From Nocardioides sp. AX2bis (GTDB taxonomy: Bacteria; Actinomycetota; Actinomycetes; Propionibacteriales; Nocardioidaceae), in assembly GCF_902506435.1 (NCBI RefSeq), contig NZ_LR733215.1, positions 3,407,543 through 3,471,542 on the forward strand: a DNA stretch of 64,000 bases, in the 5' to 3' direction. A program made the position numbers and the translations under genes. The notes beneath the pieces are model-generated. The model saw only the letters and a list, made by a program, of their open reading frames with translations. It did not search any database and was not told the DNA's origin. This document shows positions 1-64,000 of this stretch, piece by piece. Positions within the stretch are counted from its first letter, which is position 1. Every line of letters begins with the position of its first letter.

Positions 1-237
1 GTGCTCGACGGGCTGCCCGACGACGACTTCGCGATCGCCAGCTCGGCCAACTCCACGATCCGGGAGTTCGGGGTGGCCTTCGGGATCGCCCTGCTCACGG
101 CGGTCTTCCTCGGCAACGGCGGTGAGATCAGCCCCACCGGCTACGACGGCGCGGCCGGCCCGGCGCTGCTCACCGGGGCCGCGGCGGTCGGGCTCGCGAC
201 CCTCGCGGCCCTCCTGGCTCCCCGCCGGGCCCGCTGA
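1..237 (+). CDS. MFS drug-efflux-type transporter, C-terminal end (partial)
   Basis: Only the last 78 codons are in the window and the frame is open at base 1, so the GTG there is probably internal. The fragment has the conserved stretch SSANSTIREFGVAFGIAL, which resembles a late helix of DHA2/EmrB-QacA 14-helix proton antiporters, then a short loop and a final hydrophobic helix ending in a basic PRRAR tail. Family members export drugs or metabolites across the cytoplasmic membrane. The substrate cannot be judged. It converges on the small regulator gene ending at 259. Confidence 0.75.
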   Translation: MLDGLPDDDFAIASSANSTIREFGVAFGIALLTAVFLGNGGEISPTGYDGAAGPALLTGAAAVGLATLAALLAPRRAR

Positions 238-258
238 GGCCGGTGGGTCGGCGCCGGC

Positions 259-600
259 TCAGCCGGCCGGCAGCCCGTCGACCTCGCGCAGCAGGTCGTC
301 CACCCGGGCCCGGACGTGGTCGAGGTCCTGGCCGAGGTCCCGCACCAGCCCGGAGACCTCCGCGACGTCGACGTGGGTGGCGCACAGCAGCAGCGCGGGC
401 GACGTCCCGAGCGCGACCGCCAGGGTGTCGATCTCGACCAGCGTCCAGGGTGTCGTGCCCTCGCGGCGCTCGCGGATCTGCGCCGGGGTGACATCGAGCG
501 CCCGGGCCGCGGCGGCGTCGTCCCACGCGTGGCGCTCCAGGTGGGCGCGGACGTTCGTAGCGACCTGGCGTGTCAGTGAGTGCTCAACCACTGACCGCAC
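259..600 (-). CDS. Small XRE-like helix-turn-helix protein
   Basis: About 113 residues. The middle holds a helix-turn-helix of Xre/Cro type: an AAARALDVTPAQI recognition region, a basic RERREG turn and the ending VEIDTLAVALGTSPALLL, the usual last helices of an XRE domain. The C-terminus is a charged amphipathic stretch (VRDLGQDLDHVRARVDDLL) that may be a short coiled coil. GTG starts at 600 and 591 are both possible and neither has a clear Shine-Dalgarno sequence. The frame runs further upstream but would enter the ABC-F gene. It lies just downstream of that gene on the same strand. Target genes are unknown. Confidence 0.65.
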   Translation of the reverse strand: MRSVVEHSLTRQVATNVRAHLERHAWDDAAAARALDVTPAQIRERREGTTPWTLVEIDTLAVALGTSPALLLCATHVDVAEVSGLVRDLGQDLDHVRARVDDLLREVDGLPAG

Positions 601-634
601 AGTAGTAGGAGGCTGCCCACCCCCCCACGACCCC

Positions 635-2272
<1,638 letters not shown>

Positions 2273-2310
2273 CGCTGGAGCCTAGGCCGCGGTGCTGCCA
2301 CCATGGCCGG

Positions 2311-2955
2311 GTGGTGCGCGACGGTGCGGGCTGGTGGACCGAGCAGGTGGTGCCGCGCCTGGTCGACGCCTCGCTCTCGGCCGCCCCGGTCGGCCGCCTC
2401 CGGGCCCGCGCCTGCGCCGGGCTGCACGGCCGTGTCCTGGAGATCGGGTTCGGCAGCGGGCTCAACCTCCCCCACCTCCCCGCCGCCGTCACCGCGCTGG
2501 ACGCCGTCGAGCCCGCCGACCTGGCGTGGGAGCGGTCGGCCGGCAGACGGGCGGCGGCGCCGCTCGAGGTGGCTCGCACCGGTCTCGACGGCGAGCGGCT
2601 CGCGGCGCCGGACGGGTCGTACGACGCCGTGCTGTGCACCTTCACGCTCTGCACCGTCCCGGACCCCGCCCGGGCCCTGGCCGAGGCGCGGCGGGTGCTG
2701 CGGCCCGGCGGCGCCCTGCACCTGCTCGAGCACGGCCTGGCGCCGGGGCGACGGGTACGGGGCTGGCAGCGGCGCCTCGAGCCGCTGCAGGGACGAGCCT
2801 TCGGCGGGTGCCACCTGACCCGGGACGTGCTCGCGCTGGTCCGGGCCGCGGGGCTCGTCCCCGACCTCGTTCACCAGGCCTACGTGGCGACGGGCCCGGC
2901 GCGGCCCTGGTCGTACGTGACCGTGGTCCGCGCCGCTCGCGACGCGGTGGCCTGA
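2311..2955 (+). CDS. Class I SAM-dependent methyltransferase
   Basis: 214 residues. Motif I VLEIGFGSGLNLPHL (about residues 42-56) is the SAM-binding glycine loop. The acidic segment ALDAVEPADL follows, then YDAVLCTFTLCTVPDPARAL and the post-motif VLRPGGALHLLEHG. The pattern resembles the METTL7/UbiE-like group of small soluble methyltransferases. The substrate is unknown. GTG codons at 2311 and 2314 are both possible starts. It is divergent from the ABC-F gene, with 38 bp between the starts, so a shared promoter region is likely. No pathway partner is adjacent. Confidence 0.85.
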   Translation: MVRDGAGWWTEQVVPRLVDASLSAAPVGRLRARACAGLHGRVLEIGFGSGLNLPHLPAAVTALDAVEPADLAWERSAGRRAAAPLEVARTGLDGERLAAPDGSYDAVLCTFTLCTVPDPARALAEARRVLRPGGALHLLEHGLAPGRRVRGWQRRLEPLQGRAFGGCHLTRDVLALVRAAGLVPDLVHQAYVATGPARPWSYVTVVRAARDAVA

Positions 2956-3019
2956 GGCCCGGGAACCGGGTCTTCGCAAAAGTCCTCGGGCCGGGCCGGG
3001 CCCCGTCTAGGGTGCGAGA

Positions 3020-5152
3020 ATGCCGTCCGGTCCGCCCACCGCTGGGCGTCAACGGACCCATCTGGTCGTCGCCGGCGTCCTCGCGATCGCCCTGGCCCTC
3101 ACCTTCACGCTGCTGCTCACGTCCTCCCTCGACCAGGGGGCCCGCGCGACGACGTCCGCGGTCGGCCTCCTGCTGACCGGGCTGCTCGCCACGTCCAGCT
3201 CCGCCGTGCGCGCCCGGTGGTCGACCGGGGGGCGGCGGCGTGCCTGGCGGCTGCTCGCGCTCGCCGGCCTGGTGGCGATCAGCGGCAACGTCCTCGGGGC
3301 GGCGCTCGATTCCGGGCCCGCGCTCGGCCTCCCGTTCGCCCCCAGCGACGTCGCCATCGCGCTCGCCCTGATGACCTCGATCGCGAGCCTGACCTACTTC
3401 ACCCAGGTCACCCGCAGCCGCGTCGACCTCGCCGTGATGGCCCTGGACGGGCTGATCCTCGGCTCCGCGGTGCTGATGATCGCGGCCACCGTGGTCTACG
3501 ACCAGCTCAAGGCCGACGTCGGGGCGGACGAGGTGCTGTCCCGGGTCGTCATCCCGTTGCTCGACGTGGTGCTGGCCACGGTCGCGCTGATCCTGCTGCG
3601 TCGCACCCGCGGCCCGGACCGGTTCGCGCTCGGCCTGGTGGCCGCGGGGTTCATCGTCTACACGATGACCGACCTCGGCTACGCGGTCCGCCAGGCCGAG
3701 GACGGCACGTTCGCCTTCGGCACGCCGCTGGACCTGGGCTGGATGGTCGGCTACCTGCTCCTCGCCCTGGCCGCCTGGTGGCCCACCGGCACGAGGGAGG
3801 TGCCCCGCGAGGAGGGCGTCGCGGGCGCGGAGGACTGGGACACCGCCGTCGTGTTCGGCGTGCTCCTGGTCGCGGTCATGGTCGAGGTGACCGGCGAGGG
3901 CGGCGAGGGGCTGTTCAGCATCGAGGCCGCCCTCTGGCTGTTCCTGATCGGGGGCGCCGGGCTGCGCCAGGGCCTGATCGCCCGCGACAACCGCCACCTG
4001 CGGCGCAACCTCGAGGACGACGTCCGTGAGCGCACCGCCGACCTGCGCCAGATGGGCCGCGAGACCGAGGTGCTGCTGTCCTCGGTCGCCGACGGGATCT
4101 ACGGCGTGGACACCGAGGGGCGGGTCACCTTCGTCAACCCCTCCGGCGCCACCATGCTCGGCTACGCCGTCGAGGACCTCACCGGCCGCCCCGCCCACGA
4201 GCTCTTCCACGCGCCCGCCGAGGACGGGATCCCGTTCCCCGCCGCGGACTGCTACATCGCCGAGGCCGTGCGCGAGCGGGTCGTCAGCAACGGCGAGGAG
4301 GACCTCTACGTCCGCGCCGACGGCGGGACGTTCCCGGTCGAGATCACCGCCAGCCCGCTGGTCGACACCGAGACCGGCGAGGTCCGTGGCGGGGTCGTGG
4401 TGTTCCGCGACGTCACGCAGCGCCGCGAGGTCGACCGGATGAAGAACGAGTTCCTCTCGGTGGTCAGCCACGAGCTGCGTACCCCGCTGACCTCGATCCG
4501 GGGCTCCCTCGGCCTGCTCGCGGGCGGCGTGCTCGGGGAGCTGCCCGAGCCCGCCGGGGCCATGGTCAACCGGGCGCTGATGAGCTCGGAGCGGCTGACC
4601 CGGATGATCAACGACATCCTCGACCTCGAGCGGATCGAGTCCGGCAGCCTGGCCCTCGAGGTGCTCCCGCACGACGTCGACGACCTGCTGGCCATCGCCG
4701 ACCGCGAGATGGCCGGCCTGGCCGCCAGCCGGGAGGTACGCCTGGTGCGCACCGCCGGCTGCCCGGCCCGGGTGCTGGCCGACCACGACCGGATCGTGCA
4801 GTCGCTGACCAACCTGATCGGCAACGCGGTCAAGTTCTCCGACCCCGGTTCGGTCGTCGAGCTCGGCGCCGTCCAGGACGGCGACTCCATCGTGATGCGG
4901 GTGCGCGACCACGGCCGCGGCATCCCGGCCGACCGGATGGAGAGCATCTTCGACCGGTTCGAGCAGGTCGACTCCTCCGACATCCGCCAGCAGGGCGGCT
5001 CCGGGCTCGGCCTGGCGATCTGTCGCGGGATCGTCGAGCGACACGGTGGCCGCGTGTGGCTGGAGAGCGAGCTGGGCGTCGGCACCACCGCCTCGCTGTC
5101 CCTGCAGGCCGCGCCGGCGGCCTCGCACGCGGGAGACGCCGCGACCGCGTGA
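3020..5152 (+). CDS. Membrane-bound PAS sensor histidine kinase
   Basis: 710 residues. About seven to eight hydrophobic segments between residues 12 and 320 form an integral membrane input module. A helical linker (DDVRERTADLRQM) leads to a PAS domain at about 350-470, then the HisKA dimerisation domain with H-box SVVSHELRTPL (phospho-acceptor His484). The HATPase domain shows the N-box NLIGNAVKFS, G1 DHGRGIP and G2 GGSGLGLAICRGIV. It should autophosphorylate and pass phosphate to a receiver. The nearest candidate is the stand-alone receiver at 6410, on the same strand three genes downstream. The signal sensed is unknown. The membrane module resembles those of actinobacterial signalling proteins rather than a named sensor. 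Confidence 0.9.
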   Translation: MPSGPPTAGRQRTHLVVAGVLAIALALTFTLLLTSSLDQGARATTSAVGLLLTGLLATSSSAVRARWSTGGRRRAWRLLALAGLVAISGNVLGAALDSGPALGLPFAPSDVAIALALMTSIASLTYFTQVTRSRVDLAVMALDGLILGSAVLMIAATVVYDQLKADVGADEVLSRVVIPLLDVVLATVALILLRRTRGPDRFALGLVAAGFIVYTMTDLGYAVRQAEDGTFAFGTPLDLGWMVGYLLLALAAWWPTGTREVPREEGVAGAEDWDTAVVFGVLLVAVMVEVTGEGGEGLFSIEAALWLFLIGGAGLRQGLIARDNRHLRRNLEDDVRERTADLRQMGRETEVLLSSVADGIYGVDTEGRVTFVNPSGATMLGYAVEDLTGRPAHELFHAPAEDGIPFPAADCYIAEAVRERVVSNGEEDLYVRADGGTFPVEITASPLVDTETGEVRGGVVVFRDVTQRREVDRMKNEFLSVVSHELRTPLTSIRGSLGLLAGGVLGELPEPAGAMVNRALMSSERLTRMINDILDLERIESGSLALEVLPHDVDDLLAIADREMAGLAASREVRLVRTAGCPARVLADHDRIVQSLTNLIGNAVKFSDPGSVVELGAVQDGDSIVMRVRDHGRGIPADRMESIFDRFEQVDSSDIRQQGGSGLGLAICRGIVERHGGRVWLESELGVGTTASLSLQAAPAASHAGDAATA

Positions 5153-5233
5153 GTCCTGTCCACGAGACTCTGGCAGTCTCACCCCGCCGGGCCCGACCGT
5201 GTCCGGCCCCCTCGTCCCCCTCGGGAGTGCTCC

Positions 5234-5752
5234 TTGTCCAGCGTCACCCCTCCTGCCGGCCGTGCTGCCGCCGGGCCTCGCATCACCGTGCGCACCGGCA
5301 GCGGCACCGGGCGTACCCGGCTCTCGGCCTTCGACGCCGCCCTGCGTGAGGCGGGCGTGGCCGACCTCAACCTGGTGACGCTCTCCTCGGTGATCCCCGA
5401 GCGCAGCACGGTCGTGCAGGCGCACGAGCCGCTCGGCGCCGACCACGGCGACCGGCTGTGGTGCGTGCTGGCCAGCGACGGCGCCGAGCAGCACGGCGAG
5501 GTCGTCTGGGCGGGCCTGGGGTGGGCGGTCGACCGGCGCACCACGGGCGGCGTCTTCGTGGAGCACCACAGCGGCAGCGAGGAGGCCCTGCGCGCGCAGA
5601 TCGCGCTCAGCCTGGAGGACCTCTGCGCCTCCCGCGGGTGGCACGACGTCGAGACCGGGACCGCGGTGGCCAGCGCCCACTGCATCGACGACCCCGTGTG
5701 CGCCGTCGCCGTCGCGGCCTACGAGGTCCAGGGCTGGGGGCGTCGTGGCTGA
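5234..5752 (+). CDS. Pyruvoyl-dependent arginine decarboxylase
   Basis: 172 residues resembling PvlArgDC, which converts arginine to agmatine and CO2 using a pyruvoyl group made by self-cleavage. The family core is visible: GSGTGRTRLSAFDAALREAG followed by LNLVTLSSVIPE. The Ser51-Ser52 pair is the expected self-processing site, which would yield a small beta chain and a larger alpha chain with N-terminal pyruvate. Start TTG 5234 is preferred because GGGAG lies six bases upstream. The 3' end overlaps the acetyltransferase gene by 8 bp, implying translational coupling. The family is best known from archaea and some bacteria. Substrate specificity (arginine or another amino acid) is not proven by sequence. 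Confidence 0.85.
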   Translation: MSSVTPPAGRAAAGPRITVRTGSGTGRTRLSAFDAALREAGVADLNLVTLSSVIPERSTVVQAHEPLGADHGDRLWCVLASDGAEQHGEVVWAGLGWAVDRRTTGGVFVEHHSGSEEALRAQIALSLEDLCASRGWHDVETGTAVASAHCIDDPVCAVAVAAYEVQGWGRRG

Positions 5753-6326
5753 GCGGACGATCTCGGGCCAGCGGATCAGCATCGCGGTCGAGCGGGCGAT
5801 GGACGAGGCCGTCACCGAGCGGTTCTGGCGGCTCTACCTCGAGACCTTCGCCCCGATGGCCGTGGTCGCCGTCGCCCGGCAGGTCCTGCACCGCGAGGAG
5901 TTCGTGGAGGAGATGGCCGACCCGCGGGTGATGAAGTACGTCGCCCGCGACGACGCGGGCGAGGTCGTCGGCCTCACCACGCTGACCCGCGACCTCGAGA
6001 CGGTGCCGTGGATCAGCCCGCAGTACTTCGCGGCGCGCTACCCCGAGCACGCCGCACGCGACGCCGTGTTCTACCTCGGCTTCACCCTCGTCACGCCCGA
6101 CCAGCGGCGCTCGAGGGTCTTCCAGAGCATGATCGAGGAGGTCATCGAGCACGTCCGCGACGCCCGCGGGGTGTGCGGGTGGGACGTCTGCGCCTACAAC
6201 GAGCGGGTCCTGGGCTTCTCGACCATGATCACCGCGCTCCTGCACCACCACGCCGACTGCACCGTCGAGGCGGTCGACACCCAGCTCTACTCCGCGGTCG
6301 AGATGCACGGACCACGACTGACCTAG
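5745..6326 (+). CDS. GNAT-like N-acetyltransferase coupled to the decarboxylase
   Basis: 193 residues. It looks like a divergent GNAT protein: a beta-strand stretch VVGLTTLTRDLETVPWISP, then FYLGFTLVTPDQRRSRVFQSMI, where the glycine/arginine-containing loop would correspond to the acetyl-CoA site, then a helix and a C-terminal substrate lobe. It begins with GTG inside the end of the decarboxylase gene. This overlap suggests it acts on the decarboxylase product, for example acetylation of agmatine or a derived amine. That role is inference from context only. The acetyl-CoA motif is weaker than in textbook GNATs, so another acyl transfer is possible. Confidence 0.65.
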   Translation: MAERTISGQRISIAVERAMDEAVTERFWRLYLETFAPMAVVAVARQVLHREEFVEEMADPRVMKYVARDDAGEVVGLTTLTRDLETVPWISPQYFAARYPEHAARDAVFYLGFTLVTPDQRRSRVFQSMIEEVIEHVRDARGVCGWDVCAYNERVLGFSTMITALLHHHADCTVEAVDTQLYSAVEMHGPRLT

Positions 6327-6409
6327 GTCCCGGGCGGGGCAACGGCCCCCGGGGGGTATCCTCGGCGCAGCAGCCACCCCGGGTCTGCCCGGGGCACTTG
6401 GAGGACGCG

Positions 6410-6793
6410 ATGCCGACCGTGCTCGTGGTGGACGACGACGAGGACGTGCGCGTCGTGACGTCGATCTCGCTGGCCCGGGTCGGCGGCTGGAACGTCCTGG
6501 AGGCCGCCCGTGGGCGCGAGGCGATCGACATCGCGCGCGACCAGCAGCCCGACGCCATCCTGCTCGACCTGATGATGCCCGACATGGACGGCATCACGAC
6601 CTTCGGCCACCTGCAGGACGACCCGGCCACGCGCGACATCCAGGTCATCCTGCTGACCGCGAAGAGCCGGGTCGGGCCTCGTCAGCCGTGGGACGGCCTG
6701 GCCGTGGCCGGGGTGCTGTCCAAGCCGTTCAGCCCGATGGACCTGCCGGGACAGGTCGCCGCGCTGCTCGGGTGGGAGATCCCGCGGCCCTGA
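6410..6793 (+). CDS. Stand-alone CheY-like response regulator receiver
   Basis: 127 residues, a single receiver domain with no output domain. The acidic pocket is VVDDDED (residues 7-13), the phospho-acceptor is Asp53 in LLDLMMPD, the switch Thr83 is in ILLTAKS and the conserved Lys105 is in SKPF. ATG 6410 has GGAGG six bases upstream. Single-domain receivers act by protein-protein contact or as phosphorelay shuttles. The likely partner is the histidine kinase at 3020, although no HPt or second regulator is present between them. An upstream TATCCT at 6357-6362 could be a promoter -10 element for this gene. Confidence 0.88.
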   Translation: MPTVLVVDDDEDVRVVTSISLARVGGWNVLEAARGREAIDIARDQQPDAILLDLMMPDMDGITTFGHLQDDPATRDIQVILLTAKSRVGPRQPWDGLAVAGVLSKPFSPMDLPGQVAALLGWEIPRP

Positions 6794-6828
6794 ACGGCGG
6801 GTGCCCCACCGTCTCCTAGGCTTCCACC

Positions 6829-7503
6829 GTGCCGACCCTCACCGCTGCCCTGCTGACCGCTGCCGCGGGCGGGGGTGAGGACCCCGCCGAGCTCGGCGGG
6901 GTCGCCGGGTGGGCCGTGGACGTGATGGAGCAGCTCGGCGCCTTCGGGGCCGGGCTGCTGATCGCCCTGGAGAACCTCTTCCCCCCGCTGCCCAGCGAGC
7001 TGATCCTGCCGGTTGCGGGGTTCACCGCCAGCCAGGGCTCGCTGTCGCTGACCGGTGCCATCGCCTGGACCACGGTCGGCTCGCTGGCCGGCGCACTGGT
7101 CCTGTACTGGCTCGGCGCCGCGCTCGGCCGGGACCGCACCTTCGCGATCTGGCAGCGGCTGCCGCTGGTCGACGACCACGACTTCCTGCGCACGGAGGCG
7201 TGGTTCGCCCGGCACGGGCGGTGGGCGGTCTTCCTGGGTCGGATGATCCCCATCTTCCGCAGCCTGATCTCGGTCCCGGCCGGGGTCGAGCGGATGCCCC
7301 TGCCCCTCTTCGTCGTGCTGACGACGCTGGGCAGCCTGATCTGGAACACCACGTTCATCCTCGCCGGCTACCTGCTCGGCGAGCAGTGGTACCGCGTCGA
7401 GCCCGTCGTCGGCTGGCTCCAGCGCATCGTGATCGTCGTGGTGGTGCTCGCCGCGATCGTGTGGGTGGTCAAGCGGCTGCGCCGTCCGATGACCCCCGCC
7501 TGA
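6829..7503 (+). CDS. DedA/SNARE-associated family membrane protein
   Basis: 224 residues, polytopic. The DedA signatures are visible: ENLFPPLPSELILPVAGF near residue 50, with the Pro/Glu re-entrant motif, and FLGRMIPIFRSLISVPAG near 140, with its essential arginines. DedA proteins flip lipids such as undecaprenyl phosphate or phosphatidylethanolamine across the membrane and support proton-motive-force homeostasis. A GTG start lies 35 bp after the receiver gene. Its 3' end overlaps by about 35 bp, on the opposite strand, the end of the PepSY gene. Confidence 0.88.
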   Translation: MPTLTAALLTAAAGGGEDPAELGGVAGWAVDVMEQLGAFGAGLLIALENLFPPLPSELILPVAGFTASQGSLSLTGAIAWTTVGSLAGALVLYWLGAALGRDRTFAIWQRLPLVDDHDFLRTEAWFARHGRWAVFLGRMIPIFRSLISVPAGVERMPLPLFVVLTTLGSLIWNTTFILAGYLLGEQWYRVEPVVGWLQRIVIVVVVLAAIVWVVKRLRRPMTPA

Positions 7504-8995
7504 CGCGCGCACCCAGCCCGACCGCCACGTCGAGGACCAGGAACCCCAGCAGGCTGACGCCCAGGACCGGCAGGGCCCACCCCACGGCCACCGCGGCGAC
7601 CACCAGGACACCGGTCGCCACCGGTGGCAGGGAGCGCCAGGCGCCGCGGCGTACGGGCCGGCCCATCCGCAGCAGGTGGCCCCGCGTGGGCCGCCGCTGC
7701 CACCACATCCGGTAGCCGGTGACGATCATCGCGACCAGGACGCCGGCCAGCACGAGGAGCGCGACCTGGCTGACCCAGCCGAGCAGCAGGCCCATGTGCA
7801 GGTCGATGCCCCAGCGCGCCAGCTTGGCCGCGACCGGGTAGTCGTCGAAGCGGACCACGTCGGCGACCTCGCCCGAGGCCGGGTCGATCGCGGCCGCGTC
7901 GGCCTGCGTCGGCCAGGACTTGTCGAGCTCCTGCACCACGTAGGTGCCGGTGGCCGTGGTCGGGCCGGCGACCTCGAGCGGGCCGACCAGGTCGACGGCG
8001 CGGGCCGCGTCCACCGCGGCCTGGTAGCCGACGCCGGGGGAGTCGTCGAGCGGGGCCGCCCCGGCCTCCGCCGCCGCGCCGTGGCCCTCGTGGCCCTCGT
8101 GGCCCTCGTGGCCCTCGTGTCCCTCGGGGTCGGCCTGGGCGGCGCCGAGGTCGGCCACCACCTGCGGGGTGTCCCAGCTCAGCGCGCCGCGCAGCTCGGT
8201 GACGTGGGCGCCGGCGTAGGTCGACCAGGTCAGGCCGGTGGCCGCGAGCATCGCGAAGCCCAGGAAGGCCCAGGTGCCCAGCGCGCCGTGCCAGGACCGG
8301 GTACGCCGGCGGGCGCTGCCGTCGCGCCGCGGCCGCAGCCGGGAGCCGTCACGGCGCCCGGTCCACCAGAGCAGCAGCCCGGCCAGGGCGATCACCCCCA
8401 GCCACGAGGCCGCCAGCTCGGAGTAGAGCCGCCCGGGCTCGCCGAGGTGCAGGTGGCGGTGCAGCTCGCTGATCCAGGTGCGCACCGGCAGGGAGCCGGA
8501 GGACCCGTACGCCGTCTCCTCGCCCAGCACCTCGCCGCCGACCGGGTCGACGAAGACGGCCAGGCTGCGGCTCTCGGCCGTCTCGCCGGCGTCCAGCAGG
8601 ACGCGGGTGGTGGCTCCCTCGCCGTCGGCCGGGCGGACGGCGAGCAGCGGCAGGTCGGGCTCGGCCTCCCGGGCGGCCGCCACCTGCTCGTCCAGGGGCA
8701 GGGCGGGTCCGCGTGCGTCGGTGGTGAGCACGTCGGAGTACGCGACGCGCTCGATCTGGGGGCTCACGGCGTAGAGGCCGCCGCTGACCGCGGCGACCAG
8801 CAGGAACGGGGCCACCAGCAGGGCGGCGTAGAAGTGCAGGCGGAGCAGCAGGGGCCGCAGGCTGCGGCGCGGGGCGGGGCCCGGGGCCGGTCCGGGCGCG
8901 GGCTCCGCCCCCTCGTCTCCCCCGCACCCCCCGTCGTCCGCGATGTCGTCCTGCTCCTGGCCCGTGTCGGGCTGGCCGTGGTCCTGGTGGCCCAC
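7469..8995 (-). CDS. PepSY-associated transmembrane protein (start uncertain)
   Basis: The core matches PepSY_TM proteins (PiuB/DUF2318-like redox or siderophore-iron membrane proteins): first helix LRLHFYAALLVAPFLL, a PepSY-like external region, ISELHRHLHLGEPGRLY, a long second helix LGVIALAGLLLWWTG, SWHGALGTWAFLGF, and a final helix pair IDLHMGLLLGWVSQVALLV. Conserved helix histidines could bind haem. The external loop carries a GHE repeat encoded at 8081-8125. The only canonical start near the first helix is GTG 8995 (508 residues), which adds about 40 unlikely residues and overlaps the divergent DoxX gene. The true start may lie near 8905. The substrate is unknown; iron or copper reduction is a reasonable guess. 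Confidence 0.72.
   Translation of the reverse strand: MGHQDHGQPDTGQEQDDIADDGGCGGDEGAEPAPGPAPGPAPRRSLRPLLLRLHFYAALLVAPFLLVAAVSGGLYAVSPQIERVAYSDVLTTDARGPALPLDEQVAAAREAEPDLPLLAVRPADGEGATTRVLLDAGETAESRSLAVFVDPVGGEVLGEETAYGSSGSLPVRTWISELHRHLHLGEPGRLYSELAASWLGVIALAGLLLWWTGRRDGSRLRPRRDGSARRRTRSWHGALGTWAFLGFAMLAATGLTWSTYAGAHVTELRGALSWDTPQVVADLGAAQADPEGHEGHEGHEGHEGHGAAAEAGAAPLDDSPGVGYQAAVDAARAVDLVGPLEVAGPTTATGTYVVQELDKSWPTQADAAAIDPASGEVADVVRFDDYPVAAKLARWGIDLHMGLLLGWVSQVALLVLAGVLVAMIVTGYRMWWQRRPTRGHLLRMGRPVRRGAWRSLPPVATGVLVVAAVAVGWALPVLGVSLLGFLVLDVAVGLGARVRRGSSDGAAA
8081..8125 (-). repeat. 9-bp tandem repeat encoding GHE units
   Basis: Five consecutive 9-bp units (GTGGCCCTC on the + strand, the last one GTGTCCCTC) inside the PepSY gene. 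On the coding strand they give repeated Gly-His-Glu, in the loop predicted to lie outside the membrane. The array can expand or contract in frame, and the His/Glu pattern suggests metal binding. Confidence 0.9.
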
Positions 8996-9391
8996 GGCTG
9001 GCAGAAGTGGTCCACGAACAGCCTGGCCAGCACCGCCGACGGGTTCGCCGCGATGGGGGTCCCGCTGCCGGGGGTCTCGGCCACCGTGGCCGCGGGCGTC
9101 GAGCTCGGCGGCGGCCTGCTGCTCCTGCTGGGCCTGCTGACCCCGGTCGCGGGCGTGCTGGTGGCGGCGGTGATGGCCGGGGCGTGGTGGTTCGCCCACC
9201 GCGGGGCCGGGGTGCTGGCCAGCGACGGTGGTGGCGAGCTGGTCGCCGTGATCGGGCTGCTCGCCCTGGTCCTGGCGGCGGTCGGCCCGGGCCGGCTCTC
9301 GTTGGACGCGCTCCTCGGTCGCGGTCGCGCGGTCAGCCCGGCCGGTGCGCCAGCAGCTCGCCCAGCCGCGGACGCACGCCCCAGGTCCTGA
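8834..9391 (+). CDS. DoxX family membrane protein (start uncertain)
   Basis: The conserved core runs from RDVVLLLARVGLAVVLVAHG (first helix, ending in the typical HGWQKW) through GFAAMGVPLPGVSATVA and the helices VELGGGLLLLLGLLTPVAG and AGAWWFAHRG to a final helix AVIGLLALVLAAVGPG. DoxX proteins are small four-helix membrane proteins linked to redox and sulfur stress. No ATG, GTG or TTG lies just before the first helix. GTG 8834 gives 185 residues but overlaps the divergent PepSY gene, while GTG 8978 would cut the helix. The low-complexity C-terminal tail (SPAGAPAARPAADARPRS) overlaps the end of the convergent methyltransferase gene. Confidence 0.7.
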   Translation: MQAEQQGPQAAARGGARGRSGRGLRPLVSPAPPVVRDVVLLLARVGLAVVLVAHGWQKWSTNSLASTADGFAAMGVPLPGVSATVAAGVELGGGLLLLLGLLTPVAGVLVAAVMAGAWWFAHRGAGVLASDGGGELVAVIGLLALVLAAVGPGRLSLDALLGRGRAVSPAGAPAARPAADARPRS

Positions 9392-10568
9392 CCAGCTCGT
9401 CGTACTCCTCGCGCTGCTCGCCCCCCACCGCGGCGCCGGTGCGGGTGGCGCGCAGCAGCGTGTTGCGCGGCGTGTGCTCGCTGCCGACGAACTCCACGAC
9501 CTCCACCCGGTAGCCCTCCAGGCGCAGCAGCGAGGCGCGCAGGGCGTCGGTGAGGGTGTCGGCGAAGCGCTCGCGCAGGATCCCGTGCCGGGTCAGGGCG
9601 GCGTACGGCGCGGGGGTCGCCGCCGCGCGCAGCTGTGCGGCCACGTCGTGGTGGCAGCAGGGCGCAGCCAGCGCGACGGGCGCCTCCCAGGCCGCGGCCC
9701 GGCCCAGCGCGTCGTCGGTCGCGGTGTCGCAGGCGTGCAGGGCCAGCACCACCTCCGGCGCGGGGTCCAGGACCACGTCCTGGATGCTGCCGACCACGAA
9801 GTCGGCGCGGCCGTCACCGAACGCACCGGCGGCGGCCAGCCGCTCCGCGACGGCGGTGTTGTGCTCGCGGGACTGCTCCTTGACGTCGACCCCGGTGACG
9901 ACCACCGGCAGGCCCCGCACGCCGGCGAGGTAGCGCAGCGCGGCGAAGGTCAGGTAGGCGTTGCCGCACCCGAGGTCGACCACCCGCAGCGGCTCCTCGA
10001 CGGTCGGGCGGCGCAGGTGCCCCTTGTCGAGGGCGTCGGTGACCGTGGTCTCCAGCAGCCGCAGGAACTCCTCGACCTGCCGGTGCTTGGCGACCCGCGT
10101 CGGCTTGACCCGACCCCGCTCGTCGGTGATCCCGAGCGCGGCGAAGACCGGGTCGTCGTCGTCGAGCAGCCGTGCCTTGTCGCGGTCGTGGCCGCGGTCG
10201 ACCTCGACCGGGGTCTCGCGCCGCTCGGTGCTCACCAGCGCCTCGAGCTTCTTGGTCGCCCGGCCCTGGTAGGTCTGGGTCGTCGTCTCGACCAGCCAGT
10301 TGCCGTACCCCTGCGCCAGGAGGGCGTCGACGGCCTCCTCGGCGGCCGGCCCGGGCTCGTGGTTGCTGGTGTGCGCCTGGGTGGCGTCGTAGGCCGTCGC
10401 CTGGAGCCGCCGGCCGGCGCGCAGGTCGACCCAGCGCAGCTCGACGCGTCGCCACGGCGGCGGCGCCTGGCCGCGGCGGCGGCCGGACAGCACGGCCCGC
10501 ACCAGCGCGTCCGGGTCCAGGACGTCGGCGCGCACCCGCTCCAGCGCGCGCAGCAGCGGCTCGGCCAC
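9333..10568 (-). CDS. SAM-dependent methyltransferase, METTL25-like
   Basis: 411 residues. An N-terminal region of about 180 residues rich in basic and aromatic positions precedes a Rossmann methyltransferase domain with motif I VVDLGCGNAYLTFAAL and motif II VTGVDVKEQSREHN. The later signature ALHACDTATDDAL is followed by APCCHHDVAAQL. The His-Ala-Cys-Asp and Cys-Cys-His-His segments are typical of the METTL25/RRNAD-like group. The substrate is unknown; RNA or protein modification is plausible. It starts ATG 10568, 1 bp before the stop of the 30-residue peptide gene, and so is the last gene of the coupled minus-strand run. Confidence 0.8.
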   Translation of the reverse strand: MAEPLLRALERVRADVLDPDALVRAVLSGRRRGQAPPPWRRVELRWVDLRAGRRLQATAYDATQAHTSNHEPGPAAEEAVDALLAQGYGNWLVETTTQTYQGRATKKLEALVSTERRETPVEVDRGHDRDKARLLDDDDPVFAALGITDERGRVKPTRVAKHRQVEEFLRLLETTVTDALDKGHLRRPTVEEPLRVVDLGCGNAYLTFAALRYLAGVRGLPVVVTGVDVKEQSREHNTAVAERLAAAGAFGDGRADFVVGSIQDVVLDPAPEVVLALHACDTATDDALGRAAAWEAPVALAAPCCHHDVAAQLRAAATPAPYAALTRHGILRERFADTLTDALRASLLRLEGYRVEVVEFVGSEHTPRNTLLRATRTGAAVGGEQREEYDELVRTWGVRPRLGELLAHRPG

Positions 10569-10569
10569 C

Positions 10570-10662
10570 TCAGAACCTCCCCATCACGGCGGAGACCACG
10601 ACGACCAGCAGCAGCGCGACCAGGGCCAGGGGGATGACGAGGCGGCGGCGGCGCGGGTTCAC
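10570..10662 (-). CDS. 30-residue single-helix membrane peptide
   Basis: GTG 10662 to TGA gives 30 residues: a basic N-terminus (NPRRRRL), one long hydrophobic helix built of Val, Leu and Ala, and a short MGRF tail. This predicts a one-pass membrane protein with its N-terminus inside. Its start overlaps the stop of the FAD/Fe-S gene by four bases (GTGA), and its stop lies 1 bp before the methyltransferase start, so it is embedded in a translationally coupled chain. The arrangement makes it likely to be translated. Function unknown; a membrane anchor or small regulatory subunit for the upstream dehydrogenase is possible. Confidence 0.6.
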   Translation of the reverse strand: MNPRRRRLVIPLALVALLLVVVVSAVMGRF

Positions 10663-13640
10663 CGCCCGCCCCGGTCGCTGCCCCGGTCGCTGCCCCGGCC
10701 GTTGCGCAGCCCGCGCAGGCGGGGTCGGCGCGACGGGCGGGCGGTGGACTGGTCCGCGGGCACACCGAAGGCCAGCAGCTCGGCGAGGTGCAGCGCCCGC
10801 AGCTGCTCGAGGTCGTCGAGCTGGACGCGGCAGGAGACCCCGTCGGCCAGCACCACCTTCGTGCCCCGCGCGCGGACGGCGGGCAGCAGGTGCGTCTCGG
10901 CGACCGCGACCGACGTCTCGTAGTGCCCCTTCTCCATCCCGAAGTTCCCGGCCAGGCCGCAGCAGCCGGGCACGACGGTGACCGCGGCGCCGCAGCGCTC
11001 GAGCAGCGCCTTGTCGGCGTCGAAACCGAGGATCGAGGCCTGGTGGCAGTGCGGCTGGACGAGCACCTCGACCTCGGACAGGTCGGGGAGCGTCAGCCGG
11101 CCCTGGTCGGCGAGGTCGGTGAGCACCTCGGCGAAGGTGCGGACGCCCTGGGCGGCCGTGGTGGCCTCCGGGGAGTCCACGAGCTCCTCCACGTCCGAGC
11201 GCAGCGTGGCCAGGCAGGACGGCTCGAGGCCGACCACGGGGACGCCGGAGCCGACGTACGCCGCGAGGGTCGACACGGTCCGCCCGACGATCTTGCGGGC
11301 CTGGTCGAGCTGGCCGGTGGTCACCCAGGTGAGACCGCAGCAGGCCGGCTCGGGGATGACCTCGGCCCGCAGGCCGGCGGCCCGCAGCAGTGCCAGGGCG
11401 GCCTGGCCGGTGTGGGGCGAGAGCTGGTCGGTGAACGAGTCGGCCCAGATCCAGACGTCGGGCGTGCCGGTGCCCCCCGGGGCCTCTCGCGCGGTGCGGC
11501 GCAGGCTGCGCCCGGCCACGGTGGGCAGCGAGCGGCGGTGGTCCACGCCCGCGGCGGCGGTGGCCAGGCGTGCGGTGGGCGCGAAGCGGCCGGCGGCGTT
11601 CAGCGCAGGTGCGAGCGGGGGCACCTTGCCGATCAGGCCGAGCCAGGTCGGCAGCCGCCCGAGGGTGTAGTGGCTCAGCGGGCGGGTGCGGCCGCGGTAG
11701 GTCTGGTGCAGCACCTCAGACTTGTACGTCGCCATGTCCACGCCCGTGGGGCAGTCCGACGCGCAGCCCTTGCAGGACAGGCAGAGGTCGAGCGCCTCGT
11801 GGAGGGCAGGGTCCCGCAGGCCGGTGAGCGTGCCCCCGGGGCCGGCGTCGAGGGCCTCCTGGAGCACGCGGGCGCGGCCCCGGGTGCTGTCCTTCTCATC
11901 CCGGGTGGCCTGCCAGGACGGGCACATCACGCCCGTGGACGACGCGGCGACGCACTTGCCGACGCCGGTGCAGCGGTGCGCGGCCGCGGCGAGGTCGCCC
12001 CCGTCGTGCAGCAGCCGCAGGCCCGCGTTCACCCGGGTGCGGGGGCGCGCCGGGCGCACGTCGGCCTCGACCGGCCGCGGGTCGACCAGGACGCCCGGGT
12101 TGAGCAGGCCGTCGGGGTCGCAGGCGTGCTTGACGGCACCGAAGAGGTCGATCGTGTGCGGGTCGTACATCAGCGGCAGCAGCGCCGAGCGGGCCCGGCC
12201 GTCACCGTGCTCGCCGGACAGCGAGCCGCCGTACTTCACCAGGCCGGTCGCGCTGGCCTCGAGGAACTCGCGGAAGGACCGCCCACCGTCCTCGAACCGG
12301 AAGTCGATGCGGACGTGCACGCAGCCGTCGCCGAAGTGGCCGTAGGGCACCCCGTCGAGCCCGTGCTCGCGCAGCAGCTCGTCGAAGTCGCGCAGCCAGG
12401 ACCCGAGGTGCTCGGGCGGCACGGCGGCGTCCTCCCACCCGGCGTGGGCGGGGCGGGTCAGGCTGCGCGCGGCGAGGCCGGCACCGTCGTCGCGGATCCG
12501 CCACAGGGCGGTGGTCTCACCGGGATCGGTGATCAGCCGGGACTCCAGTGCGCCGGACTCCGCGCGCAGGCGGGCGACGAGGTCGGCGGCCCCCTCGCCG
12601 GCGACCTCGGCGAAGAGCCAGCCGCCGCCACGAGGCAGGTCGGGGACGCTGCCGTGGCGGGCGCGGACCAGGTCGACGATGCGGGAGTCGAGGCCCTCGC
12701 AGGCCACCAGGCGGGCCCGGTCGTCGGGCGTGCCCGCGCCGCGCTCGGCGCCGAGGGCGAGCAGGGTCGGTACGGCGTCCGCGGCGTCGATCATCGAGGC
12801 GTAGCCGAGGACCAGCAGCAGCCGCTCGGGGTGGTCGCGCACCAGGGAGACCGTGGCCTCGCGAACCAGGGCCAGGGTGCCCTCGGAGCCGGTCACCAGG
12901 CGGTCGAGGCGGCGGCCGCGCTCGGGGAGCAGCTGCTCGAGGGCGTAGCCGGAGACCTGACGGGAGAACTGGCCGAACGTCTGCCGCACGTGGGCCAGCT
13001 CGGCGTCGACGATCGCGGCGAGGCGGCGCTCGACGTCGCTGCCGTCGGGGTGGTCCAGGGAGACGCCGTCACGCACCCGCACCCGCTCGCCGGCGCCGGT
13101 GAGCAGGTCGAGGCCGACCACGTTGTCGGAGGTGCGCCCGTAGCCCAGGGCGCGGGACCCGCAGGCGTTGTTGCCGATCATCCCGCCGATCGTGCAGCGG
13201 GTGTGGGTCGAGGGGTCGGGACCGAAGCGCAGGCCGTGCTCGTGGGCGCGGGCCTGGAGCCGGGCGTGCACCACGCCGGGCTGCACCGTGGCGGTCTGCG
13301 CCTCGGGGTCGAGGCTCAGGATGTTGTTGAGGTGGCGACCGGTGTCGACCACGATCCCGGGCCCGACCGCGTTGCCCGCGATCGAGGTGCCGGCGCCCCG
13401 CATCGTCACCGGGACGCCGGTGGCACGGGCGGCGTCGAGGACGGCGTCGATCTCGTCGACGTGGCGCGGCCGGGCGACGACCTGCGGGACCACGCGGTAG
13501 AGCGAGGCGTCGGCGGCGTAGAGCGAGCGGGTCAGCGCCGAGTCGTCGACGTCGCTGACGCCGCGCGCGCGCAGGGCGGCCGCGACGTCGCTGCCCGCGG
13601 CGTCGGTGGTGCCGGCGGTCGGCAGGTCGACGGTGGTCAC
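10659..13640 (-). CDS. FAD-linked and Fe-S oxidoreductase, D-2-hydroxyglutarate dehydrogenase type
   Basis: 993 residues. The N-terminal PCMH-type FAD-binding domain has VTMRGAGTSIAGNAVGPGIV and GGMIGNNACGSRALGYG. The FAD-oxidase C domain includes the substrate/metal region GHFGDGCVHVRIDF and SLSGEHGDGRARS. A ferredoxin-like part carries CTGVGKC and CLSCKGCASDCPTG (a [4Fe-4S] pattern), and a CCG-type C-terminal domain contains EPACCGL and VVPGCCGLAGNFG. The architecture matches the YdiJ/D-2-hydroxyacid dehydrogenase group, which oxidises D-2-hydroxyglutarate or D-lactate and passes electrons to the respiratory chain. The start overlaps the transhydrogenase stop (GTGA), which favours D-2-hydroxyglutarate as substrate. 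D-lactate remains possible. Confidence 0.88.
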   Translation of the reverse strand: MTTVDLPTAGTTDAAGSDVAAALRARGVSDVDDSALTRSLYAADASLYRVVPQVVARPRHVDEIDAVLDAARATGVPVTMRGAGTSIAGNAVGPGIVVDTGRHLNNILSLDPEAQTATVQPGVVHARLQARAHEHGLRFGPDPSTHTRCTIGGMIGNNACGSRALGYGRTSDNVVGLDLLTGAGERVRVRDGVSLDHPDGSDVERRLAAIVDAELAHVRQTFGQFSRQVSGYALEQLLPERGRRLDRLVTGSEGTLALVREATVSLVRDHPERLLLVLGYASMIDAADAVPTLLALGAERGAGTPDDRARLVACEGLDSRIVDLVRARHGSVPDLPRGGGWLFAEVAGEGAADLVARLRAESGALESRLITDPGETTALWRIRDDGAGLAARSLTRPAHAGWEDAAVPPEHLGSWLRDFDELLREHGLDGVPYGHFGDGCVHVRIDFRFEDGGRSFREFLEASATGLVKYGGSLSGEHGDGRARSALLPLMYDPHTIDLFGAVKHACDPDGLLNPGVLVDPRPVEADVRPARPRTRVNAGLRLLHDGGDLAAAAHRCTGVGKCVAASSTGVMCPSWQATRDEKDSTRGRARVLQEALDAGPGGTLTGLRDPALHEALDLCLSCKGCASDCPTGVDMATYKSEVLHQTYRGRTRPLSHYTLGRLPTWLGLIGKVPPLAPALNAAGRFAPTARLATAAAGVDHRRSLPTVAGRSLRRTAREAPGGTGTPDVWIWADSFTDQLSPHTGQAALALLRAAGLRAEVIPEPACCGLTWVTTGQLDQARKIVGRTVSTLAAYVGSGVPVVGLEPSCLATLRSDVEELVDSPEATTAAQGVRTFAEVLTDLADQGRLTLPDLSEVEVLVQPHCHQASILGFDADKALLERCGAAVTVVPGCCGLAGNFGMEKGHYETSVAVAETHLLPAVRARGTKVVLADGVSCRVQLDDLEQLRALHLAELLAFGVPADQSTARPSRRPRLRGLRNGRGSDRGSDRGGR

Positions 13641-14905
13641 CACAGCTCCATCGAGCCGCCGACGACGCCGGCGAGGTCCTCGCCGGTGACCGGGCGGGGG
13701 GCCGTGGCGAGCAGCCGCTGCTGCTGCAGCGCTCCCTCGACGATCCCGTCGACGTCGGCCGCGCCGTACCCGATCTCGGACAGGCCGTTGGGGATCCCGA
13801 TGTCGTGCATGATCCGGGTCAGCACGCCCGGCAGCGCGTCGGGACCGCGCTCGTCGGCGGACAGGTCGGGCTCGAGCAGCCGCGCGGCGCGCACGTGCCG
13901 CTCGGGGTCGCCGTCGAAGGTGAACCGGAAGGCCGCCGGCGCGGTCAGGGAGACGGCCATGCCGTGGGGCACCATCGCCTCGTCCTGGGGGTAGCCCGCG
14001 GGCCGGTAGTCGCGGACGCGCCCGGCGATCGGGTAGGCGTTCGCGTGCGGGATGTGGACACCGGCGTTGCCGAACCCGAGGCCGGCGAAGGTCGCGGCCA
14101 TCGCCATCTGCTCGCGGGCGACCTGGTCCTCGGGGTCGCGCACGGCGCGGCGGAACGCGCCGGCCAGCAGCGACATCGCCTTCTCCGACCACATGTCGGC
14201 GACCGGGTTCGCCCCGCAGTACGGCACCCGCTGCTCGGGGGTCTTGGCGTCGAAGTCGGCGTACCAGCGCGCGGTCCAGCTCTCCAGGGCGTGGCACAGG
14301 ATGTCCATCCCGGACGCCGCGGTGACCATGGCCGGCTGGGTCGCGGTCAGGGACGGGTCGACCACGGCCAGGCGCGGGCGGAGCGCGACGTGGCTGATGC
14401 CGGTCTTGACGTGCAGCGACAGCACGTCGAGCACGCAGATCGTGGTGCTCTCGCTGCCGGTGCCGGTGGTGGTGGGGACGGCGACCAGCGGCAGCAGCGG
14501 GTTGACGGGCGCGAGGGCCTTGCCGACCGGGGCGTTGACGTAGTCCATCAGCTCGCCGGGGTTGGTGGTGAGCAGGTTGACCGCCTTGGCGGTGTCGATC
14601 GCCGACCCGCCGCCGACGGCGACGACGGCGTCGAACGGGCCGGCGTCCCGGCCGAACTCGACCGCCTCGCGCAGGGAGACGTCGGTCGGCTCGACGTGGG
14701 CCTGGTCGAAGACGACGACCTCGATGCCGGTGGCGCGGATCCCCTCGGCGATCCGGTCGGGGTGGCCGGTGGCCGCGACGCCCGGGTCGGTGACCAGCAG
14801 CACGCGGCGTGCGCCGTACTGCCCGAGGTCGTGGCCGATCTCGGCGGAGGCGCCCGGGCCGAACTTCAGGGCGGGGGCGGCGTAGGTGAAGACGGTCTCG
14901 CTCAC
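13637..14905 (-). CDS. Hydroxyacid-oxoacid transhydrogenase (ADHFE1-type iron-containing alcohol dehydrogenase)
   Basis: 422 residues of the iron-containing alcohol dehydrogenase fold. Family-specific stretches known from ADHFE1 are present: VEPTDVSLREAVEF, DYVNAPVGKAL, VPTTTGTGSESTT, GMDILCHALESWT and AGLGFGNAGVHIPHANAYPI, with metal ligands expected in the CHALE, HIPHA and VPHG segments. This enzyme transfers hydride from 4-hydroxybutyrate to 2-oxoglutarate without free NAD, giving succinate semialdehyde and D-2-hydroxyglutarate. The following overlapping gene encodes a D-2-hydroxyglutarate dehydrogenase-type protein, which would regenerate 2-oxoglutarate. A 9-bp gap separates it from the upstream Nudix gene. 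Confidence 0.9.
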   Translation of the reverse strand: MSETVFTYAAPALKFGPGASAEIGHDLGQYGARRVLLVTDPGVAATGHPDRIAEGIRATGIEVVVFDQAHVEPTDVSLREAVEFGRDAGPFDAVVAVGGGSAIDTAKAVNLLTTNPGELMDYVNAPVGKALAPVNPLLPLVAVPTTTGTGSESTTICVLDVLSLHVKTGISHVALRPRLAVVDPSLTATQPAMVTAASGMDILCHALESWTARWYADFDAKTPEQRVPYCGANPVADMWSEKAMSLLAGAFRRAVRDPEDQVAREQMAMAATFAGLGFGNAGVHIPHANAYPIAGRVRDYRPAGYPQDEAMVPHGMAVSLTAPAAFRFTFDGDPERHVRAARLLEPDLSADERGPDALPGVLTRIMHDIGIPNGLSEIGYGAADVDGIVEGALQQQRLLATAPRPVTGEDLAGVVGGSMELW

Positions 14906-14914
14906 CTGCCCAAC

Positions 14915-15823
14915 CTACCGACCGGGGGGCTCATCCCCCACCGCGACCAGGGCGACCCTCACCACGTCGAGCACCGGGCGCGGGTCCGGCCCGGTGAGCT
15001 CGCGCAGCGGCACCCAGGCCGCCCGCGAGGTGGTGCCGCCGACCTCGGTCACCCGGGGCTCGGCGGCGGGGTCGCGGGTGGTCGTGGCGAAGAGCAGGTG
15101 GACGCCGTGGAAGTCCTCGTCGCGCCCGCTCGGGGCCGTCCCGCGCAGGTGGACGTCGTGCACGTCCAGGACCCGGCCGACCTCCACCTCGAGCCCGCAC
15201 TCCTCGAGCACCTCGCGGCGCAGCGCGTCGCGCGGCGGCTCCCCGTGGTCGACGCCGCCGCCGGGCAGGGTCCAGGAGCCCGCGTGGAACCCGCGGGCCG
15301 AGACCTCGGTCAGCAGGAGCGCCGGTTCGGGCTCGTCGCGGACCAGGACGGCGTACGCCGCCAGCCGCTGCAGGCGGGTCGGGCGGTGCTCGGCGAGCGC
15401 CTCGGTGACCAGGGCCGTGGTGGGCAGGGTGCCGTCGAGCACCCGGTCGAGGGGGTGCCAGGCCGCGTCGACGGTGGACCCGTCGACCTCGACGACCCGC
15501 GGGGCGGGGGCGTCCTTGGCCGCCCAGCCCTCGTAGACCAGCCGGACGCCGTGGGCGTCGCGCACCGCGCCGTCCCACACCCGCTCGGGCTGGTGCCAGG
15601 AGTAGGTGCGCGCGGTCGGGCCGACCTCGACGTCGAGCCCGGTCTCCTCGTGGACCTCCCGGACGACCGCGTCGCGCGGGTCCTCCCCGTGGTCGATCCC
15701 GCCGCCGGGCAGCGTCCACAGCTCGGTCTCGCTGATCCGGGGCGCCAGGCGGCTGAGCAGGACCTCGCCGTCGCGGAGGACGACCGCGTACGCACCCCAG
15801 CGCTGCCAGCGCGGCGGGCTCAC
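14915..15823 (-). CDS. Double Nudix hydrolase
   Basis: 302 residues with two complete Nudix domains. Each has the box GX5EX7REUXEEXGU: first GGGIDHGEDPRDAVVREVHE then ETGLDV (about residues 44-70), second GGGVDHGEPPRDALRREVLE then ECGLEV (about 190-215). The spacing suggests gene duplication, and both catalytic sites look intact. Nudix enzymes hydrolyse nucleoside diphosphates linked to another group; the substrate is unknown. GTG 15823 is chosen because it overlaps the stop of the acyltransferase gene (GTGA). Members may act as housecleaning enzymes or in isoprenoid/lipid metabolism, as the upstream genes suggest. Confidence 0.88.
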   Translation of the reverse strand: MSPPRWQRWGAYAVVLRDGEVLLSRLAPRISETELWTLPGGGIDHGEDPRDAVVREVHEETGLDVEVGPTARTYSWHQPERVWDGAVRDAHGVRLVYEGWAAKDAPAPRVVEVDGSTVDAAWHPLDRVLDGTLPTTALVTEALAEHRPTRLQRLAAYAVLVRDEPEPALLLTEVSARGFHAGSWTLPGGGVDHGEPPRDALRREVLEECGLEVEVGRVLDVHDVHLRGTAPSGRDEDFHGVHLLFATTTRDPAAEPRVTEVGGTTSRAAWVPLRELTGPDPRPVLDVVRVALVAVGDEPPGR

Positions 15824-16677
15824 CGGACCGCCGCGGCGGTGGCTGCGGTGGTGGCTGCGGTGGTCGCGACGCCCGGGCCCCACGTGGGCAGGACCGCCGA
15901 GCGCAGCACCGGGTCCCGGGCCAACGACGTCGCCCGGTCCAGGGCGTCGCCGCCGAGGTGGGCGGGGTGCCAGGGCGCCGGTTCGCCGGGCAGCGGGCGG
16001 TGCTCGGGGAGCCGCTGGAGCGCCTCCAGCCCGTCGTGGAGGCGGTGGCCGAGCGCCCGGGTGGTCGCCACGAGGTCGGCGTCGGGTGCGACCTGCTCGG
16101 CGCGCCCGACCCGCACGTCGACCAGGCGCCCGCGCTGCGGCGTGGGCCGTGGGAACGGGTCCTCGGCGCTGTGCTTCTGCGGCCACAGCCGCTGCCCGCC
16201 CCAGACCGAGACCGGCACGAGCGGGGCGCCGGTCTCGCGGGCCAGGGCCGCGGCGCCGGGCATCAGGGCGCGGACGACGTACGCCGCGGAGATCCCGGCC
16301 TCGGGGAAGACGCAGACCACCTCGCCGGCGCGCAGGTGGGCGCGCGCCTGCAGGTACGCCGCCGCCGGCGCCTCGCGGTCGACCGGGACGTGGCCCATCG
16401 CGTCCATCGCCCGCCCGACCGCCCGGACCTTCCAGACGTCGTGCCGGCACAGGAAGCGGACGCGACGGCCGGTGGCCAGCAGGGCCCGCCCGATCAGCAG
16501 GAAGTCCGGGAAGGAGACGTGGTTGGCGGCCAGGACGACCGGGCCGCTCGGCGGGACGTGACCGGCTCCACCACCGCGCACGGTGAGGTCGAGGCCGCCG
16601 AGCAGCACGTGACCGAGGCCGACGGCGCCGGCGTAGACCGGCTCGCGCCGCGACGGACGGGTCGGGCGAGCACTCAC
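15820..16677 (-). CDS. Lysophospholipid / 1-acylglycerol-phosphate acyltransferase (PlsC-like)
   Basis: 285 residues. The acyltransferase motif I NHVSFPD (NHX4D) is near residue 57, with FLCRHDVWK, GHVPVDRE and the motif III FPEAGIS following. The enzyme should move an acyl chain from acyl-CoA or acyl-ACP to a lysophospholipid or related acceptor at the membrane face. The C-terminal 40 residues are an Ala/Thr-rich tail ending in repeats of TAAT. GTG 16677 overlaps the stop of the flavoprotein gene by four bases (GTGA), and its own stop overlaps the Nudix start in the same way, so the three genes form a coupled unit. Confidence 0.88.
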   Translation of the reverse strand: MSARPTRPSRREPVYAGAVGLGHVLLGGLDLTVRGGGAGHVPPSGPVVLAANHVSFPDFLLIGRALLATGRRVRFLCRHDVWKVRAVGRAMDAMGHVPVDREAPAAAYLQARAHLRAGEVVCVFPEAGISAAYVVRALMPGAAALARETGAPLVPVSVWGGQRLWPQKHSAEDPFPRPTPQRGRLVDVRVGRAEQVAPDADLVATTRALGHRLHDGLEALQRLPEHRPLPGEPAPWHPAHLGGDALDRATSLARDPVLRSAVLPTWGPGVATTAATTAATAAAVR

Positions 16678-17921
16678 GTGAACGGCGGGCGGTGGTCCAC
16701 CGCGAGCGAGCGGCGGCCGGCCCAGCGCCAGACCCGCGCCGCGGTGTCGCGGTCCTCGTCGGTGACCAGGTTGCCCATCCAGCGCAGGGCGAGCGTCATC
16801 AGCAGGTCCGAGCGCATCCCGACCGGGCCGAGCGCGGGGAGCAGCCGCGGGACGGTCACCAGCCCGGCCATCCGGCGGGCGATCGAGAACGCCTCGCCGT
16901 ACTGCTGGCGCAGCACGACCGGCCAGGACCGGGACAGGTCCGCATCGCGGCCCTCGAGCATCATCTCGGCGACCAGGCGGCCGGTCTCGAGGCCGTAGTC
17001 GATCCCCTCGCCGTTGAGCGGGTTCACGCAGCCGGCGGCGTCGCCGACGAGCGCCCAGTTGCGCCCGGCGACCCCGGACACGGCGCCGCCCATCGGGAGC
17101 AGGGCGCTGGTGGGGGCGCGCAGGTCGCCCTCCAGCTCGAACTCCTCGCGGCGCTGGTCGGCGTAGAACTCCATCAGCGGCTTCAGCGCGATGTTCGCGG
17201 GACGCTTCGAGGTGGCCAGGGTGCCGACACCGACGTTGACCTCGCCGGCGTCCTTGCCCAGCGGGAAGATCCAGCCGTACCCGGACAGGATCTCGCCCTC
17301 GGTGCCGCGCAGCTCGAGGTGGGAGGAGATCCAGGGGTCGTCGCTGCGCGTGGAGGAGACGTACGCCCTCCCCGCCACGCCGTAGACCGTCTCGCGGTGC
17401 CACTCCCGGCCGAGCACCTTGCCGAGCCCCGAGCGGACCCCGTCGGCGACCACGAGCCGGCGGCAGGCCACCTCGTGGGTCTCGGACCCACGCTTGAACA
17501 CGACGTGGGTGACCTTGTCGCCGTCGCGGCGCACGTCGACGGCCTTCACCCCGTCGACGGCGCGGGCGCCGGCCTTGACCGCGGTCGTGCGCAGGTGGTC
17601 GTCGAGCTCGGTGCGCGGCACCGCGCTCCCCCAGTCCGGCAGCGTGCCGCCGGGCCAGGGCAGGTGGAGGACCTGGCCGAAGCCGTGGGCCCGCAGGCCC
17701 TTGCTGGTGGCGCGGGCGGCGAGCCAGTCCTCGAGGCCGAGGCGCCCCAGCTCGTGCACGGCGCGGGGGGTCAGGCCGTCGCCGCAGGTCTTGTCGCGGG
17801 GGAAGACCGCAGCGTCGGCCAGGACGACGTCGGCGCCGCCCTGCGCGGCCCAGGCGGCCGCCGCCGACCCGGCGGGGCCGGCGCCCACCACGAGGACGTC
17901 GGTCTGCGCGGGGAGGTTCAC
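16674..17921 (-). CDS. Geranylgeranyl reductase family flavoprotein (MenJ-like)
   Basis: 415 residues. The FAD dinucleotide-binding loop is VVGAGPAGSAAAAWAAQGG at the N-terminus, followed by FPRDKTCGDGLTPRAV, a hallmark of geranylgeranyl reductases, and a second FAD contact VGDAAGCVNPLNGEGIDYG near residue 300. The family reduces isoprenoid double bonds. In mycobacteria MenJ saturates one unit of menaquinone-9, and a menaquinone or polyprenol substrate is the best inference here. A GTG start faces the gamma carbonic anhydrase gene, 50 bp away. It is the first gene of the coupled minus-strand run. Confidence 0.88.
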   Translation of the reverse strand: MNLPAQTDVLVVGAGPAGSAAAAWAAQGGADVVLADAAVFPRDKTCGDGLTPRAVHELGRLGLEDWLAARATSKGLRAHGFGQVLHLPWPGGTLPDWGSAVPRTELDDHLRTTAVKAGARAVDGVKAVDVRRDGDKVTHVVFKRGSETHEVACRRLVVADGVRSGLGKVLGREWHRETVYGVAGRAYVSSTRSDDPWISSHLELRGTEGEILSGYGWIFPLGKDAGEVNVGVGTLATSKRPANIALKPLMEFYADQRREEFELEGDLRAPTSALLPMGGAVSGVAGRNWALVGDAAGCVNPLNGEGIDYGLETGRLVAEMMLEGRDADLSRSWPVVLRQQYGEAFSIARRMAGLVTVPRLLPALGPVGMRSDLLMTLALRWMGNLVTDEDRDTAARVWRWAGRRSLAVDHRPPFT

Positions 17922-17971
17922 GCCCCCAGTCTCTCAGGCACGCCCAACGCCCTCTCGGTAGCGTCCCGGTC

Positions 17972-18499
17972 GTGACCGACCCCCTCGTGCTGTCCCTCGG
18001 CGACCTCAGCCCCGCCCTCGACCCGAACGCGTTCCTCGCCCCCGGGGCGGTGGTGGCCGGCGACGTGACCGTCGGGCCCGACAGCGGGATCTGGTACGCC
18101 GTCGTCGTGCGTGGTGATGCCGAGCGGATCAGCATCGGCGCCCGCAGCAACGTCCAGGACGGCTCGGTCCTGCACGCCGACCCGGGCTTCCCGTTGACCG
18201 TCGGCGACGGCGTCTCGATCGGCCACCGCGCGGTGCTGCACGGCTGCACGATCGAGGACGACGTGCTGGTCGGGATGGGCGCGATCGTGATGAACGGCGC
18301 CCGGGTCGGCGCCGGCAGCGTCGTCGGCGCCGGCGCCTGCGTGCCCCAGGGCATGCAGGTCCCGCCCCGCTCGCTGGTGCTCGGCCTGCCGGCCAAGGTG
18401 CGCGGCGAGCTCGACGACGCCCAGGTCGACGGCGTGCGCGAGAACGCGGCGACGTACGTCGCCCTCGCCGCCCGCCACCGCGCCGCCCAGCCGAGATGA
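17972..18499 (+). CDS. Gamma-type carbonic anhydrase family protein
   Basis: 175 residues built of hexapeptide repeats (left-handed beta helix), for example VVAGDVTVGPDSGIWYAVVV and IEDDVLVGMGAIVMNGARVG. The trimer metal-site histidines correspond to SVLHAD, GHRAVLHG and the second histidine of that segment. The essential arginine/aspartate VVRGDAERI is present. Members are carbonic anhydrases or acyl-CoA-dependent isomer/transferases, and activity is not certain from sequence. The stop codon TGA (18497-18499) falls inside the first unit of a 22-bp repeat array, so the C-terminal residues are partly repeat-derived. Confidence 0.88.
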   Translation: MTDPLVLSLGDLSPALDPNAFLAPGAVVAGDVTVGPDSGIWYAVVVRGDAERISIGARSNVQDGSVLHADPGFPLTVGDGVSIGHRAVLHGCTIEDDVLVGMGAIVMNGARVGAGSVVGAGACVPQGMQVPPRSLVLGLPAKVRGELDDAQVDGVRENAATYVALAARHRAAQPR

Positions 18500-18579
18500 C
18501 GCTCGCGGACAGCCGAGATGACGGTTCCGGCGCCTCGAGGTGACGGTTCCGGCGCCTCGAGGTGACGGTTGCGGCGCGC
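18492..18579 (+). repeat. 22-bp tandem repeat, four units (GAGATGACG orientation)
   Basis: Four units start at 18492, 18514, 18536 and 18558, exactly 22 bp apart, each with a CGAG(A/G)TGACG core. They lie between the convergent ends of the carbonic anhydrase and rpoC genes. The first unit contains the carbonic anhydrase stop codon. Confidence 0.9.
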
Positions 18580-18642
18580 CGGGCCCGCCCACGGGTGCGG
18601 TGACCGGCCGGCGCACGTACGCCGGACGGGTGCCGGTGTGAC

Positions 18643-18708
18643 CGCGAGCGTCATCTCGAGGCGCCGCGAGCGTCATCTGGGCTGTCCGCGAGCGTCATCT
18701 CGGCGGGA
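18643..18708 (-). repeat. 22-bp tandem repeat, three units in reverse orientation
   Basis: Units start at 18643, 18665 and 18687, 22 bp apart, with core GCGAGCGTCATCT, the reverse complement of the preceding array. With the 63-bp spacer the two blocks form a large interrupted inverted repeat. A matching block lies at 60730-60795. Confidence 0.9.
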
Positions 18709-18714
18709 CGCAGC

Positions 18715-18750
18715 GGACCCCCGCCACCCTGGTGCGGGTGACGGGGGTCC
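18715..18750 (-). terminator. Terminator-type hairpin after rpoC
   Basis: Two 15-base arms (18715-18729 and 18736-18750) pair with one mismatch around a 6-base loop, about 50 bp past the rpoC stop. No U-tract follows, as is common in high-GC actinobacteria. The short stretch 18751-18801 between it and rpoC has GTCGTGCGG-like repetition only. Confidence 0.65.
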
Positions 18751-18801
18751 GGGTGCTGCGGTCGTGCTGGTCGTGCGGGTCGTGCGGGTGCTGCGGGACT
18801 G

Positions 18802-22671
<3,870 letters not shown>

Positions 22672-22726
22672 GATGGCTGCAACCCTTCAGTTGTTCTTGA
22701 GAAAAAGCTGGGTGGGGGGCGTCAGG

Positions 22727-22761
22727 CCGCGTCCGCCGGCCGCGAGGGCCGGCGGACGCGG
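22727..22761 (-). terminator. Strong hairpin in the rpoB-rpoC gap
   Basis: A perfect 15-bp stem (22727-22741 with 22747-22761) and 5-base GCGAG loop begin five bases past the rpoB stop. On the transcribed strand the sequence then continues through a C-rich stretch to TTTTTC. It could be a partial terminator, an attenuator or an RNA-processing site setting the rpoB:rpoC ratio. It cannot be a full terminator unless rpoC has its own promoter. Confidence 0.6.
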
Positions 22762-22765
22762 GCCG

Positions 22766-25700
22766 TCACACCTCTTCGACCGTGTTGGGCTCGCGCCGGG
22801 AGAGGTCGATGCCGAGCTCCTCGGCTGCACGGAAGACGTCGTCCTCCGCGTCGCGCATCTCGATGGCCGTGCCGTCCTGGGACAGCACCTCCACGTTGAG
22901 GCACAGCGACTGCATCTCCTTGACGAGCACCTTGAACGACTCGGGGATGCCCGAGTCCGGGATGTTCTCGCCCTTGACGATGGCCTCGTAGACCTTCACG
23001 CGACCGGGCACGTCGTCGGACTTGATCGTCAGCAGCTCCTGCAGGGCGTACGCGGCGCCGTACGCCTCCATCGCCCAGACCTCCATCTCGCCGAACCGCT
23101 GGCCGCCGAACTGGGCCTTACCGCCCAGGGGCTGCTGCGTGATCATCGAGTACGGGCCCGTCGAGCGCGCGTGGATCTTGTCGTCGACGAGGTGGTGGAG
23201 CTTCAGGATGTACATGTAGCCCACCGAGACCGGGTCCGCGAACGGCTCGCCGGAGCGGCCGTCGAACAGGTCGGCCTTGCCGGTCTCGTTGATCATCCGC
23301 ACACCGTCGCGGTTCGGGGTGGTCGACCCGAGCAGCCCGGTGATCTCGTCCTCGCGCGCACCGTCGAAGACCGGGGTGGCGACCTTCGAGTTGCCCGGGG
23401 CCTGGGCGGCGTTGATCCGCGTCAGGCGCTGCTTCCAGTCGGCGTCGGCGGGGTCGTCGGACAGGTTGAGGTCCCAGCCCTGCTTGGCCAGCCAGCCCAG
23501 GTGCAGCTCGAGGATCTGGCCGACGTTCATCCGGCGCGGGACGCCGAGCGGGTTCAGCACGACGTCGACCGGGGTGCCGTCCTCCATGAACGGCATGTCC
23601 TCGACCGGCAGGATCTTGGCGATGACGCCCTTGTTGCCGTGGCGCCCGGCGAGCTTGTCGCCGACCGAGATCTTGCGCTTCTGCGCGACGTAGACGCGGA
23701 CCAGCTGGTTCACGCCCGGGGGCAGCTCGTCGCCCTCCTCGCGGTCGAAGACCCGGACGCCGATGACGGTGCCGGACTCGCCGTGGGGGACCTTCATCGA
23801 GGTGTCGCGCACCTCGCGCGCCTTCTCACCGAAGATCGCGCGGAGCAGGCGCTCCTCGGGGGTGAGCTCGGTCTCGCCCTTGGGCGTGACCTTGCCGACC
23901 AGGATGTCCCCGGTCGTGACCTCGGCGCCGATGCGGATGATGCCGCGCTCGTCGAGGTCGGCCAGACCCTCCTCGGAGACGTTCGGGATGTCCCGGGTGA
24001 TCTCCTCGGGGCCCAGCTTGGTGTCGCGGGCGTCGACCTCGTGCTCCTCGATGTGGATCGAGGTGAGGACGTCCTCCTGCACCAGGCGCTGGGAGAGGAT
24101 GATCGCGTCCTCGTAGTTGTGGCCCTGCCACGGCATGAACGCGACCAGCAGGTTCGTGCCCAGCGCCATCTCGGCGTCGTCGGTGCACGGGCCGTCGGCC
24201 ACGGGGGTGCCGAACTCGAGGCGGTCGCCCTCGGCCACCAGGGGGCGCTGGTTGATGCAGGTGCCCTGGTTGGAGCGCTTGAACTTCGAGAGCCGGTAGC
24301 TGGAGTACGTGCCGTCGTCGTTGAGGGTCTCGACCAGGTCGGCCGAGACCTCCTTGACCACGCCGGGCTTGAGCGCGGTGACGACGTCGCCGGCGTCGAC
24401 CGCGGCGCGGAACTCGATGCCGGTGCCGACGATCGGGCTGTCGCTGCGGATCAGCGGGACGGCCTGACGCTGCATGTTGGCGCCCATGAGCGCACGGTTG
24501 GCGTCGTCGTGCTCGAGGAACGGGATCAGCGCGGTCGCGACCGACACCATCTGGCGCGGCGAGACGTCCATGTAGTCGACCTCGCCGGCCAGCAGCTCGG
24601 AGACCTCGCCGTCGCGCTGGCGGACCAGCACGCGCTCATTGGTGAAGGTGCCGTTCTCGTCGATGGCCGCGTTGGCCTGCGCGATGACGAAGTGGTCCTC
24701 GTCGTCGGCGGTCAGGTAGTCGATCTGGTCGGTGACCCGACCCTCGACGACCTTGCGGTACGGCGTCTCGACGAAGCCGAACGGGTTGATCCGACCGAAG
24801 GAGGCCAGCGACCCGATCAGGCCGATGTTCGGGCCCTCCGGGGTCTCGATCGGGCACATCCGGCCGTAGTGGCTGTGGTGGACGTCGCGGACCTCCATGC
24901 CGGCGCGGTCGCGCGAGAGACCACCGGGGCCGAGCGCGGAGAGGCGACGCTTGTGCGTCAGGCCGGCGATCGGGTTGGTCTGGTCCATGAACTGGCTGAG
25001 CTGCGAGGTCCCGAAGAACTCCTTCAGCGCGGCCACGACCGGACGGATGTTGATCAGCGACTGCGGCGTGATGGCCTCGACGTCCTGGGTGGTCATCCGC
25101 TCGCGGACCACGCGCTCCATGCGGGCCAGGCCCGTACGGAGCTGGTTCTGGATGAGCTCGCCGACGGTGCGCATCCGGCGGTTGCCGAAGTGGTCGATGT
25201 CGTCGGAGGCGATCTCCCAGGTGCCCTGGGGGGCCTCGACGTCGGCCTTGCCGTCGTGCAGCGCCACGATGTAGCGGATGGTGTTGACGACGTCGCTGAT
25301 GGTCAGCGTCTGCTTGTCGAAGGCCTCGACCAGGCCGAGCTTCTTGTTGATCTTGTAGCGACCGACCTTGGCCAGGTCGTAGCGCTTGGGGTTGAAGTAG
25401 TAGTTCTTCAACAGCGTCAGCGCGGCCTCACGGGTGGGCGGCTCGCCCGGGCGCAGCTTGCGGTAGATGTCGAGCAGCGCGTCGTCGGGACCCTGGGTGT
25501 GGTCCTTCTCCTCGGTCAGCTGGATCGACTCGTACCCGCGCAGCTCGGCCATCACGGCCTCGTAGTCGTACTCCTCGCCGGTGTCCTCGGCGACGGCCTG
25601 CAGGGCCTTGAGCAGGACGGTGACGTTCTGCTTGCGCTTGCGGTCCAGGCGCACCCCGACGAGGTCGCGCTTGTCGATCTCGAACTCGAGCCAGGCGCCG

Positions 25701-26263
25701 CGCGAGGGGATCAGGCGCGAGGTGTAGATGTCCTTGTCGGACGTCTTGTCGGCAGACCGCTCGAAGTAGACGCCCGGGCTGCGGACGAGCTGGGAGACGA
25801 CGACGCGCTCGGTGCCGTTGATGACGAAGGTGCCCTTGTCGGTCATCAGGGGGAAGTCGCCCATGAAGACCGTCTGGCCCTTGATCTCACCGGTGTCGTT
25901 GTTGGTGAACTCCGCCGACACGTAGAGGGGCGCGGAGTAGGTGAAGTCCTTCTCCTTGCACTCGTCCACGGTGTACTTGGGGTCGTAGAAGACCGGGTTC
26001 TCGAACGAGAGCGACATCGTCTCGGAGAAGTCCTCGATCGGCGAGATCTCCTCGAAGATCTCCTGGAGCCCCGACTTGCGGGACGAGTCCTGGCCCTCGG
26101 CCAGGCGCTGCTCGACGCGGGCGTCCCAGGCCTCGTTGCCGATCAGCCAGTCGAAGCTGTCGGTCTGCAGGGCCAGGAGCTGCGGGAGCTCGAGCGGCTC
26201 GTCGATCTTCGCGAACGAGATGCGACGGGGGTGGGAGGAAGCGGTGGTGCTGCGCGCGGCCAA
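22766..26263 (-). CDS. rpoB: DNA-directed RNA polymerase subunit beta
   Basis: 1165 residues from TTG 26263, which matches the usual actinobacterial N-terminus (basic/Ser-rich, then [20 protein letters not shown]) and has AAGGA eight bases upstream. The frame stays open to 26431, but that part is promoter and leader. The rifamycin region [20 protein letters not shown] is followed by [19 protein letters not shown]. Asp516, His526 and Ser531 (E. coli numbering) are the sensitive residues, while 518, 521 and 522 differ from E. coli. The C-terminus includes [17 protein letters not shown]-like clamp sequences. It is the first gene of the rpoB-rpoC unit, and the mce operon ends 254 bp upstream. Confidence 0.98.
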
Positions 26264-26364
26264 GAGGAGTCCTTCGAGAGGGTCGTCGGTTGGCGGCGCC
26301 GACCGACCACTGCTCCGGTCATCCGGACAGAGCGGAGAGCATCTGAGGGCAGGCGCAATGCGCC

Positions 26365-26393
26365 ACGATACATCCCCCAGCGGCGCGTGACAA
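26365..26393 (-). promoter_or_regulatory. rpoB: Candidate sigma-A promoter for rpoB (proximal)
   Basis: Read on the minus strand, TTGTCA (26393-26388) and TATCGT (26370-26365) are separated by exactly 17 bases, a good housekeeping-sigma match. It is about 100 bases upstream of the rpoB TTG start, leaving a leader with no obvious ORF. Confidence 0.6.
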
Positions 26394-26426
26394 GACGGTC
26401 CGCGCCTGACCCCGGGGCGTGGGCCG

Positions 26427-26456
26427 ATCATGCTCCCCCTCCGGGCTGCAGGTCAA
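26427..26456 (-). promoter_or_regulatory. rpoB: Candidate distal promoter for rpoB
   Basis: TTGACC (26456-26451) lies 18 bases from CATGAT (26432-26427) on the minus strand. The -35 is strong and the -10 weak. With the proximal site it suggests tandem promoters, as known for other actinobacterial rpoB genes. Confidence 0.4.
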
Positions 26457-26494
26457 GCACCTGAGGGGCGGGTCGTGGACGGACCGGGGGCCGC

Positions 26495-26515
26495 GGGGCG
26501 GGGCGGGGCGGGGGG
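26495..26515 (+). other. G-quadruplex-capable tract after the mce operon
   Basis: Four runs of four to six G separated by single C bases, immediately past the stop codon of the last mce-linked gene. For the minus-strand transcript the G-rich strand is the template. It may slow polymerase or form part of a transcription end. Apart from this tract and the two promoter candidates, nothing else is evident in the 254-bp gap 26264-26517. Confidence 0.5.
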
Positions 26516-26517
26516 CG

Positions 26518-27318
26518 CTACTCCGGGGCGGGCGTGGTCTGCAGCCGGTCCACGAGCCAGCCGTCGTCGTCGCGGACCATCGTGACGGTGACCTGGTCGC
26601 GGTAGACCACGGGCTCGGTGACCTGCTTGTTCGTGGTCGGCCGGTTGACGAAGAGGAGGACCTCGACGGCGTCCGGGGAGGTGCGCACCACCGAGGAGGC
26701 GATGACCTCGGCGCGGACGACGGCCTCGGTGCGCGGGGCGTTGTCGGAGATCACCGTGAAGAGCTGGGTGTACTCCTCCTGGTAGTCCTCGGTCAGGTAC
26801 GACCGGGCCGCCTCGGCGTCCTCGTCGAGCTCGCGGTAGTCGTAGGACAGCACCGGGACGATCGCCTGCTCGGCCGCGGACTGGGCGGCGCCCACGTCGT
26901 CGGGGTCGACGTGCGGGCGGAACCACACCACGGCGGCCAGGACCACCAGCGCCAGCGTCACCACGCCGGCCACCGCGAGCAGCAGCACCGGCAGCCGCCG
27001 TCCGGACCGGCCGGCCGGGCTCTTCTCCCCCGTGGCCGACGTCTTCTCATCCGTCACCGGGCGGTCGTCGGACCGCGGCGCGACCGGGGCCGGCACCACG
27101 ACCGGCTCCGGGGCCGGCTCGGGCTCCTCGGCGGGCAACGTGGCGTCGTAGGCCCGGCGCCGGTCGGCGTCGAGGAGCACCTCGGCGGCCTCGTTGGCGG
27201 AGCGGAACCTGCGGTCGGAGGGGTCGAGGTCGGCGATGCTGCGACGCCAGGCGGCGCGCACCTCGTCCGGCGTGGCGTCGCGCTCGACGCCGAGGACGTC
27301 GTACCAGGTGGGGCTCAT
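26518..27318 (-). CDS. Mce-associated membrane protein with a degenerate J-domain
   Basis: 266 residues. Residues 1-62 read like a DnaJ J-domain (TWYDVLGVERDATPDEVRAA, then AAEVLLDADRRRAYDA), but the HPD motif needed to stimulate Hsp70 is replaced by LDP in SIADLDPSDRRF. A Pro/Glu-rich linker follows, then one membrane helix (LLLAVAGVVTLALVVLAAVV, about 125-145) and a C-terminal domain typical of Mce-associated (Mam) proteins, with conserved YRDQVTVTMVRDDDGWLVD. ATG 27318 overlaps the previous gene's stop (ATGA). Mam proteins stabilise Mce transporters. The J-like part may be a docking module rather than a co-chaperone. Confidence 0.75.
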   Translation of the reverse strand: MSPTWYDVLGVERDATPDEVRAAWRRSIADLDPSDRRFRSANEAAEVLLDADRRRAYDATLPAEEPEPAPEPVVVPAPVAPRSDDRPVTDEKTSATGEKSPAGRSGRRLPVLLLAVAGVVTLALVVLAAVVWFRPHVDPDDVGAAQSAAEQAIVPVLSYDYRELDEDAEAARSYLTEDYQEEYTQLFTVISDNAPRTEAVVRAEVIASSVVRTSPDAVEVLLFVNRPTTNKQVTEPVVYRDQVTVTMVRDDDGWLVDRLQTTPAPE

Positions 27319-28100
27319 CGGGCTCCCCCGCCGTTGCCGCCGCCGCTGCCGTTGCCGCCGCCGTTGCCGCCGCCGTTGCCGCCGTTGCCGCCGCCGCCCG
27401 GGATCTCGGTCGGCACCTCGGAGGGCACCGGCTGCGGTGCCTCGGAGGCCTCGCCGGTCACCGGCACGAAGTCGTCGACCAGCCACTGACCGCCGGTGCG
27501 CACCAGCGCCACCTCGACCCGGAACGGCGCCGGCTCGTCCTCGACGCGCTCGGCGTCCTGGACGTCGGCGCCGCGCCCGGCGCTCGCCGGGTAGGAGTTG
27601 ATGAAGGACCCGGCGACCAGCACCCGGGCGGAGTCGGTGTCCAGGGAGCTGACACCGGTGGCGAAGACCTCAGTGGTCCGTGCCAGGCCCGCGCCGGAGA
27701 CGGTCTGCTCGGCGGCGACCACGCCCTGCTCGAAGGAGGCCTGGAACTTCGGCGAGATCACCTCTTCGACCCCGGTGCGGTAGTCGGGCATCGTCCCGTT
27801 CTCGGCGAGCAGGTCGGGACCGTAGGTGTTGATCCGCAGCATGAACTGGCGGGCCTGGCTCATCACGACCTCGCGCTCGGCCTGGCTCGGGTCGTCCCCG
27901 GACACCAGGGCCCCGGCCCGCTCGGTCAACGAGCCGTCGGCCCCGCTGGTGCGCTGGGTGAAGGCGACCGCGAGCACCGCCAGCGCCAGCACGAGGAGCA
28001 GCACGAGAACGCCGAGGACGAGCCCACGAGCGCGGGCGGGCACCTGCCGCGCCGTCACTCCCGACCCGAGGCCAGGGGCTGGAGGTACAACCACTTCCAC
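27315..28100 (-). CDS. Mce-associated membrane protein with Gly/Asn-rich tail
   Basis: 261 residues. One membrane helix at about 25-48 (GLVLGVLVLLLVLALAVLAV) precedes an extracytoplasmic Mam-type domain ending in VALVRTGGQWLVDDFVPV. The last 28 residues are almost only Gly and Asn with GGN repeats. The gene overlaps the end of the MceF gene by 46 bp, and its stop overlaps the next start by four bases. In mycobacteria such Mas/Mam proteins are encoded at the 3' end of mce operons and stabilise the import complex. The start at 28100 places the first helix sensibly; later starts are possible. Confidence 0.8.
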   Translation of the reverse strand: MEVVVPPAPGLGSGVTARQVPARARGLVLGVLVLLLVLALAVLAVAFTQRTSGADGSLTERAGALVSGDDPSQAEREVVMSQARQFMLRINTYGPDLLAENGTMPDYRTGVEEVISPKFQASFEQGVVAAEQTVSGAGLARTTEVFATGVSSLDTDSARVLVAGSFINSYPASAGRGADVQDAERVEDEPAPFRVEVALVRTGGQWLVDDFVPVTGEASEAPQPVPSEVPTEIPGGGGNGGNGGGNGGGNGSGGGNGGGAR

Positions 28101-29344
28101 GAGTCCTTTCCGAGTGATCTCGGAGCCACGCTACCCGGCTCGCCGGCCTCGAGCGCGGCAGCGTCGACGTCCCAGTCGACCTGCTCGGTCTCGGGGTCGT
28201 ACGACGCCACGACCTGCTCCTCGTAGCTGGCCGGGGCGCGCGGGATGTTCTGCGCACCGCGGGCGTTGCTCTCGGCCGCGGGCTCGGTGCAGCGGGCCTC
28301 GGTGTTCAGCGGCAGGTCGGCACGCTCGAACGGCGTGCGCTTGTTCGTCCCCTCGTACCCGCGGGTGCAGACCGGCTGGTCGGTGATGATCAGCCCGAAG
28401 TGGGCGTCCATCAGACCGGTGTCGGGGCTGCGGGACACGACGGTCAGCCCGCCCTCGACCACGTACGGGTAGAGGATCAGCAGCTGCTCGATGCCGTCGA
28501 GGCGCTGCACGACGACCTCGCCCGTGGTGACCAGCCGGTTGAGCAGCTGGCCGAGCTCGACCCGGTTGTCCTCGATCAGGCCGCGCAGCTGCAGCGCGGT
28601 GCCCGAGCCGGTGTCGATGATCTGGCGCAGGTCGCCGTCGGCGTCGACCAGCGTGTCGCTGACCAGCTCCAGGTCGTTGGAGAAGCTCCGGATGGCCGAC
28701 TCCGAGTCCACCTGGGTCTGGAGCACGGTGTTGCCGTCGCGCAGCAGCCGCTGGGTGGTCTCGAAGTTCGCGTCCGCGGTCTCCAGGAAGGAGCTGCCGG
28801 AGTCGATGATGCGCTGCAGGTCAGGCCCGGTGCCGGCGAAGGCCGTGCCGAGCTCGAGCACGGTCGTGCGCAGCGCCTTGCGGTCCACCGACCCGACGGT
28901 GGTGGAGATGCTCTCCAGGAGGGTCTCGGTGGCCACCGGGGTCCGGGTGTCGTCCATGGCGATCTCGGAGTCCTCGGCGAGGTACGGCTCCTCGTCGCTC
29001 TGCGGCTGGAGCTCGACGTACTGCTCACCGACCGCGGACCGGTTGCCGACCACGGCGAGGCTGTCGGCGGGGATGTCGTCGTAGTCCTTCTCGATCGAGA
29101 GGTAGGCGTCGACACCGCCCTCGACCAGCTCGAGCTTCTCGACGCTCCCGACGCCGACGCCGCGGTAGGTGACCTCGCCGGCGGCGAAGGTGCCGCCGGA
29201 CTCCGCGAGGTGGGCCACCACGGTGTAGGTGTCGTCGTAGAAGATCCGGTCCAGCCGGGCGTAGCGGGCCCCGACGAACGAGACCCCGACCATCGTGATG
29301 ATCGCGAACACGATCAGCTGCATCTTCGTGCGGCGCGTGATCAC
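28055..29344 (-). CDS. MceF: MCE family substrate-binding subunit
   Basis: 429 residues. An N-terminal membrane helix (LIVFAIITMVGVSFVGARYA) is followed by the MCE domain, with FAAGEVTYRGVGVGSVEKLE and AVVGNRSAVGEQYVELQP, and then a long helical region (about 170-290) that forms the tunnel in related complexes. The C-terminal region has cysteines in QPVCTRGYEGTNKRT. It is the sixth MCE subunit of the operon by position and acts outside the membrane in lipid transfer. Its ATG overlaps the MceE stop (ATGA). Confidence 0.92.
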   Translation of the reverse strand: MITRRTKMQLIVFAIITMVGVSFVGARYARLDRIFYDDTYTVVAHLAESGGTFAAGEVTYRGVGVGSVEKLELVEGGVDAYLSIEKDYDDIPADSLAVVGNRSAVGEQYVELQPQSDEEPYLAEDSEIAMDDTRTPVATETLLESISTTVGSVDRKALRTTVLELGTAFAGTGPDLQRIIDSGSSFLETADANFETTQRLLRDGNTVLQTQVDSESAIRSFSNDLELVSDTLVDADGDLRQIIDTGSGTALQLRGLIEDNRVELGQLLNRLVTTGEVVVQRLDGIEQLLILYPYVVEGGLTVVSRSPDTGLMDAHFGLIITDQPVCTRGYEGTNKRTPFERADLPLNTEARCTEPAAESNARGAQNIPRAPASYEEQVVASYDPETEQVDWDVDAAALEAGEPGSVAPRSLGKDSWKWLYLQPLASGRE

Positions 29345-31005
29345 TGGGTCACCATCCCGGGGACGAGGAGCGTGGTCAGGGCGGGGTCGTAGACCTCGAC
29401 CAGCTGGGCGAGGGTCGGGCCGGACGTCGTGGCCGGGGCGGTACGGGTGGGGCCGAACGCGGCCCGGTTGCCCAGGACGCCGCCGAGCAGGCCGCCGCCG
29501 TTGCCGCCGCCACCGCCGCCGCCGAGGAGGCCGCCGCCGCCCAGGAGGCCGCCGCCGCCGTTGCCCCCGTTGCCGCCGCCCAGGAGGCCACCGCCACCGC
29601 CGCCGAGCAGGTCAGGCAGACCACCGAGGAGGTCGTCGAGGACCCCGGGGAGCAGGTCGCCGTTCTGGTCGCAGAACGGCAGGTCGAGACCGGTCGTGCC
29701 GGAGACCGCGTCGCAGATGTCGGAGAGCAGGTTGGTGCAGGCCTCCGGGAGCTGCTCGTTCAGGCCGTTGGCCACGCAGTCCTGCACGACGTCGTTCAAC
29801 GCCTCGCAGGCTCCCTCGGGGTCGAGCTGCTTGAGGGCTTGCGCCAGGGCCTTCTCGAGCGCGTCGCCGAGCGGCAGGTTCGGCTGGTTCTCCTGGATCT
29901 GCTCCAAGATCGGGCCCAACGCCTCACCGAGCTGCTGGGAGCCGTCCCCGATGATGTTGCAGGGGATGCCGGGGATGTCCGGCGGGTCGGTCAACGGGTC
30001 GCTGAGGTCGAGGTCGAGCTCGATCGAGAGGTTGGTGTAGTCGCCCATGTGCAGGTTGCGGGCGACCTGCGGGTCGCGCCCGACGACCTCGTCCACGAAC
30101 GGGTAGGTCAGGAACACGTTGAAGGCGTTGACGAAGTCGTCGCCGGAGTTCGCGAGCTGCGTGAGCACCGGCTGGAGGTTCTCCAGCGTCTCGATGGTCA
30201 CGGCCTTGGAGCGGCGGATGACCCCGACCCCGACGTCGCCGAGGTCCTCGAGCGCGGTCAGCATCCGGACCAGGTCGTCGCGCTGGCGGTCGATCGAGTC
30301 CAGGGCGCTGGGCAGCTGCTCGAGGGCGTTGTCGATGCTGGGCTGCTGGTCGCGCACGGCCAGCGAGAGCTCGTTGAGCTTCTCGATCGCGGTGACGATG
30401 TCGGCCTTGTTGGCGTCGAGCTGGCCCATGAAGGAGTCCAGCTGCTGGAGCAGCTGCTTGGTGGTGCCCTCCCGGCCCTCGAGGGTCTTGTTCAGCTCGA
30501 CGGTGATCGTCTTGAGCTGGCCCACGCCGCCGCCGTTGAGGATCAGGCTGAGCGCGCCCAGCACCTCCTCGACCTCGGGGTTGCGCCCGGTGCGCGAGAG
30601 CGGGATGTCCTCGCCGTCCTCGAGCTCGCCGCTGGCGCCGGCCGGCGGCGGCGCGAGCTCGACGAACTTCTCGCCGAGCAGGCTGGTCTGGCGGATCTCG
30701 GCCACGGCGTTGTCGGGCAGGTCGAGGTCGTTGCGCAGCACGAGGTCGACCTCGGCGCTGAAGCCCTTCAGTCGCACGTCGCTGACCTGGCCGACGTTGA
30801 CGTCGTTGACCTTGACCGTCGACTTGGGGACCAGGTCGAGCACGTCGCGGAAGGCGACGGTCACCGTGATCGGGTCGTCGCCGACGTCGGCGCCACCGGG
30901 CAGGGGCAGCTCGTAGACGTCGAAGTCGGCGCCGCCGCAGCCGGTCAGCAGCAGTGTGCCGGCCAGGCCGAGCGCCACGCGCCGCAGGATCCGTCGGGTG
31001 CTCAT
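29341..31005 (-). CDS. MceE: lipoprotein MCE subunit with long Gly/Leu-rich tail
   Basis: 554 residues, longer than usual. The signal sequence ends in the lipobox LLLTGCGG, so the mature protein should be lipidated at Cys. This is the LprK/MceE-type subunit. The MCE domain follows (VKVNDVNVGQVSDVRLKGFS, then SLLGEKFVELAPPP), with a helical barrel region to about residue 300. A Cys-containing segment (about 340-440) precedes a low-complexity stretch of repeated LLGG and polyglycine (about 460-520). ATG 31005 overlaps the upstream stop; the longer open frame to 31185 belongs to the preceding gene. Confidence 0.92.
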   Translation of the reverse strand: MSTRRILRRVALGLAGTLLLTGCGGADFDVYELPLPGGADVGDDPITVTVAFRDVLDLVPKSTVKVNDVNVGQVSDVRLKGFSAEVDLVLRNDLDLPDNAVAEIRQTSLLGEKFVELAPPPAGASGELEDGEDIPLSRTGRNPEVEEVLGALSLILNGGGVGQLKTITVELNKTLEGREGTTKQLLQQLDSFMGQLDANKADIVTAIEKLNELSLAVRDQQPSIDNALEQLPSALDSIDRQRDDLVRMLTALEDLGDVGVGVIRRSKAVTIETLENLQPVLTQLANSGDDFVNAFNVFLTYPFVDEVVGRDPQVARNLHMGDYTNLSIELDLDLSDPLTDPPDIPGIPCNIIGDGSQQLGEALGPILEQIQENQPNLPLGDALEKALAQALKQLDPEGACEALNDVVQDCVANGLNEQLPEACTNLLSDICDAVSGTTGLDLPFCDQNGDLLPGVLDDLLGGLPDLLGGGGGGLLGGGNGGNGGGGLLGGGGLLGGGGGGGNGGGLLGGVLGNRAAFGPTRTAPATTSGPTLAQLVEVYDPALTTLLVPGMVTQ

Positions 31006-32177
31006 CGGGTGCCCTCCACCAGTCCGCCGAGGCTCGGGTCGAAGCGCTCGCCGTAGGACGTACCGGTCCCGGCCCCGAGGAACGGGGCACGGTTGTTGCC
31101 CTGCTGGAGGATGTCGTCGACCAGCAGCTCGATCGCGTCGCAGGCCCCGCCGTTCGTGGGGTCGTTGGGCTCCACCAGGCCGCACAGGAACCGGCTGGGG
31201 TCGCTGAGGATCTGCTCCGGGAGCATCCCGAGGTTGGCGTTGGTGTCGAGCGTGCCGGCCTCGGGGTTGTAGGTCAGGGCGAGGTTGTTCAGCGCCACCG
31301 GGGCCACCTCGAGCACCTCGTCGAGCGCGGCCCGCCGGTCCGAGAGGATCTTCGCCACGTCGTTCAGCCCGGCGATGTCCTCGGTGAGGATGTCGCGGTT
31401 GTCGCGGACGAACCGACCGACCTCGGTCAGCGCGGTGGCCAGGTTGGACAGCGCGGCGCGCAGCTCCTCCCGCTCACCGGACAGCACCGAGGAGACCTGC
31501 GCCAGGGACTGGTTGAAGTCCCGGACGGTCTGGTCGTTGTCGGCCAGGGTCTCGACGAACTGACCGAGCTCCGCGGTGGCACCGAAGAGCTCCTCCTTGT
31601 TGTCGTCCAGCGTGGTGGTCAGGGTGCTGAAGTCGCGGATGGTCTGGTTGAACGACTCCCCCTGACCGGCGAAGTTGTCCGCGGTCGACTCGAGCAGGTC
31701 GGTCAGCGCCCCGTTCGCGTTGGCCCCGTCGGGGCCGAGGGCGACCGAGAGGTCGTTGAGGCTGGAGTAGATCTGGTCCAGCTCGATCGGCACCGACGTG
31801 CGGTCCAGCCCGAGCTCGGCGCCGTCGGCCAGCGTCTCGGTGCTGGCACCCTCACGCCCGTACGGCGGGGTGAGCTGCACGAACCGGTCCCCCACGATCG
31901 AGGGCGCCACGATCACCGCGGTCGCATCGGCCGGGATGTCGGTCGCGGAGTCGTAGCTCATCTCGACGCGGACGGCGGTCCCCTCGGGGGTGACGGTGTC
32001 GACGGTGCCGACGGGCACCCCGAGCACGCGCACGTCGCTGCCCTCGTAGACCGAGATGGCCCGGGGGAACAGCGCGGTGACGCTCTTGCGGTCGTCCCCG
32101 TCGAGCATCACCAGCGCACCGGCGAGCACGAGGGCGACCACGACCAGGGGCCCGACGGCCCTCTTCAGCGCGTTCAT
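31002..32177 (-). CDS. MceD: MCE family subunit
   Basis: 391 residues with an N-terminal helix (VGPLVVVALVLAGALVM), the MCE domain (YEGSDVRVLGVPVGTVDTVT, then SIVGDRFVQLTPPY) and a long helical stretch (about 140-300) with regular DNK/DNR-type turns. The C-terminal part has FLCGLVEPNDPTNGGACDAI. The position between MceC and MceE and the one- to four-base overlaps fix its place in the operon. Family role: part of the periplasmic lipid tunnel. Confidence 0.92.
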   Translation of the reverse strand: MNALKRAVGPLVVVALVLAGALVMLDGDDRKSVTALFPRAISVYEGSDVRVLGVPVGTVDTVTPEGTAVRVEMSYDSATDIPADATAVIVAPSIVGDRFVQLTPPYGREGASTETLADGAELGLDRTSVPIELDQIYSSLNDLSVALGPDGANANGALTDLLESTADNFAGQGESFNQTIRDFSTLTTTLDDNKEELFGATAELGQFVETLADNDQTVRDFNQSLAQVSSVLSGEREELRAALSNLATALTEVGRFVRDNRDILTEDIAGLNDVAKILSDRRAALDEVLEVAPVALNNLALTYNPEAGTLDTNANLGMLPEQILSDPSRFLCGLVEPNDPTNGGACDAIELLVDDILQQGNNRAPFLGAGTGTSYGERFDPSLGGLVEGTR

Positions 32178-33166
32178 CAGTTGCCCCCGACCGGGAGGCC
32201 GTTGCCGAGGTCCGGCACCGGCGGGATGTTCTCGATGTAGGTGTCGAACCAGGGTCCGTTGCCGAGGGTGTTGGCGAAGACCCGGTAGAAGGGCGCCATC
32301 AGTCGCAGGCTCTCGTCGAGGTTCTCACCGTTGGCGTTCAGCACGTCGAGCACCTCGTCCACCTCACGCAGCGCCGGCTCCAGGTCGGCCCGGGTCTGGC
32401 GCACCAGCAGGGTCAGCTCCTCCGAGAGCGTCGAGGTCGAGACCAGCAGGGCGTTGATCTGCTCGCGGCGGGCCACCAGGGCCCGGAAGAGCACGTCGGC
32501 GTCGCGCATCAGCGCGATGATGTCCTCGTCCCGCTCGTCGAGCACGGAGGAGAACCGCTCCAGGTTCACCAGCAGCGACTGGATCTGGTCGTCGCGGGCG
32601 GCGATGTTCGACGACAGCCGCGACACCCCGTCCAATGCGCCGCGGAACTCCTCGGGCGTGTTGCGGGTGAGGTCGGCCAGCGTCGTCAGCGACGCGGCGA
32701 GCTGCTCGGTGTCGACGTCGTCCACGGTCTCCGACAGGCCCTCGAACGCCTCCACCACGTCGTACGGCGAGGAGGTGCGCTCCAGCGGGATCTCGGCGCC
32801 CTCGTCGAGCTGGCCCTCGCCGCTGGGCTGGAGGGCCAGGAACATGTCGCCGAGCAGGGTCTTGACCTTGATCGCAGCACCGGTGTCGGTGCCGAACGCC
32901 GAGTCGGTCTTGATGGTGAAGGTGGCCTTGACGCGGCCCTCCTCGACGACCAGCTCGTCGACCTGGCCGACGCGGACACCGGCGATGCGGACCTCGTCAC
33001 CGGGCTCGAGGCCGCCGGCCTCGGAGAAGGAGGCGTAGTAGGTGTCGCCGCCGCCGATCAGGGGCAGGTCCTGGGCGCGGAAGCCCGCGACCAGCAGGCC
33101 CGCCACGGCGGTCAGGCTGATCGCCCCGATGATGACGGGGTTGCGCTCGCGGAACGGGGTGCTCAT
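32177..33166 (-). CDS. MceC: MCE family subunit
   Basis: 329 residues. An N-terminal helix (IIGAISLTAVAGLLVAGF) leads to an MCE domain with GLEPGDEVRIAGVRVGQVDE and KTLLGDMFLALQPSG, then helices to the C-terminus ending in a short Pro/Gly tail. Its stop TGA overlaps the MceD ATG by one base (TGATG). It is one of the six MCE proteins expected to form the heterohexamer. Confidence 0.92.
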   Translation of the reverse strand: MSTPFRERNPVIIGAISLTAVAGLLVAGFRAQDLPLIGGGDTYYASFSEAGGLEPGDEVRIAGVRVGQVDELVVEEGRVKATFTIKTDSAFGTDTGAAIKVKTLLGDMFLALQPSGEGQLDEGAEIPLERTSSPYDVVEAFEGLSETVDDVDTEQLAASLTTLADLTRNTPEEFRGALDGVSRLSSNIAARDDQIQSLLVNLERFSSVLDERDEDIIALMRDADVLFRALVARREQINALLVSTSTLSEELTLLVRQTRADLEPALREVDEVLDVLNANGENLDESLRLMAPFYRVFANTLGNGPWFDTYIENIPPVPDLGNGLPVGGN

Positions 33167-34230
33167 CCGAGGTCACACCTCTCGGCGTTGGTGCTGTACT
33201 CGAGGGGCAGCGACTGGGGCAGGTCGATCGGCAGGCCACCGAGCTCGTCGACGACCGGCAGGTCGATGCGGCCCTTGAAGTCGCAGAGGTAGAAGTTGAA
33301 CCAGGACCCGTACGTCGCGGTCCGGCCGATCTTGTTCAGCTTGATCGGCAGCACCTTCATCGCCCGGTCCAGCTCGCCCTTGTTCTCGTTGATGTTGCCG
33401 GCGAAGCGGCGCAGCTGCGAGACGTCCTGGACCAGCGGGGGCCGGATGCCCTTCACCAGCCCGGCGGTCTCGACCGAGAGCTCCGAGATGCCGTCGAGCG
33501 AGCCGAGGATGGCCTCGCGGTCGTCCTTCAGCCCGCCCACGAGGCGGCGGAAGGACAGGATCAGGTCGCTGAGCTGCTCGTCGCGGTCGGCGAGGTGGTC
33601 GAGGACGAAGTCCAGGTTCTCCAGCAGCTGGCCGATCACCTCGTCGCGGTCGGCCAGGGTGCTGGTGACCGACGCGGTGTGGCCCAGCAGGCTCTCCAGC
33701 GTCCCGCCCTCGCCCTGGAAGACCTGCACGATCTCGTACGACAGCTGGTTGATGTCCTCGGGCGAGAGCGCCTTGAACAGCGGCTTGAAGCCGTTGAACA
33801 GCACCGTGAGGTCGAGCGCGGGCGCGGTGCGCGAGACCGGGATGGTGTCGCCGGGCTCGAGCCGGACGTCGTCGCCGATCTCCTCGGTGAGCGAGATGTA
33901 GCGCTGGCCGACCAGGTTGCGGTAGCGGATCGTGGCGAACGTGCGGCCGGTCATCGGGACGTCGGTGGAGACGTCGAAGGAGACCAGCGCGAGGTCCCGG
34001 TCGACCACCGTCACGTCGGCGACGGTGCCGACCTTCACGCCGGCGACGCGGACGTCGTCGCCCTTGACCACGCCGGTGGCGTCGGAGAAGACCGCCCGGT
34101 AGTCCTCGCGCTCGCCGAAGGAGATGTTGCCGATCAGGATCACCAGGACCCCGGTGAGGAGGCTGGTGACCAGCACGAAGGTGATCAGCCGGACGAAGTC
34201 CTTGCTGGTCTTGGCGTCGAAGAGCTTCAC
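33163..34230 (-). CDS. MceB: MCE family subunit
   Basis: 355 residues. An N-terminal helix (FVLVTSLLTGVLVILIGNI) precedes an MCE domain (GVVKGDDVRVAGVKVGTVAD, then RNLVGQRYISLTEE) and a long helical region with acidic DRDE turns. The C-terminus contains NFYLCDFKGRIDLPV, typical of MceB subunits. It overlaps both neighbours by four bases. Confidence 0.92.
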   Translation of the reverse strand: MKLFDAKTSKDFVRLITFVLVTSLLTGVLVILIGNISFGEREDYRAVFSDATGVVKGDDVRVAGVKVGTVADVTVVDRDLALVSFDVSTDVPMTGRTFATIRYRNLVGQRYISLTEEIGDDVRLEPGDTIPVSRTAPALDLTVLFNGFKPLFKALSPEDINQLSYEIVQVFQGEGGTLESLLGHTASVTSTLADRDEVIGQLLENLDFVLDHLADRDEQLSDLILSFRRLVGGLKDDREAILGSLDGISELSVETAGLVKGIRPPLVQDVSQLRRFAGNINENKGELDRAMKVLPIKLNKIGRTATYGSWFNFYLCDFKGRIDLPVVDELGGLPIDLPQSLPLEYSTNAERCDLG

Positions 34231-35516
34231 CGCAGCCCCACCTTCGCGCCGCGCGCCATCGGCGCGACCAGCAGCGGCCCGAGGTCCGGGACGTCGGTGG
34301 TCGGCACGCCCATGCCGGGCGCGAGCAGGCCCTTGAGCACGTCGGACTCCTCACGGCTGCCGGCGAAGCCCATGCCGTCGCGCAGCCAGTAGCTCGGAGC
34401 GACGCGGGTGGTGCCCTTGCCGGTGGGCTCGTCCACGCCGTCGTCGAAGTTCGGGATGTCGTCGAAGGGGTTCGCCTGGGACCCCGGGGGGTTCGGCAGG
34501 TTCAGGCAGTCGGGTCCGCGCTTGTCCCCCAGCCGGGGCTGGTCGGCGGCGGTGTAGCCGCGCGGCTGGTTGGGGATCGTCTCCAGCACGATGTGCAGGG
34601 TGAAGTTGCGGAACGCCTCGGCCTGGCCCTTGCCGGCGTTGACGACGCCGCCGAGCAGGCAGGGGAACTCCGGCGAGTACTTCGCCAGCACCCGGAAGGA
34701 CGCCGCGCCCAGCTCGCCGGAGCGGACCAGGTTGTCGCCGTTGTCGCGCAGGAAGGTCCGGGTCGTGTCGGAGAACGAGGCCACGTCGTTGAACAGCGCC
34801 TGGAGCTTGGCCTCGCGGTCCTCGAGCGTCCCGGTGGTGATCACGGTGTTGTCCAGGATGGTGCCCAGCTCGGGCAGCACGTCGGCGTAGATGTCGGAGG
34901 TCTGCGAGGCCAGCCGGAGGTCCTCGACGAGCAGCGGGATCTCCGGGTTGATCTTGCGCAGGTACGCCTCGGTGACCTCGATCGTCTCCCCCACCTGCTC
35001 GCCCCGGCCCTCGAGGGCCGTGGACAGGGCGTTCAGCGTCATGTTCAGCTCGGCCGGCTGCACGGTGCGCAGCAGCGGGTAGAGGTCGTTGAGGACCTCC
35101 TCCACCTCGGTGGCCACCGCGGTCTGCTCGACGGTGTCGGCGGCGGTGATGTGCTCCGACGACGGCTCGGGGGGCACGACGAGCGAGACGTACTTCTCGC
35201 CGAAGAGCGTCTTGGGCAGGATCGCGCCGGTGACGTTCTCGGGGATGATGTCGACCTGGTCGGGGTAGAGGCCGAGGGTCACCTCGGCGCCGTCCTCGGT
35301 GGGCTCGAAGTCGAGCACCTCCCCCACGATCACGCCGCGGATCTTCACGTCGGCACGCTCGGGCAGCTGCAGCCCGATCTTGGAGGTCTGCAGGGCGACC
35401 TCCTCGTAGGTGACGAACTGCTTGGAGAAGATCCCGTACGTCAGGTACGCCGCCGCCAGCAGCAGGAGAAGGAAGGCGACGCCGAGCGTCTTGTACATCG
35501 CGAGCAGCTTGGTCAT
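34227..35516 (-). CDS. MceA: MCE family subunit
   Basis: 429 residues from ATG 35516, which overlaps the permease stop (TGATG). An N-terminal helix (LGVAFLLLLLAAAYLTYGIF) is followed by the MCE domain with ERADVKIRGVIVGEVLDFEP and KTLFGEKYVSLVVPPEP, a helical region at about 130-270 and a C-terminal part with YSPEFPCLLGGVVNAG. This is the first MCE subunit after the permeases. The frame runs further upstream, but that is the permease coding region. Confidence 0.92.
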   Translation of the reverse strand: MTKLLAMYKTLGVAFLLLLLAAAYLTYGIFSKQFVTYEEVALQTSKIGLQLPERADVKIRGVIVGEVLDFEPTEDGAEVTLGLYPDQVDIIPENVTGAILPKTLFGEKYVSLVVPPEPSSEHITAADTVEQTAVATEVEEVLNDLYPLLRTVQPAELNMTLNALSTALEGRGEQVGETIEVTEAYLRKINPEIPLLVEDLRLASQTSDIYADVLPELGTILDNTVITTGTLEDREAKLQALFNDVASFSDTTRTFLRDNGDNLVRSGELGAASFRVLAKYSPEFPCLLGGVVNAGKGQAEAFRNFTLHIVLETIPNQPRGYTAADQPRLGDKRGPDCLNLPNPPGSQANPFDDIPNFDDGVDEPTGKGTTRVAPSYWLRDGMGFAGSREESDVLKGLLAPGMGVPTTDVPDLGPLLVAPMARGAKVGLR

Positions 35517-36343
35517 CAGCCGGCCAGCCTCACGGTCGTGGTGGTGCCCCAGATGGCCATGGACAGGAACAGGTCGATCACGTTGACGGCCACGATGCTG
35601 GTCCGCACGGCGCGGCCGACCGCGACGCCCACACCTGCGGGCCCGCCGCCGGCGGTGTAGCCGTGGTAGCAGTGGATCAGGATCACCACGACGGCGAACA
35701 CCAGGACCTTGCCGAAGGACCACAGCACGTCGCCGGGCGGCAGGAACTGGTTGAAGTAGTAGTCGTAGGTGCCCGCGCTCTGGCCGTAGAACTGCGTGAC
35801 GGTGAGCCGGGTGGCGAAGTACGAGGACAGCAGACCCACGACGTAGAGCGGGATGATCGCGATCAGCCCGCCGACGATGCGGGTGGTGACCAGGAACGGC
35901 ATCGAGGGGATCGCCATCACCTCGAGGGCGTCGACCTCCTCGGAGATCCGCATCGCGCCGAGCTGGGCGGTGAAGCCGCAGCCCACCGTGGCGGCCAGGG
36001 CGATGCCGGCGACCAGCGGGGCGATCTCGCGGGTGTTGAAGTAGGCCGACACGAAGCCCGCGAACGGCGCGGTGCCGATCTGGTCGAGCGCGGCGTACCC
36101 CGAGAGACCCACCTGGGCACCGGTGAAGAAGGTCATCGCCGCGATGACGCCGACGGTGCCGCCGATGACGGCCAGCGCCCCGGAGCCGAGGGTGACCTCG
36201 GCCAGGATCCTCAGGATCTCCTTCGGGTAGCGCTTGACCGACCGAGGGGTCGCGGCCAGGGCGCGCAGGTAGAACGACAGCTGCTCGCCCATGGTGTCCA
36301 GCGACGACAGCGGTCGCTGGTAGACGGATCGGATCCCGGCCAT
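35516..36343 (-). CDS. YrbEB: MlaE-type permease of the mce operon
   Basis: 275 residues with about six membrane segments. It is the second of two MlaE-family permeases. The conserved core around GIALAATVGCGFTAQLGAMR and ISEEVDALEVMAI is the coupling helix that contacts the ATPase. Near the C-terminus GYTAGGGPAGVGVAVGRAVR matches the family. It forms the transmembrane part of the lipid importer with YrbEA. It starts four bases from the end of the preceding gene. Confidence 0.93.
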   Translation of the reverse strand: MAGIRSVYQRPLSSLDTMGEQLSFYLRALAATPRSVKRYPKEILRILAEVTLGSGALAVIGGTVGVIAAMTFFTGAQVGLSGYAALDQIGTAPFAGFVSAYFNTREIAPLVAGIALAATVGCGFTAQLGAMRISEEVDALEVMAIPSMPFLVTTRIVGGLIAIIPLYVVGLLSSYFATRLTVTQFYGQSAGTYDYYFNQFLPPGDVLWSFGKVLVFAVVVILIHCYHGYTAGGGPAGVGVAVGRAVRTSIVAVNVIDLFLSMAIWGTTTTVRLAG

Positions 36344-36347
36344 CTGA

Positions 36348-37133
36348 TCAGCCCGTCTTCGGTGGGATGACTTGGAGGTAGATGGCGCTGATGATGAAGT
36401 TCACGATGAACAGCAGCACGAAGGTGATGACCACCGACTCGTTCACGGCGTCACCCACGCCCTTGGGCCCGCCGCCGGCGTTGATCCCCTTGTACGCGGC
36501 CACGATCGCCGCGATCAGCCCGAAGATCAGGGCCTTGACCAGGCCCACCCACAGGTCGGGCAGCTGCGCCAGCGCGGTGAAGCTGGCGATGTAGGCACCG
36601 GGCGTGCCGCCCTGCAGGCCGACGTTGAAGACGTAGCCGCCGGCCACGCCCACCACGCTGACCATGCCGTTGAGGAACACCGCGACGAGCATGCAGCCCA
36701 GGACGCGGGGCACGACGAGGCGCTGGATCGGGTCGATGCCCAGCACCATCATCGCGTCGAGCTCCTCGCGGATCTTGCGCGCCCCGAGGTCGGCGGCGAT
36801 CGCCGACCCGCCGGCACCTGCGATCAGCAGTGCGGTCGCGATCGGGGCGGCCTGCTGCACCACCGCCAGCACCGACGCCGAGCCCGTGAAGGACTGCGCG
36901 CCGAACTGCCGGATCAGCCCACCCACCTGCAGCGCGATCACCGCACCGAAGGGGATGGCGACCAGGGCGGTCGGCACGATCGTCACCGACGCCACGAACC
37001 AGGCCTGCTGGATGAACTCGCGGGTCTGGAACGGGCGACGGAACAGGGCCCGTCCCACGTCGAGCGCGAAGGCGAAGAGGGTCCCGGCCGCCCCGACGGG
37101 CTTGAGGAACCTCGCGCTGGTCAGCGACGACAC
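36348..37133 (-). CDS. YrbEA: MlaE-type permease of the mce operon
   Basis: 261 residues, five to six membrane segments, MlaE family. GAGGSAIAADLGARKIREEL followed by DAMMVLGIDPIQRLVVPRVL is the conserved coupling region, and INAGGGPKGVGDAVNESVV lies near the end. It pairs with YrbEB. It begins three bases after the ATPase gene stop, supporting one transcript. Confidence 0.93.
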   Translation of the reverse strand: MSSLTSARFLKPVGAAGTLFAFALDVGRALFRRPFQTREFIQQAWFVASVTIVPTALVAIPFGAVIALQVGGLIRQFGAQSFTGSASVLAVVQQAAPIATALLIAGAGGSAIAADLGARKIREELDAMMVLGIDPIQRLVVPRVLGCMLVAVFLNGMVSVVGVAGGYVFNVGLQGGTPGAYIASFTALAQLPDLWVGLVKALIFGLIAAIVAAYKGINAGGGPKGVGDAVNESVVITFVLLFIVNFIISAIYLQVIPPKTG

Positions 37134-37136
37134 CGA

Positions 37137-38090
37137 TCAGGCCCCCGTGGTCATGGACATGTTGTCGTCGAAGGACCCCGGGGGCGGGGTGACGCCGTTG
37201 TCGCGGCACCAGGCACCGGGCTCGCGCTGGCTGCGGCGCGGGATGCCGTTGGACGGCTCGAGCTGCATCGGGATCGGGGGCAGCGCCGGCAGCTCCTGGT
37301 CGGACTCGGCCGCCAGCTCGTCGGCGTCCTTCTCCTCCGACATGCCGATCGGGCCGACCTTCTGCGCGTTCAGGAACTGGCGCACGACCGGCTCCTCGGA
37401 GCTCAGCAGCATCTCGCGGGGGCCGAACATGGCCAGGTGCTTGTGGTAGAGCAGGCCGATGTTGTCCGGCACCGTCCGGGCGGTGTTGATGTCGTGGGTG
37501 ACGATCAGGAACGTGGCGTCGATCTGGGCGTTGAGGTCGACGATCAGCTGGTTCAGGAACGACGTGCGCACCGGGTCCAGCCCCGAGTCGGGCTCGTCGA
37601 AGAGGACGATCTCGGGGTCGAGCACGAGCGCCCGGGCCAGGCCGGCGCGCTTGCGCATCCCGCCCGAGATCTCTCCGGGCAGCTTGTCCTCGGTGCCGAG
37701 GAGACCGACGAGGTCGAGCTTCTCCATGACCACGTCGCGGACCTCGGACTCGGACTTCTTCGTGTGCTCGCGCAGCGGGAAGGCGATGTTGTCGTAGAGG
37801 TTCATCGAGCCGAACATCGCGCCGTCCTGGAACAGGACGCCGAAGAGCTTGCGGATCTCGTAGAGCTCGCGCTCGGGGCAGCTGGCGATGTCGGTGCCCT
37901 CGATGATCACCGAGCCCCGGTCGGGCTTGAGCAGGCCGATCAGCGTCTTGAGGAACACCGACTTGCCCGTCCCCGACGGACCGAGCATCACGCAGATCTC
38001 GCCGGCCGGGATCGTGAGGGTCACGTCACCCCAGATCAGCTGCTTGCCGAACGACTTGGTCAGGTGCTCGACCTTGATCTCCACGCCCAC
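37137..38090 (-). CDS. MceG/Mkl: ABC ATPase of the Mce importer
   Basis: 317 residues from GTG 38090, chosen because GGGAGG lies eight bases upstream; the longer open frame to 38171 lacks such support. Walker A is GPSGTGKS (near residue 35), the signature is ISGGMRKRAGLARAL, Walker B is IVLFDEPDSGLD and the H-loop is VTHD. The C-terminal extension of about 75 residues beyond the ABC fold is characteristic of Mkl/MceG and needed for function in mycobacteria. It powers lipid or sterol import by the YrbEAB-MceA-F complex. In M. tuberculosis the same gene sits alone between rplL and rpoB. Confidence 0.93.
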   Translation of the reverse strand: MGVEIKVEHLTKSFGKQLIWGDVTLTIPAGEICVMLGPSGTGKSVFLKTLIGLLKPDRGSVIIEGTDIASCPERELYEIRKLFGVLFQDGAMFGSMNLYDNIAFPLREHTKKSESEVRDVVMEKLDLVGLLGTEDKLPGEISGGMRKRAGLARALVLDPEIVLFDEPDSGLDPVRTSFLNQLIVDLNAQIDATFLIVTHDINTARTVPDNIGLLYHKHLAMFGPREMLLSSEEPVVRQFLNAQKVGPIGMSEEKDADELAAESDQELPALPPIPMQLEPSNGIPRRSQREPGAWCRDNGVTPPPGSFDDNMSMTTGA

Positions 38091-38514
38091 TGCGTGTGCC
38101 TCCCTCGATCTCGTGGCCCCATGACCCGCGCCGGGTTGCCAGGCGCACGCCGTGCCACCGACTGGTAACAACGCCGGTGACCCGGCGAGGTTACGCGCTG
38201 GACTTGACGCACGTCACGTTTTTGCCGGCCTCCGGTGCACACTCGTGACCTGAGTCAGCGCCGGAGGCGTCAATCACCCCTCCGACCTGCACGGACGCCC
38301 CGACGACCGCCGACGACGTGACGCCGCTCACGTAGGTTACTCACGAGTCACCCCCTGCCCAGGCCGCTCCCGACCCCTGGACGACCCGACCTACGGGCGA
38401 GCAACGGGGCGTCCGGACGCACGACGGGGCGGGCACCGGTGAGGTGCCCGCCCCGTGGCGGTGTGCTGCTGTCGCAGCGTGGCCCGCCGAGGCGGGCCGG
38501 GTGTCAGGCGTGGG
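38091..38514 (-). other. 424-bp intergenic region upstream of the mce operon
   Basis: No gene is seen. It holds the rplL transcription end and the presumed mce promoter. Notable sites: TGACG and CGTCA arms around two bases (38205-38216), a candidate operator; TAACCT on the minus strand at 38193-38188 and again at 38339-38334, either possibly a -10 box; and ACTCGTGA near 38245 facing its reverse complement near 38343. No single promoter is convincing. Confidence 0.4.
38424..38456 (-). terminator. Terminator hairpin after rplL
   Basis: A perfect 14-bp stem (38424-38437 with 38443-38456) and a 5-base loop, about 60 bp past the rplL stop. A second short palindrome, GGCCCGCC/GGCGGGCC at 38481-38498, lies between it and rplL. 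The pair probably separates ribosomal-protein transcription from the mce operon. Confidence 0.7.
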
Positions 38515-38898
38515 TCACTTGACGGTGACGGACGCGCCGGCGCCCTCGAGCTGCTCCTTGGCCTTCTGAGCAGCCTCCTTGGTGGTCTTCTCGATGATCG
38601 CCTTGGGGGCCGACTCCACGAGCTCCTTGGCCTCCTTCAGTCCGAGGGAGGTCAGGGCGCGCACCTCCTTGATGACGTTGATCTTCTTCTCGCCGGCAGC
38701 CTCGAGGATGACGTCGAACTCGTCCTGCTCGGCGGCCTCCTCCGCGCCACCACCGGCGGCGGGGGCGGCGGCGACGGCGACCGGAGCGGCCGCGGTGACG
38801 CCGAAGGTGTCCTCGAACTGCTTCACGAACTCGGAGAGCTCGATCAGCGTCATCTCCTTGAACGCGTCGAGCAGCTCGTCGGTGCTGAGCTTCGCCAT
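38515..38898 (-). CDS. rplL: 50S ribosomal protein L7/L12
   Basis: 127 residues. The N-terminal dimerisation domain includes [20 protein letters not shown], followed by an Ala/Pro-rich hinge (about 37-55) and the globular C-terminal domain with [20 protein letters not shown], which contacts translation factors. It is the stalk protein binding L10. It is 81 bp downstream of rplJ and co-transcribed with it. Confidence 0.98.
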
Positions 38899-38979
38899 GG
38901 TGGCGGTTCCTTCCAGTCGGTGGCCCGTGTCGGTCGACCCGGGCCGGGGGTTTGTCTTCGTCGGTGGTGAGCCGGGCCG

Positions 38980-39633
38980 TCAGGCCTCGGCGGTCTCGCC
39001 CTCGGCGGCGGGGGCGTCCTCGGCGGCCGCGGGGGCCACCTCGGTCTCCTCCGCGGTGTCGACGGGGGCCTCCTCGGCGGCAGCCGGCACGCCGGCACCA
39101 CCAGCGAGGATCGAGGGGTCCTCCGCAGCCTTGGCCTGCAGCGCACCCGCGACGCGGGCGGCCTGGCTGAGGGGGGCCTGGAACAGGGCGGCGGCGTTGG
39201 TGAGCGACGCGAGCATCGCGCCGGCCATCTTGCCGAGCAGCACCTCGCGCGACTCGAGGTCGGCCAGCTTGGCCACCTCGGACGCGTCCAGCGCAGCACC
39301 GTCCAGGTACCCGCCCTTGATGATCAGGGCGGGGTGAGCCTTGGCGAAGTCACGCAGGCCCTTGGCGGCCTCGACCACGTCACCGTTGATGAAGGCGATG
39401 GCGGTCGGACCGACGAGCAGCTCGTCGAACCCGGCCATGCCGGCCTCAGCGGCGGCGATCTTGGTCAGCGTGTTCTTGACCACGGCGTAGGAGGCGTCCT
39501 CACCCAAGGCGCGCCGCAGGTCCTGCAGCTCCTTGACGGTGAGACCGCGGTAATCAGTCAGGACAGCGCCGGCGGACTCGTTGAAAGACTCGACGATCTC
39601 CGCCACGGCTGCCTGCTTGTCTGGCCGCGCCAT
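38980..39633 (-). CDS. rplJ: 50S ribosomal protein L10
   Basis: 217 residues, longer than the usual 170-180 because of an Ala/Glu-rich tail (about 175-217) that is common in Propionibacteriales. The core includes [20 protein letters not shown] and KNTLTKIAA. It anchors L7/L12 dimers to 23S rRNA and with L12 can repress its own mRNA. ATG 39633 is preceded by AAGGAG. Confidence 0.97.
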
Positions 39634-39680
39634 GGGTCTCCTTCCGGTGGGCGACCACCGGGCGGGTCCTCAGATGCGAA

Positions 39681-39706
39681 ACGCCCCGAGCGCAGGCTCG
39701 GGGCGT
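39681..39706 (-). promoter_or_regulatory. Hairpin in the rplJ leader (candidate L10 leader/attenuator)
   Basis: A perfect 10-bp GC stem (39681-39690 with 39697-39706), then TTTC on the transcribed strand, about 48 bases before the rplJ start and inside the 295-bp gap 39634-39928. Ribosomal protein L10 leaders in many bacteria bind the L10-L12 complex. The rest of the leader was not matched to the consensus in detail. Confidence 0.5.
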
Positions 39707-39830
39707 GGACTGGCGCGGCGGGCATCCGCTGCGGGTCTGGCGACGTGGCCTGCGCTGGACGTCCGCTGCTGCGGAACCTTCGGTCCTGCCACGGGGACAG
39801 GACGACCGGCGGTCTCTGGTTGCGAGAGGA

Positions 39831-39859
39831 ACAGTACGCGGGGCGACCCCGCACACCAA
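39831..39859 (-). promoter_or_regulatory. Candidate promoter of rplJ-rplL
   Basis: TTGGTG (39859-39854) and TACTGT (39836-39831) on the minus strand with 17-base spacing. It would give a leader of about 190 bases containing the hairpin at 39681-39706. Confidence 0.5.
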
Positions 39860-39860
39860 A

Positions 39861-39895
39861 TCGGCCCGGCCACCCGCGAGGGGCGACCGGGCCGA
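39861..39895 (-). terminator. Terminator-type hairpin after rplA
   Basis: 15-base arms pair with two mismatches around a short loop, starting about 34 bases past the rplA stop and just upstream of the rplJ promoter candidate. Confidence 0.6.
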
Positions 39896-39928
39896 GGCCG
39901 TGCTGGTGGTGCTGGGTGGTGCGGTGGC

Positions 39929-40651
39929 TCAGACCTGCGGGGCGTCGTCGTCGCCGGCGACGTTGCGCACGCGGTTCGGGTCGACCTGGACGCCGGGGCC
40001 CATCGTGGTCGACAGCGTCACCTTGCGCACGTAGCGGCCCTTGGAGCTGGCCGGCTTGAGCCGCAGCACCTCCTCGAGGGCGGCGGCGTAGTTCTCCGCG
40101 AGCTGGGCCTCGTCGAAGGAGGCCTTGCCGATGATGAAGTGCAGGTTGGCGTGACGGTCCACGCGGAACTCGATCTTGCCGCCCTTGATGTCGGTCACGG
40201 CCTTGGCCGGGTCCGGGGTGACGGTGCCGGTCTTCGGGTTCGGCATCAGGCCACGGGGGCCGAGGACGCGGCCGAGGCGACCGACCTTGCCCATCATGTC
40301 CGGGGTGGCGACGACGGCGTCGAAGTCGAGGTAGCCGCCGGCCACCTTCTCGATCAGCTCGTCGGCGCCGACCTCGTCGGCGCCCGCGGCGCGGGCGGCC
40401 TCGGCCTTGTCACCGGCCGCGAACACCAGCACCTTGGCGGTCTTGCCGGTGCCGTGGGGCAGGTTGACGGTGCCGCGCACCATCTGGTCGGCCTTGCGGG
40501 GGTCGACCCCGAGGCGCATGACGACGTCGACGGTCTCGTCGAACTTCTTCTTGCTCGCGGTCTTGGCGATACCGATGGCCTTCAGGGGGCTGAAGACCTC
40601 GTCCCGGTCAAAGGACTCGGCCGCCGCGCGGTAGGTCTTGCTGCGCTGCAT
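39929..40651 (-). CDS. rplA: 50S ribosomal protein L1
   Basis: 240 residues from ATG 40651 (MQRSKTYR), the conserved start; the frame continues upstream without support. Diagnostic segments are [20 protein letters not shown] and [19 protein letters not shown]. It binds 23S rRNA at the L1 stalk and can act as a translational repressor of the rplK-rplA message. Downstream of rplK, 80 bp apart. Confidence 0.98.
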
Positions 40652-40731
40652 GTCTGGCTCTTCTCTTCTCGTTGTCGTCCAGGTGTGGTCGGCGGGCCAG
40701 CGCGGCCCTGCCACGGGGGTGGAGCGGTGGG

Positions 40732-41163
40732 TCAGTCGGTCGTGACGCCCATGGAACGGGCGGTGCCCTCGACGATCTTCATGGCGGCGTCGATGTCGTT
40801 GGCGTTCAGGTCCGGCAGCTTGGTCGTCGCGATCTCGCGCACCTGGTCCTTGGTCAGCTTGCCGACCTTCTCCTTGTGCGGGACGCCGGAGCCGCGCTGC
40901 AGGCCGGCGGCCTTCTTGATCAGCTCGGCGGCCGGCGGGGTCTTCGTGATGAAGGTGAAGGACCGGTCCTCGAAGATGGTGATCTCGACGGGGATCACGT
41001 TGCCGCGCATCGCCTCGGTCTGGGCGTTGTAGGCCTTGCAGAACTCCATGATGTTGACGCCGTGGGGGCCGAGCGCCGTACCGACCGGGGGCGCGGGGGT
41101 CGCGGCGCCGGCCTGCAGCTGCACCTTGACCAGCGCTGCGATCTTCTTCTTCTTGGGAGGCAT
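40732..41163 (-). CDS. rplK: 50S ribosomal protein L11
   Basis: 143 residues from ATG 41163. Signatures are [20 protein letters not shown] followed by [15 protein letters not shown], and a C-terminal RNA-binding domain ending in [12 protein letters not shown]. It binds the GTPase-associated centre of 23S rRNA, the thiostrepton site, and is needed for RelA-type stringent signalling. It follows nusG by 109 bp. Confidence 0.98.
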
Positions 41164-41272
41164 GGTTTCTCTTTCTCTCTCGTGGTCATGACGAGGACTC
41201 GCGTCCTCTGCCACCTCGGGTGGTGCACGTCGTGCGCCGCGACCCGGGGCGTGGCCCGGGGCGCGGGGTGCC

Positions 41273-42136
41273 TCAGACCTTCTGGATCTGGCTGAAGCTC
41301 AGCTCGACCGGGGTCTCCCGGCCGAAGATCTCGACCAGCGCCTTGACGCGCTGGGACTCGGCGTTGATCTCGGTGATCGTCGCGTGCAGCGTGGCGAACG
41401 GACCGTCGACCACCATGACCGAGTCGCTGACGTCGAAGTCGGCGACCTCGACGGGGCGGGAGGACTTCGCAGCGCCGCCCTTGGACTTGTCGCCCTCGCC
41501 GGCGGCGGCCGCCGCGGCCTCGGCCTGGGCCACCACGGCGGGGGCGAGCATGTTCTCGACCTCGCTCATGCTCAGCGGCACGGGCTGGTGGCTGTGGCCC
41601 ACGAAGCCGGTGACCGACGGCGTGTGGCGCACGGCGGACCAGGACTCGTCGGTCAGGTCCATGCGGACCAGGACGTAACCGGGCAGGACGGTGCGCTTGA
41701 CCATCTTGCGCTGGCCGTTCTTGATCTCCGCGACCTCCTCGGTGGGGACCACGATCTCGTGGATGTAGTCCTCCATGTTCAAGGAGATGATGCGGTTCTC
41801 GAGGTTCTGGCGGACGCGGTTCTCCATGCCCGAGTAGGTGTGGACCACGAACCAGTCGCCCGGCTTGGCCCACAGCTCGCGGCGGAACTCCTCGAGGGGG
41901 TCGATCTCCTCGGGCTCGGCGTCCGCGTCGTCGACGGGGACCTCGTCGCCGTCGGCGAGGGCCTCCGCGCCGAGGGTGGCCTCGAGGTCGCCGTCCTCGG
42001 TGTGGTCGATCGGCTCGACGACCTCACCGGGCATCTCGACGGTCTCGACGAGTCCCTCGTTGCTGCTGTCCGTGAGGGCCTGGTCCTCGACCTGGTCCTC
42101 GACGTCCTGGTACTCCGACACTCGTTGCTCCATCAT
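41273..42136 (-). CDS. nusG: Transcription termination/antitermination factor NusG
   Basis: 287 residues. An acidic N-terminal extension of about 90 residues, usual in actinobacteria, precedes the NGN domain ([20 protein letters not shown], then [20 protein letters not shown]). A disordered Ala/Lys/Ser-rich insert separates it from the KOW domain ([17 protein letters not shown], then [17 protein letters not shown]). It binds the RNA polymerase clamp and couples to Rho or ribosomes. ATGs at 42136 and 42133 are both possible. It lies 40 bp after secE. Confidence 0.97.
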
Positions 42137-42176
42137 CAGGGGGTTCGTGGGGGCCGCGGCGGGCGCGGCCCTGGTC

Positions 42177-42437
42177 TCACTGCTCGGCGTTGCCGGTGAA
42201 GACCGCGAAGGCCAGCCGGCCGAACCCGAGGTCCAGGGCGGAGATCAGCGCCATCATCACGACGACGAAGACCATCACCACGAAGAAGTAGGTGACCAGC
42301 TGCTCCTGCGTCGGCCACACGACCTTGCGCAGCTCCGCGACGACCTGGCGGTAGAAGGTGACCAGGCTGGTGCGCTTGGGCTTGTCCTCGTCGGACCCGC
42401 CGTCACGCGACCCGCGCACGGTGTCGCTGTCCGCCAC
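42177..42437 (-). CDS. secE: Preprotein translocase subunit SecE
   Basis: 86 residues: a charged N-terminus, the conserved amphipathic helix [20 protein letters not shown] and one membrane helix ([20 protein letters not shown]). It clamps SecY in the translocon. The position between tRNA-Trp and nusG is the standard actinobacterial arrangement. Confidence 0.97.
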
Positions 42438-42505
42438 GTCGTCACACCTCTCGTCGTACGGCGACGACCCCCCTGGTCGGGGAGCCGGGCCGGCTTGGTT
42501 CTTCG

Positions 42506-42578
42506 CAGGGCACGAGGGACTTGAACCCCCAACCTTCGGTGTTGGAGACCGATGCTCTACCAGTTGAGCTAGTGCCCT
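42506..42578 (-). tRNA. tRNA-Trp (anticodon CCA)
   Basis: 73 bases with full cloverleaf: acceptor AGGGCAC/GTGCCCT, D-arm TAGCTCAACTGGTAGAGCA, anticodon loop CTCCAAC with CCA, T-arm GGTTCAAGTCC, discriminator G and no encoded CCA end. It lies just upstream of secE, as in other actinobacteria. Confidence 0.97.
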
Positions 42579-42663
42579 TCGGTGGTCCCGGGCCCCGCGT
42601 CAGCGCCTCACGTGTCCTGCTGCGAGGGCGTGCCGCATCATGGCGACGGGTCCACCGTGGTGG

Positions 42664-42694
42664 AGTCTACGGGCAAGGGGAACGGTGCGTCCAA
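42664..42694 (-). promoter_or_regulatory. Possible promoter for tRNA-Trp/secE
   Basis: TTGGAC (42694-42689) and TAGACT (42669-42664) on the minus strand, 19 bases apart and about 85 bases before the tRNA. The spacing is long, and it overlaps the UspA terminator hairpin. Confidence 0.3.
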
Positions 42695-42702
42695 ACGCAC
42701 CG
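42683..42702 (-). terminator. Hairpin after the UspA gene
   Basis: An 8-bp perfect stem, CGGTGCGT with ACGCACCG around CCAA, begins four bases past the UspA stop. Confidence 0.55.
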
Positions 42703-42705
42703 GGA

Positions 42706-43161
42706 CTAGCCCTTGCGCGCGGAGCGCACCACCAGCACCGGGCAGGGCGCGTACTGCTGGACCCGCTGGGCGGTGCTGCCCAGCAGCACCGTGTCGGACA
42801 GGCCCCGCCCGCCGCTGGCGATGACCACCAGGCCGGCGTCGAGCTGCTTGGCGGCCTTGATGATCTCCTTGGCCGGGGAGCCGGAGCGCAGCCGGGTGTG
42901 GACCTGGGGCCCCCACCCGTCGAACTCGGCCGCGACCGTGGCCAGCGCGGCCTGCGCGGCCTCGCGGAAGCCCGACTCCTGCGCGACCGCCGTGCGCTGC
43001 TCGGCCTCGCTGACGTCGTCGGCGAAGGCCACCGCCGCGAACGGCCGGATCACCGCGACCACCGAGACGTCGGCGATCTTCGCGGGGTCGGCGAAGGACT
43101 TCAGCTTGCGGGCGGCGGCCAACGACTGCTTGCTGCCGTCGGTGGTGACGATGACGTGCAT
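42706..43161 (-). CDS. Universal stress protein (UspA family)
   Basis: 151 residues, a single Usp domain. It begins [19 protein letters not shown] and ends with the nucleotide-binding signature [20 protein letters not shown] then CPVLVV, the G2XG9XG(S/T) pattern of ATP-binding members. It starts three bases after the permease gene stop, so the two are an operon. The role is stress or energy sensing, possibly of the permease. Confidence 0.9.
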
Positions 43162-43164
43162 GGC

Positions 43165-44598
43165 TCAGGCTCCTCCGGTCGGGTCGGCGATGCTCGGCGG
43201 GGCGCCGGGCGGTCGGGTACGGCTGCCGAAGGCCTTCTCGGCGGCGAACAGCACGAGGCCGACGCCGATCAGGCCGCCGCACCACAGCAGCGAGGTCCAG
43301 TCGTCGACCACGACGTACACGGCGAGCACGACGTTGCCCACCAGGCCGACGGCCAGCAGCGGCGTCGGCGCCGTGAAGGTCGATCCGGAGCCGGTGTCGG
43401 GGTCCCCGCGCAGCTTGAGCGCGGAGACGATCACCAGGGCGTAGATGACCAGGAGCAGCAGCACGGTGACGTTGGCCAGCGTGGTGATGAGGTCGATGTC
43501 CAGGCCGAGCCGGGTGAGGACGTCACCGACGACGAGCAGGCCGACGACCACGACCGCCGACAGGATCAGCGCCACCCAGGGGCTGCGTCGCGTGGGGTGG
43601 ACCTTGGCGAACACACCGGGCACGACGTCCTCGCGGGCCATGCCGTAGAGGATCCGCGACTGGGTGACCACCGCGACCAGGGTGGTGTTGGTGATGGCGA
43701 CCATCGCGATGATCGCGAACAGCGTCACCGAGACCGGCAGCACGTCGGCCTTGACCACCTCGAGCAGGGAGGGCTCGCCGGCGTCGGAGGCGGCCGCGAG
43801 GGTCCCGGCGCCGACGACCAGCTCGGCGGTCATCGCGACCAGGACGTAGATGACGCCGGCGCAGATCATCCCGCCGACCAGGGCCTTGGGGAACGTCTTC
43901 GCGGGGTCGACGGTCTCCTCGGCCACGTTGGCGGCGTTCTCGAAGCCCGTCATCGCGAAGAAGGCCAGCGCCACCCCCGCCACGATCGCCCAGGTGACGC
44001 TGCCGTCGGTCGAGAACTCGGTCAGCCCGCCGAAGTCCGCGTCGCCGCGGGCCACGAAGACGACACCGATGGCCAGCACGATGACCAGGCCGGCGACCTC
44101 GACGACCGTCATCACCATGTTGATGACCACCGACTCGGTGATGCCGATGTAGTTGACGACCGCGAGCACCAGGATGAAGGCGACCGAGACCAGGAGCGCG
44201 GGCGGCAGCGTCCAGACCGAGTCGAAGTACGTCGCGAACCCGGTCGCCAGCGAACCGGCCGCGGCGAAGACCGCGCTGAGGGCGCAGATCGTGACCACGA
44301 AGGTCAGCGTGCGGTTCTTGAAGGCCTTGTTGACGTAGAGCGCGGCCCCCGCGGCCTGCGGGTACTTGGTGACCAGCTCGGCGTAGGCCAGCCCGGTGAT
44401 CGTGGCGACGGTGACGCCGACGCCGAAGGCGATCCAGAACGCCCCGCCCACCACTGCGGCCACCGCACCGATCAGCACGTAGATGCCGGACCCGAGCACG
44501 TCGCCGAGCACGTAGAAGAAGAGCAGGCGCCCGGTGATCGACCTCTTGAGGTCGCTGTCACCGCCGGGTCCGGCACTGGTCGTGGGTTCTGCCGTCAT
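43165..44598 (-). CDS. APC superfamily amino-acid permease
   Basis: 477 residues, twelve predicted helices. The first helix carries [20 protein letters not shown], the glycine-rich substrate motif of APC transporters, and [20 protein letters not shown] is the conserved helix 6 region. ATG 44598 is chosen because GGGAGC lies six bases upstream. It imports an amino acid or polyamine with protons; the substrate cannot be read from the sequence. It is followed directly by a UspA gene. Confidence 0.88.
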
Positions 44599-44706
44599 AC
44601 GTGCTCCCGGGTGCATCGAGTGGTCGGCGGTGATCCGTCATCCGACCGGTCCCACGCACCGATGTCAACGGCCCTCCCCGGTGACCTCGCCTCTACGATG
44701 GCGCGC

Positions 44707-45927
44707 ATGAGCTCCCCAGAAGCCGTCAGCCCCCGCGAGCGCCGCGTCTCCGAGCGGGTCGGTGCGATCGCCGAGTCCGCGACGCTGAAGGTCGACTCCA
44801 AGGCCAAGGCGCTCAAGGCCGAAGGCCGCCCGGTGGTCGGGTTCGGCGCCGGCGAGCCGGACTTCCCGACCCCGCCCTACGTCGTGGACGCCGCGGTCGA
44901 GGCCTGCCGCGACCCGCGCAACCACCGCTACTCCCCCGCCGGCGGCCTGCCCGAGCTGAAGCAGGCCATCGTCGACAAGACCCGTCGCGACAGCGGCCTG
45001 GTCGTCGAGCCGGCGCAGGTGCTGGTCACCAACGGCGGCAAGCAGGCCATCTACGGCGCCTTCGCCGCGATGCTCGACCCGGGCGACGAGGTGATCCTGC
45101 CGGCGCCGTACTGGACCACCTACCCCGAGGCGATCGCCCTGGCCGGCGGCCGCCCGGTCGAGGTGCTGGCCGACGAGACCCAGGACTACAAGGTGACGGT
45201 GGCCCAGCTCGAGGCCGCGCGCACCGAGCGTACGAAGGTGCTCCTCTTCGTCTCGCCCTCCAACCCGACCGGCGCGGTCTACACCGCCGACGAGATCCGC
45301 GAGATCGGCGCCTGGGTGGCCGAGCACGAGCTGTGGGTGCTGACCGACGAGATCTACGAGCACCTGGTCTACGACGGCGTCGAGACCGGCTCGATGCCGG
45401 TGCTGTGCCCCGACCTGGTCGACCAGTGCGTGGTCGTCAACGGCGTGGCCAAGACCTACGCGATGACCGGCTGGCGGGTCGGCTGGATGATCGGCCCGAA
45501 GGACGTCGTCAAGGCGGCCACCAACCTGCAGTCGCACGCGACCTCGAATGTCGCCAACGTCTCGCAGCGCGCGGCGATCGCCGCCCTGACCGGCGACCTG
45601 ACCGCGGTCGAGGAGATGAAGACGGCCTTCGACCGGCGCCGACGGCTGATCGTGTCGATGCTCAACGAGATCGACGGCGTCGTCTGCCCCACGCCGCTCG
45701 GGGCGTTCTACGCCTACCCGTCGGTCAAGGTCCTGCTCGGCCGCGAGCACGGCGGCGTCCGCATCGACACCTCCGCCGAGCTGGCCGAGTGGATCCTGGA
45801 GCAGGCCGAGGTGGCGGTGGTGCCGGGCGAGGCGTTCGGGTCGCCGGGCTACCTGCGGCTGTCCTACGCCCTGGGCGACGAGGACCTGGTCGAGGGCGTC
45901 AGCCGGCTGCAGAAGCTCCTCGGCTGA
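44707..45927 (+). CDS. Aspartate aminotransferase-type PLP enzyme (class I)
   Basis: 406 residues. Motifs are [47 protein letters not shown] (the cofactor aspartate lies further on in [10 protein letters not shown]) and the Schiff-base Lys249 in [16 protein letters not shown]. The family transfers amino groups between aspartate, or another amino acid, and 2-oxoglutarate. An in-frame ATG at 44698 would add three residues; neither start has a good Shine-Dalgarno. It is divergent from the permease and ends one base before the adenosine deaminase start. Confidence 0.9.
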
Positions 45928-45928
45928 C

Positions 45929-46990
45929 GTGGGTCTCGAGACGTTCGCTGGCGCTCACCCCTCGACCAACGCGGCCCGCGACGTCCGGACGCTGCCGAAG
46001 GCGCACCTGCACCTGCACTTCACCGGGTCGATGCGGCACGGCACCCTGCTCGAGCTCGCGGAGCGGGACGGGATCGCGCTGCCCGACTCGCTGGTCTCCG
46101 GGTGGCCGCCGCAGCTGAGCGCGGCCGACGAGAAGGGCTGGTTCCGCTTCCAGCGCCTCTACGACGTCGCGCGGTCGGTGCTGCGCACCGAGGACGACGT
46201 GCGCCGCCTGGTGCGCGAGGCGGCCGAGGACGACGCGGCCGACGGCGGCGGGTGGCTGGAGATCCAGGTCGACCCCAGCGGCTACGCCGCCCGGTTCGGC
46301 GGGATCACCGCCTTCCTCGACCTGGTCCTCGACGCCACCCGGGAGGCCGCGGCCGCCACCGGTGTCGGGATCGCGGCGGTGGTGGCGGCCAACCGCACCC
46401 GCCACCCGCTCGACGCACGCACCCTGGCCCGCCTCGCCGCGCAGTACGCCGGGCGCGGCGTGGTCGGGTTCGGGCTGTCCAACGACGAGCGACGTGGCAC
46501 CACCACCGACTTCGCGCCGGCCTTCGCCATCGCCGGGCGCGCCGGCCTGCTGCTGCTGCCGCACGGCGGCGAGCTGCGCGGCCCCGAGCACGTGCGGACC
46601 TGCCTGGACGCGCTGCGGCCGGCCCGCCTGGGGCACGGCGTCCGCTCGGCCGAGGACCCCGACCTGCTGGCCCGGGTGGTCGACGCAGGCATCGCGCTCG
46701 AGGTCTGCCCGGTCTCCAACGTCTCGCTCGGCGTCTACTCCGACCTGTCCTCGGTGCCCGTGCCGACACTGCTCGCGGCGGGGGCCACCGTCGCCCTGGG
46801 CTCCGACGACCCGCTGCTCTTCGGCTCCCGGCTGGCCGGGCAGTACGCCACCATGCGCGCCGCCCACGACCTCGACGACACCGCCCTGGCCGGCCTGGCC
46901 CGGATGTCGGTGCAGGCCAGCGCGGCCCCCGACGACGTCCGGGCGCGGCTGCTCCGCGGCATCGACGACTGGCTGGCCACCCCGGCCTGA
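45929..46990 (+). CDS. Adenosine deaminase
   Basis: 353 residues of the Add family. Zinc ligands are HLHLH (residues 26-30), the later HGGE contains the catalytic Glu region, GHGVR gives another His and LGSDDPLLF holds the final Asp pair. It converts adenosine or a related aminopurine to inosine. The first about 14 residues (GLETFAGAHPSTN) are encoded by a copy of the dispersed 53-bp repeat family; homologous sequence begins at about RDVRTLPKAH. No other start codon lies between GTG 45929 and that point, so translation seems to begin in or beside the repeat. Confidence 0.85.
   Translation: MGLETFAGAHPSTNAARDVRTLPKAHLHLHFTGSMRHGTLLELAERDGIALPDSLVSGWPPQLSAADEKGWFRFQRLYDVARSVLRTEDDVRRLVREAAEDDAADGGGWLEIQVDPSGYAARFGGITAFLDLVLDATREAAAATGVGIAAVVAANRTRHPLDARTLARLAAQYAGRGVVGFGLSNDERRGTTTDFAPAFAIAGRAGLLLLPHGGELRGPEHVRTCLDALRPARLGHGVRSAEDPDLLARVVDAGIALEVCPVSNVSLGVYSDLSSVPVPTLLAAGATVALGSDDPLLFGSRLAGQYATMRAAHDLDDTALAGLARMSVQASAAPDDVRARLLRGIDDWLATPA
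45932..45969 (-). repeat. Solitary copy of the 53-bp family inside a gene start
   Basis: It matches the reverse complement of the 51786-52240 repeat unit over about 38 bases, reading GGTCTCGAGACGTTCGCTGG onward, with several substitutions. It lies directly after the GTG of the adenosine deaminase gene. Confidence 0.75.
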
Positions 46991-47027
46991 CCTCGGCGGC
47001 CTGACCCCGACGGCCTGGCCTCGGGAG

Positions 47028-47621
47028 CTAGACCGGGCGCAGCGGCCGGACCCGGAGCTGGTCGCCGGACCAGGGCTGCTCCTCCTCGCCGACGCGGGTG
47101 GTGACGACCTGGAGGGTGCCGCGGGCGCGCGCCGGGGCGGCGCACGGCGCCGGGACCCGGGCCACGACCGTGGCGGACCGCTCGGCCCGGGAGACGCCGA
47201 CCTCGCAGGTGACCTCGGGCTCGGCGTCGCCGTCGGTCGTCCGGCTGGCCACGAACGGCCGCTGGTCGGGCACCGAGGTCAGGAAGACCCTCGTCAGGCC
47301 GTCGTCGTCCCGGTCGCGCAGCCGCACCACCACCAGCTGGTCCCACCGCGCGTCGACGGGTGCCAGCCGGGCGAGGTCGACCGCGAGACGCAGGCCGCCC
47401 GCACCGGTGCGGCGCACCTCCAGGCCGCCGAGGTCGATGCTGCGCCGGTTCCGGTCCGACAGACCGGCGACGTCGCGGTCGATGCTGACGTCCCCGGCCG
47501 GGTCCGAGGAGGTGGACACCACCTCGGCCGCGGCGGACGGGCCGGCGGCCAGGAGCGGGAGCATCAGGGAGCCCGCGAGGGTCACGGCGAGGGCTGGGGA
47601 CGGCGAGAGGGCGGAACGCAC
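47028..47621 (-). CDS. Secreted protein of unknown function
   Basis: 197 residues from GTG 47621, which has GGGGGAGG eight bases upstream. A Sec signal peptide (SALSPSPALAVTLAGSLMLP, cleavage likely after PSAAA) is followed by a beta-rich domain with a DPAGDVSIDRD-like start, found in several secreted actinobacterial proteins. Two cysteines (TCEVG and PAPCAAP) could form a disulfide. No catalytic motif is recognised. It is divergent from the phosphotransferase gene at 47699, 77 bp apart. Confidence 0.7.
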   Translation of the reverse strand: MRSALSPSPALAVTLAGSLMLPLLAAGPSAAAEVVSTSSDPAGDVSIDRDVAGLSDRNRRSIDLGGLEVRRTGAGGLRLAVDLARLAPVDARWDQLVVVRLRDRDDDGLTRVFLTSVPDQRPFVASRTTDGDAEPEVTCEVGVSRAERSATVVARVPAPCAAPARARGTLQVVTTRVGEEEQPWSGDQLRVRPLRPV

Positions 47622-47698
47622 GGCGACAACCTCCCCCGGTGCCCGGGTCCTCCGCAAGCCCTCGGCCCGACGGGCGGGCCGTGGTTGACTCGATCGCG

Positions 47699-48463
47699 AT
47701 GGACGAGGTCGAGGTCCCCCTGACCGGGGGCGAGGTGAACGAGGTCGTCCGGATCGGCGACACCGTCCACCGCACCGCCGGGGCGTGGACCCCGAGCGTC
47801 CAGCGGGTGCTGGCACACCTCCGCCGCGAGGGCTTCGACCTGGCCCCGGCACCGCTCGGCACCGACGACCGCGGTCGTGAGGTCGTCTCGTGGCTGCCCG
47901 GGACCACCGCCGCACGCCCGTGGCCGGCGGTGCTGCTCCGCGAGGAGGGCGTGCACCAGGCCGCGGCCGCGGTGGTGCGGCTGGGCGGGGCACTGGCGAC
48001 GTACGAGGTGCGACCCGACGACGTGTGGCGCCACGGCGGGGTGCCGGGCGCGCGCAGCACCACGCTGCGGCACGGCGACCTCGGGCTGTGGAACACGGTC
48101 TGGAGCGGTGACCGGCTGACCGGGATCATCGACTGGGACTACCTCGAGCCCGCGCCGCCGCTGTGGGACCTCGCGCAGCTCTGCTGGTACGTCCTGCCGG
48201 TGCGGCCGACCCGGTGGGCCGACTGCGGGTTCGACGGCGAGCCCGACCTCGACCGGCGCCTCGCCGTGGTCGCCGAGCACGCCCGCTGCCGCCCACGGGA
48301 CCTGCTCGAGGTGCTCGACGCGCTGATGGGCCTCGACCTCGAGCGCACCCTGACCCGCGGCGCGGCCGGCGTGCACCCGTGGCGGCACTTCCTCGACGCG
48401 GGCTTCCCCCGGGACATCGGCACCGACCGGGCCTTCCTGCGGGAGCGGTGGCTGCGCACCTGA
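47699..48463 (+). CDS. APH-type phosphotransferase
   Basis: 254 residues. The kinase catalytic loop is LRHGDLGLWN (HGD, with the catalytic Asp) and the metal site is IIDWDYLEPAPPLWDL, both typical of the aminoglycoside/choline phosphotransferase superfamily. The N-terminal lobe is short. Substrates range from antibiotics to sugars and choline, so resistance should not be assumed. ATG 47699 is chosen; upstream in-frame codons lack support. It is convergent with murB, 16 bp apart. Confidence 0.82.
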   Translation: MDEVEVPLTGGEVNEVVRIGDTVHRTAGAWTPSVQRVLAHLRREGFDLAPAPLGTDDRGREVVSWLPGTTAARPWPAVLLREEGVHQAAAAVVRLGGALATYEVRPDDVWRHGGVPGARSTTLRHGDLGLWNTVWSGDRLTGIIDWDYLEPAPPLWDLAQLCWYVLPVRPTRWADCGFDGEPDLDRRLAVVAEHARCRPRDLLEVLDALMGLDLERTLTRGAAGVHPWRHFLDAGFPRDIGTDRAFLRERWLRT

Positions 48464-48479
48464 CACCCGCAGGGACGGC

Positions 48480-49535
48480 CTAGAGCTCGCAGCCCACGAG
48501 CACCGGCTCGTTGACCAGCCGGATGCCGTACACCGCCTCGACGCCGTCGCGCACCTCGCGCGCCAGCACGAGGAGCTCGTCGGTGGTCGCGCCGCCGCGG
48601 TTGGTCAGCGCCAGCGTGTGCTTGGTCGACAACGAGACCGACCCGCTGCCGCCGGCCGGGAGGTGGCCGCGGTCGAAGCCGGCGTGCTGGATCAGCCACG
48701 CCGCGCTGGTCTTGGCGCGGCCCTCGCCGGCCGGCCAGGCCGGCGCCCCCTCGGGCACCCGGTCGGCGTCGACGACGGGGTTGGTGAAGAAGGAGCCGGC
48801 GCTCCATGAGTCGTGGTCGTCGGCGTCGAGCACCATGCCCTTGCCGCGGCGCAGCCCCAGCACGGCCTCCCGGACCTCGGCCAGCGGCGCCCGGTCGCCC
48901 GGCTCGACGCCGAGGGTGCGGGCGAGCTCGGCGTAGGTCACCGGGGTGCCGAGCGAGCCCAGCGGGAGCTGGAAGTCGACGGTGAGCACGACGTACCGGC
49001 CGGGCTCGGCCTTGAAGCGGGAGTGCCGGTAGCCGAAGTCGCAGTCGGCGCCGGCGAACGAGCGCAGCCGGGCCTCGTGCCGGTCCCACGCACGCACCCG
49101 GCTGATGGTCTGGGCGACCTCCTGGCCGTAGGCCCCGACGTTCTGGACCGGGGACGCGCCGACCGACCCCGGGATGCCCGACAGCGCCTCCAGGCCCACC
49201 CAGCCGCGGGCGACAGCGGTCGCGACCAGGTCGTCCCACGGCTCGCCGGCGGCGACCCGGACGACGACGCCGCCGCAGGTGGGGTCGGCGCCGTCGTGGT
49301 CGGGCAGCACCCCGCGGGTGGCCACCTCGACGACGACCCCCTCGAACCCGTCGTCGGCCACGACCAGGTTGCTGCCGCCGCCGAGCACCAGCACGGGGAC
49401 GCCCCGCTCGTCGCCGTCGCGGACGGCGTCGACGACCTGCTCCTCGGTGGTCGCGCGGACCAGCTCGGCCGCGGGACCGCCGAGGCGCAGCGTGGTGTGC
49501 TCGGAGAGGAGGGCCCCCGGGATCCGGTCAGCCAT
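48480..49535 (-). CDS. murB: UDP-N-acetylenolpyruvoylglucosamine reductase
   Basis: 351 residues. FAD-binding segments are TTLRLGGPAAELVRAT, VLGGGSNLVVADDGFEGVVV and GLEALSGIPGSVGASPVQNV then GAYGQEV. RHSRFK and, near the end, SVSLSTKHTLALTNRGGA carry catalytic residues of the MurB type. It completes UDP-MurNAc in peptidoglycan synthesis. Its start overlaps the preceding MaoC gene by 8 bp, so cell-wall synthesis is coupled to the hydratase genes. Confidence 0.97.
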   Translation of the reverse strand: MADRIPGALLSEHTTLRLGGPAAELVRATTEEQVVDAVRDGDERGVPVLVLGGGSNLVVADDGFEGVVVEVATRGVLPDHDGADPTCGGVVVRVAAGEPWDDLVATAVARGWVGLEALSGIPGSVGASPVQNVGAYGQEVAQTISRVRAWDRHEARLRSFAGADCDFGYRHSRFKAEPGRYVVLTVDFQLPLGSLGTPVTYAELARTLGVEPGDRAPLAEVREAVLGLRRGKGMVLDADDHDSWSAGSFFTNPVVDADRVPEGAPAWPAGEGRAKTSAAWLIQHAGFDRGHLPAGGSGSVSLSTKHTLALTNRGGATTDELLVLAREVRDGVEAVYGIRLVNEPVLVGCEL

Positions 49536-49938
49536 CGACGCGCACGACCGCCTTGGGCGCGCCGAGGACCTTGCGGCCCTCGCAGGTGACCTCGAGCGCG
49601 AGGGTGGCGAGACCGTCCTCGACCTTCTTCACCACGGCTCCGACCTCGACGAGGGCGCCGGTGTCGTCGTCGGGCACCAGGACCGGGTTGGTGAACTTCG
49701 CGCCGAGCTCGACGACCTCGGCGCCGTCGGTCCACTCGGCCACCGCGCGGGCGGCCAGGGCCAGGGTGACCATGCCGTGGGCGATCACGCCGGGCAGGCC
49801 GACCGCGGTGGCCACCCGGTCGGACCAGTGGATCGGGTTCTGGTCGCCGCTGGCGCCGGCGTAGCGGACCAGGTCGGCGCGGGTCACGGGGTAGCGACGG
49901 GTCTCGAGGACGTCGCCGACGGCCAGCGCGGCGCTCAT
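49528..49938 (-). CDS. MaoC-like (R)-hydratase, HadB-like
   Basis: 136 residues, hot-dog fold. The hydratase-2 motif is visible: GASGDQNPIHWSDRVATAVG then VIAHGMVTLALAARAV, with the catalytic Asp and His. It is the catalytic half of a hydratase pair with the next gene, equivalent in position to hadB of the mycobacterial rpmG-hadABC-secE region. It overlaps the upstream gene by four bases (ATGA). The substrate is (3R)-hydroxyacyl-ACP or -CoA. Confidence 0.85.
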   Translation of the reverse strand: MSAALAVGDVLETRRYPVTRADLVRYAGASGDQNPIHWSDRVATAVGLPGVIAHGMVTLALAARAVAEWTDGAEVVELGAKFTNPVLVPDDDTGALVEVGAVVKKVEDGLATLALEVTCEGRKVLGAPKAVVRVDG

Positions 49939-50345
49939 GCCTGCTCCCCCGCCGTGCCGCGGTGGACCAGCGTGGCGCTCGTCGCGCAGACCAGCGCACC
50001 GGAGGCGTCGGTGACCTCGCTGGTGGTGCCGATGATGTCGTTGCCGCCGATCTGGCGCAGCGAGGAGACGGTCAGCCCGGCGGTCAGCACGTCGCCGGGG
50101 ACCACGGGGCGCTCGTAGGTGAACCGCTGCTCGCCGTGCACGATGCGGGACAGCTCGACGCCGACCTCGGCCAGGAAGGAGTTCATCGCCTCGAAGGCCA
50201 GGACGATCGGGAACGTCGCGGGCGCCGCGCCCCCGTCGTACGGGTGGCCGAGCGTGGCGGCGAACTCACGCACGCGCTCCTCGGCGACGGTGTAGGGCGC
50301 GGTCGGGGCGAAGGTGCGGCCGACCAGGGAGGGGTCCACGGACAT
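49935..50345 (-). CDS. MaoC N-terminal-like hydratase subunit, HadA-like
   Basis: 136 residues, hot-dog fold without the catalytic Asp-His motif. It contains TAPYTVAEERVREFAATLGH and FTYERPVVPGDVLTAGLTVS, typical of the substrate-binding partner in HadAB/HadBC-type dimers. It would pair with the HadB-like protein encoded downstream. It is located 100 bp after rpmG. Confidence 0.82.
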   Translation of the reverse strand: MSVDPSLVGRTFAPTAPYTVAEERVREFAATLGHPYDGGAAPATFPIVLAFEAMNSFLAEVGVELSRIVHGEQRFTYERPVVPGDVLTAGLTVSSLRQIGGNDIIGTTSEVTDASGALVCATSATLVHRGTAGEQA

Positions 50346-50400
50346 GCCGCCGAGCCTAGTGCCCGGGGTGTGCCGGGACGCGCCTGCCCGCAGACGCGAC

Positions 50401-50430
50401 CAGGCCCGCCACGGCGTCGTGGCGGGCCTG
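50401..50430 (-). terminator. Terminator hairpin after rpmG
   Basis: A perfect 12-bp stem (50401-50412 with 50419-50430) around a 6-base loop, 16 bases past the rpmG stop. Confidence 0.7.
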
Positions 50431-50445
50431 TCGGTGGAGCAGGAG

Positions 50446-50616
50446 TCAGCGGGTCTCGCGGTGCGGCTGGTGGTGGCGGCAGCGCGGGCAGAACTTCGCC
50501 ATCTCGAGCCGGTCGGGGTTGTTGCGCCGGTTCTTCTTGGTGATGTAGTTCCGCTCCTTGCACTCCACGCAGGCGAGAGTGATCTTGGGGCGAACGTCGG
50601 AGCTCTTGCTGGCCAC
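50446..50616 (-). CDS. rpmG: 50S ribosomal protein L33, zinc-binding form
   Basis: 56 residues from GTG 50616: [20 protein letters not shown] then [20 protein letters not shown] and [15 protein letters not shown]. Two CXXC pairs mark the zinc-containing (C+) paralogue. Its placement upstream of the MaoC genes matches rpmG2-hadA in mycobacteria. AAGGA lies upstream at a suitable distance. Confidence 0.95.
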
Positions 50617-50656
50617 GGGAAGTCCTTAGTCGGTTGGTGCTGCGGTGCGGAGATGG

Positions 50657-50733
50657 TGGTAGCGGGGGCGGGACTCGAACCCGCGACACCACGATTATGA
50701 GCCGTGTGCTCTAACCACCTGAGCTACCCCGCC
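50657..50733 (-). tRNA. tRNA-Met (anticodon CAT)
   Basis: 77 bases with an encoded CCA end. The acceptor GGCGGGG pairs with CCCCGCT (one G-U), the anticodon loop is CTCATAA and the T-arm is GGGTTCGAGTCCC. The first pair is G-U rather than the C-A mismatch of initiators, so it reads as an elongator. Confidence 0.96.
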
Positions 50734-50740
50734 ACGAGCG

Positions 50741-50780
50741 CGAGGTTCTCCGGTCGATCATACTGCGACCGGAAACCTCG
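50741..50780 (-). other. Hairpin between tRNA-Thr and tRNA-Met
   Basis: Inverted arms CGAGGTTCTCCGGTCG and CGACCGGAAACCTCG pair over about 15 bp with one bulge and a loop of about nine bases. It may be a terminator for tRNA-Thr or a processing signal. Confidence 0.5.
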
Positions 50781-50785
50781 CCCAG

Positions 50786-50858
50786 AGCCCCTTTACGGAA
50801 TCGAACCGTAGACCTTCTCCTTACCATGGAGACGCTCTGCCGACTGAGCTAAAGGGGC
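50786..50858 (-). tRNA. tRNA-Thr (anticodon GGT)
   Basis: 73 bases: acceptor GCCCCTT/AAGGGGC, D-arm TAGCTCAGTCGGCAGAGC, anticodon stem TCTCC/GGAGA with loop ATGGTAA, T-arm CGGTTCGATTCCG and discriminator T. No CCA is encoded. Confidence 0.95.
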
Positions 50859-50891
50859 AACGACGCAGAACCATACACAGAGGTCGGACCG

Positions 50892-51737
50892 ATGGTGAAA
50901 TCGCCCCCCACCCCCCACTTCTACGACCTCGTCGAGCCCCCCACGGACCCCTCCGAGGGGGCCGCCGGGGACGCCTCGGAGGACCGTCCCGACGGGGTCC
51001 TGCCGACCTCCTGGACGGCCGGGCCGTGGACCGCCGAGGCACAGCACGGCGGACCCCCCTCGGCACTCCTGGGGCGTGCCGTGGAGCGGCTCGCGGCGGC
51101 CACCGGCGGCGGTGCGGTGGGCCGGATCAGCATCGACCTGCTCGGGCCGGTCCCGGTCGGCCCGCTGTCGGTCGGCGCGACCGTGCTGCGCCCCGGGCGC
51201 AGCGTCCGGCTGCTCGAGGCGACGCTGCGCGACGTCGCCGCCGACCGGTCGGTGGCCGTCGCCCGCGCCTGGGTGCTGCCCGAGCGGGACGACGGTCCCG
51301 GTGAGCCCGGTCCGCCTCCCCCGCACGGCCCCGAGCACGGCGTACGCCGCCCACGCCCGCCGACGTGGAACGGCGGCTACCTCGACGCGGTCGACTGGCG
51401 CTGGGTCCGCGGCGGGCTGGACGAGCCCGGGACCGGCGAGGTGTGGATGCGCTCGCCCCGGCTGGTGGCCGGGGAGGAGACCTCCCCGCTGCAGCGGGTG
51501 CTGACGTGCGTCGACTCGGCCTCCGGGGTCAGCGCCGCCCTCGACATCGCGGACTGGGCCTTCCTGAACACCGAGCTGACCGTCCACGTGCTGCGCCCCG
51601 CGGTGGGCGAGTGGGTCTGCCTGGACGCCGCCACGACGCTGGGCCCGGGCTCGGTGGCGGTCGCCACGTCGACCGTGCACGACGCCCACGGGCTCGTCGC
51701 ACGGTCGGCCCAGACCCTCCTGGTCGTCCGCCGCTGA
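50892..51737 (+). CDS. TesB-like acyl-CoA thioesterase family protein
   Basis: 281 residues with two hot-dog units. The first contains EAQHGGPPSALLGRAVERLA, typical of the thioesterase-like 4HBT_3/TesB group, and VGRISIDLLGPVPVGPLSVG. The second ends DIADWAFLNTELTVHVLRPA, VCLDAATTLGPGSVAVATST and VHDAHGLVARSAQTLLVVRR. It should hydrolyse acyl-CoA, with unknown chain specificity. The gene ends 20 bp before the 53-bp repeat array and is divergent from tRNA-Thr. Confidence 0.82.
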   Translation: MVKSPPTPHFYDLVEPPTDPSEGAAGDASEDRPDGVLPTSWTAGPWTAEAQHGGPPSALLGRAVERLAAATGGGAVGRISIDLLGPVPVGPLSVGATVLRPGRSVRLLEATLRDVAADRSVAVARAWVLPERDDGPGEPGPPPPHGPEHGVRRPRPPTWNGGYLDAVDWRWVRGGLDEPGTGEVWMRSPRLVAGEETSPLQRVLTCVDSASGVSAALDIADWAFLNTELTVHVLRPAVGEWVCLDAATTLGPGSVAVATSTVHDAHGLVARSAQTLLVVRR

Positions 51738-51757
51738 CACCTGCCGCAAGGACATCG

Positions 51758-52240
51758 CACGGTGGTCGAGGAGCGAGCACCAGCCCACGGTGGTCGAGGA
51801 GCGAGCGCCAGCGAGCGTCACGAGACCCGGGCCCACCACACGGTGGTCGAGGAGCGAGCACCAGCGAGCGTCACGAGACCCGGCCCCACCACACGGTGGT
51901 CGAGGAGCGAGCACCAGCGAGCGTCACGAGACCCGGCCCCACCACACGGTGGTCGAGGAGCGAGCACCAGCGAGCGTCACGAGACCCAGGCCCACCACAC
52001 GGTGGTCGAGGAGCGAGCACCAGCGAGCGTCACGAGACCCGGGCCCACCGGCCGCGGACCCTGCTCGACGCCTCCCGCAAGGACAGCAGCGGATCACTGC
52101 CACCCCGTGGCAGCAATCCGCTGCCGTCATCGAGGGCCGAACGCACGGTGGTCGAGGAGCGAGCGCCAGCGAGCGTCACGAGACCCGGGCCCACCACACG
52201 GTGGTCGAGGAGCGAGCGCCAGCGAGCGTCACGAGACCCC
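51758..52240 (+). repeat. Array of 53-bp tandem repeats (eight units, one interruption)
   Basis: Units start at 51758 (truncated), 51786, 51839, 51892, 51945, 51998, 52144 and 52197. The full ones are exactly 53 bp apart in two blocks. Each has GGTGGTCGAGGAGCGAGC, then A/GC, then CAGCGAGCGTCACGAGACC and a CCC(A/G)GGCCCACCA-like tail. There are no unique spacers. It sits between thioesterase and tag gene ends and contains open frames only because 53-bp units lack stops. No gene is seen in 51738-52340. Confidence 0.95.
52086..52124. other. Palindrome in the spacer of the 53-bp array
   Basis: 17-base arms pair with two mismatches around CCCCG. They lie in the roughly 90-bp segment that splits the array (52051-52143) and which itself carries no repeat unit. 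Confidence 0.65.
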
Positions 52241-52243
52241 ACC

Positions 52244-52327
52244 AGGTCTCGAGGCTCGGGCCGAGCGGCCCTCGCACCTCGACCACCGGAGAGGCAGACC
52301 GAGCGGCCCTCGCACCTCGACCACCGG
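52244..52327 (-). repeat. Degenerate inverted copies at the array end
   Basis: GGTCTCGAGGCTCGGGCCGA leads to CCTCGCACCTCGACCACCGG (52244-52289), and a second partial copy with the same GAGCGGCCCTCGCACCTCGA core follows (to 52327). They are a sub-family of the reverse complement of the 53-bp unit. Confidence 0.75.
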
Positions 52328-52340
52328 GCGGCGGCGGACC

Positions 52341-52931
52341 TCAGCGGACGCCGCGGCGGTGGCAGCCCATGAGATGGGTGTCAACCAGCCCCAGCGCCTC
52401 CATCAGCGCGTGCATCGTGGTGGGGCCGACGAAGACGAACCCGCGTCGCTTCAGCTCCTTGCTGAGCGCCAGCGAGTCCGCCGAGCTGCCGGGCACCTCC
52501 TCGACCGTCCGGGGCGCCGGGCCGACCTCCGGTGCGTAGGCCCGCAGGAGGCCCTCCAGGCCGTCGGTGCCGGCCGCCTCGCGCAGCGCGACGGTGGCGC
52601 CCGCGTTGGTGATCGTGGCGTCGACCTTGCGCCGGTTGCGCACGATCCCGGCGTCGGCCATCAGCCGGGCGACGTCGGCGTCGTCGAAGGCGGCCACCGC
52701 GTCGACGTCGAAGCCGGCGAAGGCCTCACGGAAGGCGGGCCGCTTGCGCAGGATGGTGGCCCAGGACAGGCCCGACTGGAACGCCTCGAGCGTCAGCCGC
52801 TCGAAGTAGGCCGACTCGCCCTCGACCGAGACGCCCCACTCGGTGTCGTGGTACTCCTGCATCATCCCGCTGCCCGCGCCCCAGGGGCAGCGGGGGACGC
52901 CGTCGTCCCCGACGACCGGTCCGGTGCTCAC
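52341..52931 (-). CDS. tag: DNA-3-methyladenine glycosylase I
   Basis: 196 residues from GTG 52931. Zinc residues are visible in RCPWG, the YHDTEWG segment, and the C-terminal HLMGCHRR (HX3C), together with WATILRKRPAFREAFAGFD and GIVRNRRKVDATITNA. It excises 3-methyladenine from alkylated DNA. The start is shared with the downstream side of the pirin gene, 7 bp apart on the same strand. Confidence 0.93.
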   Translation of the reverse strand: MSTGPVVGDDGVPRCPWGAGSGMMQEYHDTEWGVSVEGESAYFERLTLEAFQSGLSWATILRKRPAFREAFAGFDVDAVAAFDDADVARLMADAGIVRNRRKVDATITNAGATVALREAAGTDGLEGLLRAYAPEVGPAPRTVEEVPGSSADSLALSKELKRRGFVFVGPTTMHALMEALGLVDTHLMGCHRRGVR

Positions 52932-52938
52932 GACGCGC

Positions 52939-53907
52939 TCACGACCGGGTGCGCAGGCGCACGCGCGGCAGCGCCGGGGCCGGGATCGGCGGCATCGCGG
53001 AGACGACACCGAAGCGACCGTCGGCCTGCTGCCCCTCGCCCACCTGCGCCTGCCAGTCCTCGCGGGCCGTGACGACCTCGTCGTGCGTGCGCCCGACGAA
53101 GTTCCACCACATGACGATCGGCTCGCCGAACGGCGGCCCGCCGAGCAGCAGCACCCGCGCCCCCTCCGCGCCGGCGGCCAGCGTCAGCCTCGCGGCGCCG
53201 GGGGCGGCGTAGGCCAGCTCGTGCTGCGCGACGGCGGTGCCGGCCACGTCGACGGCACCGGTGTCGACCAGCACCCCGTGCTCGTAGGACGGGTCGACCT
53301 CGAGCGCCAGGACCGCGCCGGGGTCCAGGACGAGCTCGGCGCCCAGCAGCGGGGTGGCCGTCGCGACGGGCGAGGTGACGCCCAGCAGCGAGCCGAGGAA
53401 CACCGAGGCGCGCCAGCCGTCCCCGGCCAGCGGCTCGGGGGCGTGGTGGGCGAAGGAGGGCGCCCCGTCGCGTGCCCTCTCGGGCAGCGCCACCCAGAGC
53501 TGGGCACCGTGCAGCACCGTCGTGGTGGGCAGCGAGATCTCGGAGTGGCTGACGCCCCGGCCGGCGGTCATCAGGTTGACCTCGCCCGGGCGGACGACGG
53601 CATGCGTCCCGAGGCTGTCGCGGTGCTCGACCTCGCCGGTGAAGAGCCAGCTGACCGTGGCCAGCCCGATGTGCGGGTGGGGCGCGACCACCATGCCGCC
53701 GGTGTCGGCGACGTCGTCGGGGCCGTAGTGGTCGGCGAAGCACCACGCCCCGATCAGCGAGCGGTCACGCTGCGGCAGCGTGCGCCGCACCGTCATCGCC
53801 CGCGGGCCCCCGAGCGGGACCTCCCGGGGGCCGAGGACCTCGACCCCCGGGCCGCCCGGGTCCGGTCGGCACTCGACCTCGTCCGGGTCGCGCTCGCCAT
53901 TGCTCAT
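52939..53907 (-). CDS. Pirin family protein
   Basis: 322 residues, a bicupin. The N-terminal cupin has the metal-binding motif PHPHIGLATVSWLFTGEVEH then GRGVSHSE, with three His and one Glu as in pirins. Members are quercetin-2,3-dioxygenases or redox-sensitive regulators. There is no evidence for either role here. It is possibly co-transcribed with tag. Confidence 0.9.
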   Translation of the reverse strand: MSNGERDPDEVECRPDPGGPGVEVLGPREVPLGGPRAMTVRRTLPQRDRSLIGAWCFADHYGPDDVADTGGMVVAPHPHIGLATVSWLFTGEVEHRDSLGTHAVVRPGEVNLMTAGRGVSHSEISLPTTTVLHGAQLWVALPERARDGAPSFAHHAPEPLAGDGWRASVFLGSLLGVTSPVATATPLLGAELVLDPGAVLALEVDPSYEHGVLVDTGAVDVAGTAVAQHELAYAAPGAARLTLAAGAEGARVLLLGGPPFGEPIVMWWNFVGRTHDEVVTAREDWQAQVGEGQQADGRFGVVSAMPPIPAPALPRVRLRTRS

Positions 53908-53917
53908 CGGAGTGGGC

Positions 53918-56335
53918 TCAGGCCAGCTGGCCCGGGTTGTCCGTGCGCATCGTCCCGGTGCCCTGGTCGCCCGAACCCTCTATCGTCCGGCTGCCCAGGA
54001 CGTAGCCAGGACGCTCGAGCCGCAGGATGACCGCCTTCGAGACCGGGGTGTTGCTGCCGACCGCGGTGGAGTCCAGCGGCACCAGCGGGTTGGTCTCGGG
54101 GTAGTACGCCGCGGCGCAGCCCCGGGGCTGGTCGTAGGAGACGATCCGGAAGTCGCGGGCGATCCGCTCCTCGGCGTCACCGTTGCCGTCCGGGTCGGTC
54201 CACTCGCCCACGAGGTCGACCATGTCGCCGTCGGCCATCTCGAGCTCCCGGATGTCGTCGGGGTGCACGAAGACCACGCGGCGCCCGTTGCTGATGCCGC
54301 GGTAGCGGTCGTCGAGCCCGTAGATCGTGGTGTTGAACTGGTCGTGGGAACGCAGCGTCTGCAGCAGCAGCCGGCCCTGGGGGACCTCCAGCACCTCGAC
54401 GGGGGTGCAGCTCAGCAGCGCCTTGCCCGACTCGGTCTCGAAGGTGCGGGTGTCGCGCGGCGGGTGCGGCAGGACGAACCCGCCGGGCACGTCGACCTTC
54501 TCGTCGTAGGCCGCGCACCCGGGCACGACGCGGGCGATCGAGCGACGGATCTCGGTGTAGTCCGAGCGCCACGCGGCCCACGGCACGCGGGCCATCGCCT
54601 GCCCGGCCGGCGAGTCGGGGGCGGCGGCCTGGACGGCCTCGGCCAGCCCGCAGACGACGTGGACCTCGGAGCGCAGGTGCGGCGACGCCGGCTTCAGCGG
54701 CCCCTTCGAGGCGTGCACGGCCGACATCGAGTCCTCGACGGTCACCCGCTGCTCGACACCACCGGTGAGGTCCTTCTCGGACCGGCCCAGCGGCGGCAGC
54801 AGCAGCGTCTCGCGACCGAAGGTCACGTGGCTGTGGTTGAGCTTGGTGGCGACGTTGACGACGGTCCGGACCTTGCGCATCGCGGCCGCGGTCACCTCGG
54901 TGTCCGGGGCGGCCGAGACGAAGTTGCCTCCCATGGAGAGGAAGAAGTCGACGGTGCCGTCCCGCATCTCGCGGATCGCCTGGACGGTGTCGTGACCGTG
55001 CTCGCGCGGCGGGTCGAAGCCGAACTCGCCCTGGATCGCGTCGAGGAAGTGGTCGGGCAGCCGCTCCCAGACGCCCATGGTCCGGTCGCCCTGCACGTTG
55101 CTGTGGCCGCGCACCGGGCAGAGCCCGGCACCGGGCCGGCCGATGTTGCCCTGCAGCAGCGCGACGTTGACGATCTCCTTGATCGTGGCGACCGAGTTGT
55201 GGTGCTGGGTGATGCCCATCGCCCAGCAGGTCACGGTGGCCTCGGAGTCGCGGAACATCTCGGCGGCCTCGGTGACCTGCGCGCGGGTCAGGCCGGTCGA
55301 GGCCTCGACCTTGGCCCAGTCGAGCTCCTGCACGTGGTCGACGTACTGCTCGAAGCCGGCGGTGTAACGCTCCAGGAACTCGCGGTCCAGGGCGTCCCAC
55401 TGGACCAGCAGCGAGCCGATCGCCTGGAAGAGCGCGAGGTCGCCGTTGATCCGGATCGGCAGGTGGAGGTCGGAGAGACCGGTGCCGTTGGCGAGCCAGC
55501 CCTTGACCTTCTGCGGGTTCTTGAAGCGGACCATCCCCGCCTCCTCGAGCGGGTTGACCGAGATGATCTTGGCGCCGCGACCCTTGGCCTCCTCGAGGGC
55601 GGAGAGCATCCGCGGGTGGTTGGTGCCCGGGTTCTGCCCGACCACGACGATCAGCTTGGCCAGGTGGATGTCCTCCAGGCTGACCGAGCCCTTGCCGATC
55701 CCGATCGTCTCGACCAGCGCCGACCCGCTCGACTCGTGGCACATGTTCGAGCAGTCCGGCAGGTTGTTGGTGCCCAAGGCGCGGACGAAGACCTGGTAGG
55801 CGTAGGCGGCCTCGTTGGAGACCTTGCCCGAGGTGTAGAACACCGCGCGGTCCGGGGAGCTCAGCCCGGTCAGCCGCTCGGCCATCAGGGCGTTCGCGTC
55901 CTCCCAGCTGATCGGCTCGTAGTGGGTGCCGCCCTCACGGACGATCATCGGCTCGGTGATCCGGCCCTGCTGGCCCAGCCAGTACTCCGTGCGCCCGGCC
56001 AGGTCGGCCAGCGAGTGGGAGGCGAAGAACTCGCGGTCGACCCGGCGCTTGGTGGCCTCCTCGGTGACCGCCTTCGCGCCGTTCTCGCAGAACTCCGCGT
56101 GGTGGCGCTCCCCCGGGCTGGGGTCGGGCCAGGCACAACCCTGGCAGTCGAACCCGTCGGCCTGGTTCAGCTTGAGCAGCGTCTGGGCGGTGCGGACCGG
56201 CCCCATCTGCTCCATGGCGCGCTTCATCGAGACGGCCACGGCGGTCGGACCGGCGGCGTGGTGGTGGGGCTTGTCGACGTCGAGGTCGCCCTCGTCGATG
56301 TCGGACTTGGGGGCGGGGCGGAGTGCACTCACCAC
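53918..56335 (-). CDS. FdhF/YdeP-family molybdopterin oxidoreductase alpha subunit
   Basis: 805 residues. The N-terminal FDCQGCAWPDPSPGERHHAE region with a later CENG replaces the usual CXXCXXXC cluster site. GKVSNEAAYAYQVFVRALGT and NNLPDCSNMCHESSGSALVE follow, then TCWAMGITQHHNSVATIKEI, and the C-terminal molydop-binding domain ends in RTIEGSGDQGTGTMRTDNP-like sequence. This matches the YdeP subgroup rather than true formate dehydrogenases. GTG 56335 or 56332 could start it. It is divergent from no gene, following hmgA on the same strand 49 bp away. No fdhD is in view. Confidence 0.88.
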   Translation of the reverse strand: MVSALRPAPKSDIDEGDLDVDKPHHHAAGPTAVAVSMKRAMEQMGPVRTAQTLLKLNQADGFDCQGCAWPDPSPGERHHAEFCENGAKAVTEEATKRRVDREFFASHSLADLAGRTEYWLGQQGRITEPMIVREGGTHYEPISWEDANALMAERLTGLSSPDRAVFYTSGKVSNEAAYAYQVFVRALGTNNLPDCSNMCHESSGSALVETIGIGKGSVSLEDIHLAKLIVVVGQNPGTNHPRMLSALEEAKGRGAKIISVNPLEEAGMVRFKNPQKVKGWLANGTGLSDLHLPIRINGDLALFQAIGSLLVQWDALDREFLERYTAGFEQYVDHVQELDWAKVEASTGLTRAQVTEAAEMFRDSEATVTCWAMGITQHHNSVATIKEIVNVALLQGNIGRPGAGLCPVRGHSNVQGDRTMGVWERLPDHFLDAIQGEFGFDPPREHGHDTVQAIREMRDGTVDFFLSMGGNFVSAAPDTEVTAAAMRKVRTVVNVATKLNHSHVTFGRETLLLPPLGRSEKDLTGGVEQRVTVEDSMSAVHASKGPLKPASPHLRSEVHVVCGLAEAVQAAAPDSPAGQAMARVPWAAWRSDYTEIRRSIARVVPGCAAYDEKVDVPGGFVLPHPPRDTRTFETESGKALLSCTPVEVLEVPQGRLLLQTLRSHDQFNTTIYGLDDRYRGISNGRRVVFVHPDDIRELEMADGDMVDLVGEWTDPDGNGDAEERIARDFRIVSYDQPRGCAAAYYPETNPLVPLDSTAVGSNTPVSKAVILRLERPGYVLGSRTIEGSGDQGTGTMRTDNPGQLA

Positions 56336-56384
56336 ACCATCATCACCTAGGCCCCCCGACGCGGCGCCACCCCCGGGCGGCGAG

Positions 56385-57599
56385 TCACCCCGGCGGGGGG
56401 ACCGGCCCGCCGGCCCACGTCCAGGCGTACGCCGGGTCGTCGACGTCGGCCGCTGCCTCGCCGAGCTCGAGCGGGGCGAAGGTGTCGACCATGACCGCGG
56501 ACTCGTGGAACTCCGTCGCGCCCAGGGAGCCCTCGATCGCCTCCGGCTGCGGGCCGTGCGGGAAGCCGCCGGGGTGCAGCGAGACCGAGCCCAGCCCGAT
56601 GCCCGAGCCCTTGCGCGCCTCGTAGTCGCCGCCGACGTAGAACATGACCTCGTCGGAGTCGACGTTCGAGTGGTAGTACGGCACCGGCACGGCCAGCGGG
56701 TGGTAGTCGACCTTGCGGGGCAGGAAGGCGCAGATCACGAAGTTCCAGCCCTCCAGCACCTGGTGCACCGGAGGCGGCTGGTGGACCTTGCCGGTGATCG
56801 GCATGAAGTCCTCCACGTTCAGCGTGTAGGGGTAGAGGCAGCCGTCCCAGCCGACGACGTCGAACGGGTGCGTGGCCAGGGTGTGCCGGGTGCCGACGAC
56901 GCCGGCGGACGTGCGGTGCTTGACCAGCACGTCGACCGGCTCCTCGGCCTGCGGACCCTCGACCAGCAGCGGCGCGGTCGGGCCGTGCAGGTCCCGCTCG
57001 CAGTACGGCGCGTGCTCGAGCAGCTGGCCGTAGCGCGAGAGGTACCGCTTCGGCGGGGCGACGTGCCCGGTCGCCTCGATCGCGTAGAGACTGCTGGGCT
57101 CGGCGGGGACCCACCGGTGGGTGGTGGCCCGGGGCACGACGACGAGGTCGCCGGCCCGGTAGGGCACGGTCCCGAACACGGTCTCGACCGCGCCCGAGCC
57201 GGCCTCGACGAAGACCACCTCGTCACCGATCGCGTCGCGGTAGAGCGGGCTCGGGTCGGTGCCGGTGACGACGTAGCCGATCCGGACGTCGTGGTTGGCG
57301 AGCACCTGGCGGCGTCCGGTCACGGCGTCGGCCCCGCCCGGGACGGCCAGGTCGTGCAGGCGCAGGTGGCGCGGCAGCAGCGGGTGGTTGGGGCGGCGGG
57401 CCTGGTCGGGCAGCTCCCACGTCCCTGCGTCGACGACGGCCGAGGGCACGCCGCGGTGGTAGAGCAGGGAGGAGTCCGAGGAGAACCCCTCCTCCCCCAT
57501 CAGCTCCTCGCGGTAGAGCCGCCGGTCCTCGCGGGAGGTGTCGCGGTGCTGGGTGTGCCGGGTGCGCGGGACGTCGCCCACGCGGGAGTAGTACGCCAT
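56385..57599 (-). CDS. hmgA: Homogentisate 1,2-dioxygenase
   Basis: 404 residues. Iron-site segments near the C-terminus include YHSNVDSDEVMFYVGGDYEA, HPGGFPHGPQPEAIEGSLGA then TEFHESAVMVDTFAPLEL, matching the His-Glu-His triad of HmgA. It opens the homogentisate ring to maleylacetoacetate in tyrosine/phenylalanine breakdown. ATG 57599 is divergent from the unknown gene at 57656, 56 bp apart; the gap has GTTAC direct repeats near 57641-57650. Confidence 0.96.
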   Translation of the reverse strand: MAYYSRVGDVPRTRHTQHRDTSREDRRLYREELMGEEGFSSDSSLLYHRGVPSAVVDAGTWELPDQARRPNHPLLPRHLRLHDLAVPGGADAVTGRRQVLANHDVRIGYVVTGTDPSPLYRDAIGDEVVFVEAGSGAVETVFGTVPYRAGDLVVVPRATTHRWVPAEPSSLYAIEATGHVAPPKRYLSRYGQLLEHAPYCERDLHGPTAPLLVEGPQAEEPVDVLVKHRTSAGVVGTRHTLATHPFDVVGWDGCLYPYTLNVEDFMPITGKVHQPPPVHQVLEGWNFVICAFLPRKVDYHPLAVPVPYYHSNVDSDEVMFYVGGDYEARKGSGIGLGSVSLHPGGFPHGPQPEAIEGSLGATEFHESAVMVDTFAPLELGEAAADVDDPAYAWTWAGGPVPPPG

Positions 57600-57655
57600 C
57601 GTCTCTCCTCGCAGGGCCCCCTCGACGGGGAGCCGGGTCCGGTTACGTTACCGAG

Positions 57656-58393
57656 ATGGAGAGCACGGAGCACCGGACCTGGTGGAGCGGCCTGCTGGAC
57701 GTGGCGGGGCCGCTCGACGCCATCGACCCGACGGACGCCGACCTCGTCGCCTCGCGGGTCGTCCTCGACACCGACCTGCCGGGGACCGACCCGGACGGCC
57801 CGCCGGTCACGCTCGTGGTGAGCGGCGGCGCGGGCCAGGTGGCCGGCCCGTCGGCCCTCGCCGCGCGCCGGGGGGTGCCGCTGCGGGCGGTCCGGGTGAC
57901 CCTGCGCGACCCCGCCGACCTGCGCGGCAACGCCCGCCGGGTGGTGACGGCCGTCGAGGCCGCCCGCGTCGAGGGCGCGCTGGCCGACGACGTGGTCGTC
58001 GCGGTCGGGATGCCCGACGCCGAGCCCGGCGCGGACTGGTGCGCGGCCGTCGACGAGATCGCCGCGCTCGAGCTGGCGGTGTCGCTGCCGGTCGAGGGTG
58101 CCGACCCGCTGCGGGTCGCGGCGTGGCTCGAGGCCGTGCTCGACCGGGAGACGCCGGTGACGGTGGTCGGCGGGCACCCGCTGGCGGTGCTCGGTGCCGT
58201 GCGTCGCGCCTTCGACGGCGAGGGCGCGGTCGAGGTGGCCGGCGCCCTGGCCGGCCCGCCGACCCGTGCCGTGGCCGGGATGGACGAGACCTCCCTGGTC
58301 GGGGTCCGGCGCTGGCTGCGGGGCGTCGAGACCTGCCCGGACGGGCCGGCGGTCCTCGCCGCGGCGCTGGCCGACCTGGGCGTCCGCGCGTGA
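57656..58393 (+). CDS. Unknown protein coupled to fumarylacetoacetase
   Basis: 245 residues, not recognised. The N-terminal WWSGLLDVAGPLDAIDPTDA is followed by an alternating alpha/beta pattern (TLVVSGGAGQVAGPSALAAR, VVVAVGMPDAEPGADWCAAV, TPVTVVGGHPLAVLGAVRRA) suggestive of a Rossmann- or TIM-like fold. There is no obvious glutathione-transferase or metal-binding motif. Its stop overlaps the fahA start (GTGA). It occupies the place where a maleylacetoacetate isomerase gene would be expected, but no isomerase motif is visible. Confidence 0.75.
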   Translation: MESTEHRTWWSGLLDVAGPLDAIDPTDADLVASRVVLDTDLPGTDPDGPPVTLVVSGGAGQVAGPSALAARRGVPLRAVRVTLRDPADLRGNARRVVTAVEAARVEGALADDVVVAVGMPDAEPGADWCAAVDEIAALELAVSLPVEGADPLRVAAWLEAVLDRETPVTVVGGHPLAVLGAVRRAFDGEGAVEVAGALAGPPTRAVAGMDETSLVGVRRWLRGVETCPDGPAVLAAALADLGVRA

Positions 58394-59550
58394 GGGACCG
58401 GCAGGGCCCCGAGGGGTTCGGCGCCGACCACCTGCCGTACGGCGTGTTCTCCCCGCCGGGCGGCGGCCCGCGCGTGGGGGTGCGGTACGCCGACCGCGTC
58501 GTGGACCTCGCCGCCGCCACCGGCCTCCCCGCCCTGGCCACCGGGTCGCTGGACGCGCTGCTGGCGCTGGGCCCGTCCGGCTGGGCGCAGGTTCGCGAGC
58601 AGGCCGCGCTCGCGGTGGCCGACGCGGGCGTGCCCGCGTACGACGTGGCGACGGTGGCGCTGCACGCGCCGTTCACCGTCGGCGACTACGTCGACTTCTA
58701 CGCCTCCGAGCACCACGCCCGCAACGCCGCGGCGGTGCTGCGCCCGGACGCCCCGGCGCTGCCGCCGGCCTGGCGGCACCTGCCGATCGGCTACCACGGG
58801 CGGGCGCAGACGGTCGTGCCGAGCGGGACGCCGGTGGTGCGCCCGGTGGGCCAGGGGCGCCCGCCCGCCGACGGCGACGGCACGCCGGCCTTCGGGCCCA
58901 CCCGCCGGCTCGACCTGGAGGCCGAGCTGGGCTTCGTGGTGGGTGCGGGCTCGGCGCTGGGCGAGCGGGTCGCGGTCGACGCCTTCGCCGACCACGTCTT
59001 CGGCGTGGTCGGGCTCAACGACTGGTCGGCGCGCGACCTGCAGGGCTGGGAGATGGCGCCGCTGGGGCCGTTCCTGGGCAAGTCGTTCGCGACGTCGGTG
59101 TCGCTGTGGGTAACGCCCCTGGCGGCGCTCACGGGTGCGTGGACCGACCTGCCCGGCCAGGACCCGACGCCCCTGCCCTACCTGCGGTCCGCCGACGGGT
59201 CGACCCCGCGCGGGCTCGACGTGGCGGTCGAGGTCGTCCTCGACGGGGAGGTGCTGTCGCGACCGCCGTACGCCTCCACCTACTGGGCACCGGCGCAGAT
59301 GCTGGCCCACCTGACCGTCAACGGCGCCTCCGTGCGACCCGGGGACCTCTTCGCCTCCGGCACGATCTCGGGGCCCGGCGAGGACCAGCTCGGGTCGCTG
59401 CTGGAGATGTCGACGCACGGGCGCGGGTTCCTCGAGGACGGCCAGGAGGTCGTGCTCCGCTACAGCGCCCCGGGCCCGGCCGGCGGACGGATCACGCTCG
59501 GCGAGGTGCGCGGGCGGGTGCAGCCGGCCCGCCACGTCGGCGACACCTGA
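58390..59550 (+). CDS. fahA: Fumarylacetoacetase
   Basis: 386 residues. The N-terminal SH3-like domain (GVFSPPGGGPRVGVRYADRV) precedes the FAH catalytic domain: DYVDFYASEHHARNAAAVLR, LPIGYHGRAQTVVPSGTPVV, LDLEAELGFVVG and VVGLNDWSARDLQGWEMAPL, with metal-binding Asp/Glu residues. It cleaves fumarylacetoacetate to fumarate and acetoacetate. GTG 58390 overlaps the preceding stop. Confidence 0.95.
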   Translation: MRDRQGPEGFGADHLPYGVFSPPGGGPRVGVRYADRVVDLAAATGLPALATGSLDALLALGPSGWAQVREQAALAVADAGVPAYDVATVALHAPFTVGDYVDFYASEHHARNAAAVLRPDAPALPPAWRHLPIGYHGRAQTVVPSGTPVVRPVGQGRPPADGDGTPAFGPTRRLDLEAELGFVVGAGSALGERVAVDAFADHVFGVVGLNDWSARDLQGWEMAPLGPFLGKSFATSVSLWVTPLAALTGAWTDLPGQDPTPLPYLRSADGSTPRGLDVAVEVVLDGEVLSRPPYASTYWAPAQMLAHLTVNGASVRPGDLFASGTISGPGEDQLGSLLEMSTHGRGFLEDGQEVVLRYSAPGPAGGRITLGEVRGRVQPARHVGDT

Positions 59551-59590
59551 GCACGCCCGGGCGTTCACCCGGTCCCGGTTGACTCGGGCG

Positions 59591-60718
59591 GTGCGCATCG
59601 CCCAGCTCGCCAACTTCGTCGGCCCCGCCTCGGGCGGGATGCGCGTCGCGCTCGAGGCGCTGGCCCGCGGCTACGCCGAGCGCGGCGTCCCGCGCCTGCT
59701 CGTGGTGCCCGGTCCCACCGACGCCCGTACGACCACCGACGCCGGCGAGGTCGTGCAGCTGCGCGCACCGCGGGTCGGCGGCGGCTACCGGCTGATCGTC
59801 GAGCCGTGGCGGGTGGTCGACGTGCTCGAGCGGTTCGCCCCGACGTCGGTCGAGCTCAGCGACAAGACCACGCTGCTGCCGGTGACGCGGTGGGCGCGGC
59901 GCCAGGGCGTGCGCACGGTGCTGTTCTCCCACGAGCACCTCGGCGAGATGCTCGCGGGCCGCACCGGCCTCGACCTCGGACCCCGGCTCTCGGTCGGGCT
60001 GCTCAACCGGCTGCTGGTGCGCAGCGTGGACGCGGTCGTGGTCACCTCCCGCTACGCCGAGGGCGAGTTCGCGACGCTGGCGGCGGGGGCGGGCTGCCCG
60101 GTGGTGCGGGTCCCGCTCGGGGTCGACCTCGAGACGTTCGCGCCGGCCGGTCGCCCCGCGGCCCCCGTACGACGGGACGCGCCGCTGCGGCTCGTGCACG
60201 TCGGCCGGCTGTCCCGGGAGAAGTCGCCGCACCTCGCCGTGGCCACGGCGGTCGAGCTGCACCGGCGCGGGGTCCCGGTGACCCTCGACGTGTGGGGCGA
60301 CGGCCCGCACCGCGACGAGCTCGTGGCGCTCGCGGGCGACGCGCCGGTGCGCTTCGGCGGGTACGTCGCCGACCGGGCCGCGCTGAACGCCGCGCTGGCC
60401 GCCGCCGACGTGGCGTTGTCGGTCTGCCCGACCGAGACCTTCGGGCTGGCGGTGCTCGAGGCGCTGGCCAGCGGCACCCCCGTGGTCACCGCCGACACCG
60501 GCGGGGCCTGCGAGATCGTCGACGCCGCCTCCGGCGCGTGGGCACCGGCGCTGCCCGGCCCGCTGGCCGACGCCGTGCTCCGCGTCGCCGCCCGGCCGGA
60601 GGCGGCCCGCCGCCGCGCTGCGCGGAGCCGGGCCGAGCTGTTCACCTGGGACCGCACGGTCGAGCGGATGCTGGCGGTCCACGCCGGCGAGCCCGACGCG
60701 GTGGACGCCGCCGGCTGA
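59591..60718 (+). CDS. GT4 family glycosyltransferase
   Basis: 375 residues from GTG 59591 (an upstream TTG at 59579 adds four). The N-lobe has GPASGGMRVALEALARGY, and the C-lobe has the nucleotide-sugar region LVHVGRLSREKSPHLAVATA and the EX7E motif CPTETFGLAVLEALASGTPV. It resembles PimB/MgtA-type mannosyl or glucosyl transferases. Convergent with the MptB-type gene, it probably acts in lipomannan/PIM-like glycolipid synthesis. Confidence 0.88.
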   Translation: MRIAQLANFVGPASGGMRVALEALARGYAERGVPRLLVVPGPTDARTTTDAGEVVQLRAPRVGGGYRLIVEPWRVVDVLERFAPTSVELSDKTTLLPVTRWARRQGVRTVLFSHEHLGEMLAGRTGLDLGPRLSVGLLNRLLVRSVDAVVVTSRYAEGEFATLAAGAGCPVVRVPLGVDLETFAPAGRPAAPVRRDAPLRLVHVGRLSREKSPHLAVATAVELHRRGVPVTLDVWGDGPHRDELVALAGDAPVRFGGYVADRAALNAALAAADVALSVCPTETFGLAVLEALASGTPVVTADTGGACEIVDAASGAWAPALPGPLADAVLRVAARPEAARRRAARSRAELFTWDRTVERMLAVHAGEPDAVDAAG

Positions 60719-60729
60719 GCTCCCGGCGC

Positions 60730-60795
60730 CGGAACCGTCATCTCGACCGGTCGCGAGCGTCACCTCGACCGGTCGCGAGCGTCATCTCGGCGGTC
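60730..60795 (-). repeat. 22-bp tandem repeat, three units (second locus)
   Basis: Units start at 60730, 60752 and 60774 with the same core as at 18643-18708 (GCGAGCGTCATCTCG or close variants). They lie in the gap between the convergent GT4 and MptB-type genes. The MptB stop codon overlaps the last unit. Confidence 0.9.
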
Positions 60796-62233
60796 AGGTC
60801 GGGAGCAGGTGGGCCTCGGCGATCCGGTCGACCCGGTCCCGGCCGGAGCGGGTGGCCAGCAGCAGCGGCGCGATCGCGGCGAGCAGCAGGCAGCCCCAGA
60901 CGATCGCCAGGTAGGCGCCGTGCAGGGAGGAGTCGAGCGGCGAGGCCAGGCCGAGGACCAGCGAGAGCACGAGCACGACCGCGGTGCCGGCGCGCGGGAG
61001 GCGCAGGCAGGCGGCGAACGGCAGCACCCACATCGGGTACCAGAGGTGGACCACCGGGCTGAGCAGGACGGTCGCGGCCAGGACCAGGACGAGGGCGCGC
61101 AGGGCCTCCCGGCGCTCCCCCGTCGGAGCGCGCAGCGCGACGACCGCGGTGAGCACGACCGCCGCCGCCGAGCCCAGGGCGCGGGTCAGGTCGAGCATCG
61201 TGGCGTCCGGCAGGCCCACGACGCCGCCCCCCAGGTCGAGCAGGCCGCCGAGGACGGTGGTCAGCGACAGGGGCGTGGCCACCGTGGTCGGCACGGCGAG
61301 CGCCGCCAGCCACCCCAGGCCGAGCCCGCCGGCCAGGCTCAGGCCGACCAGGGTCCCGACGGCGACCAGCCCGACGCCGGCCAGCCGGCGCAGCCGGGCG
61401 GCCAGGGCGATCCCCGCCGGCAGGGACGCCACCACGATCGCGACGCAGACCAGGCCGCCGGGGAGCTTGACCGCCGCGGCCAGCCCGGCGAGCACCGCGC
61501 CGGCGGCCCAGTGCCGCTCGACGCCGACGACGAGCGAGGCCGCCATCAGGCCGACCATCAGCAGGTCGTTGTGCAGCCCGGCGACGCCGGCGGCCAGCGT
61601 CAGCGGCGAGACGAGCACGAGCGCCGAGGCCAGGGCGGGGCTCGCCCCGGTCCACCGGGCCAGCCGTGGGACGGCCCACGCCAGCAGGACCAGTCCGGCC
61701 AGCGCGAGCAGCCGGTGCCCGACCACGAGCAGCCACGGGTCCTGGGTGACCGAGGCGCCGAGCCCGCCCAGCAGCAGCGGGACGGGACCGTACGGCGCCG
61801 GGGTGTCCATCCAGCGCGGGTCGACGGCCTCGGCGACCGCGCCGGCGAGCACGCCGGGCCCGTGGTCGTAGGGCGAGACGCCCGCCTCGACCAGCGCGCC
61901 CTGGGCGGCGTAGGACCACCCGTCGCGCGAGAACAGCGGTGGTGCCAGCACCAGCGGGACGCTCCACCAGACGGCGACGCGGCGCACCAGCGCGAGGTCG
62001 TCGTCGGGGTCGCGGTCACCGGCCGCGGTCGACCGGCACAGTCGCAGCCACTGGGCCGCGAGGATGCCGAGACCGCCCATCACCACGGTCAGCCCGAGCA
62101 TCCGCCCGACCTCCGTGGCGCGCAGCGCCACCAGGGCGTCGAGCCCGAGCAGCGGCGTCGAGGCCGGCAGGGTGGCCACCACCAGGCCCCCGAGGGCCAC
62201 CAGCACGCTGCCGAGGACCCCTCGAGCGACCAT
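60794..62233 (-). CDS. MptB-type alpha-1,6-mannosyltransferase
   Basis: 479 residues with about twelve membrane helices. Typical MptB segments are LFSRDGWSYAAQGALVEAGV, SPYDHGPGVLAGAVAEAVDP and WMDTPAPYGPVPLLLGGLGA, which carry the catalytic acidic and substrate residues of polyprenol-phosphomannose-dependent (GT-C) enzymes. The C-terminal half has LLSPVVHLWYPMWVLPFAAC. It extends the mannan core of lipomannan-like molecules in actinobacteria. Confidence 0.85.
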   Translation of the reverse strand: MVARGVLGSVLVALGGLVVATLPASTPLLGLDALVALRATEVGRMLGLTVVMGGLGILAAQWLRLCRSTAAGDRDPDDDLALVRRVAVWWSVPLVLAPPLFSRDGWSYAAQGALVEAGVSPYDHGPGVLAGAVAEAVDPRWMDTPAPYGPVPLLLGGLGASVTQDPWLLVVGHRLLALAGLVLLAWAVPRLARWTGASPALASALVLVSPLTLAAGVAGLHNDLLMVGLMAASLVVGVERHWAAGAVLAGLAAAVKLPGGLVCVAIVVASLPAGIALAARLRRLAGVGLVAVGTLVGLSLAGGLGLGWLAALAVPTTVATPLSLTTVLGGLLDLGGGVVGLPDATMLDLTRALGSAAAVVLTAVVALRAPTGERREALRALVLVLAATVLLSPVVHLWYPMWVLPFAACLRLPRAGTAVVLVLSLVLGLASPLDSSLHGAYLAIVWGCLLLAAIAPLLLATRSGRDRVDRIAEAHLLPT

Positions 62234-62319
62234 GGTCGGAGGCTAGGAGCGCCCGCCGACCGGGCGGTGGCCGTCGTACGACGGGGTGCGGGCGACCCGG
62301 CGACGACGACGTGAACGGG

Positions 62320-63897
62320 TCAGCCGGCGCCCTCGACGTAGATGCCGTTGCCCGGGCCCAGCGGGACGTCGAGCTGCACGAAGACCAGCAGCACCAGCGC
62401 CCAGGCGATCCAGAACGGCACGACGAACGGCAGCATCCGGGCGATCAGGGTCCCCAGGCCGGCCTGCGGCTCGTAGCGGCGCACGAAGGTGAGCAGGACG
62501 ATCATGTACGGGTTGAGCGGGGTGATGATCTGGGTGGCCGAGTCACCGATCCGGAAGGCCGCCTGCACGAAGGCCGGCTCGTAGCCCAGGATCCCGAACA
62601 GCGGCACGAACACCGCCGCCATCAGGGTCCACATCGACGACCCCGAGATGATGAACAGGTTCAGCACCGAGCAGAGCAGCATGAACCCGAAGATCACCAC
62701 GAGCCCGGTGAGCCCGACCGACTCCAGCGCGTCGGCGCCGGCCACGGCCAGGCCGGAGCCGACGCCGGACCAGTCGAAGAGGGCGATGAACTGGCCGAGC
62801 ACGAAGGCCAGCACGAGGAACGGGGTCATGTCGCGCAGCGCCTCCCCCATCATCCGTGGCACCTCGCCGAAGCCGCTGATCGTCCCGGACACCCGGCCGT
62901 AGACGTAGCCGCCGACGGCGAAGTAGGCGAAGACCACGAACACGATCGAGTCCAGCAGGGGCGAGGCCGGCAGGAACCCGCCGTCGGCGTTGCGCCACGG
63001 CGAGGCCGGCACCAGCACCGCCACCAGGACCACGACGGTGAGCACGCCCAGCGCCAGCACGGCGGCGCGCAGCCCGCGCCGCTCGTCGGCGGTGAGGTCG
63101 GTGCCGGTGGCGTGCTCGTGGGCGTGCTCGACCTCGCCGGCCTCCGCGTGCTCCTCGGTCGGCACGCCCTGGCGGACGAGCCGGGGCTCGAGGACCCGGT
63201 CGATGACGAAGCCGGCCACGAGGGTCAGGACGACCGCGGAGACGGCGTTGAAGAAGTAGTTCGACAGCGGGTTGACCGGGTCCGCGGCCTGCTCCAGCGC
63301 GGGGACCGTCGGGATCACCGCGTTGGTGATGCCGGCGAACAGCGCGTCGAGCGAGGTCGGCACGATCGAGGTCGAGTAGCCGGCGCCGGCCGCCGCGAAG
63401 CCGCCGAGCAGCCCGGCCATCGGGTGCCGCCCGGCCGCCTTGAAGGCCAGCGCCGCCAGCGGGGGGACGACGACGAAGATCGAGTCCGACATCACCGAGC
63501 CGCAGACCCCGAGGAACCCCACGGCGTACGGCAGCGCCCACCGCGGCGCGGAACCCATCGTGCGGCGGATGCCGGCGGCGAGGAAGCCGGTCTTCTCCGC
63601 GATGCCGATGGCCAGCAGGATCGTCACCACGGTGACCAGCGGCGGGAAGCCGATGAAGTTCGCGCCGAGGTTCGAGGTGAACCAGGCCAGGCCCTCACCG
63701 GTGAACAGGCCGCGGATCACCACCGGCTCGTCGGCGCCGGGGACGGTGACGTCGACCCCGCCCCAGGCCAGGCCGGTGGAGACGACCCCGGTGAGCAGGA
63801 AGAGGAACAGGAACAGGTTGAACGGCTGGGGCAGCCGGTTGCCGGCCCGCTCGACGCGGGTCAGGAACCGGTCACCGATGCTCGTGCTGCTGGCCAT
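62320..63897 (-). CDS. AbgT family transporter (p-aminobenzoyl-glutamate type)
   Basis: 525 residues, polytopic. ATG 63897 has GGGAGG five bases upstream. The conserved family stretches LPQPFNLFLFLFLLTGVVST, EKTGFLAAGIRR, GSVMSDSIFVVVPPLAALAF and SGSSMWTLMAAVFVPLFGIL are present. Members import p-aminobenzoyl-glutamate or export sulfonamides. A His-rich stretch (EVEHAHEHATG) lies in a middle loop. A gene ending at 63922 precedes it by 24 bp on the same strand and may encode the hydrolase partner, but too little is in view. Confidence 0.9.
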   Translation of the reverse strand: MASSTSIGDRFLTRVERAGNRLPQPFNLFLFLFLLTGVVSTGLAWGGVDVTVPGADEPVVIRGLFTGEGLAWFTSNLGANFIGFPPLVTVVTILLAIGIAEKTGFLAAGIRRTMGSAPRWALPYAVGFLGVCGSVMSDSIFVVVPPLAALAFKAAGRHPMAGLLGGFAAAGAGYSTSIVPTSLDALFAGITNAVIPTVPALEQAADPVNPLSNYFFNAVSAVVLTLVAGFVIDRVLEPRLVRQGVPTEEHAEAGEVEHAHEHATGTDLTADERRGLRAAVLALGVLTVVVLVAVLVPASPWRNADGGFLPASPLLDSIVFVVFAYFAVGGYVYGRVSGTISGFGEVPRMMGEALRDMTPFLVLAFVLGQFIALFDWSGVGSGLAVAGADALESVGLTGLVVIFGFMLLCSVLNLFIISGSSMWTLMAAVFVPLFGILGYEPAFVQAAFRIGDSATQIITPLNPYMIVLLTFVRRYEPQAGLGTLIARMLPFVVPFWIAWALVLLVFVQLDVPLGPGNGIYVEGAG

Positions 63898-63921
63898 GAC
63901 GGCCTCCCGGGAGTGGTGGGT

Positions 63922-64000
63922 CTAGTCGAAGTAGCGGGCGACGTCGACGGCGCCCCCGGACTCCTCGAACTCGTGGCGGACCGCGGCGGCCAGGTCGTCG
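63922..64000 (-). CDS. C-terminal end of an unidentified gene (partial)
   Basis: The last 25 codons of a minus-strand gene (DDLAAAVRHEFEESGGAVDV then ARYFD) are visible. It is upstream of abgT, and co-transcription is likely. The fragment is too short to name a family; an aminobenzoyl-glutamate hydrolase would fit the context but is not shown. Confidence 0.6.
   Translation of the reverse strand, partial: DDLAAAVRHEFEESGGAVDVARYFD

Follow-up and report, generated by a model that had tools for sequence, protein, structure and literature searches.

Background

Among the small repeats found in bacterial genomes, REP sequences are some of the most common, and the RAYT transposase is, to our knowledge, the sole dedicated partner that has been recognized for them. 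In the REP/RAYT system, short, imperfect and species-specific hairpins with complementary mutations are present in more than 100 copies and form inverted clusters, while the enzyme gene lies between two inverted copies (Nunvar et al. 2010, PMC2817692). Within Actinobacteridae, TnpA-Y1 proteins are represented by subclass 1.1 only (PMC6006769). A further type, the CGTC-tagged REPs, apparently has no dedicated transposase and is located between genes in unidirectional or convergent order (Di Nocera et al. 2013, PMC3733652), and the main text of the paper describing it names no actinobacterium. In mycobacteria, REP13E12/DUF222 is a repetitive gene family listed among the repetitive elements (PMC10589994).

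Here, we describe a tandem array of hairpins in Nocardioides sp. AX2bis (contig NZ_LR733215.1), located in a stretch of 64,000 nt that is hereafter called the window and to which all coordinates refer. An actinobacterial hairpin framed around another nuclease family would suggest that the REP way of life arose more than once, and would in addition give a testable role to the DUF222/HNH (13E12) genes.

The array between two convergent genes

The array occupies the 603-bp gap between the convergent genes of an acyl-CoA thioesterase and a DNA-3-methyladenine glycosylase (Table 1). TRF reported a 53-bp tandem array at 51760–52238 (score 500, 97% matches), and an 18-nt core was found 11 times in the window against 0.56 occurrences expected. 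The sequence-only reading had described eight units in two exact-period blocks; the tandem array and its two blocks were recovered, but the eight units are really one half unit and seven full 39-bp hairpins, the latter arranged as a block of five (exact 53-bp period, 51789–52039) and a block of two (52147–52238), followed by two inverted variant copies. Both of these had been taken for degenerate reverse copies, and while their inversion was correctly recognized, one is a full variant hairpin and the other a partial copy. Likewise, the single core copy listed at 45932–45969 is present, but corresponds to a full-length, degenerate hairpin on the minus strand.

Table 1 Features of the hairpin array and its surroundings (window coordinates)
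Feature	Position	Strand	Basis or remark
Acyl-CoA thioesterase gene (4HBT_3 / 4HBT_3C), reads toward the array	50892..51737	+	stop 51737
Half unit (left arm and apex only), outer 5' edge of the array	51760..51787 (approx.)	+	sequence
Full 39-bp hairpin, unit 1	51789..51827	+	
Full hairpin, unit 2	51842..51880	+	
Full hairpin, unit 3	51895..51933	+	
Full hairpin, unit 4	51948..51986	+	
Full hairpin, unit 5	52001..52039	+	
Interrupting palindrome, member of a second dispersed family (GCAGCGGATCACTGCCACC...)	~52079..52131	.	10 genome loci
Full hairpin, unit 6	52147..52185	+	
Full hairpin, unit 7	52200..52238	+	
Inverted full variant hairpin, top stem differs (GGTGGTCGAGGTGCGAGGGCCGCTCGGCCCGAGCCTCGAGACC)	52245..52287	-	
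Inverted partial copy	52299..52327	-	identical to 52261-52289
DNA-3-methyladenine glycosylase I gene (tag), reads toward the array	52341..53009	-	stop at 52341
Solitary degenerate full-length hairpin copy	45932..45970	-	

The two hairpin blocks are separated by a palindromic insert that can form a long hairpin on either strand. Arms of 17 bp had been assigned to it; the palindrome is indeed there, but its arms reach up to ~22 bp and it belongs to a dispersed family of its own, a second perfect palindrome (GCAGCGGATCACTGCCACCWGGTGGCAGTGATCCGCTGC; 52079–52131 in the window, and L046–L051) that occurs at 10 loci genome-wide. Several other palindromes with a CACCAGGTG-like centre adjoin hairpin clusters.

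The gaps between units of one block are near-identical in sequence and the array is therefore without CRISPR-like spacers, as had been stated before; variable, unique spacers of the CRISPR type were not found within its blocks. In relatives, the fetched flank of the thioesterase gene did not contain the glycosylase gene, which left no empty site to be read there.

Conserved secondary structure

The unit is an imperfect hairpin of 38–39 nt with a conserved foot, GGTGGTYGAG...CGARACC, and a top that is variable but always palindromic. Its secondary structure is kept by compensatory change. In an alignment of 81 distinct sequences, pairs form between positions 4–7 and 36–39, 10 and 33, 11–12 and 30–31, and 13–18 and 23–28, leaving bulges at 29 and 32 and G.A mismatches at 8–9/34–35 and usually also at 15–16/25–26. 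In this set, 8 pairs are changed on both sides, two-sided cells number 62 versus 20 in shuffles, and the covariation score reaches 0.175, whereas slid controls do not exceed 0.047. The version of the hairpin differs from genome to genome, and the differences are paired: in GAG[T]AG..GCGT[A]TCGA, for instance, the bracketed bases are replaced by [C] together with [G] or by [G] together with [C], and in the foot GGTGGT[C]..[G]ACC alternates with GGTGGT[T]..[A]ACC. The tops can be rewritten and stay palindromic (TCGC-GCA-GCGA, TTGC-GCA-GCAA, GAC-GAA-GTC), and the apex loop is GNA or GNNA in 226 of the 241 copies of 38–39 nt. A hairpin consisting of the foot only (22 nt, GGTGGTCGAGCYTGTCGAGACC) surrounds nuclease genes in other species, in genomes that are poor in the long form.

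For some variants, folding programs prefer another register of the foot (GGT/ACC plus TCGA/TCGA). It was discarded, since two-sided changes are missing from its outer helix but present at pairs 7–36 and 11–31. Taken alone, these two pairs could also reflect half-sites that a dimer recognizes in double-stranded form; that the top stem is rewritten so freely argues for a hairpin. The covariation-supported fold of the main unit is obtained with an RNA energy model and is not favoured by the DNA energy model, so energy cannot tell which of the two, DNA or RNA, is under selection. Searches against Rfam gave no match above the gathering score, the only sub-threshold matches being of miRNAs to the palindrome.

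Abundance and genomic context

Searching the genome with the 39-mer at up to 3 mismatches gave 44 matches (reversed control: 0), a looser pattern gave 135 copies, and a covariance model recovered at least 157 hairpins; on the main contig, 143 mapped copies are grouped in 57 clusters. The array is thus not unique in the genome. The element was also matched in 93 of 98 sampled genomes of the genus Nocardioides, where the counts per genome are lower bounds. These numbers bear out the proposal that the array is the local amplification of a dispersed, mainly intergenic actinobacterial repeat, and its size, hairpin form and placement agree with the REP-like nature that had been suggested for it. In named genomes, the matches listed for a strict pattern include Nocardioides, Marmoricola, Agromyces, Microbacterium, Pseudoclavibacter, Promicromonosporaceae and Anaerolineales/Anaerolineae records; of 296 genomes of the class, 8 from 3 genera matched a strict-type pattern, and the exact form is therefore concentrated in this group. 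Hairpins of 42 nt with the same foot were seen at L107, L147, L159 and L167, partly in Anaerolineales/Anaerolineae MAGs, and the stretches fetched there contained no DUF222/HNH gene.

According to a simple home-made gene caller applied to the fetched stretches, which makes the counts approximate, and with nuclease-flanking clusters included, 50 of the 60 analysed clusters are intergenic (25 between tandem, 20 between convergent and 5 between divergent genes), 8 overlap a called gene and 2 lie at stretch ends. Convergent placement is over-represented in comparison with the gene junctions of the window (20/60 clusters vs. 7/55 junctions). At L027 and L204 (7121–8788), a hairpin lies in frame within the called N-terminus of a predicted carboxylase-like gene, where it encodes GLETLAGARSSTT; this may be either a start-site artefact or a real insertion.

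Hairpins at DUF222/HNH genes

No match to Y1_Tnp (PF01797) was found in the genome and hence no RAYT gene, which gives no support to the TnpA-REP partner that the sequence-only reading had proposed to look for. The DDE family searched, DDE_Tnp_1, likewise had no match in the genome and was discarded as a source of the hairpins. The coordinates of DUF222 (PF02720) genes, on the other hand, coincide with hairpin clusters: 12 of the 14 HNH/DUF222 genes have hairpins within 600 bp, 6 of them on both sides, and every flanking copy is oriented toward the nuclease gene (49/49). When hairpin positions were rotated, a mean of 0.29 genes had copies nearby, versus the 12 observed; the rotation maximum of 12 genes is an effect of near-zero shifts. 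The association of the hairpins with DUF222-HNH genes is well supported.

The nucleases in the fetched regions form two paralogous sets. Type 1 is a DUF222 protein of 423 aa (78.5 bits to PF02720), and in most copies the upstream hairpin ends 115–117 bp before the start codon and the downstream one begins 21–22 bp after the stop. Type 2 is a protein with an HNH motif, whose relatives in other genomes score above the DUF222 cut-off (61.5 and 33.3 bits), while the type-2 protein of G000 itself falls below that of PF02720. In five type-2 proteins the cysteines and the H-N-H residues are invariant; the type-1 proteins have a D at the position where many relatives carry the asparagine of the HNH motif. 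Judged by PF02720 match and HNH motif, the flanking genes qualify as members of the DUF222 / 13E12 HNH family. NCBIfam gave no name for any of the nucleases, the structure prediction of a type-2 protein was poor (mean pLDDT 52), and a Foldseek search against the PDB returned no significant match (best E 0.56). For paralogues at separate sites, similarity at the DNA level spans from hairpin to hairpin.

Two unusual loci were observed among these genes. At L191 (827–3202), the type-1 DUF222 frame continues through hairpin sequence into a downstream open frame, giving 791 aa, possibly a deletion-born fusion. At L194 (2119–3641), the 5' part of a type-2 nuclease gene is apparently joined to a type-1 3' part, which suggests recombination between paralogues.

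In order to cover other genomes, the hairpin model was run on 78 regions of at most 11 kb, each with a DUF222 gene at its centre. They contained 87 hairpins, 68 of which are no more than 1 kb away from the gene match, 16 farther out and 3 inside; the density within 1 kb is about 17-fold that of the next 4 kb (68 vs. 16 hairpins). Orientation is toward the gene for 56 of the 68, and all are the variant of their own genome. Such nearby hairpins were present at 23 of the 78 loci, including 8/9 in one genome (G395) and 4/4 in another (G366). In an independent sample that started from the hairpins, 10 of 99 loci hold a DUF222/HNH gene, mostly within ~420 bp and in the expected orientation, and one genome has at least 9 nuclease copies with hairpins 150–420 bp upstream of them. 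A simple search for inverted repeats near the best DUF222 genes from other genomes gave no pairs, in line with a flanking of only a subset of these genes.

DUF222/HNH (13E12) genes were present in 97 of the 98 sampled genus genomes and are multicopy in most, and across the genus the number of hairpins cannot be predicted from the number of these genes: in some genomes there are 17–19 DUF222 genes and none of the long hairpins, and one has at least 11 hairpins and no PF02720 match, yet a single related gene.

Several side observations concern individual genomes. A second hairpin type alternates in opposite direction in G395, as in BIMEs, and at L261–L264 tops of the GGCCGC type and of the GGGTTGCTCTGGCAACCC type alternate in opposite orientation beside nuclease genes, resembling the Y and Z units of E. 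coli BIMEs. Genomes G018 (L378–L385) and G342 hold 35–37 type-2-like HNH gene copies each and hardly any long hairpins; of the 8 copies inspected in G018, 5 have hairpins downstream.

Half units and array polarity

The fetched stretches of the genome contain 129 full units, 75 left-only units (left arm plus apex) and 6 right-only units. The left-only half units mostly precede full units on the hairpin strand, and spacers are uniform inside a locus and different between loci. Both features fit one-directional slippage at the hairpin after its arrival, as we infer. In clusters of mixed orientation that hold no gene, forward copies always come first and reverse copies last, as in the window array, an order compatible with gene loss or with gene-less mobile pairs.

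Candidate mechanism and alternatives

The sequence-only reading is supported in part, and it contained neither the compensatory hairpin nor the DUF222/HNH genes flanked by it. We regard the window array as the local amplification of a REP/BIME-like element whose putative partner is a DUF222-HNH nuclease instead of a RAYT (probability about 0.6). The hairpin itself, its dispersal, its inverted arrangement at DUF222/HNH genes, the polarity of the arrays and the missing Y1/RAYT gene are borne out by the data; beyond these, the most likely reading is that DUF222-HNH nucleases move the hairpins. The hairpins would mark the ends of a DUF222-HNH element and serve as its recognition sites, and the nuclease, or host repair of its cut, would spread hairpins or hairpin-gene-hairpin units to mostly intergenic sites. 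After arrival, the copies could multiply in tandem by replication slippage where synthesis stalls at the hairpin, so that half units with the left arm alone would remain upstream of the complete units. The window array, in which two reverse copies come after the forward ones with no gene between them, would then be either a gene-less, non-autonomous member or a decayed one. Counting against a nuclease-driven spread, most hairpin clusters have no adjoining nuclease gene, and similar flanks could also come from host recombination copying nuclease genes together with hairpins. The D of the type-1 proteins in place of the HNH asparagine, the DNA energy parameters, the limited share of DUF222 loci with nearby hairpins and the lack of agreement between gene and hairpin counts across the genus count against it as well.

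In a broader form, to which we give somewhat less than even odds, DUF222-HNH proteins may be a new class of element-moving nucleases that recognize hairpins of fixed foot and free top at both gene ends, mobilize units bounded by these hairpins and, in Actinobacteria, drive a REP/BIME-like population; this would be a second and independent origin of the REP-partner arrangement. If true, the DUF222-HNH reading would provide a function for a large gene family whose role is unknown, and it would account for a repeat that occupies intergenic regions in these genomes.

The many clusters without nuclease genes, together with some hairpin-rich genomes that have few or no DUF222 matches, are also what would be seen if the hairpins were a REP-type repeat moved by another enzyme, in trans or since lost, with the DUF222/HNH genes as passengers that land at hairpin clusters or are regulated by them; elsewhere in bacteria, REPs are targets of insertion sequences (PMC1525189). 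We consider this unlikely, since a gene inserted into a one-way array would have flanks of the same direction, whereas the flanks found here are inverted, and since the spacing is constant and the homology between different paralogues extends from one hairpin to the other.

It is quite improbable that the hairpins act mainly as RNA, that is, as terminators or as 3' hairpins stabilizing mRNA, with the copies at nuclease genes terminating their transcripts. The mostly intergenic placement, the excess at convergent sites and the fold given by the RNA energy model would suit such a role, but the hairpin is on the sense strand when it precedes a nuclease gene and on the antisense strand when it lies downstream, so that a single transcript cannot carry both flanking hairpins; moreover, a U tract is absent after the hairpin, and some copies lie within called genes. 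Least probable of all, the array would be a mere minisatellite grown by slippage from an old insertion and now without function, perhaps of inexact length because the assembly is a draft (37 contigs), a view that accommodates the locus-specific spacers and half-unit polarity and thus tandem growth, but not dispersal, species-specific compensatory change or the flanking of genes.

Relation to described repeat systems

In the literature searched, outside of which most subscription journals lay, no paper prints these sequences or ties DUF222 to such hairpins. Several described systems share single traits with them. Integron attC sites combine a conserved foot with a variable top, and one of their strands is marked by asymmetric bulges of a single base; in foot, top and bulges the present hairpin may resemble them. 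Unlike attC sites, however, the hairpins were read as being without an R-box (GTTRRRY) and without gene cassettes. MIRU/VNTR loci are tandem arrays located between genes, in some cases with a unit length close to 53 bp, whereas the unit described here consists of a hairpin plus a locus-specific spacer and also has dispersed single copies and inverted partners. REP13E12 of Mycobacterium tuberculosis is a gene-length repeat, and with it and other repeats of the 13E12 family the present system shares multicopy DUF222/HNH genes. The CGTC-tagged REPs are similar in being REP-type hairpins with apparently no dedicated transposase and a placement between unidirectional or convergent genes, but differ in tag and sequence.

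Compared with the general description of REP/BIME elements, an imperfect palindrome of 20–40 nt in many, mostly extragenic copies, the hairpin has 38–39 nt, at least 157 copies and 50 of 60 clusters in intergenic positions, and it has the compensatory changes as well. Of the two marks of RAYT-REPs it has neither the RAYT gene nor the GTAG-type tag at the foot, where the conserved 5' extension is a GGT before GGTC/GACC. The system thus differs from RAYT-REPs by the lack of a GTAG or CGTC tag, by its occurrence in Actinobacteria and by a DUF222/HNH nuclease in place of a Y1 tyrosine transposase as putative partner, while the hairpin traits, the clusters of inverted copies and a flanked enzyme gene are common to both: where the RAYT-REP class has a Y1_Tnp/RAYT gene, the inverted hairpins here flank a DUF222/HNH gene.
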